From a virus, in IMG/VR virus record IMGVR_UViG_3300030110_003279, positions 1-40,355 of that record: 40,355 nucleotides of DNA; one strand, given 5' to 3'. The translations under genes and the position numbers were made by a program. Below the pieces are notes generated by a model, which was not told the DNA's origin, made no database searches, and worked only from the letters and a program-made list of their open reading frames with translations. Every line of letters starts with the position of its first letter. The first letter of the stretch is position 1. Positions 1 to 40,355 of this stretch are shown here, piece by piece.

Positions 1-790
1 GGTCTAGAAATCTACAATAATTGCAATTCCAATCCTCTACAGGACTGAATTTTTCTCTAAACATTGGAAGACCTTTTTTATGTTCTTCGTTTACGTTAGT
101 CCAAAAGGCTTTTGCTCTTTCAAGCATAACCATTGGAACTTGGTAAGACCTCATCTGTGAATTGTCTTTATTGTAGTAGTACAACCACATACTATCAAGT
201 CTACCAAATTTTTCTTTAATAGCTAGCCCATAAGTACCTAACTGCAATTCTTGGTGTACAGAAGCATTAGGGTTAGGATTTTTCCAGCCAAACTTTCTTG
301 ACCAAGAATAGCTAGCCATAGTTTTAAAATCAATTAAATGAACACTACCATCATCTTCACTAACCGCCACTAAATCATAAAAACCTCTGACGTTTAAGGA
401 AGTGATAAACACTTCACCTTCAATGTGATATTTAAAACTTTCTTTTTGTATATTATATATATCTTTTTCTTTACTATATATAGATTCTTCATATGTAGTA
501 TTACTACTTATAGTATTACTATATATAGTAGTATCGGAAAGGGCTTGCTGTAAATCATCATGTACAATTGTACCTAATCTCATAATTCTAGATGACTTTT
601 CATTAGCTGGATTTGTAGTAGGGGCAAGCTCAATAGATTCGTAGTACAGCTTCCTTGAACAAGTACCCGCTCCAGAAGCATGGTAATGGCTTTCTTTACC
701 AACATACCTTTCTTTGTAGTTTTCTTCGTTTTTTCTTACGATATGGTCGTTATAGATAGATTCTATATCAACGGGACATTTACTTTTCAA
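1..790 (-). CDS. Cas4/RecB-like PD-(D/E)XK nuclease (3' end cut by window edge)
   Basis: 263 visible residues; the frame is open through base 1, so the C-terminus is outside the linear window. The PD-(D/E)XK fold signature is readable: GTCSRKLYYE near residues 42-51, RLGTIVH with H77, an acidic IEGE at 123-126, GFYDLVAV with D139, the core pair HLIDFKT with D154 and K156, and QLGTYG at 183-188. Cys44, Cys256 and Cys259 (NCNYC) resemble the Fe-S cysteines of Cas4/AddB-type nucleases, with the expected fourth cysteine not visible. Such enzymes are usually DNA exonucleases used in phage recombination or replication. The start is a TTG at 790, chosen because AGGAG lies 5 nt upstream and no ATG follows the preceding in-frame stop. 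Last readable gene of the leftward block, directly after the RHH gene. Confidence 0.8.
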   Translation of the reverse strand, partial: MKSKCPVDIESIYNDHIVRKNEENYKERYVGKESHYHASGAGTCSRKLYYESIELAPTTNPANEKSSRIMRLGTIVHDDLQQALSDTTIYSNTISSNTTYEESIYSKEKDIYNIQKESFKYHIEGEVFITSLNVRGFYDLVAVSEDDGSVHLIDFKTMASYSWSRKFGWKNPNPNASVHQELQLGTYGLAIKEKFGRLDSMWLYYYNKDNSQMRSYQVPMVMLERAKAFWTNVNEEHKKGLPMFREKFSPVEDWNCNYCRFLD

Positions 791-798
791 GGATTCTC

Positions 799-966
799 CT
801 AATTTTCAGAAACAAATGATTCGATAAGTTCTGCTATAGCTTTATTCATGGAAGTTCCACGAGAATAGCAAGCTCCTTTGAATTTATTCCAAAGGTTTTT
901 ATCCATATTTGTTATGATTACGTTCTTTTTTGTTTTATTCTGTTCTTGAGTCTCAAGATTTCTCAT
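799..966 (-). CDS. ribbon-helix-helix (Arc/CopG-like) DNA-binding protein
   Basis: 55 aa. The pattern fits a ribbon-helix-helix fold: a short strand at residues 13-20 (KKNVIITN), helix A about 22-35, a GTSMNKAI turn at 37-44 and helix B to about residue 53. Proteins of this type dimerise and bind operators through the strand. The ATG at 966 overlaps the preceding stop (TAATG), and GGAG lies about 12 nt upstream. The stop region carries the AGGAG that serves the downstream nuclease, so the two genes are probably co-translated. A transcriptional repressor or autoregulator of the leftward operon is the likely role. No operator was identified. Confidence 0.6.
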   Translation of the reverse strand: MRNLETQEQNKTKKNVIITNMDKNLWNKFKGACYSRGTSMNKAIAELIESFVSEN

Positions 967-1070
967 TATTTAACTGCTCTCCTTTTCCTTTTTTTATATG
1001 TAGGGCAATTTAAGTAATTACCCCACATATTGTTATATATTTTATTAATGCTTAAGTTAATAAACAACAT
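966..1070 (-). CDS. small basic hypothetical protein
   Basis: 34-codon frame that fits exactly between its neighbours: its stop overlaps the ATG of the RHH gene (TAATG), and it begins 5 nt after the upstream 22-aa frame. The tail is very basic (YKKRKRRAVK). The SD-like AGGAGG is 14 nt from the ATG, which is longer than normal; an internal ATG 15 codons in would give a 20-aa product. No family recognised. The perfect fit to the operon supports it, but it could be a non-coding leader for the RHH gene. Confidence 0.35.
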   Translation of the reverse strand: MLFINLSINKIYNNMWGNYLNCPTYKKRKRRAVK

Positions 1071-1075
1071 TTATT

Positions 1076-1144
1076 TTAAAATAACCTCCTAATGAAATCA
1101 TAAAAAATAAATAATACCATTAATCCTAATACTAATTCTGTCAT
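1076..1144 (-). CDS. 22-aa hydrophobic (single-TM) peptide
   Basis: ATG at 1144 overlaps the upstream stop (ATGA) and has a strong AAGGAGGTAAA immediately upstream. Residues 4-15 (LVLGLMVLFIFY) are hydrophobic, followed by a short charged tail (DFIRRLF), so this would be a single membrane-spanning micropeptide. Its last codons contain AGGAGG that could serve the next small frame. Function unknown. The SD and coupling support translation; the length limits confidence. Confidence 0.45.
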   Translation of the reverse strand: MTELVLGLMVLFIFYDFIRRLF

Positions 1145-1344
1145 TTTACCTCCTTAACTTTTTTCTTTGGTATATAATGCGACCCAAATGTTTCTATAAA
1201 CATATCCATTATCTCATCATTTGGAATCTCCATATATGGCTTAGTTCCGAATAATAATATTTCTTGTATATCTCTATACGTCATGTCTTCTGCTTCTCTA
1301 AAAGATAACATATTCTTCATTTCTGCGTAATCTGGTACCTTCAT
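1141..1344 (-). CDS. hypothetical early protein, 67 aa
   Basis: Soluble, mixed-charge protein with a helical, methionine-rich N-terminal half (MKNMLSFREAEDMTYRDIQE, residues 9-28) and a basic C-terminus. The ATG at 1344 overlaps the end of the upstream 74-aa gene by 4 nt, and GGAGGTAAA at that junction supplies its SD. No family recognised. Its position in a tightly coupled leftward run of small genes suggests an early host-interaction or regulatory protein; this is inferred from context only. Confidence 0.65.
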   Translation of the reverse strand: MKVPDYAEMKNMLSFREAEDMTYRDIQEILLFGTKPYMEIPNDEIMDMFIETFGSHYIPKKKVKEVK

Positions 1345-1565
1345 TTTACCTCCTGTATTTTATGTATTAATTTTAATGATTCGTTTATCTCTTCTTCAAA
1401 GCCATCAGTTATAGCTCTTAGCCCGTCTAAAACTTCTCGTTCTTCGGGTACAGAATAATCAAGAATATTGTTTATATCCATAAAAATATCTTTATAGTCT
1501 GAGACAATATCATGATAAGCTTCGACTTCATCTGTAATCATCTTTTTTTGTTTTTTATTCATCAT
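1341..1565 (-). CDS. hypothetical early acidic helical protein, 74 aa
   Basis: Starts with two consecutive Met codons after AAGGAGAAA, so either may be used. The protein is acidic and predicted mostly helical (many E, D, I and L; HDIVSDYKDIFMDINNILDY mid-protein). The 49-aa coiled-coil gene upstream overlaps its start by 11 nt, and its own end overlaps the next gene by 4 nt. No family is recognised. A partner for the upstream coiled-coil peptide is possible but speculative. Confidence 0.65.
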   Translation of the reverse strand: MMNKKQKKMITDEVEAYHDIVSDYKDIFMDINNILDYSVPEEREVLDGLRAITDGFEEEINESLKLIHKIQEVK

Positions 1566-1704
1566 TTTTCTCCTTAAGGGTTTTTACTTGTTTTTGTAGT
1601 TTTTCATGTTTCTTTTTCAGTTCTTCGTGGTCATTACGCAATGATTTAAACTTAAACTGTAAGTCTTTAATTTCATTACTAAAATATGAAGTTCTTGCGT
1701 CCAT
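1555..1704 (-). CDS. coiled-coil peptide, 49 aa
   Basis: ATG at 1704 overlaps the upstream stop (TAATGG). Residues 10-47 are an almost uninterrupted charged heptad-type helix (for example HEELKKKHEKLQKQVKTLKE), typical of a short coiled coil. The AAGGAGAAA near its 3' end is the SD of the following gene, so its translation probably feeds directly into that gene. No catalytic motif. Likely a small oligomerising or scaffold peptide of unknown function. Confidence 0.55.
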   Translation of the reverse strand: MDARTSYFSNEIKDLQFKFKSLRNDHEELKKKHEKLQKQVKTLKEKNDE

Positions 1705-1850
1705 TATTCTTCTTCCTCTTCTTCTTTTATAAATTCAACATTCACATTATCAAATGTCCACATAAATGGCTCTCTACCATAATGAACTAATTCCTGGAAC
1801 ATTCTTATATCTTCTTCTGTTATAGGTATTTGTATTGACTTGTAATCCAT
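1704..1850 (-). CDS. hypothetical early protein with polyglutamate tail, 48 aa
   Basis: Frame linked by one-base TAATG overlaps to both neighbours. An SD-like GGAGAAAG precedes the ATG at 1850. The protein has an amphipathic first half (TEEDIRMFQELVHYGREPF) and ends in a run of six glutamates. No family recognised. The double TAATG coupling is the main support that it is a real gene. Confidence 0.55.
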   Translation of the reverse strand: MDYKSIQIPITEEDIRMFQELVHYGREPFMWTFDNVNVEFIKEEEEEE

Positions 1851-2167
1851 TACTTTCTCCTTTCGTATGTTTCTTCATTATAAATTTCATTAATTGCTTT
1901 TGTTGTGTCTGCATTATAGCTGTATAAACCAAAACATTCTCCATTAGATAAATCTTTATTATGGTAAAAGTAACTATCCATTAATTGTTTTAATGTTTCT
2001 CCTTTATCTTGGCTTATAACCTCTTTTATAATGCCTGTAATATGCTCATCTTCTGTATTTTTAAATTCAATATCTTCAATTACAATGTCTTTACCTTTAA
2101 ATCTATCGTAAACTGAATATTTATTACCAAAATGTGAAAATGTGCAAATTAATTGATATAATTTCAT
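1850..2167 (-). CDS. hypothetical early protein, 105 aa
   Basis: Strong SD (GGGAGGAAAAA) before the ATG at 2167, which overlaps the upstream gene by 4 nt (ATGA). Mixed alpha/beta composition with aromatic-rich stretches (MDSYFYHNKDL, GLYSYNADTT); two cysteines; no signal peptide or membrane segment. I do not recognise the family. It sits mid-way in the coupled small-gene run, and its stop forms TAATG with the next gene. Confidence 0.65.
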   Translation of the reverse strand: MKLYQLICTFSHFGNKYSVYDRFKGKDIVIEDIEFKNTEDEHITGIIKEVISQDKGETLKQLMDSYFYHNKDLSNGECFGLYSYNADTTKAINEIYNEETYERRK

Positions 2168-2355
2168 TTTTTCCTCCCATATGCTTCTTCAATATGTGAC
2201 GACCCCATATCAAAGCTTGCTTCTTTATAATATTTTTTAGGTATTATGATTATACATTTGTCATCTATATAATCTTTAATTAGCTCTAAGTCTTCTCCCG
2301 ATATAGCCACTAATCCGCTCTCTTTTAGCCATTCTGATAATTTATTAATATCCAT
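2164..2355 (-). CDS. hypothetical early protein, 63 aa
   Basis: ATG at 2355 is preceded by AAAAGGAGCATAA. The N-terminal half reads as two helices (INKLSEWLKESG, GEDLELIKDYIDD), followed by a strand of four isoleucines (CIIIIPKKYY). No motif or family recognised. Ends in ATGA overlap with the 105-aa gene. Early-operon context only. Confidence 0.6.
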   Translation of the reverse strand: MDINKLSEWLKESGLVAISGEDLELIKDYIDDKCIIIIPKKYYKEASFDMGSSHIEEAYGRKK

Positions 2356-2472
2356 TTATGCTCCTTTTCTTAGTATTATCCAAAGGCTTAGACACAATAT
2401 GCCTACTACCTTTAGTATTATCGTTATTATTAAATCTATTGCATACATAGCTTCAAATGTAATATCACTCAT
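2356..2472 (-). CDS. 38-aa single-TM membrane protein
   Basis: ATG at 2472 follows AGGAGGGGGAAATAA, an excellent SD. The stop is directly adjacent to the next ATG (TAAATG). Residues 10-34 are strongly hydrophobic (YAIDLIITIILKVVGILCLS and on), giving one transmembrane helix with a short basic tail. Could be an early membrane effector, for example in superinfection exclusion or host membrane modulation; that role is inferred only from size and topology. Confidence 0.5.
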   Translation of the reverse strand: MSDITFEAMYAIDLIITIILKVVGILCLSLWIILRKGA

Positions 2473-2685
2473 TTATTTCCCCCTCCTATATTTAAATTCA
2501 AAATCATCTATGTCTTCAATACAAGAACATATTTTTTCTTCATGTTCATCATCATACTCATCACAACAAACTATATTCTCGTATCTTTCTTTGTTATTTT
2601 CTTCTAACCATTTTTGCGGATTATCTGTTGTTCCACAATAGTCTACTGCTCCTGTTATATGTCTATAATAAATATCAAATTCCAT
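2473..2685 (-). CDS. cysteine-containing acidic early protein, 70 aa
   Basis: Good SD (AAAAGGAGTAAAA) before ATG 2685. Five cysteines (17, 40, 41, 53, 55) lie in a very acidic context (CCDEYDDEHEEKICSC), suggesting metal binding or disulphides, although the spacing matches no classic zinc finger. The N-terminus (MEFDIYYRHITGAVDYCGTT) looks beta-like. Unknown function. Stop adjoins the next gene (TAAATG), indicating co-translation. Confidence 0.6.
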   Translation of the reverse strand: MEFDIYYRHITGAVDYCGTTDNPQKWLEENNKERYENIVCCDEYDDEHEEKICSCIEDIDDFEFKYRRGK

Positions 2686-2860
2686 TTTTACTCCTTTTCC
2701 TTTCTTCTGTTTTTAAGAATTTAAGCCTCTGCTTTTTATTCATTTTGTCAAATTTTACTCTCTCTTTTACATCTGAACATCTGATTATCCAATGGTACCA
2801 TAATAATTGGTAGTCCATCTCATCTACGAGTTCAGACATTTTTTCGCCTGTTGTTTTCAT
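2675..2860 (-). CDS. hypothetical basic early protein, 61 aa
   Basis: The frame is open to 2896, but the ATG at 2860 is preferred: it has GAGAGGATAACAAA upstream and a 4-nt ATGA overlap with the preceding gene, whereas the longer start has neither. N-terminal half contains tryptophans and tyrosines (DYQLLWYHWIIRC); C-terminal half is very basic (KMNKKQRLKFLKTEERKR), so nucleic-acid or membrane-surface contact is possible. No family recognised. Confidence 0.6.
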   Translation of the reverse strand: MKTTGEKMSELVDEMDYQLLWYHWIIRCSDVKERVKFDKMNKKQRLKFLKTEERKRSKNGI

Positions 2861-3192
2861 TTTGTTATCCTCTCTTTCAAAAACTCTATTAACCAATCAT
2901 CATAATCAATGTGTTCGTTGGCTATATATTCTTCTGCTATACCTCTATCTGATTCTGTTGTATTCCATAGTATAAAATTATCTATTACACTAATTAACAG
3001 CTCTTCAAACTTTGTAAAAGGTTCTCCTTTAATTTTTGGTGGATAAAAGTCTATAATATCATCACATTCTTCTATATCCCATTTATTCCAACCGTCTAAA
3101 TTATCATCAGTTAGTGCTTTTTCTTTTGCTTCAATATCATTTTCTGCTTCTACAAAAATTGATATTGTTTGATGTACTCTGTATTTCTTCAT
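2857..3192 (-). CDS. early protein with C-terminal domain shared with the 4330-4521 gene
   Basis: 111 aa; GGGAGATAGAAA supplies the SD for ATG 3192. Residues 1-60 form a beta-alpha-beta like unit (RVHQTISIFVEAENDIEAKE). Residues about 67-103 closely match the 63-aa protein at 4330-4521: both carry V-I-[DE]-N-F, W-x-T-T/S-T-E-S and EEYI-[AD]-NEHIDY. The gene is therefore either a two-domain fusion or the parent of that paralogue. Family and function unknown; the shared domain is acidic and helical. Confidence 0.65.
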   Translation of the reverse strand: MKKYRVHQTISIFVEAENDIEAKEKALTDDNLDGWNKWDIEECDDIIDFYPPKIKGEPFTKFEELLISVIDNFILWNTTESDRGIAEEYIANEHIDYDDWLIEFLKERITK

Positions 3193-3195
3193 TTT

Positions 3196-3621
3196 CTATC
3201 TCCCTTCTATTAACCAATTATGATTGTCTTCTTCTATCCAACCTATTGCTTGTGCATATTTTCTTAATTCAAGATATGAAAACATAGGAACATCAAGCAG
3301 TGAAGTAACTTCAGTCCATTCTTTTGTGTCCATAGTTTGTGTTGCTCTTTTTACCCACAATCCATAATCTGTTCCATGATATACAAACGCATATAACATT
3401 TTATTTGAATAGATTAGCTTCTTTGGCTCACTATCCCAATCTATATCGTTTAGTATACCCCTATCATCTAAAGCTTCACTTTTCTTGTATTCTGATATAC
3501 GCATCTGTTGCTCATACTTGTAGATTTTTGACCAATCTGTATTATCCATAATGGTCTGATAATCTTCTTGTTCTTCTTTATTTTCTTTCGGCATATGAAA
3601 TATTAGTTCTTTATTTTTCAT
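3196..3621 (-). CDS. hypothetical early protein, 141 aa
   Basis: One of the longest leftward proteins. Charged N-terminal 60 residues, then a more globular C-terminal half with several Trp and aromatic residues (YAFVYHGTDYGLWVKRATQT, LRKYAQAIGWIEEDNHNWL). No catalytic motif recognised. The SD is weak (GAGAG), and the ATG at 3621 overlaps the upstream stop by 4 nt, so translation is probably coupled. Function unknown. Confidence 0.65.
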   Translation of the reverse strand: MKNKELIFHMPKENKEEQEDYQTIMDNTDWSKIYKYEQQMRISEYKKSEALDDRGILNDIDWDSEPKKLIYSNKMLYAFVYHGTDYGLWVKRATQTMDTKEWTEVTSLLDVPMFSYLELRKYAQAIGWIEEDNHNWLIEGR

Positions 3622-3842
3622 TTAATCGCTCTCTTTCTTTGTTTTTTTGTAATTTCGCCAACTTGCTCTAACAACATAGATTCTAATTCTACCCATATTT
3701 CTTGTTGCAAGTATAATTGCATTGCTTGTCTTAATGGCTCTCTATCTTCTTCTTCTGATGCAAACCATTCAATAAAATTAATTATTATTAACTCTCTTAT
3801 CTCGTACTGATTTCCAACTATTTCATTATTATATTTACTCAT
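3618..3842 (-). CDS. hypothetical early helical protein, 74 aa
   Basis: Predominantly helical (REPLRQAMQLYLQQEIWVEL) with a basic tail (ITKKQRKRAIK). The segment IINFIEWFASEEEDRE loosely resembles the N-F-x-x-W-x-[ST] start of the duplicated domain in the 2857-3192 and 4330-4521 genes, but is too short to call homology. Weak SD (AAGGAATATAGAG, poorly spaced). No family recognised. Confidence 0.55.
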   Translation of the reverse strand: MSKYNNEIVGNQYEIRELIIINFIEWFASEEEDREPLRQAMQLYLQQEIWVELESMLLEQVGEITKKQRKRAIK

Positions 3843-3860
3843 TTGGCTCTATATTCCTTT

Positions 3861-4163
3861 CTAAAAATTGCTTACAATAAATGATTCTTTGTCAATTGGT
3901 ATTACTATTGTATCGTTTTCAACATCTTCAATACATTTATATTCCATATGGCTATGCTCATCTTGGAATATTTTAAAATTATCATATTCTGTATATTCAC
4001 AACAAAGACCAATCACATCAAATTCTATCTCTTCGCCCATTTCTGATTCTAATTGTTCTAAATATTCAAAGAGTGCTACTAAGCCCTCATATGAAAATTG
4101 TTCGCCTCTTCCGATTCTTTTAAATGCACTTTCAAAATCATTTAAAGTTACTGTTAATTTCAT
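3861..4163 (-). CDS. conserved phage protein with FSYEGL...LCCEY signature
   Basis: 100 aa. The segments FSYEGLVALFEYLEQLE (residues 23-39) and EIEFDVIGLCCEYTEYDN (45-62) resemble a small protein family that I recall being widespread in phages and prophages, typically with F-S-Y-E-x-L, a short acidic helix and D-V-I-x-L-C-C-[ED]. The molecular function of that family is not known to me. The ATG at 4163 immediately follows the upstream stop, and GAGGATAAGTAG supplies a good SD. This is the best-recognised member of the small early genes. Confidence 0.65.
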   Translation of the reverse strand: MKLTVTLNDFESAFKRIGRGEQFSYEGLVALFEYLEQLESEMGEEIEFDVIGLCCEYTEYDNFKIFQDEHSHMEYKCIEDVENDTIVIPIDKESFIVSNF

Positions 4164-4328
4164 CTACTTATCCTCTATTTTGATATTAATTGCCCATTGC
4201 ACAGACCTCATAGTATCTATTGCATCATTAATTATTATTTTTCCCTCTGCATAATCTATTGAATCATAATATGTATTTAATGAATCAATAGTCTCTTCTA
4301 ATGCGTTTAACATTTCTTTCTTTTCCAT
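4164..4328 (-). CDS. hypothetical early helical protein, 54 aa
   Basis: The frame is open upstream to 4361, but the ATG at 4328 has GAGAGGAAGAATAGT upstream and begins 1 nt after the preceding stop, so it is preferred. Acidic helical protein (EMLNALEETIDSLNTYYDSI). The sequence around its start is nearly identical to that of the next upstream gene (see findings). Function unknown. Confidence 0.6.
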   Translation of the reverse strand: MEKKEMLNALEETIDSLNTYYDSIDYAEGKIIINDAIDTMRSVQWAINIKIEDK

Positions 4329-4329
4329 A

Positions 4330-4521
4330 CTATTCTTCCTCTCTGATTTTATGATAACCAATAGAATCTTTTTTCAATTCAAATATTTCATTATAGTCTA
4401 TATGTTCATTGTCTATATATTCTTCTGCTATTTCTCTATTACTTTCTGTTGAATACCATAAAAAAAAGTTTTCTATTACATCAACAAGTCTTTCCTCTAC
4501 TTCTGTTTTTTTCTTTTCCAT
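4330..4521 (-). CDS. early paralogue of the C-terminal domain of the 2857-3192 protein
   Basis: 63 aa from ATG 4521; the longer frame to 4578 is rejected because GAGGAAAAATAGT is correctly placed for 4521. Residues 12-44 match the C-terminal domain of the 111-aa protein (V-I-E-N-F, W-Y-S-T-E-S, EEYIDNEHIDY). A free-standing version of that domain therefore exists in the same operon. Acidic and helical; no catalytic motif. Function unknown. Confidence 0.6.
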   Translation of the reverse strand: MEKKKTEVEERLVDVIENFFLWYSTESNREIAEEYIDNEHIDYNEIFELKKDSIGYHKIREEE

Positions 4522-4522
4522 A

Positions 4523-4780
4523 CTATTTTTCCTCACTTTCACAATAACATTCTTCTTTTTCTTCTTCACAATCTTCACAAGCTTCTACCTCAATTTCTTC
4601 TACATCAAGTGGAGACCAAAACTCTAAACAAAAACTATTCCAACATTCTATGTCCCCACAGATATATGTTGTATAAGGAGTTTCTGATATTTCTGTTTCT
4701 GTTGCATCTTGCCCACAACCATATGCACATCTATATCCTGTTGCACAATCGCCATTTATTACTTTCTTTTGTATAACCAT
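4523..4780 (-). CDS. cysteine-rich, probable zinc-binding early protein
   Basis: 85 aa with ten cysteines at residues 12, 18, 22, 41, 46, 51, 68, 71, 78 and 80. Two clusters are seen: DCATGYRCAYGCG near the N-terminus with ICGDIECWNSFC in the middle, and a very acidic tail with CEDC and CYC. Metal binding is likely; the first six cysteines could form a treble-clef or zinc-finger-like site. GAGAGGTAGGCAAATAATG shows a good SD and a TAATG overlap with the upstream gene. Function unknown. Confidence 0.6.
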   Translation of the reverse strand: MVIQKKVINGDCATGYRCAYGCGQDATETEISETPYTTYICGDIECWNSFCLEFWSPLDVEEIEVEACEDCEEEKEECYCESEEK

Positions 4781-5133
4781 TATTTGCCTACCTCTCTGTA
4801 TTTATCTAACTCTTTATCATTATTGTATAGAGTAAGGTATTGACTACTTTTTGGTAACATCATTGTATCGCCTCTTAATGTACCATAAATATCGTGATTC
4901 CACACACCAACTACCTCTATCTCTTCAAAGTTAAAAACATTGCCTTTTTCGTATGATTGTGTTAATCCTAACAATGCTTCTACACCCTCAAGTTTATGGT
5001 TAACTACATATTCAGTAAATATCCAATCAAGTAAATCTTTTTTAGACATTGCTTCCATATGTTTATTTTTAGTAAGATATTTTTCTAACCCCTCACTAAA
5101 CTCTTCTCTCATTTTCTCTATGTTCTTTTCCAT
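4780..5133 (-). CDS. hypothetical early protein, 117 aa
   Basis: Preceded by AAGGAAAAAAA before ATG 5133. N-terminal half is charged and helical (REEFSEGLEKYLTKNKHMEA), then WIFTEYVVNH and a mixed C-terminal half with a beta-like segment (IEVVGVWNHDIYGTLRGD). No family recognised, no membrane segment. Ends in a TAATG overlap with the cysteine-rich gene, so the two may be made together. Confidence 0.6.
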   Translation of the reverse strand: MEKNIEKMREEFSEGLEKYLTKNKHMEAMSKKDLLDWIFTEYVVNHKLEGVEALLGLTQSYEKGNVFNFEEIEVVGVWNHDIYGTLRGDTMMLPKSSQYLTLYNNDKELDKYREVGK

Positions 5134-5165
5134 TTTTTTTCCTTTTTCTTTTTCTTTGTTTTATT

Positions 5166-5483
5166 TTAAAATTCTTCCCAACCTGTTGTTCCTACACTCA
5201 TAAATTCTTCTTCAAATTCATCAGTATTATATATTCTAACTACATTTTTTAAACCATTATATAAACATTCTATATCTGATGCTTCATTTTTATCATAGCC
5301 TATATAAAGGCATATATATTCATCATCAGTATTATATATCTTATCTTTATTATCTATATAAACTTCATATCCTAATTTATATTTTTTCATTTTTTCCTTT
5401 TTCTTTGCGGTTTGTCTCATCAGTAATACAGATAACCACTCTGTATTATATACCCACAATTTATATTGTAGGTATTTCGACAT
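5166..5483 (-). CDS. hypothetical early protein, 105 aa (or 74 aa from an internal start)
   Basis: Two starts are plausible. ATG 5483 directly follows the upstream stop (TAAATG), favouring coupling but with no SD. ATG 5390 has AAGGAAAAA upstream and would give 74 aa beginning MKKYKLGYEVYID. The downstream part has alternating beta-like, tyrosine-rich stretches (YICLYIGYDKNEASDIECLY). The extra 31 N-terminal residues look unlike the rest (WLSVLLMRQTAKKKEK). Function unknown. Confidence 0.55.
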   Translation of the reverse strand: MSKYLQYKLWVYNTEWLSVLLMRQTAKKKEKMKKYKLGYEVYIDNKDKIYNTDDEYICLYIGYDKNEASDIECLYNGLKNVVRIYNTDEFEEEFMSVGTTGWEEF

Positions 5484-5621
5484 TTATTTTTGTTTTTTTA
5501 TTGTGCATATAAACATATTATCTATTTTTTTTAAATCTTCTATACTTAGATTATTTATTGCATCTGTATTAATTGCTTTTTCAAATCCAAATACATCTTT
5601 TTTTGTTTCTTTCTTTTTCAA
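5484..5621 (-). CDS. hypothetical early protein, 45 aa, TTG start
   Basis: No ATG-initiated version of useful length exists, but TTG 5621 has GAGGTGTAAG upstream and lies 1 nt after the preceding stop. The frame ends at TAA immediately before the next ATG (TAAATG). Basic first residues (KKKETKK), a helical middle (INNLSIEDLKKIDNM) and a basic tail. The tight fit at both ends supports a real small gene of unknown function. Confidence 0.45.
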   Translation of the reverse strand: MKKKETKKDVFGFEKAINTDAINNLSIEDLKKIDNMFICTIKKQK

Positions 5622-5622
5622 C

Positions 5623-5859
5623 TTACACCTCACTTTCTTCAAATATTGATTCATTTCTTATCGCACTAAATATCCATCTTGGTGGTACGCAACCCATAAC
5701 ATCTTTTTCTTCTACTTTGCTATGTCTTTCCATTGATACCATTGCCTGTGCTACACCACACAAAAAGTCTATTTCGCTTGTATTAACACTTTTTCTTATT
5801 CTTTCCTTTAAGCAATCTTCCGCTTCTTCTATTATTCTTTTTCTGAGCTGTTTTTTCAT
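5623..5859 (-). CDS. hypothetical early helical protein, 78 aa
   Basis: Good SD (AAGGAAAGTAAT) before ATG 5859. First 45 residues are helical and charged (KRIIEEAEDCLKERIRKSV), followed by a less regular tail containing VMGCVPPRWIF. No family recognised. It is followed with a 1-nt gap by a TTG-initiated gene and lies 1 nt after the preceding stop, as expected for a coupled early operon. Confidence 0.6.
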   Translation of the reverse strand: MKKQLRKRIIEEAEDCLKERIRKSVNTSEIDFLCGVAQAMVSMERHSKVEEKDVMGCVPPRWIFSAIRNESIFEESEV

Positions 5860-5860
5860 A

Positions 5861-6127
5861 TTACTTTCCTTTCCCTTTATATTTTTTTAGATTGTTCCAA
5901 TTTGCGTGTATATACTCATCTGTTAATGTTACTACAAATGGAAAGAATGAGCCATCAAAGTACTTTATCCAATACGTTCTATCTTTATATACAAATTGTC
6001 CTAAATCCGCATCTACTTGCGGAAATTCACTATATTCTGATTGACTTATTAATCCTCTTTTTTCCATTGCTTTTAAAGTTCTTCCATCTTCTACTATTTT
6101 CCATTTATTAAAATTTCCTATTATCAT
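5861..6127 (-). CDS. hypothetical early protein, 88 aa
   Basis: Mixed-composition globular protein rich in aromatics (VYKDRTYWIKYFDGSFFPFV), with a basic end (KKYKGKGK). It is the first gene downstream of the hairpin/T-tract at 6136-6168 and, unlike most neighbours, has no SD upstream of ATG 6127. It may therefore be expressed from a transcript starting close to its own ATG, or by read-through. No family recognised. Confidence 0.55.
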   Translation of the reverse strand: MIIGNFNKWKIVEDGRTLKAMEKRGLISQSEYSEFPQVDADLGQFVYKDRTYWIKYFDGSFFPFVVTLTDEYIHANWNNLKKYKGKGK

Positions 6128-6135
6128 ATTACTAC

Positions 6136-6168
6136 AAAAAAAACCCGCACAAATTAATATGCGGGCTT
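6136..6168 (-). terminator. Rho-independent terminator-like hairpin (leftward)
   Basis: Stem CCCGCA at 6144-6149 pairs with TGCGGG at 6160-6165 around a 10-nt loop. On the minus strand the stem is followed by eight T residues (complement of 6136-6143), a classic intrinsic terminator. On the plus strand the trailing T-run is weaker. It lies between the 138-aa gene and the rest of the leftward genes, so it probably attenuates rather than fully ends transcription, giving the first gene higher expression. Confidence 0.75.
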
Positions 6169-6183
6169 TTAGTCCTCTCTTAT

Positions 6184-6600
6184 TTAGTTATTTGTTGTTT
6201 CCCAAGCGTTTGATTCACCTGTTTTTGTTGCTTCTTCTACTACTTCTTCTTCTTTTGTTTTACTATCATCTATTGCTTTTTCAATGTCTCTCATAATGCT
6301 TTGTGCATCATCAAGATAATCGTTTGCATAGCCTGCACTATCATTTGCGTTATCCGCTTCACATCTTGCGTTGTCTGCATACATACTTGCGTCTTGTGCC
6401 GAATTAATCGCACTATTTAAAGTATCTCTAAGACTATTAATATCTTTATCAATATTAAATGCAATTCCACCTTTATCTAAGTCAGTAATTACTTGTACAA
6501 GGTTTATTCTTTCAGTCTCTAATTGCTCACATAATGTGTCAATCATTTTACTATCATTTATTAGACCTTGCACGCACTCTCTTACTATTTTATTTTCCAT
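6184..6600 (-). CDS. first leftward gene: helical/coiled-coil early protein, 138 aa
   Basis: First gene downstream of the leftward promoter candidate and separated from the rest by a terminator, so probably the most abundant early product. It is almost wholly helical: an N-terminal 60-residue segment, then alanine/aspartate/asparagine-rich pseudo-repeats (AINSAQDASMYADNARCEAD, NANDSAGYANDYLDDAQS) and an acidic, Glu/Thr-rich disordered tail. The A-D-x-A spacing suggests an amphipathic bundle or coiled coil. No family recognised. A weak GAGAAAAG precedes ATG 6600. Confidence 0.65.
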   Translation of the reverse strand: MENKIVRECVQGLINDSKMIDTLCEQLETERINLVQVITDLDKGGIAFNIDKDINSLRDTLNSAINSAQDASMYADNARCEADNANDSAGYANDYLDDAQSIMRDIEKAIDDSKTKEEEVVEEATKTGESNAWETTNN

Positions 6601-6657
6601 CTTTTCTCGCTTTCTGTTTTTTTATTTTTCAAATAATTGTGTCCCGAAAGACATATA

Positions 6658-6686
6658 AATATATATTAATTACACATAATAAACAA
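6658..6686 (-). promoter_or_regulatory. candidate sigma70-type leftward promoter
   Basis: Reading the minus strand, TTGTTT (6686-6681) and TATATT (6663-6658) are separated by 17 bp, and the first leftward ATG is at 6600. It lies in the only divergent intergenic gap (6601-6769). Just downstream, 6640-6653 holds a short dyad (TGTC ... GACA) that could be an operator or a leader hairpin. AT-rich sequence makes chance matches easy. Confidence 0.45.
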
Positions 6687-6718
6687 CATAAATAAGTATA
6701 TTAAAATATATATAAATG

Positions 6719-6727
6719 TGTTATATT
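6719..6727 (+). promoter_or_regulatory. candidate extended -10 rightward promoter
   Basis: TGTTATATT at 6719-6727 is an extended -10 (TG-n-TATATT) without a convincing -35. It would start transcription around 6733, within the left copy of a 10-bp inverted repeat, about 35 nt before the first gene of the small rightward operon. Confidence 0.4.
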
Positions 6728-6728
6728 G

Positions 6729-6738
6729 TAGTGCGAAC
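6729..6738 (+). repeat. 10-bp inverted repeat, left copy (TAGTGCGAAC)
   Basis: Exact inverted partner at 7658-7667 (GTTCGCACTA). The pair brackets the whole three-gene rightward operon. The sequence is unusually GC-containing for this AT-rich region. The left copy overlaps the predicted transcription start. Confidence 0.6.
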
Positions 6739-6769
6739 AAAAACAATAATAAATAATATGGAGAAAAAA

Positions 6770-7051
6770 ATGGATAAAAGAAAATTACAAGCAGTAATTA
6801 ATAGATTAGAAGATGATATAAATGCTTTAAAATTCATCTTAAAAAAAGAATATAAAGAACGTGATAAAATTGTAACAAATATTAATAGCGATATAGAATA
6901 TTATGATGAGCAGGTTTGTGAAAATGTAGTAAATTCAAGTATTTATGAAATAGACCTTGAAATAGAATCTACAAAAGGTTGTATAAGTGCAAATGAAGAC
7001 GTATTAGAAAGACTTGAAATGTTGAAAGAATCAATAAAAGGAGAAAAATAA
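6770..7051 (+). CDS. small coiled-coil protein, first of a tandem pair (93 aa)
   Basis: Frame is open from 6716, but the ATG at 6770 has GGAG 6 nt upstream and is preferred; 6758 is an alternative. Helical and charged, with VINRLEDDINALKFILKKEY in the N-terminal half. The segment ENVVNSSIYEIDLEIESTKG is matched by the next gene (ENVISSQYYEIDLEIEYLKG), so the two are tandem paralogues. No family recognised; likely a small oligomeric early or middle protein. Confidence 0.65.
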   Translation: MDKRKLQAVINRLEDDINALKFILKKEYKERDKIVTNINSDIEYYDEQVCENVVNSSIYEIDLEIESTKGCISANEDVLERLEMLKESIKGEK

Positions 7052-7052
7052 A

Positions 7053-7313
7053 ATGAATAATAATAAATTAGTTGATAATTTAATATTGAGCTTGAATCAA
7101 GAGATAAATGTTTATAAGCATTTATTAAATAAAGAGCTTGATAAGCGTGAAAAGTTAGAGAGTGAAGACATGTATTTTGACGAAACAACGCAAGAAAATG
7201 TTATAAGTTCACAATATTATGAGATTGACTTAGAAATAGAGTACTTGAAAGGCTCTATTGGAGTATCACAACATATAATGCAATTAATAAAAGAAAATAC
7301 AGATAACTTATAA
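7053..7313 (+). CDS. small coiled-coil protein, second of a tandem pair (86 aa)
   Basis: Starts 1 nt after the preceding stop; AAAGGAGAAAAATAAAATG gives a strong SD. Helical, charged, with the same architecture as its neighbour: N-terminal helix (LVDNLILSLNQEINVYKHLL), a D-E-[QT] linker and the shared YEIDLEIE motif followed by a C-terminal helix. A recent local duplication or a heterodimeric pair is likely. Function unknown. Confidence 0.65.
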   Translation: MNNNKLVDNLILSLNQEINVYKHLLNKELDKREKLESEDMYFDETTQENVISSQYYEIDLEIEYLKGSIGVSQHIMQLIKENTDNL

Positions 7314-7343
7314 ATAAAGAGTATAACAAAAAGGAGTATACAA

Positions 7344-7658
7344 ATGATAGGAACACATAGAACAACAACAACAAACATACCTGTTAATAATGAGCAGTCA
7401 AGATTAATAGTTACGTTTCATAATACCGCAGTCGTCCAGGTGGTTAATGATAGATACGTTATATTAAATAGTGGTGGGTGGTTAACACCTACTACTAAAC
7501 GCAGAATGAATCAAGCTTCAGACGTTTACAGATTAAACTATTTAGTATATCAAAAGGGTTGGGTATGGTATGTGCAAACACCCGAAACGATTACAGAGTT
7601 CACAGATAATATTATAATAGATAAAGTTACAGGTAAGATATTGAGTAGACTTCCATAG
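7344..7658 (+). CDS. conserved phage protein with LNSGGW...RMNQAS motif
   Basis: 104 aa; strong AAAAAGGAGTATACAA before ATG 7344. The core reads IVTFHNTAVVQVVNDRYVIL, then LNSGGWLTPTTKRRMNQAS, YLVYQKGWVWYV and a final TDNIIIDK. I recall this pattern (short beta strands, LNSGGW-x-T-x-TTK-x-RMNQAS, QK-x-x-x-W-V) as a small beta-rich protein conserved in many unrelated phages, of unknown function. It ends the small rightward operon just before a terminator. Confidence 0.7.
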   Translation: MIGTHRTTTTNIPVNNEQSRLIVTFHNTAVVQVVNDRYVILNSGGWLTPTTKRRMNQASDVYRLNYLVYQKGWVWYVQTPETITEFTDNIIIDKVTGKILSRLP

Positions 7659-7667
7659 TTCGCACTA
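7658..7667 (-). repeat. 10-bp inverted repeat, right copy (GTTCGCACTA)
   Basis: Reverse complement of 6729-6738. It overlaps the last base of the 104-aa gene and precedes the operon terminator. Confidence 0.6.
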
Positions 7668-7697
7668 TACTAAGCCCGCAATAACCCCACAAAAAAA

Positions 7698-7730
7698 AGC
7701 CCCGACTATAATGGTTGGGGCTTCTCTTTT
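7698..7730 (+). terminator. intrinsic terminator of the small rightward operon
   Basis: AGCCCCGACT (7698-7707) pairs with GGTTGGGGCT (7713-7722), with G-T wobbles, followed by TCTCTTTT. On the opposite strand the stem is followed by eight T residues, so it may work in both directions and insulate the early genes from the late operon. Confidence 0.75.
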
Positions 7731-8191
7731 ACTGAAAGTCTGTAAAATATCTACATATGATTATAATGATGTGTTTTTTACATAATTTTCAACCTAATTT
7801 AGAGGGGTACACAGGCACAACTATGGGGGGTGGGCAGGTAAAAGAACACTCACACACATTCTAATATTATTTTTAAAAGTTTTCTATTTTTTCCTATTAC
7901 TATAGTTTAATATAGCTGTTTTGGTGAGTTTTGGGTAGAGACTATCTAATCCCCCTATTATAAATAAAGAGATTAGTCTCAATTCCCATATAGCTGTTTC
8001 GGAGCCTGTTCATTATGGTAGGGTAATCTTTTCTGTTACTAGCTCAATTACCTTCGACTTGCTTTTGACTGTGTAACTAATCCCCTTCTAGTAGTCAATT
8101 ACTATTACTATATGCTAGAAGCGTCTAGCCAACCCATATAGCGCACTAATATTAATACAAATAAATATTGTATGCAATAATTATTAATTGA
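7731..8191. other. 461-bp non-coding, repeat- and dyad-rich region before the late operon
   Basis: No open frame longer than about 30 codons was found on either strand. Contents: a G-rich tract (7804-7834); 17-bp direct repeats at 7910 and 7988; an imperfect dyad GAGACTA/TAGTCTC (7939-7980); three related T-C-A-A-T-T motifs near 7974, 8040 and 8092; a CTTCTAG/CTAGAAG dyad (8086-8121); and CTAATCCCC twice. Its place between the early terminator and the small terminase gene is typical for a cos/pac site, a replication origin or late-promoter control. Which of these it is cannot be decided from sequence alone. Confidence 0.55.
7910..8004 (+). repeat. direct repeat pair (ATATAGCTGTTTnGGnG), copies at 7910-7926 and 7988-8004
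   Basis: Two copies share 15 of 17 bases with starts 78 bp apart. A shorter third element, CATATAGC, occurs near 8135. Could be protein-binding iterons or terminase recognition repeats. Confidence 0.5.
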
Positions 8192-8962
8192 ATGTATATT
8201 ATTTTAATGGAATTAAAAAAAATAAAAGGTGTAGAACATAGGCTTTATGATAGCCATGAAGAGTTTTGTGCCTTTCAGGGCGCTTTAACGCCTAAAAGTG
8301 ATTGGCGTGAGTCAAATGAGGGTGATTGGGTTTATACAGACGACCATCATGTAGTACAAATACTTAAGGTATATTACATTACAGTCCCTAATTCCAAAGA
8401 AAAGCGTAAGTGTGTGCGCACAATATGTGGTAGTTTTGTCTGTAAACAGAAAAATGCTAAGATATTAGGCGAAAAAGGCGTTGCAGAGAACATTTATACG
8501 TTTTCAGGCAATTATGATACGATTAAAAAGATACGTTCAACCAAATTATCCTCTAAAAAGCTATTATTTGCTAAATATGTAGCGGCAGGGATAGATATGG
8601 AAGAAGCTTACAGTCGTGTTTACCCAAAAGCTAACGATAAGCAGTATATTAAAAACGCAGCAAACAAATTATTACAACAAAAGAAGGTAATGCAGATGGT
8701 TAAAGAAGAAATAGCTCTGGTTTTAAAAGAAGAAGGTGTTACACCAGAGTATCTTATACAAAAATACAAAGATATAGCAGATGTTTCAGAAAGGGACCAA
8801 GATAAGCTTAGAAGTCTAGATGCTTTAGCTAAAATGTCTGGTTTATTTGAAACAGAAAAAAAACGTGAAGAGTTAACTGTATGGGCTGGTTTTAGTCCTG
8901 AACAACTGGAGGCGATTAAAGGTGGCAAAACAGAAGTACTTGCACATAAAGAAAAAGAGTGA
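8192..8962 (+). CDS. putative terminase small subunit
   Basis: 256 aa if started at 8192; ATG 8207 (MELKKIKG) is equally plausible, as neither has an SD. Residues 118-170 carry a helix-turn-helix-like DNA-binding region (KLLFAKYVAAGIDMEEAY, NAANKLLQQKKVMQMV) like the K-x-x-F...Y..G....A...A...LL....V pattern of small terminases. The C-terminal part (VTPEYLIQKYKDIADVSERD and WAGFSPEQLEAI) also resembles phage TerS proteins. The first 115 residues are a separate beta-rich domain (GDWVYTDDHHVVQILKVYYI). It is the first late gene, followed after seven small genes by TerL. Expected role: recognise viral DNA and start packaging. Confidence 0.65.
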   Translation: MYIILMELKKIKGVEHRLYDSHEEFCAFQGALTPKSDWRESNEGDWVYTDDHHVVQILKVYYITVPNSKEKRKCVRTICGSFVCKQKNAKILGEKGVAENIYTFSGNYDTIKKIRSTKLSSKKLLFAKYVAAGIDMEEAYSRVYPKANDKQYIKNAANKLLQQKKVMQMVKEEIALVLKEEGVTPEYLIQKYKDIADVSERDQDKLRSLDALAKMSGLFETEKKREELTVWAGFSPEQLEAIKGGKTEVLAHKEKE

Positions 8963-9161
8963 CATATCTGATAAATTAGACCCTTGTCCCGTATGTGAAA
9001 AAAACTTATATTATGATGAAGATTGTAGTAAAAGAATTGGTGTAATAGAGCCTGATGGTGAAATAGAATCATGGAAATGTCCAGCATGTAAATCAGAATT
9101 TGATTTAAATGATAATATTTTGTATATTTATGGCAGCGAAATAGAAGGTGGACAAGCGTGA
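8922..9161 (+). CDS. zinc-ribbon protein, 79 aa, GTG start
   Basis: Starts at GTG 8922 inside the end of the TerS gene, with GGAGG 9 nt upstream. Two knuckles, C22-P-V-C25 and C53-P-A-C56, plus C35, give a zinc-ribbon-like arrangement; the rest is acidic. Such short proteins usually bind nucleic acid or partner proteins. It lies between terminase and small basic proteins, so a packaging or late regulatory role is conceivable, but this is inference. Confidence 0.65.
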   Translation: MAKQKYLHIKKKSDISDKLDPCPVCEKNLYYDEDCSKRIGVIEPDGEIESWKCPACKSEFDLNDNILYIYGSEIEGGQA

Positions 9162-9445
9162 AGACTAAAGATGCAAGATTAAGAAGAGCAGGAGTAAGTG
9201 GTTATAACAAACCTAAACGTACACCTGGGCATCCTAAAAAATCACATATCGTAGTTGCTAAAGAAGGAACTAAAATTAAAACTATAAGATTTGGCCAACA
9301 AGGTGTAAAAACCGCTGGCAAGCCTAAAGCAGGTGAATCGCAACGTCAAAAAAATAGGAGGAAGTCTTTTAAAGCTAGACATGGCAAAAATATAGCAAAA
9401 GGTAAAATGTCAGCAGCTTATTGGGCTAATAAAGAAAAATGGTAA
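9158..9445 (+). CDS. conserved small basic phage protein (YNKPKRTPGHPKKSH type)
   Basis: 95 aa, strongly basic. GTG 9158 overlaps the preceding stop (GTGA), with AAGGTGG upstream. Signature segments KPKRTPGHPKKSHIVVAKEG, TIRFGQQGVKTAG, SFKARHGKNIAKGKMSAAYW are ones I recall as highly conserved in phages, especially marine ones, annotated only as a domain of unknown function. The conserved basic, Gly/Arg/His pattern suggests nucleic-acid binding or a virion-associated role; unproven. Confidence 0.75.
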   Translation: MKTKDARLRRAGVSGYNKPKRTPGHPKKSHIVVAKEGTKIKTIRFGQQGVKTAGKPKAGESQRQKNRRKSFKARHGKNIAKGKMSAAYWANKEKW

Positions 9446-9600
9446 AGAAAAAGAAACCAGGGTTATATGCTAACATAAATGCTAAACGCAGAAGAATACA
9501 AGCGGGTAGTGGTGAAAAAATGCGTAAACCAGGTACAAAAGGCGCACCTACAGCTAAAGCATTTAAAAGGTCGGCTAAGACAGCCAAAAAAAGAAAATGA
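9439..9600 (+). CDS. conserved tiny basic phage protein (LYANINAKRRRI...GEKMRKPG type)
   Basis: 53 aa. ATG 9439 overlaps the preceding gene by 7 nt; the stop overlaps the next ATG (ATGA). Almost half the residues are K or R. The pattern GLYANINAKRRRIQAGSGEK then MRKPGTKGAPTAKAFKRSAK matches a tiny protein I recall from many phage late regions, always uncharacterised. It directly follows the other conserved basic protein, and the two may act together, for example on packaged DNA or in capsid maturation. That is inference. Confidence 0.7.
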   Translation: MVKKKKPGLYANINAKRRRIQAGSGEKMRKPGTKGAPTAKAFKRSAKTAKKRK

Positions 9601-9845
9601 TAGATAAAAAGATTTCAATAGGGTCATTACTAACAATAGCATCAGTTTTAATAGGTGCGGCAATATCTTATGGTATTAACTCTAATAAAGTAGAAAATAT
9701 TAACACTGAGCAGCTAAAAGTAGTTAAACGAGTACAATCTAACGAAGAAAGTATAGTTAATTTAAAAGTTAGCGTTGCAAAGATAGAAACGCAGCTAGAT
9801 AACAGATTTGATAGACTTGAAGATATATTAATGGATTTAGAATAA
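9597..9845 (+). CDS. N-terminal TM plus coiled-coil protein (holin or i-spanin-like candidate)
   Basis: 82 aa with one hydrophobic segment at residues 6-27 (ISIGSLLTIASVLIGAAISY) followed by a coiled coil (QSNEESIVNLKVSVAKIETQ, LDNRFDRLEDILMDLE). This N-in membrane anchor plus periplasmic coiled-coil layout resembles i-spanins and some small holins. It lies three genes upstream of the M15 endolysin, consistent with a lysis role, but a second holin candidate exists at 24226. ATGA overlap with the preceding gene; TAATG with the next. Confidence 0.55.
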   Translation: MIDKKISIGSLLTIASVLIGAAISYGINSNKVENINTEQLKVVKRVQSNEESIVNLKVSVAKIETQLDNRFDRLEDILMDLE

Positions 9846-10309
9846 TGGTTATAGATAATCCTAATAATACTATTGTTTCTAGGAAACAAAGCTCTGGCGA
9901 ATCTTTAGCTTACTTATTACCTAATGAGGGATATAGAGAGATAGGACTTTTACCATCATTATTGTTGTCTGTGCTAGGAAGTGCTTCTAGAGGTAAACAG
10001 GATGAAAATATATATGATAGTAAAATGGATGCTGAAAAAAAAATAATTAAATATAGATATGATGTTGATATTCCGTCTGATAAAAAAAATACAAATTATA
10101 CTAAAGATATTCTTACAAGCCTTATAAATAACTATATAGAAATACCTATTGGGAAATCTGGGTATATTAATCCTATTTTTTTAAGTCCAGATATTAGCTC
10201 TATACCAAATCAAAGTTTTGATGCTTTAGAAGAGTTTGATGCTAGTTTTATTGATTACAGGCCAACTCCTGTAGATTTTGGAATTAGTTATACATATAAT
10301 TTAAAATGA
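9845..10309 (+). CDS. hypothetical late protein, 154 aa
   Basis: Not recognised. Starts with TAATGG overlap, so probably translated by coupling. Contains one modest hydrophobic stretch (IGLLPSLLLSVLGSA, residues 33-47), too short and weak to call a membrane segment with confidence, then a charged region (KIIKYRYDVDIPSDKK) and a Pro/Ile-rich C-terminal half. Lies between the coiled-coil membrane protein and the endolysin, so a lysis accessory or small virion protein are both possible. Confidence 0.55.
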   Translation: MVIDNPNNTIVSRKQSSGESLAYLLPNEGYREIGLLPSLLLSVLGSASRGKQDENIYDSKMDAEKKIIKYRYDVDIPSDKKNTNYTKDILTSLINNYIEIPIGKSGYINPIFLSPDISSIPNQSFDALEEFDASFIDYRPTPVDFGISYTYNLK

Positions 10310-10503
10310 TAGTATCTAAGTTTGTAATAAACGCTATAGCAACCAAACTAACTAAACATTTTAGTTTAGATAAAGTTATGTCTTATGTTTTTGATGATAA
10401 TGAATTAGATGTAAAAATGAACGAAGTAGAGAAGCGCCTTAATTTATTAGAAAAAATGGCACATCTACCTAAAAATATTAAGTGTAAGTGCAATAAGGAG
10501 TAA
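10306..10503 (+). CDS. hypothetical small late protein, 65 aa
   Basis: ATGA overlap with the preceding gene. An N-terminal weakly hydrophobic helix (MIVSKFVINAIATKLTKHFS) is followed by a charged helix (NEVEKRLNLLEKMAHLPKNI) and a C-terminal C-K-C-N-K-E. The end of the gene carries the AAGGAG that serves the endolysin. It resembles small accessory proteins often found beside phage lysis genes. No function assigned. Confidence 0.55.
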   Translation: MIVSKFVINAIATKLTKHFSLDKVMSYVFDDNELDVKMNEVEKRLNLLEKMAHLPKNIKCKCNKE

Positions 10504-10505
10504 TA

Positions 10506-10904
10506 ATGCCAAAATTTGGAAGTAGGTCAAGAAAAAACCTTGCAACATGTGATGAAGATTTACAAGATTTATTCAACGAAGTTATTAAACACGTTGATTG
10601 TTCTGTTATTGAAGGACATCGAAGTAAAGAAAGGCAAAACAAATTATATGAAGAAGGGAAAACTAAAGTACAATACCCAAATGGTCGTCATAATGCTAGT
10701 CCTAGTAGGGCTGCTGATGTTGTTCCCTATCCTATTGATTGGAATGATAGAGAGCGTTTCCACCTTTTTGCTGGCTTTGTCCTGGGCATTGCTCAGTCTA
10801 TGGAAATAAATATTCGCTGGGGAGGCGATTGGAACAAGAATTTTGAGGTAGATGATAATAATTTTGATGATTTCCCTCATTTTGAACTTATAAAGGATTT
10901 TTAA
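10506..10904 (+). CDS. M15-family peptidase endolysin (L-alanoyl-D-glutamate peptidase type)
   Basis: 132 aa, typical for single-domain M15 endolysins such as those of phages T5 and A500. Cuts peptide cross-bridges in peptidoglycan to lyse the host. Zinc ligands are readable: H62 in GRHNASPSRAADVV, D71 in the same segment, and H125 in FDDFPHFEL, with D122 as probable catalytic acid. The EGHRSKERQNKLYEEGKTKV segment (36-55) and IRWGGDW (103-109) are family hallmarks. No signal peptide, so a holin must release it. Start set by AAGGAGTAATA before ATG 10506. Confidence 0.88.
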   Translation: MPKFGSRSRKNLATCDEDLQDLFNEVIKHVDCSVIEGHRSKERQNKLYEEGKTKVQYPNGRHNASPSRAADVVPYPIDWNDRERFHLFAGFVLGIAQSMEINIRWGGDWNKNFEVDDNNFDDFPHFELIKDF

Positions 10905-10905
10905 T

Positions 10906-11346
10906 ATGAATAGCAAAATTAAACAAGGTGGCTATAATTATGAAGACTTTAAATCTCAACCGCTTCGTGAGCGTGGATTTTTAGAGTCTTTAGTTAATTA
11001 TTTAGGCTATGGCGTATCTCAAAGCGAAATAGGTGGTGCGCATGAGGATATAGATAAATTAATAGAAAATGCTGACCCTAATGCTAAAATAGCAAGATTA
11101 GCAAGAATATCACAAGGAAGAGACATTGAAGACTTGTTTAGAGTATTGAACCCAGATAGTACTGTAAAAGTTGTATCTAGCACAGCTGACAGATATTATG
11201 ATGATGATAGGTATGGAAGTATTAATGAAGCAACTTATACTAAAGCAGCACAAAGTTTGTTAAATAATCCAGAATCTAAAGGTATGGACAAAAACTTAGC
11301 ATCTTTTTTACTGGCAGCAGCAAGGAATAATCCTTATAACCCTTAA
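10906..11346 (+). CDS. hypothetical late protein upstream of TerL, 146 aa
   Basis: Good SD (AAAGGATTTTTAAT). Soluble, mixed helical protein: RERGFLESLVNYLGYG near the start, an IARLARISQGRDIEDLFRVL helix mid-protein and an Ala-rich C-terminal helix (KNLASFLLAAARNNPYNP). No family recognised. Overlaps the TerL start (TAATGG), so it is probably co-translated with TerL. A packaging accessory or minor head protein is possible. Confidence 0.55.
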   Translation: MNSKIKQGGYNYEDFKSQPLRERGFLESLVNYLGYGVSQSEIGGAHEDIDKLIENADPNAKIARLARISQGRDIEDLFRVLNPDSTVKVVSSTADRYYDDDRYGSINEATYTKAAQSLLNNPESKGMDKNLASFLLAAARNNPYNP

Positions 11347-12902
11347 TGGCTAATTTAAATCTTAATGGCAATGTTAGTAAAAATGAAGAAGCTCTTCACT
11401 TAGCATACAGTAATTTAATTACATTTGGTAAGTTATTTAGTCCACAAGACTTTTTAGCATCAGCAACTCCTGGTTTTCATAGAGAAGTTGGTGAATTATT
11501 TTTAAATCCAAAAAAACAACAATTAGCACTAGTTTTACCTAGAGACCATGCAAAATCCACTTTAGCGGCCACTGCTATTATGCATAAGTTCTTATTTGCA
11601 ACAAAAGAAGAGCCACAGTTTATAGCGTGGGTAGGTGAAGCACAAGACCAGGCTGTAGATAACATTTCATGGATTCAAAATCATATTTACAGTAATCCAG
11701 CTATACATTACTACTTTGGAGACTTAGAAGGTGATAAATGGACTAAAACAGAATTTACATTAAAAAATGGCTGTAGAATGATTGGTAAAGGTGCTTCGCA
11801 AAGATTAAGGGGTAAAAAGCAAAATTCTACAAGATATACTGGAATTGTGCTTGATGACTTTGAATCAGAGTTAAATACGAAAACTCCTGATTCTAGAAGA
11901 CAAATTAAAGAATGGGTGACAGCTGCAGTATATCCAGCTATCGATTTTGATAAAAAAGGGTTTTTGTGGTGTAATGGGACTATTGTTCATTATGATAGCT
12001 TTTTAAATGGATTGGTTACAAAACATCAAGAATGTCAAAAAACAGGCGAAGAATTTGCTTGGGAGGTGTTTACTAGAAAAGCTCTTGAAGATGGTAAGCC
12101 TATTTGGCCATCAAGATGGCCTGTTAAGAAATTAGAAGAAAGAAAACAGTTTTATATAGATTCAGGGACACCAGCTAAATTCTATCAAGAGTATATGAAT
12201 CAAGCTAAATCACCTGAAGACCAAATATTTAGCGAGGAAGATATAAATAATGCGCAGTATAAAGGATATGCTAGATTTGACCAAGAATACGATTCATGGT
12301 ACATTAAACTCGATGATGGCAGAAAAGAGTACGTTAATATATACATTGGTGTTGACCCTGCCTCAACAGTTGGTTCTAGGAACGACTATAGTGTTATTAT
12401 GGTTATTGGCGTTACTGATAGCTTTGATTACTATGTTATTGAATATTGGAGGGAACGAGTTTTACCAATGGACTGTGCTGACAAGATATTTGAAATTACA
12501 AAACGATACAAACCGATACGAAGAATAAACATAGAAACTATTGCATACCAAGAAATGCTGAGAGACTATGTTATGAAACGTAGTAAAGCAGAAGGAATGT
12601 TTTTACCAGGTATCGAAAAAGGTATTAAAAATTACAATCAAAAGAAAAAGGATAGATTATTCGAAGGTTTACAACCAATGTTTAAAGCAGGCGCTGTACA
12701 CATAAAAAAAGAAATGCATGAATTTATAGGTGAATTGCTTGATTTTCCAAAAGGAAGTCATGATGATACTATAGATGCATTTTGGCTTGCTACTCAATAT
12801 GCTAAGGGCCAACCCAAGCTAAAGAAAAAGACTAAAAATAAATCTGGCGTGTGGGCAAAACCAAAAAAAGCATATAATTGGTTGACTGGAGCCAGAAAGT
12901 AA
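11346..12902 (+). CDS. terL: terminase large subunit
   Basis: 518 aa. Motor ATPase: deviant Walker A PRDHAKST at residues 65-72 (K70), Walker B TGIVLDD at 165-171, and a motif III-like NGTIVHYDS at 210-218. C-terminal RuvC/RNase H-like nuclease: YIGVDPAS with D337, INIETIAYQ with E397, and GSHDDTIDA with D473/D474/D477. It cuts concatemeric DNA and drives it into the prohead through the portal. Start chosen by TAATGG overlap. Followed by a promoter-like sequence inside its 3' end and then the portal. Confidence 0.93.
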   Translation: MANLNLNGNVSKNEEALHLAYSNLITFGKLFSPQDFLASATPGFHREVGELFLNPKKQQLALVLPRDHAKSTLAATAIMHKFLFATKEEPQFIAWVGEAQDQAVDNISWIQNHIYSNPAIHYYFGDLEGDKWTKTEFTLKNGCRMIGKGASQRLRGKKQNSTRYTGIVLDDFESELNTKTPDSRRQIKEWVTAAVYPAIDFDKKGFLWCNGTIVHYDSFLNGLVTKHQECQKTGEEFAWEVFTRKALEDGKPIWPSRWPVKKLEERKQFYIDSGTPAKFYQEYMNQAKSPEDQIFSEEDINNAQYKGYARFDQEYDSWYIKLDDGRKEYVNIYIGVDPASTVGSRNDYSVIMVIGVTDSFDYYVIEYWRERVLPMDCADKIFEITKRYKPIRRINIETIAYQEMLRDYVMKRSKAEGMFLPGIEKGIKNYNQKKKDRLFEGLQPMFKAGAVHIKKEMHEFIGELLDFPKGSHDDTIDAFWLATQYAKGQPKLKKKTKNKSGVWAKPKKAYNWLTGARK

Positions 12903-12911
12903 TGCTATATT
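12882..12911 (+). promoter_or_regulatory. candidate sigma70 promoter for portal and head genes
   Basis: TTGACT at 12882-12887, an 18-bp spacer and TATATT at 12906-12911 with an upstream TG (extended -10). This is among the best promoter matches seen in the window. Transcription would begin at about 12918, at the portal ATG itself (12919), implying a leaderless or nearly leaderless transcript. Confidence 0.45.
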
Positions 12912-12922
12912 ATACACTATGA
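12902..12922 (+). other. six-codon coupling mini-ORF between TerL and portal
   Basis: ATG 12902 overlaps the TerL stop (TAATG), runs MLYYTL and stops at TGA 12920-12922, overlapping the portal ATG at 12919 (ATGA). It would let ribosomes leaving TerL reinitiate on the portal gene, which has no SD of its own. Confidence 0.4.
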
Positions 12923-14961
12923 TACAAGAAGATTTAAGGGTAAAAGAGATAAATGAACTGTTTGACAGGTGGAGAGATGCCAGAAAAGACTGGGATGTAG
13001 CTGCCAGAGAAGATATTGACTTTTATCTAGGTAACCATTTTTCAGCGGAAGAGCTTGATGAGCTTGATTCACGAAACCAATCATCTATGCCGATGGATAG
13101 GCTATATGCTGCTATTGAACAGTTTAAAGCTATTATTACATCTAAGCAGCCTAAGTTTAGTGCTATTGGTAGGGAAGACTCTGACAGTAGACTAGCAAGC
13201 GTTTGGAAAACTATATTAGAGTATGTTTGGGATAAATCGGATGGTGATGAAGTTTTTAAACAAGTAGTACATGATTACGCTGTTACAGGTTTAGGTTATT
13301 TTTATGCATACTTAGATAGAGATGCTGATTTTGGTAGAGGTGAAGTTAAATTTACATATGTAGACCCTTTTAGAGTTTATGTTGACCCTAATTCAAGACA
13401 CAAATATTTTGATGATGCTTCAGGTATTATTGTATCAACTATATTAACTAGACAACAGTTAATAGATTTATACCCACAAATGAGTCAACCAATTAGCGAA
13501 GACTCAGAAAAATTATTAATAGATGAAATAGCAACATTTAATAAAGAGGAGGATTATCCTGATGCAACTAATAAAACAACTATGGAAAGCTTTACACCAG
13601 ATAATACAAAAGATAAAGACTATCATATCGAAAAGTATAGACTTCTTGAACATTACAAAAAGGTAAGAGTTCCGTATTATAGAGTTGTAGATGCCAGAAG
13701 TGGCGATGAAAGAATTATGACTCAAGAACAATTTTCTGTTATGGCAGAGGATAGAGATTTTGCAGCAGCAATTGAAGCTGGTTTAATAGATTTTGTAGAA
13801 GTTACACAACCAAGAATTAAATTAACATGTACTGTTGGTCAAATAGTTTTATATGAGATGATATGCGATACAGATATATATCCTGTTATACCAGCACCAA
13901 ACATTTGGACTAACACTCCATACCCAATGAGTGATGTTAGAAAGAATAAAGCGTTTCAAAGGTTCCTCAACAAGACGGTTTCCCTCATTACATCACACGC
14001 ACAAGCTTCAGCAGGTTTGAAGCTCTTAGTTCCTCAAGGTAGTGTTAGTGATATTGAAGAGTTAGAAAGAGATTGGGCTAACCCTAACGCTACTATCGAA
14101 TATGACCCATCTTTTGGGGAACCTCATTTTCCATCACCTCAACCATTATCAGGTAGTATTTTAACATTACCTAAGATGATTGAAGGTTATATTGATTTAA
14201 ATATGGGTATTTTTGAAATGATGCAAGGTAGTAGTGATGCAGCGCCAAGAACTTACTCAGCTACAATGATGATGGAGAATGTTGGGCAAAGACGTTCAAA
14301 ATCTAAATTAAGAGATATTGAAGGGTCAATGAAGAGATTAGGCCAAGTTGTATATAATATGGCTAGACAACATTATAGATTTAAAAAGACATTTAGAATA
14401 GTACAACCTAACAATGATATAAATGAGTTTACAGTAAACGCTCGTTTATATGATGACAAAACTAACGAACTACAATCAATAGAAAATGATATAACAGTAG
14501 GTCAGTTTGATATACGAATACTTGGAGGCTCTACACTACCTTCTAATAAATATGGAGAGTTTCAACTGTATATGGAAGCTTACCAAGCTGGTTTAATAGA
14601 TAGGGTAGAAGCATTGAAGAAAACAGAAATATTCGATAAACAAGGGGTATTGCAAAGAACTGACGAAGTTAGTAAATTACAAGGTATGTTACAGCAAGCA
14701 CAAGAGCAGCTTAAAAAATTAGGTGGCGACTTACAAACTGCAGACAGAGAAAGTGTTGCAGCTAGAAAACGTACAGAAGTAGAAAAATTCAAAAGCCAAT
14801 TGGCAGAGCAAAAATATGAGTCTCGTGCCGCTAATAAGTTGGCAACTGGTAGACTAAAAGATGCGGTTAAACTAGAGTCAGAGAAATTACGAGATAATAC
14901 TCGTGGTCAAACTCAAAAAGGACAACAGAAATCGCAGGAAGGAAATACAACTAATGAATAA
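12919..14961 (+). CDS. portal protein (P22-like)
   Basis: 680 aa. Forms the dodecameric DNA channel at the capsid vertex. The N-terminal region (RWRDARKDWDVAAREDIDFY, then YAAIEQFKAIITSKQPKF), the central YVDPFRVYVDP segment, and TAPNIWTNTPY-like and FEMMQGSSDAAPRTYSATMM segments fit P22/podovirus-type portals. Residues about 590-680 form a long charged coiled coil with Gln-rich tail, longer than needed for the core fold. Position between TerL and scaffold is canonical. No SD; start probably via coupling or a leaderless transcript. Confidence 0.85.
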   Translation: MIQEDLRVKEINELFDRWRDARKDWDVAAREDIDFYLGNHFSAEELDELDSRNQSSMPMDRLYAAIEQFKAIITSKQPKFSAIGREDSDSRLASVWKTILEYVWDKSDGDEVFKQVVHDYAVTGLGYFYAYLDRDADFGRGEVKFTYVDPFRVYVDPNSRHKYFDDASGIIVSTILTRQQLIDLYPQMSQPISEDSEKLLIDEIATFNKEEDYPDATNKTTMESFTPDNTKDKDYHIEKYRLLEHYKKVRVPYYRVVDARSGDERIMTQEQFSVMAEDRDFAAAIEAGLIDFVEVTQPRIKLTCTVGQIVLYEMICDTDIYPVIPAPNIWTNTPYPMSDVRKNKAFQRFLNKTVSLITSHAQASAGLKLLVPQGSVSDIEELERDWANPNATIEYDPSFGEPHFPSPQPLSGSILTLPKMIEGYIDLNMGIFEMMQGSSDAAPRTYSATMMMENVGQRRSKSKLRDIEGSMKRLGQVVYNMARQHYRFKKTFRIVQPNNDINEFTVNARLYDDKTNELQSIENDITVGQFDIRILGGSTLPSNKYGEFQLYMEAYQAGLIDRVEALKKTEIFDKQGVLQRTDEVSKLQGMLQQAQEQLKKLGGDLQTADRESVAARKRTEVEKFKSQLAEQKYESRAANKLATGRLKDAVKLESEKLRDNTRGQTQKGQQKSQEGNTTNE

Positions 14962-15676
14962 CGCATATGAAGACGGACATCAAGAAGGTGAAACCGTTGA
15001 TAATGTAGGGCAAGACGATAACGCAAATACGCAAGAGGGTTCTGGAAACTGGGAAGACCAAGCAAAATACTTCCAAAGTGAAAAGGATAAACTCGCAGCG
15101 GAAAACTCTAAACTAAAGCAATATGAAAAAATAGGGCAATTATTGGAATCACGTCCAGATATAACCCAAACTATAACTGGTATGGTACAAGGACAAGGTC
15201 AACCAACACAACCTCAACGTATTGAATTAGATAAAGATGAATTTGACCCATGGGAAGCCTATAATGACCCTCAGTCTAAATCGTACAAGTTCAGACAACA
15301 AGAATTACAGGACTCTATTAATGGAGCTGTCAACCAACAAATGCAAGGATTACAAAGAAATCAAGGCGAAATGCAATTAAAGACCGAACTACAACAAAGA
15401 GGCTTAGGCCCAGAAGAAGTAGACTCTTTTATGAATTTTGCAGCTCAAAATCCTGCTGAGTATGGTGTTGATGGTGCTATTAAAATGTGGAGAGCTGTTG
15501 TTGAGTCTGGAGACAATCAGCAAGTAGAAAGACCACTTGATGGTGTTCGTCAAACGCAGGGTACACCTGCACAAGGTGGAGTATTACAAGGTCAAGCACC
15601 TCAAACTCCTAAAAATGACGTAGACTCTATATGGGATGGTGTTATGCAGGCTGGTGGACGTACGAAAGTATTGTAA
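14954..15676 (+). CDS. capsid scaffolding protein
   Basis: 240 aa from ATG 14954 (AAGGAAATACAACTA upstream; overlaps the portal stop). A longer frame from 14903 lies within the portal and is rejected. Acidic, Gln/Asn-rich low-complexity ends around a helical middle (EKDKLAAENSKLKQYEKIGQ and QQELQDSINGAVNQQMQGLQ), the usual look of phage scaffolds. It sits directly before the major capsid gene. Expected to guide procapsid assembly and then exit or be degraded. Confidence 0.8.
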   Translation: MNNAYEDGHQEGETVDNVGQDDNANTQEGSGNWEDQAKYFQSEKDKLAAENSKLKQYEKIGQLLESRPDITQTITGMVQGQGQPTQPQRIELDKDEFDPWEAYNDPQSKSYKFRQQELQDSINGAVNQQMQGLQRNQGEMQLKTELQQRGLGPEEVDSFMNFAAQNPAEYGVDGAIKMWRAVVESGDNQQVERPLDGVRQTQGTPAQGGVLQGQAPQTPKNDVDSIWDGVMQAGGRTKVL

Positions 15677-15704
15677 ACATAAATGTATAAACAAGGAGAA
15701 ATAA

Positions 15705-17057
15705 ATGCCTACTTATAATGGTGGACAAGTAAAATTTGGTACTCCTGGGGGTAATACTACAGATAGTGCAAATTTAAGCACAAGAAGACTGTACGACTTT
15801 AGTGATAGAGTTGCAGAGTTAAGCCCAGAAGAATCGCCATTTTTTGTATACTTGTCAAAAGTTGGAAAAGTCCCAACATCGGATAGTCAATTCCGATTTT
15901 TAGAAGATAGAACAAAAATAGCAATGACTGATAGAAGTTTTTTGCATGCAGGAGGAGGTACTGTAAATCTTGTAGCTGAAGGCGGAACTATGGAAATGAG
16001 TTTTGACACAGTTGGAGGAGCATCAGTAGATTGGTTGGTTCCAGGAATGATGGTTGCAATTTCATTAAATGCTACAGCATCAGGTACAACACCTTCATAC
16101 GGAACTGTTAGAATTAACTCAGTTACAGATGCAGGTGCAACAACAACATGCAATATTACTTCGGTATCTACTGTTGGTGGTGCTGCAATGGCTATAACTG
16201 ATAATGCTCAATGTACAGTAATTGGTACTTCATTTGGTGAAGGTTCAGGCGCTCCAGACGTATGGTCAGAAGAGCTTGATAATGGATTTGGTTATACTCA
16301 AATCTTTAAAACAGCTTGTGAAATGTCTAATACTGCTAGAGCAACAGTTTATCGTGGTTACGCTGATGAATGGCAAAGAATATGGAATCTTAAATTAAGA
16401 GAACATAAAATTGACATTGAAAGAGCAATGTTGTTTGGTCAGCAAGCTTCAAGAAGCGGAGTTCAATATACTGATGGTGTTATTGGTCAAATAATAAGAA
16501 ATTCTACAGTTGAAGGTGGTGGCGGACAGTTATCATATACAACTGATAAATCTTATTATAAATCAAATACAGCAGCTCAATGGACTTATGATGATTTACT
16601 TACTGACTTTGAAGTAATATTTGACCCTGCAAGAGGAGGAAGTTCTTCTAAGTTAGGGTTAGCTTCATTACCAGTAATGTCTCATTTTAATAAAATGGGA
16701 GATGGTGGTTTTATTGACAGCTCAACTCTTGACACTCAATCTCAATATATGATTGAAAGAGCGCAAGGAACATTTGGTCATAAAGTTATGAAAATAGACA
16801 CTATACATGGAGATTTAACTTTGGTTAAAGAACCATTGTTTAGAGGTTTTGCAGCTGGATTTCTTGGTTTAGTTGATTTAGACCACGTTTCATATAGACC
16901 TCTAATTGGTAATGGTATGAATAGAGATACTTCTATTACAACCAATGTGCAACAAGCAGATGAAGATTTACGAAAAGATATGATTCTTACAGAAGCAGGT
17001 CTTGAAGTAACTTTACCTGAAACACATGCACTTATCAATCTGGAAGGAGTTAACTAA
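15705..17057 (+). CDS. major capsid protein (HK97-fold, inferred)
   Basis: 450 aa with a strong SD (AAGGAGAAATAA). The N-arm region (RLYDFSDRVAELSPEESPFF), then a variable Ser/Thr/Gly-rich inserted beta domain (about residues 75-175), and YRGYADEWQRIWNLKLREHK with DIERAMLFGQQA typical of capsid spine helices. The C-terminal part (LASLPVMSHFNKMG, FGHKVMKIDTIHGDLTLVKE, FLGLVDLDHVSYRPL) follows the order of marine podovirus/SU10-type capsid proteins. Position after scaffold supports the call. The inserted domain may stabilise the shell. Confidence 0.85.
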   Translation: MPTYNGGQVKFGTPGGNTTDSANLSTRRLYDFSDRVAELSPEESPFFVYLSKVGKVPTSDSQFRFLEDRTKIAMTDRSFLHAGGGTVNLVAEGGTMEMSFDTVGGASVDWLVPGMMVAISLNATASGTTPSYGTVRINSVTDAGATTTCNITSVSTVGGAAMAITDNAQCTVIGTSFGEGSGAPDVWSEELDNGFGYTQIFKTACEMSNTARATVYRGYADEWQRIWNLKLREHKIDIERAMLFGQQASRSGVQYTDGVIGQIIRNSTVEGGGGQLSYTTDKSYYKSNTAAQWTYDDLLTDFEVIFDPARGGSSSKLGLASLPVMSHFNKMGDGGFIDSSTLDTQSQYMIERAQGTFGHKVMKIDTIHGDLTLVKEPLFRGFAAGFLGLVDLDHVSYRPLIGNGMNRDTSITTNVQQADEDLRKDMILTEAGLEVTLPETHALINLEGVN

Positions 17058-17058
17058 T

Positions 17059-17487
17059 ATGAGAAGTGATATATTAAATGCTAACAGCAATTCTTTTGGA
17101 GAGCTTGGTTTATCTGATAACGCTAAACTTGATGTTTATGTAGCTCATATTACTGTAGCTAACGGTGCAACAACAGGCAAAGAAAGTGCAATTGGTATGC
17201 CTAATAATTTTGTACCAATGGCAGTAGCAGTTACAGCTTTAAATGCTAGTACAAATACTACAAATCTAGTTGACGTTGGAGACGATGGCGACACTGATGG
17301 GTATGTGGATGGTGCAGCATTAGCTTGCGGTCAAAGCGCAGGTTTTAAAGGCTTGTTAAGATGCAATGGCGCTTTAATTAGTTCTGAAAATGCAGCGGAT
17401 GAAGTAGAAATTGTTGTTTCTGCTGACCCAGGTGCTGCTACATTAGAGTTAAAGCTAGAAATCATTGGAATAGCTCAAAAATCATAA
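17059..17487 (+). CDS. capsid decoration/head-stabilising protein candidate
   Basis: 142 aa from ATG 17059 (GGAAGGAGTTAACTAAT); a longer in-frame start at 17026 lies within the capsid gene and is rejected. Small, neutral, Ala/Thr/Gly/Asn-rich beta-type protein (LDVYVAHITVANGATTGKES, PMAVAVTALNASTNTTNLVD, LELKLEIIGIAQKS) without catalytic motifs. Immediate position after the major capsid gene is typical of decoration proteins. No specific family recognised. Confidence 0.6.
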   Translation: MRSDILNANSNSFGELGLSDNAKLDVYVAHITVANGATTGKESAIGMPNNFVPMAVAVTALNASTNTTNLVDVGDDGDTDGYVDGAALACGQSAGFKGLLRCNGALISSENAADEVEIVVSADPGAATLELKLEIIGIAQKS

Positions 17488-17629
17488 CCAAATAAATAAG
17501 GTTAAATAGTTTTGTAGAACTATGGGGTAAATCATATAAAAGGTTTACCCCGAATCTACTAAGAATTTTTTAAAATAGTACGTTCATGCTCTGGCAGAGC
17601 TTTAAGTACACTCAAACAAGGAGGATAAA
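17488..17629 (+). promoter_or_regulatory. 142-bp intergenic region with three hairpins and a possible promoter
   Basis: Contains GGGGTAAA/TTTACCCC (17524-17531 with 17544-17551), TAGTT/AACTA just before it, and GCTCT-GGC-AGAGC at 17588-17600 flanked by GTAC on both sides. A T6 run about 14 nt after the first main stem gives only weak terminator character. TTGTAG (17512-17517) and TATAAA (17535-17540), 17 bp apart, form a modest promoter. Probably tunes capsid versus downstream expression (partial terminator, RNA-end stabiliser or new promoter). Confidence 0.5.
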
Positions 17630-17935
17630 ATGCCAACATCAAGTCTTAATAAACTTACAGTCGTAGAAGCACAAAATGCTGCTTTAGGTCAGGCTGGAGC
17701 TATAGTTGAAACTGGAACTAATGCAATTACAGGAAAAAGTATTGTAGCTATTCAATTTATAGAAGATACAGTATTTTCAGTTTTAACACCAGCAGACACT
17801 ACAAATGGGTATGGTGTACCCGCAGCTAATGGAGATACATTAGCATCTGTAACATTACCAGCAGGAATGACAATATATGGTAGGTGGACTGCATTTACAT
17901 TGGCATCTGGTAAAGTAATAGCTTATATAGGTTAA
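17630..17935 (+). CDS. small virion structural protein candidate, 101 aa
   Basis: Excellent SD (CAAGGAGGATAAA). Beta-rich protein: KSIVAIQFIEDTVFSVLTPA, DTLASVTLPAGMTIYGRWTA, FTLASGKVIAYIG. The ending L-P-A-G-[MV]-T-I-Y-G-R-W-T followed by S-G-K-V-I-A-Y is a pattern I recall in small structural proteins of marine phages, function unassigned. Its position after the capsid genes and before the LamG proteins, with the strongest SD in the area, suggests a high-copy virion protein. Confidence 0.55.
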   Translation: MPTSSLNKLTVVEAQNAALGQAGAIVETGTNAITGKSIVAIQFIEDTVFSVLTPADTTNGYGVPAANGDTLASVTLPAGMTIYGRWTAFTLASGKVIAYIG

Positions 17936-17936
17936 T

Positions 17937-18683
17937 ATGCCTTTAGGATTAGGTAGTAACTTATCAAGAGCAATTTCTAAACCTATAACACCTGGTATAG
18001 TAACAGATAACCTCGTACTAAAACATAACTATAATGCAGGCAGTGTAGTACCTTGTAGTGATGGTGCTGCATTTTTTGATGGTACTGATGATTATATAGA
18101 ATGTGGAACTACAAACTTAAATCCAAATTCTATTACAGCTGCCGCATGGGTTCGACTTCCTGGAGAGGCTCCAACTGATAGTTATCTTAGAATAGTAGTA
18201 GGAGATGGTGATGAAAAGTCTTGGCATTTAAGATACGACAAATCAGGTGGTAGATTTGTTGGAAGATTTTCTGTTAATGGCTCGGATATAGAACTTTGCT
18301 CGACAGATTCAACGTATACAGACTATAGCAAATGGTATTACGTTGCTGTTAATTATAACTCTTCAAATGGAGAATGTAAAATATATGTAGACGGTGTTCA
18401 TGATGGTACTGATAGTGGTGGTATTACAGGAAATCTACATGTACCAAGCACACCTGTTGTAAGAATTGGTCAAGAAACTAATGCAACTACTAATAATTGG
18501 GATGGATATATATGTAATGTAGGTATATGGTCATCAGTATTAACACAACCACAAATTAAATCTATAATGAACAAGAATTATGCTGGATTAACATCTAGCG
18601 AAAAAACAAATTTAGTATCATGGTGGAATCTTAGCGCAGATGCTAATGATTCACATGGCTCAAATAATGGGACACTTTCATAA
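17937..18683 (+). CDS. LamG/concanavalin-A-like domain virion protein, 248 aa
   Basis: Residues about 45-205 form one LamG domain: AAFFDGTDDYIECGTTNLNP, ITAAAWVRLPGE, SKWYYVAVNYNSSNGECKIY and VDGVHDGT, DGYICNVGIWSSVLTQPQIK. These are the F-D-G-x-x-D-Y-[IV], [IV]-x-x-W-[VF], W-x-x-V-x-x-x-[YF] and IYVDG hallmarks. Such domains bind glycans and often decorate heads or fibres. A C-terminal segment (NLVSWWNLSADANDSHGSNN) is the usual tail of phage LamG modules. Overlaps the next LamG gene by one base (TAATG). Confidence 0.75.
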   Translation: MPLGLGSNLSRAISKPITPGIVTDNLVLKHNYNAGSVVPCSDGAAFFDGTDDYIECGTTNLNPNSITAAAWVRLPGEAPTDSYLRIVVGDGDEKSWHLRYDKSGGRFVGRFSVNGSDIELCSTDSTYTDYSKWYYVAVNYNSSNGECKIYVDGVHDGTDSGGITGNLHVPSTPVVRIGQETNATTNNWDGYICNVGIWSSVLTQPQIKSIMNKNYAGLTSSEKTNLVSWWNLSADANDSHGSNNGTLS

Positions 18684-21600
18684 TGCCAGCTACAATACAA
18701 AATATATTAAAACCAACACGAGCTAGAGGATTAGATACTTCTGGTAACAACAATCATGCACAAATATATTCAGGTAGAGCATTAGAGTTTGATGGTGTTA
18801 CTGATTATTTAGATACAGGAATGACTGAATTAACTTCAAATGGTAAATTTACTATTGCTGGATGGTTTTACATTAATAAAACTAATAGTTCTGATGCTAC
18901 AATTTGGAGTATAGCTGATTGGGAAACTTCTTCTATTAGAGGTATAGTTATGAGAATTAGTAGTAGTGATTTAAAAATACAAATAGGAAAAGCTGGTAGT
19001 AGCACATATTCTGCTCAATTAATTATAGATAATAGTGATAATGACGAATTTCAAGGATTATGGAATAGTTGGCATCGTTATGTTGTTACAGTAGATAGTG
19101 ACGCATCTGGAGATACTAATTCTACATATAGAACTTTAAATTGTTATGTTGATGGTGTTTTAGTTGCTAATGAAGATTTTGATAATACACCTAATCACTT
19201 TCAATCGGAAAATGGAAAAACATTTAAAATAGGTAAAGGAGATGTAAACGCAGGTACTTCTTATGCTTCTATGAAAGCATCTGATGTTCAATTTTGGGAT
19301 AAAGTGTGGACACAAGATGATGTAACCTATGATTATCTTAACCCAGAACAATTAGCATTAAATAGAGGTGGTAACACTGTAACAGGTGTAGGTACACAGT
19401 TAACTGAATCTAATCTTAAACTATGGTACCCAATGAATGAAGGTCATAGAGGTGACCAATATTTTATAAGTGACGCTTCTAGTGTAGGTCTTGGTGAAAA
19501 TATTGTTGATGAAGCAGTATCTACAGGAGATAGTGTATCTGGATTACAAGATTTTGGAGATACCGCCTTATCTGTAGAAGATGGAGCGATAAAAGTTCTT
19601 TACAATACTCATGCAAGTGGTATGTATTTTTATTTAAGAGATACTAATATTCTTACTAAAGACTTAGTTGTAGGCAGAACTTATAAAATAACTCTTAGAG
19701 CAAAAATGTCTGATAGTCAAGTAACTTTTAAGATACAAGGAGCAACTCCATCTTTTATAGGAGACACTCTAACATCTACAGAATATGTGGAAACTAGTTT
19801 AATTTTTAAAGCAACCTCACCAACAGGTCATTACTTTTTTACTCATTTTGATGATGCTGGAAGTCGAGTTTCAGGACAAACAGCTTTGTATATAGACTCT
19901 ATGACTGTCAAGCCAATCAATGGAACAAACAACGCAACAACTGTATTTTATGGTGAAGAGCAAATAACTGATTCTAAAAATAGAGACTTTGGTTCATCTA
20001 GCGATTGGGCTGTTTTGAATATTGCAGGTGGAAGTTTAACTGAACCATCTAATAAATTACAAATAGTAACATCGACAGATGAAGAAAGTGAAGGTGCGCA
20101 ATTAGCTATAGCTGAGTTTACAACTCCTGTTATTGGGAGAACATATAGAATTTCAGCAACAATGCAACAAACATCGGGTGCTACTACTCCTCAAATAGGA
20201 TTTCAATATGCAGGGACTGGAAGTTCTTATTTTAATATATCAGCATCTGCTGTTACTTACACTAAAGATATAGTGGCAGTAAATACTACGGGAAATCTTA
20301 AAATTTTTAATACTTCTAGTGCTAGTTCTACTACTTTTACAATAGACGATGTATCAGTTAAAGAAGTAGGTATAGCAACAGGATGGACAGATGCAGACCA
20401 ACAACTTGATATACCTCAAACAGCATTACAGTCTTATAATGAGTTAGGTTGGAATAACCAAGCTAGTTCAACTCCAGCCAAAGTAAATGCATTTACTCCT
20501 GATTTAGGAACAGGTAATTTTTCTATATCTTTTTGTATGCTTGATAAAGATGTATCAACAAATACAAGATTTATGGCTATGAATCATTCAAGTAATGCAG
20601 GAAGATTTATTTTTCAACAAAATGCTGGTAGATTAAAGCTTTATGCAAATACCTTTAGCGACCCTTCAGACTCAGGAACAACTCAAGCTGTAGGATATAG
20701 TGCGATAAGTAGTTATTGTCTTTCTTCAGGTAAATGGCATCATGTTGTAGCCTCTTTTGATAGAAGTGCTGACCTTGTTAAGTGTTATGTAGATGGAGTA
20801 TATCAAGATACTGACCTTGATATTTCTTCATTAACTGGAAGTTTTAATGCTGGTTCAGAATTTAATTTCTATAATTATACCGATTATTTACAAGGAAGTG
20901 TAACTGAAATAGCTATGTGGAAAGGTGTTGTATTAGATGCTGATGATGCAGCAGAGCTTTATAATGAAGGTAAAATATTAGACGCTTTAACCCATAGTAA
21001 AACTTCTTACTTGTTAAACTATTGGAGAAATACTGGTTTAGGATTATGGCAAGACTTAAAAGGTTCAGCACATATCACACATAATAATATGACAAATACA
21101 ATGCTTATTACAGCAGGTGTAGACAGTTCAAGAGATTCACAAGGGTTCTTGATGAACAGACAAAAACTTACTAATAGTTTGAATTTTCCAAAAGGTGGTT
21201 CAAGAGGAGATGCTTCAATATACGATGAAGCAGCTGTAGTTCAAGATAGTTCTACATTAGATATAACAGGAGATTTTACAATAAGTTTTTGGGTGAAATT
21301 TAAAGAGCATGCTACTTCTAGCACAAGATATAATTTAATTATGAAAAAAGTATCTTGGGATGGAAATGGTTTTGGTATACATCAACATACTGGCAAATCA
21401 ATGCTAGTTGAATATGCTTATAATGGTAGTAGTGGTAATCAGCAATATAGTTCTGGAAGTAACAGTATAGATACTTTAGATGTATGGTATCATGTTTGCT
21501 TTACTCACGAAGATTCAGTTAAAGATGCTTGGTATGTTACAAAAAGTACTAGTGCTACCTTAACTAATACCGCCAATAATACTACTGCTGCTGATGATGG

Positions 21601-21793
21601 TGGAGTTTTACCTTCAGTAGGTACAAATGATTATCCTTTAGTTATTGGTCAAGGAGTAGGTGGAGGACAAGCTAGTTCTACTGACAATATATTTCCTGGA
21701 GAGATTGATGATATATGTATTTATAACGGTAAAGCTTTAACAGATAAAGAAGTATTAAGAAATTTTAACGCAGGTAAAAGGAGTCACAGATAA
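18683..21793 (+). CDS. giant multi-LamG virion protein, 1036 aa
   Basis: Modular: LamG 1 at about 30-225 (ALEFDGVTDYLDTG, FTIAGWFYINK); two successive jelly-roll, carbohydrate-binding-like modules at about 260-415 and 425-565 (VGRTYKITLRAKM, IGRTYRISATMQQ, both ending IDSMTVKP or IDDVSVKE); LamG 2 at about 600-765 (FSISFCML, KWHHVVASFDRSADLVKCYV); and LamG 3 at about 850-1030 (FTISFWVKFKEH). No enzyme motif. Likely a glycan-binding adhesin or head fibre. Order of modules suggests growth by domain duplication. TAATG overlaps on both sides. Confidence 0.72.
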   Translation: MPATIQNILKPTRARGLDTSGNNNHAQIYSGRALEFDGVTDYLDTGMTELTSNGKFTIAGWFYINKTNSSDATIWSIADWETSSIRGIVMRISSSDLKIQIGKAGSSTYSAQLIIDNSDNDEFQGLWNSWHRYVVTVDSDASGDTNSTYRTLNCYVDGVLVANEDFDNTPNHFQSENGKTFKIGKGDVNAGTSYASMKASDVQFWDKVWTQDDVTYDYLNPEQLALNRGGNTVTGVGTQLTESNLKLWYPMNEGHRGDQYFISDASSVGLGENIVDEAVSTGDSVSGLQDFGDTALSVEDGAIKVLYNTHASGMYFYLRDTNILTKDLVVGRTYKITLRAKMSDSQVTFKIQGATPSFIGDTLTSTEYVETSLIFKATSPTGHYFFTHFDDAGSRVSGQTALYIDSMTVKPINGTNNATTVFYGEEQITDSKNRDFGSSSDWAVLNIAGGSLTEPSNKLQIVTSTDEESEGAQLAIAEFTTPVIGRTYRISATMQQTSGATTPQIGFQYAGTGSSYFNISASAVTYTKDIVAVNTTGNLKIFNTSSASSTTFTIDDVSVKEVGIATGWTDADQQLDIPQTALQSYNELGWNNQASSTPAKVNAFTPDLGTGNFSISFCMLDKDVSTNTRFMAMNHSSNAGRFIFQQNAGRLKLYANTFSDPSDSGTTQAVGYSAISSYCLSSGKWHHVVASFDRSADLVKCYVDGVYQDTDLDISSLTGSFNAGSEFNFYNYTDYLQGSVTEIAMWKGVVLDADDAAELYNEGKILDALTHSKTSYLLNYWRNTGLGLWQDLKGSAHITHNNMTNTMLITAGVDSSRDSQGFLMNRQKLTNSLNFPKGGSRGDASIYDEAAVVQDSSTLDITGDFTISFWVKFKEHATSSTRYNLIMKKVSWDGNGFGIHQHTGKSMLVEYAYNGSSGNQQYSSGSNSIDTLDVWYHVCFTHEDSVKDAWYVTKSTSATLTNTANNTTAADDGGVLPSVGTNDYPLVIGQGVGGGQASSTDNIFPGEIDDICIYNGKALTDKEVLRNFNAGKRSHR

Positions 21794-22146
21794 TGGCACA
21801 TTATGAAATGTATTATTGTATACCTAGCAGTGCATTTAATAGTGCTGTAGGTGACAAAATAAAAGGGTTATACCCTATAGTAGAATCAGTTAATGAAGAA
21901 ACTGAAGAAGTAACTTATATGTCAGCACCTACATGGACTGATATTATAATGGCAGGTAAAGTAGGACCACCTAGATATTCACACGATAAGTCTTATGTTA
22001 TTATCAAAGGTGAATGGTCTTTAAAAGATGGTGTACTATCAGAACTTATAGCACTAGGTGATGGAGTAGCTTATCCTAACTTTAGTGTATTAACTAAAAC
22101 AGAAGCACAAACACTAGTAGCAAGTTCTACTTTTACAGGTGAATAA
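21793..22146 (+). CDS. hypothetical late protein following the LamG gene, 117 aa
   Basis: One-base overlap with the LamG stop. A compact alpha/beta protein: MAHYEMYYCIPSSAFNSAVG, a Thr/Tyr-rich middle (TEEVTYMSAPTWTDIIMAG) and LIALGDGVAYPNFSVLTKTE. The last part may help fold or anchor the preceding LamG protein, as small genes behind fibre genes often act as chaperones or tip proteins. I do not recognise the family. Confidence 0.55.
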   Translation: MAHYEMYYCIPSSAFNSAVGDKIKGLYPIVESVNEETEEVTYMSAPTWTDIIMAGKVGPPRYSHDKSYVIIKGEWSLKDGVLSELIALGDGVAYPNFSVLTKTEAQTLVASSTFTGE

Positions 22147-22179
22147 TATGATTAAAATAATTGGGAGAACTAAAATATA

Positions 22180-22377
22180 ATGGCTATATTTATATACTGT
22201 GAAGACTGTAAAAAAACGGTAGAACCAGGCAGTTGTAAACATAAAAAAACATTTAATCAAACTCGTGGAGACATAAGTAAATACATAAACATGAGAAAAA
22301 CTTGGAGTGGACAAACTCAAGTAGAGTTTAGTACAAAAACAATGGACCAAGATATAGCAGATAGGAATAGTAGATAG
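22180..22377 (+). CDS. small zinc-knuckle protein, 65 aa
   Basis: C7-E-D-C10 and C19-K-H21 near the N-terminus form a possible four-ligand zinc site; the rest is charged and polar (TRGDISKYINMRKTWSGQTQ). GGGAGA lies 11 nt upstream of ATG 22180. A ten-codon leader frame (22149-22181) overlaps this start by TAATG. The stop shares its last base with the GTG of the next gene. Unknown role between fibre and connector genes. Confidence 0.55.
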   Translation: MAIFIYCEDCKKTVEPGSCKHKKTFNQTRGDISKYINMRKTWSGQTQVEFSTKTMDQDIADRNSR

Positions 22378-23036
22378 TGGCAACATTTAATGCACAAATA
22401 AATGATTATGTTGGAAGTTTTTCTGATACAGATGCTATGGAGCAATTTTTAAGAGATGGATTAAAACAGCTGTATAATATTCTTCCCCCTGAAAAGCTAT
22501 TAGAATGTGTTACTCATACAGAACTTAATAACTCACCGTCTACTTTAGCTTTAAATACAGTAACTATTGGACCAGTATTATCAGTTACAAGAAAAGATTC
22601 AAAAGGATTTAATCAAATATGTAGGCAGGTGTCTCCTGTAATGGCTTCAAGAGTTACTGATACAAGTGATTTAATGCATGCAAAAGAAACAGACCCTGTA
22701 TATTTTGTTAAAAACTCAGTTTTAAATGTTTATCCAGACCCTACAGCAAGTCAAACTGCAGAAGTATTATATTTACCACTTACTCAAATAGCTAATGGAG
22801 ATAGTGCTGTAGCTAATTTATCTAATGATATGGAATATATAGTTGTATTGTATGCAGCAATAAAATGTGCTGAAAGTTTGTTAGCCACAGAAGAAGACAC
22901 AGAATTATATGTACCAATGATAACATCATTAAAACAAGATTATGTTCAAGCACTACAAATGATGGGTGTTCAAAAAGCGCAAGCCCCTAGACAAGCTATG
23001 CCAAATACAACAGGCGGAGGTAGAGATGAAGGTTAA
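22377..23036 (+). CDS. head-tail connector/adaptor-type virion protein, 219 aa
   Basis: GTG start at 22377, sharing a base with the upstream TAG; no good SD. Helical first half (MEQFLRDGLKQLYNILPPEK), a beta-rich middle (VYFVKNSVLNVYPDPTASQT and AEVLYLPLT) and a helical C-terminal part (NDMEYIVVLYAAIKCAESLL, SLKQDYVQALQMM). The beta hinge followed by Y-[IV]-x-x-[YA]-A-[AI]-x-x-A resembles phage adaptor (gp6/gp11-like) proteins. The gene order before other connector-type genes agrees. Confidence 0.55.
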   Translation: MATFNAQINDYVGSFSDTDAMEQFLRDGLKQLYNILPPEKLLECVTHTELNNSPSTLALNTVTIGPVLSVTRKDSKGFNQICRQVSPVMASRVTDTSDLMHAKETDPVYFVKNSVLNVYPDPTASQTAEVLYLPLTQIANGDSAVANLSNDMEYIVVLYAAIKCAESLLATEEDTELYVPMITSLKQDYVQALQMMGVQKAQAPRQAMPNTTGGGRDEG

Positions 23037-23331
23037 AGATTTAATACAACAAGTAGAATACACAATGGGAAGGCAACCCGAACAGTATATGTTGCAACTT
23101 ATAAATGACGCATTAATGGATATGTCAGGTAAAGTACAATATTATACTACAGAAAAAATACAAAATTTAAATTCAAAACAAAGATGGTACAAATTAGATG
23201 ACTCTGTTGTAGATATTACAAGAGTTGAGATTTTAGACAATAACGATAGATATGTGAAAGTACCATTGTTAGCAGATTCACATAAATTATTAAAGGATGA
23301 TACAGACGAAACGTCTGATTCATTAAAATAG
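23026..23331 (+). CDS. small connector-type virion protein, 101 aa
   Basis: ATG 23026 has GGAGG 5 nt upstream and lies inside the end of the preceding gene; a longer frame from 22966 is rejected. Helical N-terminus (LIQQVEYTMGRQPEQYMLQL, INDALMDMSGKVQ) and a short beta hairpin (RWYKLDDSVVDITRVEILDN). Similar alpha-then-beta architecture is seen in head-completion proteins such as P22 gp4, but no clear signature confirms this. Confidence 0.5.
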   Translation: MKVKDLIQQVEYTMGRQPEQYMLQLINDALMDMSGKVQYYTTEKIQNLNSKQRWYKLDDSVVDITRVEILDNNDRYVKVPLLADSHKLLKDDTDETSDSLK

Positions 23332-23340
23332 GAGTAAAAA

Positions 23341-23808
23341 ATGGCAAGTACAGTAACAGCCTCAACAATGACAGTTACAATATCTGAGTCAATAACACTA
23401 AATGGTAAAAATCAAGGTGGTACACAAACTTTATCAATTCCTTCTATAGCAACAGTATCAAGAAGAATTATTGATGTGCCTGCTTCTGAAGTAGAAGTTC
23501 TTGCAATGTCTACAGCTGTAGCTGCAGGAACATTTATTGAAAGTGATGTTTTATATATTCGTATCACTAACCTAGATGACACTAATCATGTTACTTTATT
23601 ATTTAAAAATGAAAACAATAATGAGTTTGCTGTTAAATTAGACAAAGGTCAAACATTTATATATAACGGTGATTTGTCTGGTGGTGTAGTAGATACTATG
23701 GATGCAGATAGTAGTGCATTAAGCGTATCATTAGGAGATTTAGTAAATGTTACAGCAACAGCAGATACAGCCGCTTGTGATGTAGAAGTTTTTGTTGCAT
23801 GTAAATAG
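23341..23808 (+). CDS. beta-rich virion structural protein, 155 aa
   Basis: Good SD (ATAGGAGTAAAAA). Thr/Ser/Val-rich beta-strand pattern throughout (MASTVTASTMTVTISESITL, DVLYIRITNLDDTNHVTLLF, LVNVTATADTAACDVEVFVA), acidic overall. Typical of small tail, neck or fibre-anchor proteins in phage structural modules. Lies between two connector-type genes. No specific family recognised. Confidence 0.5.
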   Translation: MASTVTASTMTVTISESITLNGKNQGGTQTLSIPSIATVSRRIIDVPASEVEVLAMSTAVAAGTFIESDVLYIRITNLDDTNHVTLLFKNENNNEFAVKLDKGQTFIYNGDLSGGVVDTMDADSSALSVSLGDLVNVTATADTAACDVEVFVACK

Positions 23809-23816
23809 GAGTATAA

Positions 23817-24224
23817 ATGGCTACAGATAAAAGAAGTTTTCCAAATAGTTATTTTGCGTGGTATAATGACGATGACAGATTAGCTTTAGTATGTAGAGTA
23901 TTATCAAATGATACAGTTGATTCTACAGAAACAACTTTAGATAAGTATGATACATATACTGGAAGCAGCGTAACAGATGGGCTTCGTATACATACTCATT
24001 CTAAATATGGCATAGTAGAAGAAGTAACAGATGATTTAAAAGCTAATTCAGGTTTAGACACCTCGTTGCATGCATCTATTATTGATTATATTAAATCAAG
24101 ATTATTAGAAGATACGGGTGATTTACAAAGAGCTGCATATTATAGAAATAAATATGAAAGAACTATTAAGCAATATCCTCACAGAAAAAGTGGAGTAAGG
24201 TCTTTATCAGTACCTAGATTATAA
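23817..24224 (+). CDS. connector/adaptor-type virion protein, 135 aa
   Basis: Strong SD (AAATAGGAGTATAA). C-terminal part IDYIKSRLLEDTGDLQRAAY then YRNKYERTIKQYPHRKSGVR and SLSVPRL is a helix-rich signature I recall in marine phage structural modules: a Y-[IV]-K-x-[RK]-L-[FL]-E-D-x-G-D-L stretch ending K-Q-Y-P-x-R-K. The first half is beta-like. Probably part of the head-tail neck. Exact role unassigned. Confidence 0.55.
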   Translation: MATDKRSFPNSYFAWYNDDDRLALVCRVLSNDTVDSTETTLDKYDTYTGSSVTDGLRIHTHSKYGIVEEVTDDLKANSGLDTSLHASIIDYIKSRLLEDTGDLQRAAYYRNKYERTIKQYPHRKSGVRSLSVPRL

Positions 24225-24225
24225 T

Positions 24226-24525
24226 ATGGATTTATTTCAAGCAATAGAACAATTTGGTGTACCTGTAGTAATGACTGTAGCATTTGGTTATTTTATATGG
24301 AAGCAAAATAATTGGATTCAAGATGATTTGAAGAAAGATTTAGATGATGCTAATGATAGGTTTGAAGGTATCGTTATAAAACTTATAGATGCCCAAAAAC
24401 AAATGCAATTAGGACAAGAAGATATAAAGTCAAGCTATAGAGCTATTGTGGAAATTCTTGCTGCATTAAGCGGAAATGGGCTTAAAGAAAGATTTTTAAA
24501 AAACAAGAAGTATGAACAACACTAG
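24226..24525 (+). CDS. UviB/BhlA-like holin candidate, 99 aa
   Basis: One N-terminal hydrophobic helix at residues 10-25 (FGVPVVMTVAFGYFIWKQN) followed by a long charged, coiled-coil tail (DDLKKDLDDANDRFEGIVIK, LIDAQKQMQLGQEDI). An N-terminal Q-F-G-[VI]-P-V-[VM] helix then W-K-Q-N is like the UviB/BhlA class of holins. Such proteins form membrane lesions that let endolysin out. It lies far from the endolysin gene (10506), so assignment is tentative. No SD; follows the preceding stop by 1 nt. Confidence 0.55.
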   Translation: MDLFQAIEQFGVPVVMTVAFGYFIWKQNNWIQDDLKKDLDDANDRFEGIVIKLIDAQKQMQLGQEDIKSSYRAIVEILAALSGNGLKERFLKNKKYEQH

Positions 24526-24533
24526 GAGGTATT

Positions 24534-24659
24534 ATGCCAGGAGTAGGTAAAAAGAAATTCCCTTACACAGCTAAAGGTAAAATGGCTGCAAAATCTTATG
24601 CTAAGAAAAAAGGTTTAAAAGTAAATGACGCATCTAAACGTATGAAAAGGAGTTATTAA
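24534..24659 (+). CDS. tiny basic conserved phage protein, 41 aa
   Basis: Excellent SD (CTAGGAGGTATT) before ATG 24534. Lys-rich: MPGVGKKKFPYTAKGKMAAK, then SYAKKKGLKV and MKRSY. The M-P-x-V-G-x-K-K-F-P-Y-T opening is a recurrent tiny protein that I recall in many unrelated phages, uncharacterised. Overlaps the next gene by one base (TAATG) and contains its SD. Third very basic small protein of the late operon. Confidence 0.6.
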   Translation: MPGVGKKKFPYTAKGKMAAKSYAKKKGLKVNDASKRMKRSY

Positions 24660-24844
24660 TGTCAGGATTTGGTAAAATAGTTGCTGGATATATATTCAAT
24701 GACGAAATGAAAGAAAAAATGATTAACAAAATGAATGAGAATGTAGACATTCCATTTATATCAGAAAAAACAGAAGCTAAAATATTAGATGCTATCTGGG
24801 ATTCTGTTGAAGAGGTAGTTAAGGAAGCTTTAATAGAAGACTAG
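24659..24844 (+). CDS. small amphipathic late protein, 61 aa
   Basis: AAAAGGAGTTATTA upstream of ATG 24659. N-terminal amphipathic/hydrophobic segment (MSGFGKIVAGYIFNDEMKEK) and an acidic C-terminal helix (SEKTEAKILDAIWDSVEEVV). NVDIPFISEKTE in the middle looks conserved in style. Weak hydrophobicity argues against a full membrane anchor. Possibly a lysis accessory or small virion protein; it sits between the holin candidate and the tail-nozzle candidate. Confidence 0.5.
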   Translation: MSGFGKIVAGYIFNDEMKEKMINKMNENVDIPFISEKTEAKILDAIWDSVEEVVKEALIED

Positions 24845-27800
24845 ATGCCTAAACAAGTATACCATATAAAAGCTTTTGAAGGTGGTATCAACAAAAAGGC
24901 TGACCCAAGAGATATAGAAGACAATCAATTAGTAGAAGCTACTAATGTAGATGTTTCTAATGTAGGTAGAGTAACAATGCCAGGTAATGGTAAATCTTCG
25001 TTTGTTACAGTAAACGCAGAAAATGTTCCTGTAAGTCCTACAGATAGTGAAGGTCAAGATAGGTTTGATAACGAAACGCCCATATCGTCAGGTCATGGGC
25101 TATTTTCATTTACACACGATTATGATTTTAATAATACAAGTGTTTCTGATGGTACTGGCCCTAATGAAGTTAATACAGAATTTATATGTGTTAATGATGG
25201 GGCAGATATAGATATATGGACAGATAATTATGAAGGAACAGATTATGGGCCTTGGAAAGATGAACTTATATCTATGGGTACTGTACATAATACTGGAACA
25301 GATGGTAATAGTGAAAATTTATTAGATGTAAAAGGTGTAAAGCCTGTTTATTATAAAGCAGATAATGGGCTAAGAGTTTGTGATGCTAATTTTGGTGAAG
25401 AGCAATTAACAGCTGAAACTGCAATTGCTATTTCAGCAGACTCTACTACCTCATTTAATGTAGATACTGGACATGGATTAGTTGTAGGAGAGTATATAAA
25501 AATAGACTCTGAGGTTATGAAAGTAACAGCTTCAGCTGCTAGTTCTATAACTGTAGAAAGAGGACGTTTTGGAACTAAAGTAGAAGACCATCTTAATAAC
25601 TCTAAAATATTTAAAATAAATGTACCTAAAGTATTTACTCACATTAAACGTCCTATGCTTAAAAAAGCAGGAGCTAATACAAATATAAATAGATGGGTAC
25701 AAGACATACAGGTTCCAGAAGCGCCTAAGTATGGAGCTTTAAATGTATTTAATACTAATATAATAAATTATGACGGTACAAATTTATTATCTAATACAAT
25801 CTATCCTTCTGAGCCTGAAAATGTAAATTTAGGAATTTTAAAATCTAATATAGTAAACGCAACTACATTTTCTTTGGATGCTAATAATAACCCTATAGCT
25901 TCTGTAACAACTTCTACAGAAACGCAACTAATATTAACTTTGACAAAATATTTAACAAATCCTAATGACCCTATAGATATTAATCAACATGAATTTGCTG
26001 TAGGTAAATTTTTATCTATATCTGGAGCTGGAGTAACAACAGCTTCTGGTACCGCTTTAAATGGAGTTTTTGAAATTGTAGGGTTTGGCTCTGGCTTAGG
26101 AGAGGTAAAAATAATTGGAGATGAAGATTTAGTTGGTTATCAAGGGGACGGAAATGAACAGATTATATTAGAAGATGAAATTATGGATGACAATCTTAAA
26201 AATAAATATATTTTTGGAATGTCTTATTTATATGATGGTGGCGGTAGCGAAATGCAAGAGTCTGACGTTACTACTGCTATATCAAATGGAAGTTTAATTT
26301 TTTCTGCAAATTTTAATTCTAGTTGGAAAACAGCTCCATCTGATTGGGCAAGTAACGCTTCTTTAGACACATCAAATACTAACAGTTATGACAAATCTAG
26401 CAATAATGATGATTGGGTTTTAAGCACTGCAAATGGTCAATTTTTATTTTACGATAACTCTAATGTTAGTGTAACACACTCTAACACTACTTATCAAGTA
26501 GATTTTACAATATTACATAGAAACACTGCTGGAGTAACTTTAAAAGCTTATGTTGGGCTTGGTCCAGATTCAAATGCTGCTGCAAAGTCTAATCCTACTG
26601 CAGAAGGGTTTATTCCTATTAGCGTAACATTAGCGGGGGCTGATGATGAAGGAACATATGTTAATATTTCTGGAATTGCAACTACAGGAAACACTGCAGG
26701 TAATGTAGATGAAAATGTAGGACTTGCAATACAAATCACAGGTGCGCATGATGGTTCTGATGAAGAGGTGTATATTTTGTCTGGTGAAAATTCTGGTCCA
26801 CTTATTTCTGTTCGAAACACTACTACTACTATAATGTCTAAAGACAATGCTGTTGATTTTAGGACTGTTCAAGACATAGCAAAATCTTCTATAGCTTTTT
26901 TATGTAATAATTCTAGAACAGGAATTTTTAATTCTACAACACCAAATAATAGTTGGAATGAGCGTATAGAAGGTTTTAGAATATATATGAAACAAGTAGA
27001 TATTGTGGGAGAAGGGTTGGCAGATGAATGGATAATGCTTTATGATGTAGATTTGAAAGAAGGTACATATGTGATGCATGCTAAAGATACTGATGTTGAA
27101 AATTTGAGAAAAGGTGACATAAGTAGTAATGAATGGCATGCAACAGAACCAGCTGACGTAAGAGCAATTGTAACTGGAAATTTACTTGGGGATTCAATTA
27201 AATCAATTCCTCTTATTACTTATGAAGCAAATAATGGGTATGAAGCAGGTACAAATTTAGCCGCTAGGTATAAAGCAACAGCAACTGTAGATAGAAAAGT
27301 TTATATAGGTAATTTAAAAATTGGTGACAAAACATTCCCAGATAGAATGTTACGTTCAGATACAGATAAGTTTGATACATTCCCAGATGATGGCACACAT
27401 TTTATTGATGTAGCTACATCTGATGGTGAAAGTATTGTCGCACTTGAATCAGTTGGAGATAAATTAATACAGTATAAAGAAAAAACTGCATATTTAATTA
27501 AAGTAACATCTGAGGGCGAAGAACTTGTTAGCACCTGGTCTGGAGCAGGAATTAAAAACTCATGTCAAGTAGCTAAATCTAATGAAGGCATATTTTGGGT
27601 TAATTCAAATGGTATATACTATTATGATGGGGAAAAATTAAGTAATGTAAGTTCAGATAAATTTAGAATAGATAATTGGTTAACAAATGAAGATTTTAAG
27701 AGGCCTGTAATAGTTGGTTATGATAAATACTCTAACAAGCTGATTATACTTACAACAAATATATCAGGAGCTTCAAGTAGTGGATATATATATGATATAG

Positions 27801-27898
27801 CTAATAGCTCTATAACTCAGCACAATAATTTATTTAATTGGTATCAATTATCTAACACAAAAGATATAATAATTGGTAATTCAGAAAGCGAGGTATAA
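24845..27898 (+). CDS. large tail-nozzle/stabilisation-type protein, 1017 aa
   Basis: Begins with FEGGINKKADPRDIEDNQLV and ATNVDVSNVGRVTMPGNGKS, the opening typical of T7 gp12/P22 gp10-like tail nozzle proteins (A-x-N-[VF]-D-x-x-x-x-G-x-[IV]-x-x-x-G). The C-terminal part (TSDGESIVALESVGDKLIQY, AYLIKVT, NEGIFWVNSNGIYYYDGEKL) carries beta-propeller-like repeats. The middle is a long beta-rich, Asn/Ser/Thr-rich insertion, which makes this longer than those families. Likely the tail hub attaching fibres to the connector. GACTAG precedes the ATG with no strong SD. Confidence 0.6.
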   Translation: MPKQVYHIKAFEGGINKKADPRDIEDNQLVEATNVDVSNVGRVTMPGNGKSSFVTVNAENVPVSPTDSEGQDRFDNETPISSGHGLFSFTHDYDFNNTSVSDGTGPNEVNTEFICVNDGADIDIWTDNYEGTDYGPWKDELISMGTVHNTGTDGNSENLLDVKGVKPVYYKADNGLRVCDANFGEEQLTAETAIAISADSTTSFNVDTGHGLVVGEYIKIDSEVMKVTASAASSITVERGRFGTKVEDHLNNSKIFKINVPKVFTHIKRPMLKKAGANTNINRWVQDIQVPEAPKYGALNVFNTNIINYDGTNLLSNTIYPSEPENVNLGILKSNIVNATTFSLDANNNPIASVTTSTETQLILTLTKYLTNPNDPIDINQHEFAVGKFLSISGAGVTTASGTALNGVFEIVGFGSGLGEVKIIGDEDLVGYQGDGNEQIILEDEIMDDNLKNKYIFGMSYLYDGGGSEMQESDVTTAISNGSLIFSANFNSSWKTAPSDWASNASLDTSNTNSYDKSSNNDDWVLSTANGQFLFYDNSNVSVTHSNTTYQVDFTILHRNTAGVTLKAYVGLGPDSNAAAKSNPTAEGFIPISVTLAGADDEGTYVNISGIATTGNTAGNVDENVGLAIQITGAHDGSDEEVYILSGENSGPLISVRNTTTTIMSKDNAVDFRTVQDIAKSSIAFLCNNSRTGIFNSTTPNNSWNERIEGFRIYMKQVDIVGEGLADEWIMLYDVDLKEGTYVMHAKDTDVENLRKGDISSNEWHATEPADVRAIVTGNLLGDSIKSIPLITYEANNGYEAGTNLAARYKATATVDRKVYIGNLKIGDKTFPDRMLRSDTDKFDTFPDDGTHFIDVATSDGESIVALESVGDKLIQYKEKTAYLIKVTSEGEELVSTWSGAGIKNSCQVAKSNEGIFWVNSNGIYYYDGEKLSNVSSDKFRIDNWLTNEDFKRPVIVGYDKYSNKLIILTTNISGASSSGYIYDIANSSITQHNNLFNWYQLSNTKDIIIGNSESEV

Positions 27899-28851
27899 TG
27901 GCAAGTAATGACGAGTCAAGCAAACCATTTGATTCAATAAGATTAAATGTCCCTATAACAGATGCTTTTACGATACCTCAAACAGGAGCTGATGCAGCTT
28001 CTACTATTCCTGGACAGCCTCTTGTTTTGGAAGGTACTGGAGATAACGCCAATCTTCCTGTAGAACCTACTAATATATTTAGAAGCAATATGATTGTATC
28101 TAAAAATGGTGGCCTTATAATGTTGTCTCAGACAGACCAAGCATTAAATTTGGGAAATATATCAGTATGGGACGATTCTCCTAGAGACATTTGGAATCAT
28201 ATAAATGCTGCAGAAAAGTTTAAATTAAGAACAAAAGATTTTGATTTAACTAGAACAGTTACAGGTAAAAGCACATACTCTGGTCCTAGCAGAAGAAAAA
28301 AAATTTATAAAATATATGTAACTTTTAAATGTCAAAGCTATATGTCAGGTATTAAAGTAAATTATGCAACTAATGGTTCTAATAGTTTTACAGGAACATT
28401 TCAAGATACTACATATTATAGTAATACTAAAGGATTTGATGCATATAATGCTGGAACAAGTAGCAATGAATGGATAACAGTAGGGTTAAAGCCATCAGCA
28501 TCTATAAATAATATTTATTCAATAGCATTGCAGTTTAGTTATGCTAATGCAGGTAAACTTGGCAAATTAAATGCAGTTAGTGCTGCAGGTGATAGTACAG
28601 TAACACTTGCATCAAGCGCTTCAAGTACAGATGATTATTACAATGGTATGCCTATATTTTTTTATAGCGGCTCTGGTCAAGGACAAATAAGAAAAATTAA
28701 TGATTATACTGGAAGTAGTAGAGTTGCTACATTATCTTCTATTTTAACTATAGGCGTAAATACAAGCACAACATACGATTTAGGTTACATACATTCATCA
28801 TTCCAGATAAACGATATAAGTATAGTATACAGGGAAAAAAGTATTAAATAA
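27898..28851 (+). CDS. tail/fibre-associated structural protein, 317 aa
   Basis: GAGGTATA and a one-base overlap (TAATGG) set the start. N-terminal 100 residues are polar and flexible (DAASTIPGQPLVLEGTGDNA), then a basic strand (RRKKIYKIYVTFKCQSYMSG) and a beta-rich C-terminal half with Ser/Ala repeats (VTLASSASSTDDYYNGM). No enzyme motif. Co-translation with the nozzle candidate upstream and the fibre downstream suggests a tail-fibre connector. Family not recognised. Confidence 0.55.
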   Translation: MASNDESSKPFDSIRLNVPITDAFTIPQTGADAASTIPGQPLVLEGTGDNANLPVEPTNIFRSNMIVSKNGGLIMLSQTDQALNLGNISVWDDSPRDIWNHINAAEKFKLRTKDFDLTRTVTGKSTYSGPSRRKKIYKIYVTFKCQSYMSGIKVNYATNGSNSFTGTFQDTTYYSNTKGFDAYNAGTSSNEWITVGLKPSASINNIYSIALQFSYANAGKLGKLNAVSAAGDSTVTLASSASSTDDYYNGMPIFFYSGSGQGQIRKINDYTGSSRVATLSSILTIGVNTSTTYDLGYIHSSFQINDISIVYREKSIK

Positions 28852-29888
28852 TGGCTATTAAACAGTCAAGAGGAATAACTATAGGTAAAGGTACTCCACA
28901 ACGCCTTGAGGGTCAAAATGGAGACATGAGTATACGCTCATCTAGAAAAGGGTTAAAGTTATATGTAAAAGAATCTAATAAATGGCACAGTGTAGACCTT
29001 GATATAGATTTAAGACAAATAGCATCTACTGTTAGAAGGTTAGAAGACGAAGTTAAAAGATTGTCTACTAAAACAAATAACACTCCTGTTGTAGACAAAT
29101 TACTTTTAAGACAATCAGGTGGAACATCAGCAGTTGGTATACAAAATAAATCAGGCAACATAGCATTTAGAAATTCTACTGATACTGCAGATGGTAAATT
29201 ACAATCTGTTCCATTTGATACTGGAACTAATAATTCTTCTGGAAGAGGTTGGGGCCAATTTTATTATGACTCATCTTCTTCTTCACATTATTTAGAGTCA
29301 AATGGTTTAATAATTATTACGCAATTAAACGCACCAGATGCTACAGAACAAGCTAGTGTATTGATGATGAGCAAAGAGGATGATTCATTAGTAAGATTTA
29401 ACGAACGAGTAAATAATAAATTTATAATGGGTTATGACCATTTAAAAGCAGATGGGTCTACTTCAGATGCTAGATTTAAAATAGATACTGGAGGTTCATT
29501 CTCTGATGACTCTGTATTTAATTTAGACGCTAATGGAGTTAATTTACAAGGAGCAATATCCTACAAACATGGAACTCACTCTACTGCAGGTCCTACTGAT
29601 AATGTAGATGTTGCAGGAATTTCTGTTTTAAGAGTAAATACAGTTAGCAATAATGTGACTATAGGGGGTTTTGTTAATGGTGTAGAGGGGCAGATATTAC
29701 ATATAGTTAAAACTTCTACTAATAATTTTATACAATTAGAGCATAATGAGAGTACTGGAAATCAAGATATACTTTTAACATCAGGCTCTGACGAAAGAGT
29801 TGTAGGATATGGTGGTTATACGTTATACTGTAATGGAACTAATTGGTATTCATTAAGTAACCCAACAGGAGCAGCTGATGCTGGATAA
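28851..29888 (+). CDS. tail fibre / receptor-binding protein candidate, 345 aa
   Basis: N-terminal GKGTPQRLEGQNGDMSIRSS, RKGLKLYVKESNKWHSV looks like a virion-anchoring domain, followed by a short coiled coil (IASTVRRLEDEVKRLSTK). Then beta repeats (LNAPDATEQASVLMMSK) and a C-terminal knob GQILHIVKTSTNNFIQLEHN with the ending GGYTLYCNGTNWYSLSNPTG, a common tip layout (N-G-x-x-W). Trimeric fibre built by coiled coil plus beta-helix/knob is the inferred form. It probably sets host range. TAATGG overlap with the preceding gene. Confidence 0.65.
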   Translation: MAIKQSRGITIGKGTPQRLEGQNGDMSIRSSRKGLKLYVKESNKWHSVDLDIDLRQIASTVRRLEDEVKRLSTKTNNTPVVDKLLLRQSGGTSAVGIQNKSGNIAFRNSTDTADGKLQSVPFDTGTNNSSGRGWGQFYYDSSSSSHYLESNGLIIITQLNAPDATEQASVLMMSKEDDSLVRFNERVNNKFIMGYDHLKADGSTSDARFKIDTGGSFSDDSVFNLDANGVNLQGAISYKHGTHSTAGPTDNVDVAGISVLRVNTVSNNVTIGGFVNGVEGQILHIVKTSTNNFIQLEHNESTGNQDILLTSGSDERVVGYGGYTLYCNGTNWYSLSNPTGAADAG

Positions 29889-29973
29889 TAAAAGACTTGG
29901 AATATTAAAAAATATTTATTATGAATATTTAATTAATTTTTATAAATTACACACAGAACTATAAGGGAAAATT
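29889..29973 (+). promoter_or_regulatory. 85-bp AT-rich gap with a hairpin before the ejection-protein cluster
   Basis: AAATATT (29910-29916) pairs with AATATTT (29924-29930), 7-nt loop, followed shortly by five T residues. Too AT-rich for a strong terminator. TTGGAA/TATGAA, 17 bp apart, is a weak promoter possibility. It is one of the few real gaps in the late operon and separates fibre genes from internal virion genes. Confidence 0.35.
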
Positions 29974-30801
29974 ATGGCACAACCATTCGCATTAGAAAAT
30001 TTAGCATCAAAAGTAGGCTTAGCTCAAAAAAGAGCGCAACAAGATTATTTTGACGCAAGAGCTACTGAAGCTACTAATTTGCTTGCAAAACAATTAGATA
30101 AAATGCAAAAAGAAGCATCAAAAAGAACTGGGTTTTTTGATAAAACTTTTGGTGACTTTGGTGGGTTAGTTAAAACAGGAATTGGAATGATTAATCCTGT
30201 GGCTGGATTAATAGCTGGAGGTTTAGACACTGCTACTTCTCAAAAAGATTTAAAAAGAATGATTAAAAAAGCAGGTAAAGATATTAATATACCCGCAAGA
30301 TTTAAAGGAACATTTTTAGAAGACTATCTTACAGGTGGTATGATGCAAGGTCAGGCTGGTTTAAAACAAAACTTACAAGGCAGAAAACAAGCTGATTTAA
30401 TAACTAATTTAGTATCTATGATACCAACTGCTGTATCTGCTGCAAAAACTTTGCCTCTTACAAAAACAACTAGTGAAATGGTTAATTTAGGAGCAGGAGA
30501 AACTATTATGGACCAAGGCGGTCTAGCAAGTATTGAGGGTCAGGCTATGAAAAATATAACTAGCCCAACTAAATTAGGTAATATTGTAAGTAAAATAAAT
30601 CAAACTGCAGTACCATTTACATCAGGATTATTAAATGTAGGTAATTTAACAACACCATTAGTTAAAGGTGGTAAAATGGCTACAGCATTATCTACACCAG
30701 GAATGTATGCTCCAATATTACAAAATTTATTACAAGATTATTTATTAGGTTCACCAGAAGAACCAGTTATGACAAGAGCGCAAGCTCCTAAAGTATATTA
30801 A
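29974..30801 (+). CDS. putative internal virion protein A, 275 aa
   Basis: ATAAGGGAAAATT before the ATG. Helical N-terminus (LASKVGLAQKRAQQDYFDAR) followed by a glycine-zipper, membrane-active segment (FGGLVKTGIGMINPVAGLIA, GGLDTA at about residues 62-88) and further Ala/Gly-rich helices. Size, helicity and the place at the start of a run of long late genes fit small ejection proteins of podoviruses (analogous to T7 gp14 / P22 gp7), which enter the host envelope on infection. Analogy, not sequence homology. Confidence 0.55.
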   Translation: MAQPFALENLASKVGLAQKRAQQDYFDARATEATNLLAKQLDKMQKEASKRTGFFDKTFGDFGGLVKTGIGMINPVAGLIAGGLDTATSQKDLKRMIKKAGKDINIPARFKGTFLEDYLTGGMMQGQAGLKQNLQGRKQADLITNLVSMIPTAVSAAKTLPLTKTTSEMVNLGAGETIMDQGGLASIEGQAMKNITSPTKLGNIVSKINQTAVPFTSGLLNVGNLTTPLVKGGKMATALSTPGMYAPILQNLLQDYLLGSPEEPVMTRAQAPKVY

Positions 30802-30809
30802 GGATTTAT

Positions 30810-31511
30810 ATGAATGTATTAGATTATTTATTACCAAAATCATTTATGTCTGATGTACAAACTACATTTAGACCAAAACGATACGATTTAACTAAAGATG
30901 AGTTTATGCCTGATTGGGGAGAGTCAGAATCTGATTATTATGACGTTTTTCAGTCCTTAAGGGACCAAGGGTATGAGCCTACTGCAGAATTTGCCGACAT
31001 GTTAATGGCAGAAGAGCCTGACAATTTTGTTGAAAAACACATAAAACAAATACGAATTAGAAATATTTTAGATGCTGGTGGTGAAGCTGGGATTGAGAGC
31101 GGGATGTTTTTAGAAGCAAATCCTTCAACTCCTGTAAACATTTTTGGAGGACAATCATTAGCAGAAGGGTTTGAAAGGTCGGGAGTCTATAATTTTGACT
31201 CAGCAATGGCACAACCAATGAAACTATCTACTCTTAGAGGTATAGACCCTGGTAGTTATTCTAAAGAGGTTGCTACAAAAAGAGGCACACTAGCAGACGC
31301 TTTAGCTAGACAAAGAGCAAAAGCTTCACAAATAGGTGGTGGTTTTGCAGGTTATGGTGGTAGAAATGTAGCACAAGATTTAGCTGAACAGCAGTTTGCA
31401 CAAGGCTCTCAAGGTGTTATGGAAGATATAAATAAACAAAGAGCAAATGCTTTACAGCAATTATATTCTGAATTAGAAGGTTATGGTTCAATTATAGACG
31501 AAATGAGCTAA
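30810..31511 (+). CDS. putative internal virion protein B, 233 aa
   Basis: TTAAGGATTTAT before the ATG. Acidic N-terminal half (DEFMPDWGESESDYYDVFQS), then an Ala/Gln-rich helical C-terminal half with a glycine motif (KASQIGGGFAGYGGRNVAQD) and amphipathic helices (LAEQQFAQGSQGVMEDINKQ). This looks like a small core or ejection protein. The G-G-G-F-A-G-Y-G-G-R motif may form a flexible or membrane-interacting turn. Family not recognised. Confidence 0.5.
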   Translation: MNVLDYLLPKSFMSDVQTTFRPKRYDLTKDEFMPDWGESESDYYDVFQSLRDQGYEPTAEFADMLMAEEPDNFVEKHIKQIRIRNILDAGGEAGIESGMFLEANPSTPVNIFGGQSLAEGFERSGVYNFDSAMAQPMKLSTLRGIDPGSYSKEVATKRGTLADALARQRAKASQIGGGFAGYGGRNVAQDLAEQQFAQGSQGVMEDINKQRANALQQLYSELEGYGSIIDEMS

Positions 31512-31522
31512 TAGGAGGGTAA

Positions 31523-33265
31523 ATGGCCAAAATATTACCTGCAGGAGCAAATGTAAATTTAGGGTTAGGCGAAGACCCAATGGATAGACTTCTAAAAACT
31601 ATCCAAGTAGCCTCTCAAGCACAAGGTGTTATGAATCAAGCAACACTCCAACGTGACAGACGACAAGCAGTCAAAGAAGAGTCTTTCCAAACAATGATGC
31701 TTAATACACTTTCATCAATGGATAAATCTAACATATCTAGTGTTAATGGTGCTGAAGAATCATTAAAAAAAATGAAAAATAATTTTATTGCAGAAAATCC
31801 TGGTATGACTGATAAGATAGATACAATATATGGGACTGCTTTATCTACTACAATTAACCCTATTAAAGAAATTCATACAAATTTTAATAGAGATAAAGAG
31901 TTAATTTTAAATCAAATAGAAAATTTAGATAATAGAATATTAAGTGTTAACGAAAAAGTTGCATTAGATGGTAGCAGCTCTCAATTTAAAGAAGATTTTC
32001 AAGCATTGTCAAAAAGTATTAATAGGTATAAATCAAGATTAGGTGAATATAATAGTATAATGCCAGATTTAGCATTTGAAATGAGTGAAAATGTTTTAAA
32101 TGCAACTAATGTATTAACTTCTTTACCTAAATCATTAATAGGTATTTTTGATGATGTAGAGCAAAGTTATTATTCTGACTTATTAAATGGAAGAATGACT
32201 GAGTCTGTATTTGATGCAGCTATAACAAAATATTACAACGACACATCTGGTAGAATTACAAAACAAACTATGCCATTACTAGCTTCTGAAATGAAAGACC
32301 TTTATACCGAAAGTTATTTACCTTTAGATACACTTACTACACAAATTGAAAATGATTTATTTCCAAATCTGTCAAGCAATCAAAGTATTGTAGAACAAAC
32401 AAAACCTACATATTATGACGATGACACTGATACTTACTTTATTGAAGGTACACCTTACGGAAACAAAAAAGAAGCATTAAATGTTTTAAATCAACAAAAA
32501 GAAGATTTAAAGATTAAAATTACACAAAAAGATTTAGCTTACAGAGGTTACGCTTACGAAACAGAGGGAAACCAAAGGTCTTATGCTGCTGAAATTAACT
32601 CAGATGGTCAGTGGGCTTGGGATAGAGGTCCTAGTGAAGATGAGTTTGAGTTTGTTGTTCCAGAAATAGTAGATGAAAATAAAAACGAAATTTCTGATTT
32701 TATTGAGCGACCAGAAGGAGATAATTTTAGTTTAGAAAAAAACCAAGAAAGAGTTAAACTTAAGATGTCTAAATACCCAAAAGCTGCTGAAAAAAAATTA
32801 AATAAAGTAAATGAATTATCAAAAAAAATAAAAGACTTTGAAATAAAAGATAGAAGTCTTACTGGGAATAAACAAAAACCAATAATTATTAAATTATCTA
32901 ATTTGATTGGTAAAAACTTAGAAGTTTTAAATGAAAAAGATTTAAATGAACTTAAAAAGTTATATGATTCAGATATGGATGAAATAAAAAATTTAAAAGA
33001 AAAAATAACTACAGAAAAAAATAATGCAAAAAAAGTACAAATTCCTCTAGAAGAAGGGTTTCCAAGAACTTTAACAGAGCCTGGAGAAAACATTAAACAA
33101 ATAAAAATAAAAATAAAAGAAATTCAAGAAAAATGGAAAGCTCCTATGGTAAATGTTTTAATGTCTAATATCAAAAAATATAACGGAATAAAAAAAGATT
33201 ATGATATTGCTTTAAATCAATACAATAAAATTACAGAAAACCCAGACGCTTCTAAACAAAATTAA
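31523..33265 (+). CDS. putative internal virion protein C, coiled-coil, 580 aa
   Basis: Strong SD (ATAGGAGGGTAA). Long alpha-helical, charged protein; the C-terminal 180 residues are dense coiled coil (KLNKVNELSKKIKDFEIKDR, DEIKNLKEKITTEKNNAKKV). The middle has a tyrosine-rich globular portion (TYYDDDTDTYFIEGTPYGNK and YRGYAYETEGNQRSYAAEIN). No enzymatic motif. Its place between other candidate internal proteins fits a core protein such as T7 gp15 or P22 gp20 by analogy only. Confidence 0.55.
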   Translation: MAKILPAGANVNLGLGEDPMDRLLKTIQVASQAQGVMNQATLQRDRRQAVKEESFQTMMLNTLSSMDKSNISSVNGAEESLKKMKNNFIAENPGMTDKIDTIYGTALSTTINPIKEIHTNFNRDKELILNQIENLDNRILSVNEKVALDGSSSQFKEDFQALSKSINRYKSRLGEYNSIMPDLAFEMSENVLNATNVLTSLPKSLIGIFDDVEQSYYSDLLNGRMTESVFDAAITKYYNDTSGRITKQTMPLLASEMKDLYTESYLPLDTLTTQIENDLFPNLSSNQSIVEQTKPTYYDDDTDTYFIEGTPYGNKKEALNVLNQQKEDLKIKITQKDLAYRGYAYETEGNQRSYAAEINSDGQWAWDRGPSEDEFEFVVPEIVDENKNEISDFIERPEGDNFSLEKNQERVKLKMSKYPKAAEKKLNKVNELSKKIKDFEIKDRSLTGNKQKPIIIKLSNLIGKNLEVLNEKDLNELKKLYDSDMDEIKNLKEKITTEKNNAKKVQIPLEEGFPRTLTEPGENIKQIKIKIKEIQEKWKAPMVNVLMSNIKKYNGIKKDYDIALNQYNKITENPDASKQN

Positions 33266-33266
33266 T

Positions 33267-36200
33267 ATGGCAATATCTCCCGAAAACGCTATTCAACAAT
33301 TAAGAGATGCTTTTCCTGACAAATACAAATTTGCTACAGATGAAGAAGTTTATCGTATAGCTCGTAATAAATATCCTGATGCACCAATACAAGATTGGCA
33401 AAAAATAGGATATAAAAGTATACCAAAAATTAAAGAAGACCCTTTTGATGTAAATCTTGAAAGAACTGATGAAACTACATTTTTAGACCATTTTAATATT
33501 TATGGCATTGATGAAGATAGTTCTTATTTAGCAAGACTTGCATATACTCGTTCATTACAAGGGATGGCTAGCGATGTTTTAAGAGGTAAGCCTAAATTTA
33601 CATTTGATGAGCAACCATCTTTATTTTCCGAAGCTATTGCAGGGATTATGTCGTTTGCCATGCCATTAGATGCTTTATCTTTATTTGGCGGTGGTGGCAT
33701 ATTTGGTAAAGCAGTTTTATCTACAGGTGGAGCTAAGGCTGCAACAAAATATTTATCTAAAAAAGTATTAAAAGTAGCTCCTGGTATGGCAAAAGCGCCT
33801 GGCGGAAGAGCTGCTGTAGAAACCTCTATAAGAAACATTATAGGTAATGAAATGATGTATGTTCCGTATGAAGGAGCAAAAGCAAATATGTTTGCTAGAA
33901 CAGAGCATATGAGAAATCCTGATATGGACCCTCTTTCATCTCAAGATATATTAAAAGAAACTTTTGCAGGTATTGTTCATGGTGGTATTATGGGTGTTAT
34001 GGGTGGTTCTACTAGACCATTTTTAGCTGCTAGACATTCTAGATTATTGAAAACAATAGATAATTTTGAAGCTCAAAAAAAACTTACAGGAGCTAGTCAA
34101 GGTAGATTGTTAAAATTAAAAGATAAATTAAAATATACTGGTGCTTACAGTCAATATGCAACTGATGTAGCAGGGTTAACATTAGGTGATATAACAGGTA
34201 CTGCTGTTGCTTATGGTCAAATAAAATCTGGCGAAGAAATGATGGCAAGTTTATTAACTATGGGAGGTTTTGCTGGAGCAACAAGAGTTGCTGGCTTAGG
34301 GTTAAATAAAGTAGTAATGGAACCGTTAGAAAAAGCGCAAAGTGAGTACAAAAAGAAATTTGAAATAAGAAAAAAACAATTAGACAAAGAAGAAGCTATT
34401 CAAAATAGTGTAAATTCTAAATCAAAAGAACAGTTAGATACTGACGCAGAACAACAAGCTACACAAAATTCTTTTGAAAATATGTCTGATTTAGATGATA
34501 GAAGAAAAGCGTTTGATGAATCAGAAGCTGGTATGCGTTTTAAAGAGATTGAAAATAAAGTAAAAGCATTTAAAGAATTAGCTGATGATGATATAGATGA
34601 CCCTAAAAAAGCATTAAAGTTTTATGAAAAAAGAATGGAAATGTTTGCTGAGGTAAAAGACTATTTAGAAGGTGCTGAAGTTATGTTTGATGACGTAGTA
34701 AGGCTTGAAAAATGGATGGATGAAGGTTTAGAAAATGCAACAAAATCTTTAGGTATACAAAGAGATTCTATTGCGGACAATATTTCTACAAGAATAACAC
34801 AAATTAGGACAAGGCTAGACAAAGCAGGGAGACCTGATACTATACCTATTGAGCTTGCAGACGGAACTTTTAAAGATACTCCAATCATGAATATACAAGA
34901 TGAATTAAGTAAAAAAGGATTATCTGGTGACGAATTAAATCAAGAATTTCTTAGAATTTTAGATTCAACTGAAAAAACATTATCTAATATCCCTACAGAA
35001 AAAGAATCTTTAAGGTTAGATGCAACAGAATCAACTTACGTTAAAACTCAAAAAACTGTTGGCGAACTTGAAGAGTCTTTAAAAGATGTTGACCCAAAGG
35101 ATAAGCGTTTAATAGAATCTTACAATGAAAATATAAAGACTATAAAAGAAATAGATAACATTATAAATGAGCTTGACAATAAAAATCTGTCTGACGTACA
35201 AAAAGAATCTATCAAAGCAAACTATCAAATTATTAAAACTTTTATATCTTCAGATGGATGGTTACTTAAAAGAGCTATGAAAGGTGGTGGTGGGAAAGCA
35301 GGTCCATTATTAATAAATGACACAAGGAAGGCACGTTTAAAAGGTATGCTAGAATTTGTTAACCGTATAGCTGAAGAGCGTCCTGATTTAAAAATTAGAG
35401 ATTTAGATAGGTCTTTTGTTCAAGAGATAACTGGAAAAATGACAGAAGCAAAAAGAATTGGTATTCAAGATTTATTTGGAGACTTAAAAACTCAAGATTT
35501 ACTATCTGTTGACTTGAAAAGGCTTGCTAAACCAGGGGCAATTAGTAAACAAACCCCAAGACCTATAGACCCTGGCGACCCTGTAGGACTTAGAGATAAT
35601 CAGATTAACAAAAACAGCATTAATATTAAAATGCCTAAAGCTGCAGGCGCACCTAAAACTTTACCTTTTGTAACTTCTGTAGGCAATGTTATTACTAAAA
35701 TTAAAAAACTTATTAATAAAAAAACAAATCAAATAAAAGGTGGAGACGGTAAACTTAATAAAGTAGTATTTTTTGCAAAACAAAAAGTTGGTAATGCAAA
35801 AGATGGTTATAAATTTAAAAATGTAGCTATAGAGTCAGATACTTTAACAGAGCTGTCAAAAGGTCTTTTTGGTATTGACGGTCAAGCTTTTAGAAAAGGT
35901 TTTTTTACTTATGTTAATAAAAAATATAAAGTTGGGTCTGAAGAAGCTAATATTGTTGAAATATTTGGACTTGGTCATGATGGAAAGCAGTTAACTACTA
36001 AAGAAGCATTAGCTTATATGACTAATCTAAAAAAAGACAAAAGTGGCGGTATGATGAAGTCAACTCAAATAAAATATGAAAAATTAGCTAAAGAATATTT
36101 TGGACTTGTGTTTGATAAGAGAACATCGAGTCAATTAAAACAATTAGCAGACAAAAAACCAGGACAGTTAAAAAAATATTTTTTAGAAGCTAAGGCACTA

Positions 36201-36857
36201 GAAGAAGATAATGTTCCAACAATTTATACTCTTAAAAAAGGTTTTGAAAATATAGAAAAAATTAAAGCTGCCGCAGATAAAGATGGTTTTATTAATTTCA
36301 CAAACAAAGGAGATTTATCTAAAAATATTTCTGAAGTTTCTTATAAAATACACAAAGATGTTTTAGAAGGTGCATTTAAAATACATTTAGAAACAAATGC
36401 AAGAATAGGTGAGCTGTTTGCTAAAAAGGGAAGAGTTGACATTCCTGTTAGTGGTAAGCCTATGGCGTTAAAGTCTGAAGCTTTAAATAGTTTAATATCA
36501 AAATTAAATCTTGGAGCAACATTAGATAACCCGCTTAAAGATGTAAAACTTGAAGAAATAAATATTGAGTATCAATCAAGAGATAAGCTAAGAAAGAACT
36601 CTCTTACTAAAAATTCTACAGATAATTTAAATACGTTAAAGGTAAAAGCTAGGTTAGTTATGACAGGTGGAAGGTTTGGAGATTTTTCTAGAATGGCTTT
36701 AGGTGACGCAAAATATGAAAAACAATTAAAGTCTATATTAAAAACATATGGTATGACTGACGCAGATATAAAGAAAATGAAAAAAATAAGTTTAGAAGAT
36801 GATATGGTTGATGAGGCAATTTTAACTAGAATATTAAATGATATGGAGTGCAGATAA
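33267..36857 (+). CDS. large putative ejection protein with recombinase-like motifs, 1196 aa
   Basis: N-terminal motif AIQQLRDAFPDKYKFATDEE, YRIARNKYPDAPIQDW recalls the start of large phage virion/ejection proteins. Three hydrophobic, Gly/Ala-rich segments follow (about residues 120-150, 234-250 and 299-345), then long charged helices. In the C-terminal third, QAFRKG (R876), LGHDG (H904) and EALAYM (Y917), then ETNARIGELF (R1046) and TGGRFGDFSRM (R1136), resemble tyrosine recombinase boxes in an unusual order. A DNA-translocating internal virion protein is most likely; recombinase activity is speculative. No SD; ends in TAATG with the next gene. Confidence 0.55.
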   Translation: MAISPENAIQQLRDAFPDKYKFATDEEVYRIARNKYPDAPIQDWQKIGYKSIPKIKEDPFDVNLERTDETTFLDHFNIYGIDEDSSYLARLAYTRSLQGMASDVLRGKPKFTFDEQPSLFSEAIAGIMSFAMPLDALSLFGGGGIFGKAVLSTGGAKAATKYLSKKVLKVAPGMAKAPGGRAAVETSIRNIIGNEMMYVPYEGAKANMFARTEHMRNPDMDPLSSQDILKETFAGIVHGGIMGVMGGSTRPFLAARHSRLLKTIDNFEAQKKLTGASQGRLLKLKDKLKYTGAYSQYATDVAGLTLGDITGTAVAYGQIKSGEEMMASLLTMGGFAGATRVAGLGLNKVVMEPLEKAQSEYKKKFEIRKKQLDKEEAIQNSVNSKSKEQLDTDAEQQATQNSFENMSDLDDRRKAFDESEAGMRFKEIENKVKAFKELADDDIDDPKKALKFYEKRMEMFAEVKDYLEGAEVMFDDVVRLEKWMDEGLENATKSLGIQRDSIADNISTRITQIRTRLDKAGRPDTIPIELADGTFKDTPIMNIQDELSKKGLSGDELNQEFLRILDSTEKTLSNIPTEKESLRLDATESTYVKTQKTVGELEESLKDVDPKDKRLIESYNENIKTIKEIDNIINELDNKNLSDVQKESIKANYQIIKTFISSDGWLLKRAMKGGGGKAGPLLINDTRKARLKGMLEFVNRIAEERPDLKIRDLDRSFVQEITGKMTEAKRIGIQDLFGDLKTQDLLSVDLKRLAKPGAISKQTPRPIDPGDPVGLRDNQINKNSINIKMPKAAGAPKTLPFVTSVGNVITKIKKLINKKTNQIKGGDGKLNKVVFFAKQKVGNAKDGYKFKNVAIESDTLTELSKGLFGIDGQAFRKGFFTYVNKKYKVGSEEANIVEIFGLGHDGKQLTTKEALAYMTNLKKDKSGGMMKSTQIKYEKLAKEYFGLVFDKRTSSQLKQLADKKPGQLKKYFLEAKALEEDNVPTIYTLKKGFENIEKIKAAADKDGFINFTNKGDLSKNISEVSYKIHKDVLEGAFKIHLETNARIGELFAKKGRVDIPVSGKPMALKSEALNSLISKLNLGATLDNPLKDVKLEEINIEYQSRDKLRKNSLTKNSTDNLNTLKVKARLVMTGGRFGDFSRMALGDAKYEKQLKSILKTYGMTDADIKKMKKISLEDDMVDEAILTRILNDMECR

Positions 36858-39800
36858 TGGCAAAAGCATGTTTGAATTTAAATATGTTAGACGATGATGA
36901 ACTTTATGTTGCAAAGTTTGACTTAGAAGAGTTAAGAAAAAAGAAACAAATACCTGCTTCTGAATCTGTAGAGTTGTTAAAAAAGTTAGGTGTAGATGGT
37001 GGTGAAATTAAAAATATATCAGGACAAGCTAGTATAGATATAATAAAACAATTTTATGATGGTTACAAAGTTGCAGAAAATGCTAATTTTGATAGTCCAA
37101 GTTTTAGAGAATTAGCCCAAGAAATAAAAGGTATAGATAGATTTCGTTGGAGAAAGCTTTATGCTCCTGTATACTACGTTCTTTCTAAAGGTGGTAAAAA
37201 ATCGCAAAAATTAGCTAATAATTTATTAGACTATGACGTAGTGTATACAAAAGACAAAGCGTTTGCAGATGATACCATTATACAGGTTAAAAACGTATTA
37301 GGTAAAGACATAGATAATATGGAGCTTTTAGAGCCTGAAATGCGTAATCAACCAGGAAGACCTTTGACTGTTGATGAAAGAAAAGCTATTGAAGCGTTTG
37401 ATTTAATTAATCCTAAAACCAAAAAGTTATGGAGTATGAATGATAAAGATTTTGACGGTTTAGATGATTTTACACAAAGGCATATTGTTGCTAGAGACTA
37501 TCATAAACAAATGACTGATTTTTATTGGAACAGAGTTAAACAGGAAGTTAAGGCAAAATCTACTAAGTTTCAATACGAAGAGTGGTTAAAAGAATATGAT
37601 GAAAAATATATTAAAAATTATATGACTAGAGCGGTAAGTATAGAAGTATTACAAGAGCTTGCAAAAAATGCTGAAAACAGCAAAATTATTGTAGATATAG
37701 CTAACAAAAGATTAAAAAATAGAGCAAAAGAATTAGCTTCTAAAAAGTTTAAAAAACAAGAAAACCCTAATAAATGGCAGGCAGAATATGAAAAAAAATT
37801 AAATGATGTAAACCTTTTAAATAGCATAAAAGAAGAAGCTTATAATATTATGACATATAATCCTGCAAGGGTTGTCAATCAACATTTTAAAGAAAGAGGT
37901 ATACTTTTACCTTATGAGATAGAAGTTACAACACCTATTACAAATAGAAAAAAGAAAGTAAGGACTTATGTTAAAGATTACGCTAGTGTTATGGACAGGT
38001 ATTCTACAGTAACATCTAAATTTATATCTACAACAAAGTTTTTTCCAGAGTTTACAAAATTTGGGACACAATATAAATTAACTTCAAATACAAAAGCAGA
38101 TTTAATGCCTGCTCTTTCTAGTGGTAGTCCTGAAGCTCAGTATGCAGCTAAACATATAAATGAATTGTTAGGACTTGGTCTTGATAACCAATCTAATTCT
38201 GTAACAAATTTTTTATCAACAGCTTCTACATTATCGGCTGCAGCTGGATTATCGTCTCCAACATCGGGAGTAAAAAACTTATTAATTACTATTCCAAGAA
38301 GTTTAGGTACATTTGGTGCTATTAATACAATGAGAAGTTTTTTAAGACTGTTTGGTAATTATGGTCAATTAATGGATGATGCTAGAAGACAAGGTTTTAC
38401 AACTTATCAGACTAAGACATTAGCTCTGCAAGATAAAGCTATTAAATTACCATTTAATCTTGGTGAATTTAGTATGGAAAAATTGTTTGATTTAAACTTA
38501 ATGACCAGAACGGAAGGTATAGGTAGGGTAGCTCAAGTGCAAGCAGGACTTATGACATTTGAATTACAATTAGATAAAATCCATGGAGTTAAAAACTATT
38601 TACCAACAACTCCTGAAAATCAAATAAAAAGATTTTGGAAAAATACTTTTAAACTATCTGATGACGAAGTGCAATTTTTGTTAGATAAAAAAAATTACCG
38701 TAAAATACAAGATGGATTAGCAGATATAGAAACTACTGGTAAGATGGATTATATAAGAGCTAAAATATCTCACTACTCACATGTATCTACATCAGGTGGA
38801 ACAGGGCCACAACTGTTACCTGCCTGGATGAACAATAAGTATGTAAAACCTATGTCACTATTTTATCGTATGGCATATTCTACAAGCTTTGATATGTATC
38901 AAAATACTTTAAAACCAATTGTAGAAAAAGGAAATATTGCTCCTTTAGCTAGAGCAACAGTTGGAAGTTTAATGTCTGGATATGCTTTATGGGCTATGTA
39001 TGACACTTTATTTGATACAAAAAATCCAATGGAAAATGAAGATAAAATAACCCAAATGAGTTCTTATTTATTTAGAGCAGAATTTCTTCAATTAGGAACA
39101 GATTTGGTATTAAATCCATATGGAGGCGGTTTATTTTCTAAAGCAGATAAAGGTACTTTTTTAAATTATAATGACCAAATGATGGCTAGTTCATTTAATC
39201 CTTTATACGGAAGTGCTGTAACGGGTAATTTAATAGCAGCTGGTTCTTTATTTGCTCATACATTTTTACCAACTTTAGGTTTTACAGAAAAAAGGAAAAC
39301 TGTTGGCCAAGCTCTTGATGATTATATGAGCGAAACTGTTGTGCTGTATGCTCAATATCGTAAAAACTTTCAAGAACCATTTGGTCCAGGATTTAAAAAT
39401 GACAAGCTTTATAAAACAGCAAAAGAGTTTGGGACATACGCAAGAAGATGGAAATCTGAAAATGGTTATCAAGACAACCCAATGGCATATGGTCAGACAG
39501 ACAAAACACCTTTTTATAGGTCTCTAAGAAATGCATTTTATAATGGAAATCAACAAGACTTTAATAGAGCATATTGGTCTGCTTACAATTATATTGCTAC
39601 AACTTTTATAAAAGATTTTAGAGATAATGGAAAAGGATTGTCTCCACATCAAATTCATAAACAAACTCAAAGAGCTTTAGATGCACATTTAAATCAATAT
39701 TCTGTAGCAAGAGTTTCTGAAGGATATGATGAAAAAAGAGGAATAATACCAGATAGAGAATTTATACAATACTTAAAAGATGACAAACTTAAAAGTAAAT

Positions 39801-39907
39801 ATAAAAAAGCAAAAGATGAGTTCTTTTATAGAAAAAGAAAACTTGTAACTTCAGCGACAAATAATAAAAATTACAGAAAATACTCTATACTTTTAGAATC
39901 AAAATAA
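36857..39907 (+). CDS. large putative ejection/internal core protein, 1016 aa
   Basis: ATG 36857 overlaps the preceding stop (TAATG); a start at 36848 is less likely. Charged helical N-terminal half with a beta-alpha start (LYVAKFDLEELRKKKQIPAS), then hydrophobic segments at about residues 450-490 (FLSTASTLSAAAGLSSPTSG), 699-716 (ATVGSLMSGYALWAMYDTLF) and 785-808 (SAVTGNLIAAGSLFAHTFLP). A segment ISHYSHVSTSGGTGPQ and YVKPMSLFYRMAYSTSFDMY suggests a membrane-inserting core protein like T7 gp16 by analogy. The last late gene; its 3' end overlaps the convergent nuclease by 9 bp. Confidence 0.55.
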   Translation: MAKACLNLNMLDDDELYVAKFDLEELRKKKQIPASESVELLKKLGVDGGEIKNISGQASIDIIKQFYDGYKVAENANFDSPSFRELAQEIKGIDRFRWRKLYAPVYYVLSKGGKKSQKLANNLLDYDVVYTKDKAFADDTIIQVKNVLGKDIDNMELLEPEMRNQPGRPLTVDERKAIEAFDLINPKTKKLWSMNDKDFDGLDDFTQRHIVARDYHKQMTDFYWNRVKQEVKAKSTKFQYEEWLKEYDEKYIKNYMTRAVSIEVLQELAKNAENSKIIVDIANKRLKNRAKELASKKFKKQENPNKWQAEYEKKLNDVNLLNSIKEEAYNIMTYNPARVVNQHFKERGILLPYEIEVTTPITNRKKKVRTYVKDYASVMDRYSTVTSKFISTTKFFPEFTKFGTQYKLTSNTKADLMPALSSGSPEAQYAAKHINELLGLGLDNQSNSVTNFLSTASTLSAAAGLSSPTSGVKNLLITIPRSLGTFGAINTMRSFLRLFGNYGQLMDDARRQGFTTYQTKTLALQDKAIKLPFNLGEFSMEKLFDLNLMTRTEGIGRVAQVQAGLMTFELQLDKIHGVKNYLPTTPENQIKRFWKNTFKLSDDEVQFLLDKKNYRKIQDGLADIETTGKMDYIRAKISHYSHVSTSGGTGPQLLPAWMNNKYVKPMSLFYRMAYSTSFDMYQNTLKPIVEKGNIAPLARATVGSLMSGYALWAMYDTLFDTKNPMENEDKITQMSSYLFRAEFLQLGTDLVLNPYGGGLFSKADKGTFLNYNDQMMASSFNPLYGSAVTGNLIAAGSLFAHTFLPTLGFTEKRKTVGQALDDYMSETVVLYAQYRKNFQEPFGPGFKNDKLYKTAKEFGTYARRWKSENGYQDNPMAYGQTDKTPFYRSLRNAFYNGNQQDFNRAYWSAYNYIATTFIKDFRDNGKGLSPHQIHKQTQRALDAHLNQYSVARVSEGYDEKRGIIPDREFIQYLKDDKLKSKYKKAKDEFFYRKRKLVTSATNNKNYRKYSILLESK

Positions 39908-40351
39908 TTCTTTTCTAGGTATTAATGCCATTTGACTAGCATTAAAATCACCGCCCATAACAAGCTTTAGTCTACCTTCTTTTTTAAGGTCTATTATCTT
40001 TTGTTTTAAGTAGTCTACACTAAATATATATCCGCCTACAATCTTGTTATTATCAGACAGTAAGTGAATCCATATAGCAGAACCTGTAGTGGATATGCCA
40101 CTAGGTTTTCCGCTACATCTTATTTCTACAGCTATATTACCTGTAGTTTTCCATATATCTCTCTCTGTTTTTACCTCAATCATGGTGTTGCCATTTTGCA
40201 GGTCTTCTACAAATTTCTCTCCCATTTGTCCAAATTTTAAATCAAGGTCAAACTTTTTCATTTCTTCGTAATCCAATGGTATTTTTCTCCAATCGTTTGT
40301 TATTAAACTAAGGTCTCCAAAAACATTATATATATCAGTCAGTTTTATCAA
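39899..40351 (-). CDS. PD-(D/E)XK-type endonuclease (phage resolvase-like), 150 aa
   Basis: Core KFGQMGEKFVEDL (E45), then MIEVKTERDIWKTTGNIAVE with E59 and K61, and RCSGKPSGISTTGSAIWIHL. E...[DE]-x-K with a K/T-rich strand is the PD-(D/E)XK active site, and G-K-P-S-G-I-x-x-T-x-[SA] is typical of a small phage nuclease family that I recall, possibly Holliday-junction or structure-specific. TTG 40351 is the visible start; a longer start beyond 40355 cannot be excluded. Convergent with the late operon. Confidence 0.7.
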   Translation of the reverse strand: MIKLTDIYNVFGDLSLITNDWRKIPLDYEEMKKFDLDLKFGQMGEKFVEDLQNGNTMIEVKTERDIWKTTGNIAVEIRCSGKPSGISTTGSAIWIHLLSDNNKIVGGYIFSVDYLKQKIIDLKKEGRLKLVMGGDFNASQMALIPRKELF

Positions 40352-40355
40352 TTGC

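Follow-up and report, generated by a model that had tools for sequence, protein, structure and literature searches.

What function is served by the non-coding stretch ahead of the gene for the small terminase subunit (TerS) in an uncultured phage? The window, meaning the whole 40,355-nucleotide stretch of viral DNA analysed here (IMG/VR record IMGVR_UViG_3300030110_003279), leaves positions 7731-8191 without genes, and the original prediction read this structured region as a candidate cos or pac site or replication origin. The absence of genes is borne out, with the upstream plus-strand gene (7344-7658) ending at 7658. In many aligned relatives a 1-base indel puts the ATG at 8192 in another frame, and the TerS start was therefore moved to 8207, which is most likely the true start and gives a gene-free gap of 7659-8206 (Table 1). 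The supposed position between opposing transcription units does not hold, as gene 7344-7658 and TerS both lie on the plus strand and the nearest divergence point is at 6600/6716.

PHROGs recognises TerS (phrog_51), TerL (phrog_38), portal, and the major head protein. The sequence directly 5′ of the TerS ATG reads TATATTATTTT (8195-8209), and no Shine-Dalgarno sequence was seen. This arrangement suggests that the TerS mRNA may be leaderless or near-leaderless and a late transcript. A Kyanoviridae-type protein encoded in the neighbourhood suggests that the phages are marine. Among the structural genes are two adjacent Laminin_G_3 (concanavalin-like) genes (17937-21793), which are weakly conserved or unmatched in relatives.

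Table 1. Positions of the features of the TerS-proximal gap in the window, with the basis of each assignment.
Feature	Position	Strand	Basis or remark
TerS (small terminase subunit)	8207..8962	+	phrog_51, E 1.8e-05; start corrected from relatives
TATATTATTTTA, probable -10 box abutting TerS start	8195..8206	+	TATATTA[AT]TT in 42/43
RNA promoter, sigma-70-type	8149..8177	-	-35 TTGCAT 8177-8172, 17-bp spacer, -10 TAATAT 8154-8149
Predicted transcription start, first base of helix E	8142	-	inferred from promoter spacing
RNA core	8001..8142	-	helices A-E and tentative F; covariation
Helix E	8142-8136/8113-8107	-	covariation
Helix D	8121-8115/8091-8085	-	covariation
Helix C	8098-8093/8070-8065	-	covariation
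Helix B	8077-8073/8039-8035	-	covariation
Helix A	8052-8047/8027-8022	-	covariation
Helix F, tentative	8045-8041/8006-8002	-	variation one-sided only
R2, GGCUCC and the same X (7999-7993)	7992..8006	-	carrier comparison
P2 hairpin, flanked by R2 and R1	7938..7980	-	column-pair scan
R1, CUCACC and variable 7-nt X (7921-7915)	7911..7928	-	carrier comparison
U block, ~100-bp DNA element	7785..7883	+	precedes TerS whether or not the RNA is present
Bidirectional intrinsic terminator	7691..7723	both	hairpin 7697-7723, 12-pair stem

A predicted minus-strand RNA divergent from TerS

The gap very likely consists mainly of the gene for a stand-alone structured RNA, transcribed from the minus strand by its own promoter and divergent from TerS; that a structured minus-strand RNA exists is close to certain. 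Comparison of relatives supports its existence, strand, promoter, helices, matched repeats, and purifying selection, while the RNA itself is known from sequence alone and its transcript is predicted. Relatives were gathered with TerS as query, giving 46 viral loci, and with a TerS alignment, giving 103 loci of which 80 were kept; further loci were reached through DNA patterns drawn from the conserved element and the U block. The motif occurs in 109 loci, a number that includes many overlapping stretches of the same contig and reduces to 48 unique motif strings and 53 unique cores; a looser scan added zero carriers. The carriers are uncultured phages, and they come from many metagenomes.

Of 43 unique sequences, 42 (all but L018) have a promoter of the form TTGCA[TC]-17/18-TAnnnT upstream of the RNA. 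In 39 of these the -10 box reaches the core edge, and in L090, L107, and L089 it stops 1, 5, and 11 nt short of that edge, respectively; an identical search of shuffled upstream sequences placed a promoter at 0-11 nt in 0.5%. Beyond the RNA promoter, TerS is found on the plus strand in 53/53 unique carriers, at a distance from the motif edge of 52-75 nt in 47 and of 323-1649 nt in six, with a plus-strand gene between RNA and TerS in all four that were inspected among those six (L162, L196, L228, and L234). At the other end, the terminator hairpin is flanked by eight consecutive T on the minus strand (7698-7691) and a T-rich tail on the plus strand, and its arms covary in L034 and L036 when read by eye. 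The predicted RNA should thus measure about 450 nt, from 8142 to the terminator at 7723-7691, of which the first ~235 nt would be structured.

Assignment to the minus strand follows from the wobble tally together with the promoter. On this strand, the paired positions of the core hold 52 G-U versus 6 A-C cells, or 30 versus 5 without the tentative helix F, and the initial assumption of a plus-strand RNA was ruled out on these two grounds. The tally of the P2 hairpin favours the opposite strand (16 G-T and 0 A-C on the plus strand), perhaps through a bulge or register shift. A coding role was also rejected, as reading frames are rarely open across the core: among 51 carriers, one RNA-sense frame is open throughout in a single carrier, one antisense frame is open in 13, and the other four are open in none.

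Interleaved helices and their covariation

In the core the helices are ordered E-D-C-B-A, and every neighbouring pair (E-D, D-C, C-B, and B-A) is interleaved, the joints E-D, D-C, and C-B measuring only 1-2 nt. Covariation was assessed in an alignment, A3, of 26 of the 43 unique cores, comprising 35 pairs in six helices and 910 cells. Left out of A3 were 13 near-identical rows and four sequences with insertions, of which L107 was tested separately (as L201) and L036, L037, and L053 were judged by eye only. In A3, 99.0% of the 910 cells are paired and 14 pairs have changed on both sides. When the letters of the 3′ strands were re-dealt in 500 shuffles, a mean of 92.4% of cells paired, with 6.7 two-sided pairs; shuffles matched the observed value in 0/500 cases on four of five measures and in 14/500 on the fifth, the number of further pair types. 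Sliding the partner strand by 1-3 columns reduced pairing to 31.7-47.4%.

An unbiased scan of all column pairs listed 22 stems, among which A, E, and C took ranks 1-3, P2 came sixth, and D thirteenth; helix B was missing from these 22. Because column-shuffled controls reach up to 3 both-sided pairs per stem, single stems are indecisive at that scan depth. A profile built on sequence only later found more divergent carriers, and the four D pairs that its anchors leave free are kept in 12/12 of these rows, among which L150/L170 and L162/L202 are near-identical and L201 is the L107 contig. In the same rows, helices E, C, B, and A mostly pair within a short-window search, apart from isolated failures in C, A, and B, and L107 forms just four of the five helix B pairs. 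Taking 51 unique carriers together, the inner four D pairs are formed in all 51 through eight sequence combinations, and pairing is found for E in 50, B in 49, and A in 48, whereas C is complete in 33 and within one pair of completeness in 46, the strands of E, C, B, and A having been located within short windows. Exchanging strands between sequences, as a control for these 51, gave pairing of 18-62%.

The original prediction that the region is structured therefore stands as conserved structure revealed by covariation, while by folding energy alone the region is ordinary: the energy of 7900-8150 is no better than that of shuffled sequences (z -0.37 on the plus and -0.60 on the minus strand) under models that lack pseudoknots. 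Several of the simple palindromes in the region lie outside the conserved structure. Two further candidates were set aside. The plus-strand consensus of RNAalifold, nested only and with two-sided change in 8 of 50 pairs, was superseded; a UUGG-CCAA closing helix is invariant in the close group, and R1 of L228 has no CCAA.

The arms of DNA palindromes can covary too, so the same inverted repeats might be DNA sites for dimeric proteins. This reading is extremely improbable, given that no two helices have the same sequence, that they interleave, that a promoter stands at the RNA 5′ end, and that an excess of 52 G-U over 6 A-C would be meaningless in duplex DNA. The interleaved helices could also be mutually exclusive, since the chain divides into two compatible sets, E, C, A and D, B, which would then be the alternative folds of a switch. 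This seems rather unlikely, as the joints of 1-2 nt and the long loops would let E, D, C, and B stack together, a geometry deduced from the sequence.

Selection on the RNA was gauged against TerS. In a TerS-similar set of eight loci (71-86% identity), identity to the window is 76.7% for the core versus 56.8% for TerS third codon positions, and across all 37 loci the values are 88.1% versus 70.5%. As judged by these comparisons, the RNA core is under purifying selection.

The U block and the packaging and origin readings

The RNA shares the gap with a second conserved element, the U block, which has conserved ends, TTTTCAACCTAA and AACACYCACACNCATTCTAANNCTATTTTTNAAA, separated by ~55 variable bases of near-constant length that usually include a G run, and which stands at a near-constant spacing upstream of TerS. 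Several relatives have a C run ahead of the G run. The U block is present in RNA carriers whose flank is long enough (38 bits in G006, locus L090); L228 gives only a marginal match of 7.5 bits at the expected place, and in L234, L227, and L229 the flank is too short to judge. Conversely, among 57 new U-block loci examined among the matches listed, the RNA is seen in 15 and not seen in 42. There is no room for it in 34 of those 42, because TerS starts less than 260 nt from the U block, and of the other 8 several are incomplete. Relatives with a TerL about 77% identical also do without the RNA. Since such relatives exist, the RNA is, on the loci compared, accessory and dispensable to the lineage. 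L044 and L109-L126, which have no RNA, carry AT-rich TCTCTATTATATA-type repeats between U block and TerS, and by eye a TTGCAT-like leftward -35 sequence is retained in them.

The two elements are best kept apart when the cos, pac, or origin reading is considered. The region is structured, conserved, and functional, as that reading supposed, but its main content would be an RNA gene; a packaging or replication role could fall to the U block and not to the RNA, and the U block remains a fair candidate for such a cis-acting site. The G-rich island exists, though neither its sequence nor its position is constant among relatives, and L022 lacks it.

That the region, or the U block in it, is a cos or pac packaging site, putatively bound by TerS, is rather doubtful. 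Throughout the lineage, with or without the RNA, the U block precedes TerS and shares its orientation, and its near-constant spacing and usual G run are consistent with such a site, as is the fact that the ends of many contigs fall in the 1.5 kb before TerS (hand reading). However, these ends are scattered over 0-1.5 kb with no single position (again by hand reading), and the stretch 7908-8142 has covariation of the RNA type. Moreover, two contigs look circular and opened inside the late gene region, and are read as circular maps because the two ends of G003 overlap exactly over 77 bases and the first 50 bases of G002 recur 99 bases before its other end, the full 99 not being identical. The scattered ends argue against a fixed end here and leave room for pac packaging. 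The clustering of unsharp contig ends 0-1.5 kb upstream of TerS probably reflects strain variation in the small genes there.

In RNA-primed origins, such as that of ColE1 with its RNA II, a promoter is followed by a structured RNA and then by a DNA element. The order of leftward promoter, structured RNA, and conserved U block resembles this, the U block accompanies the RNA in carriers with enough flank (marginally in L228), and the proteins searched, which cover part of the genome's ORFs, included none recognised as the product of a replication gene. The RNA might accordingly prime or activate an origin of replication located at the U block, but this is improbable: at least 34 of the 57 U-block loci have no room for it, and GC skew, which the original prediction had offered as a check for an origin, has its cumulative minimum at 6687 and is flat across this region.

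Matched repeats and a possible recognition role

The direct repeats described originally are real (ATATAGCTGTTTYGG at 7910-7924 and 7988-8002). R1 and R2 are the two elements on either side of the P2 hairpin. P2 shows compensatory changes by eye in L030, L036, L107, L150, and L228. The 7-nt X of R1 equals that of R2 in 48 of 51 unique carriers and differs by one mismatch in the other 3, even though X takes 15 variants and carriers differing in R2 are on average 3.07 of 7 positions apart. That two separated copies change together in an otherwise conserved RNA suggests one shared partner. No third copy or complement of X nearby recurs across clades, and a local partner was rejected, the matches being confined to one X clade (L030/L031, L197/L235). 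L228 and L234, with a TerL 34% and a TerS 26-28% identical, still retain the RNA, and X reads GACACAA in both copies. These two also share an extra stretch downstream of R1 in the RNA sense, GAGGGCGGAGCA...TGCCCTCAT (by eye), which looks like an added 3′ RNA domain.

In several clades a minus-strand ORF of 77 aa begins a few nt past R1, which then reads as its Shine-Dalgarno sequence; its product has a basic tail (L105 9474-9704, L089 9261-9491, L140 3066-3281). The RNA could on this ground be a cis-acting, riboswitch-like leader of a minus-strand gene 3′ of it. We consider this quite improbable. No 77-aa gene was found by tblastn in the window, L030, or L034, although the RNA is kept there, nor in 24 divergent RNA carriers including L150; the copy in G004 is far from the RNA; and of 51 carriers, just 14 have AAGGAACT as their R1 sequence. 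The constant downstream gene expected of a riboswitch or cis leader is thus lacking, the 77-aa gene being present in some clades only.

Rfam 15 gave zero matches at or above the gathering score in the window and zero at E 0.05 in 10 carrier loci; within 7600-8300, raising E to 10 gave only sub-threshold hits, mostly on the terminator. ARAGORN found zero tRNA or tmRNA genes in the window. Isolate phages yielded no DNA match to 7200-9200 or to the L228 RNA and no TerS match, and the closest isolate-phage TerL among the matches listed is about 26% identical for the window and 29% for L228. The sole hit of a pattern scan of genome contigs, L133 (an Acidobacteria contig), was dismissed as chance by eye and had no profile hit, and L147 is a weak profile match of 9.7 bits. 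A search of titles and opening lines of abstracts in open-access papers found no description of the RNA. On these comparisons the RNA is most likely a new structured class in uncultured phages.

Several known systems nevertheless invite comparison. The c4 RNA is phage-encoded and structured and has short antisense recognition stretches; here, in contrast, both stretches have one and the same sequence, which changes with the phage, and there is no Rfam match. The prohead RNA of phi29 is likewise the product of a phage RNA gene near packaging functions, and Rfam includes its family. However, the phage studied here has both TerS and TerL, close relatives (TerL about 77%) do without the RNA, and no match to a phi29-type prohead RNA appeared in the Rfam searches of the window and carriers. 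Type III antitoxin RNAs are tandem pseudoknot repeats adjoining an RNase toxin gene; compared on repeats alone, such tandem units are absent among the direct repeats found. The dicistrovirus intergenic IRES is also compact and intergenic but comprises two or three overlapping pseudoknots, whereas the phage RNA lies opposite the strand of its neighbour gene in a DNA phage, has five interleaved helices, and has no Rfam match. The c4 antisense RNA of phages is named as RF01695, and the manA, wcaG, and PhotoRC-II RNAs are described as conserved, chiefly from metagenomes and phages, and tied to particular genes (PMC2864571). Unlike these last three, as described there, the RNA here is oriented away from the neighbouring gene and is preceded by a promoter of its own.

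The following mode of action can be proposed. Transcription would proceed leftward from the sigma-70-type promoter and, in this phage, end at the shared terminator. The 5′ part would fold into five short helices, each interleaved with the next, of which E-D, D-C, and C-B, with their joints of 1-2 nt, could stack into one compact pseudoknot rod. The P2 hairpin would follow the core, with a copy of X on either side. Acting in trans, the RNA would use the rod as a rigid scaffold that offers two identical recognition sequences to one partner, for which host or phage RNA and protein are candidates. X would differ between phages as the partner differs, and both copies would have to follow. In addition, the overlapping divergent promoters would set synthesis of the RNA and transcription of TerS in competition. 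Such twin recognition by a trans-acting RNA is a serious possibility, held with somewhat less than even confidence. More tentatively, the RNA may represent a new phage class in which a rigid rod of five interlocked, pseudoknotted helices offers two identical, lineage-specific 7-nt guides to a target in host or phage, the guides being rewritten together when the partner changes.

To our knowledge, no natural RNA with so many interleaved helices has been described. A search of titles and abstract openings in the open-access literature likewise found none with five. A natural chain of five interleaved helices backed by covariation would extend known RNA topology. The RNA spans phage groups whose TerL proteins are only about a third identical, and its matched, fast-changing X copies would offer a direct handle on its recognition target.
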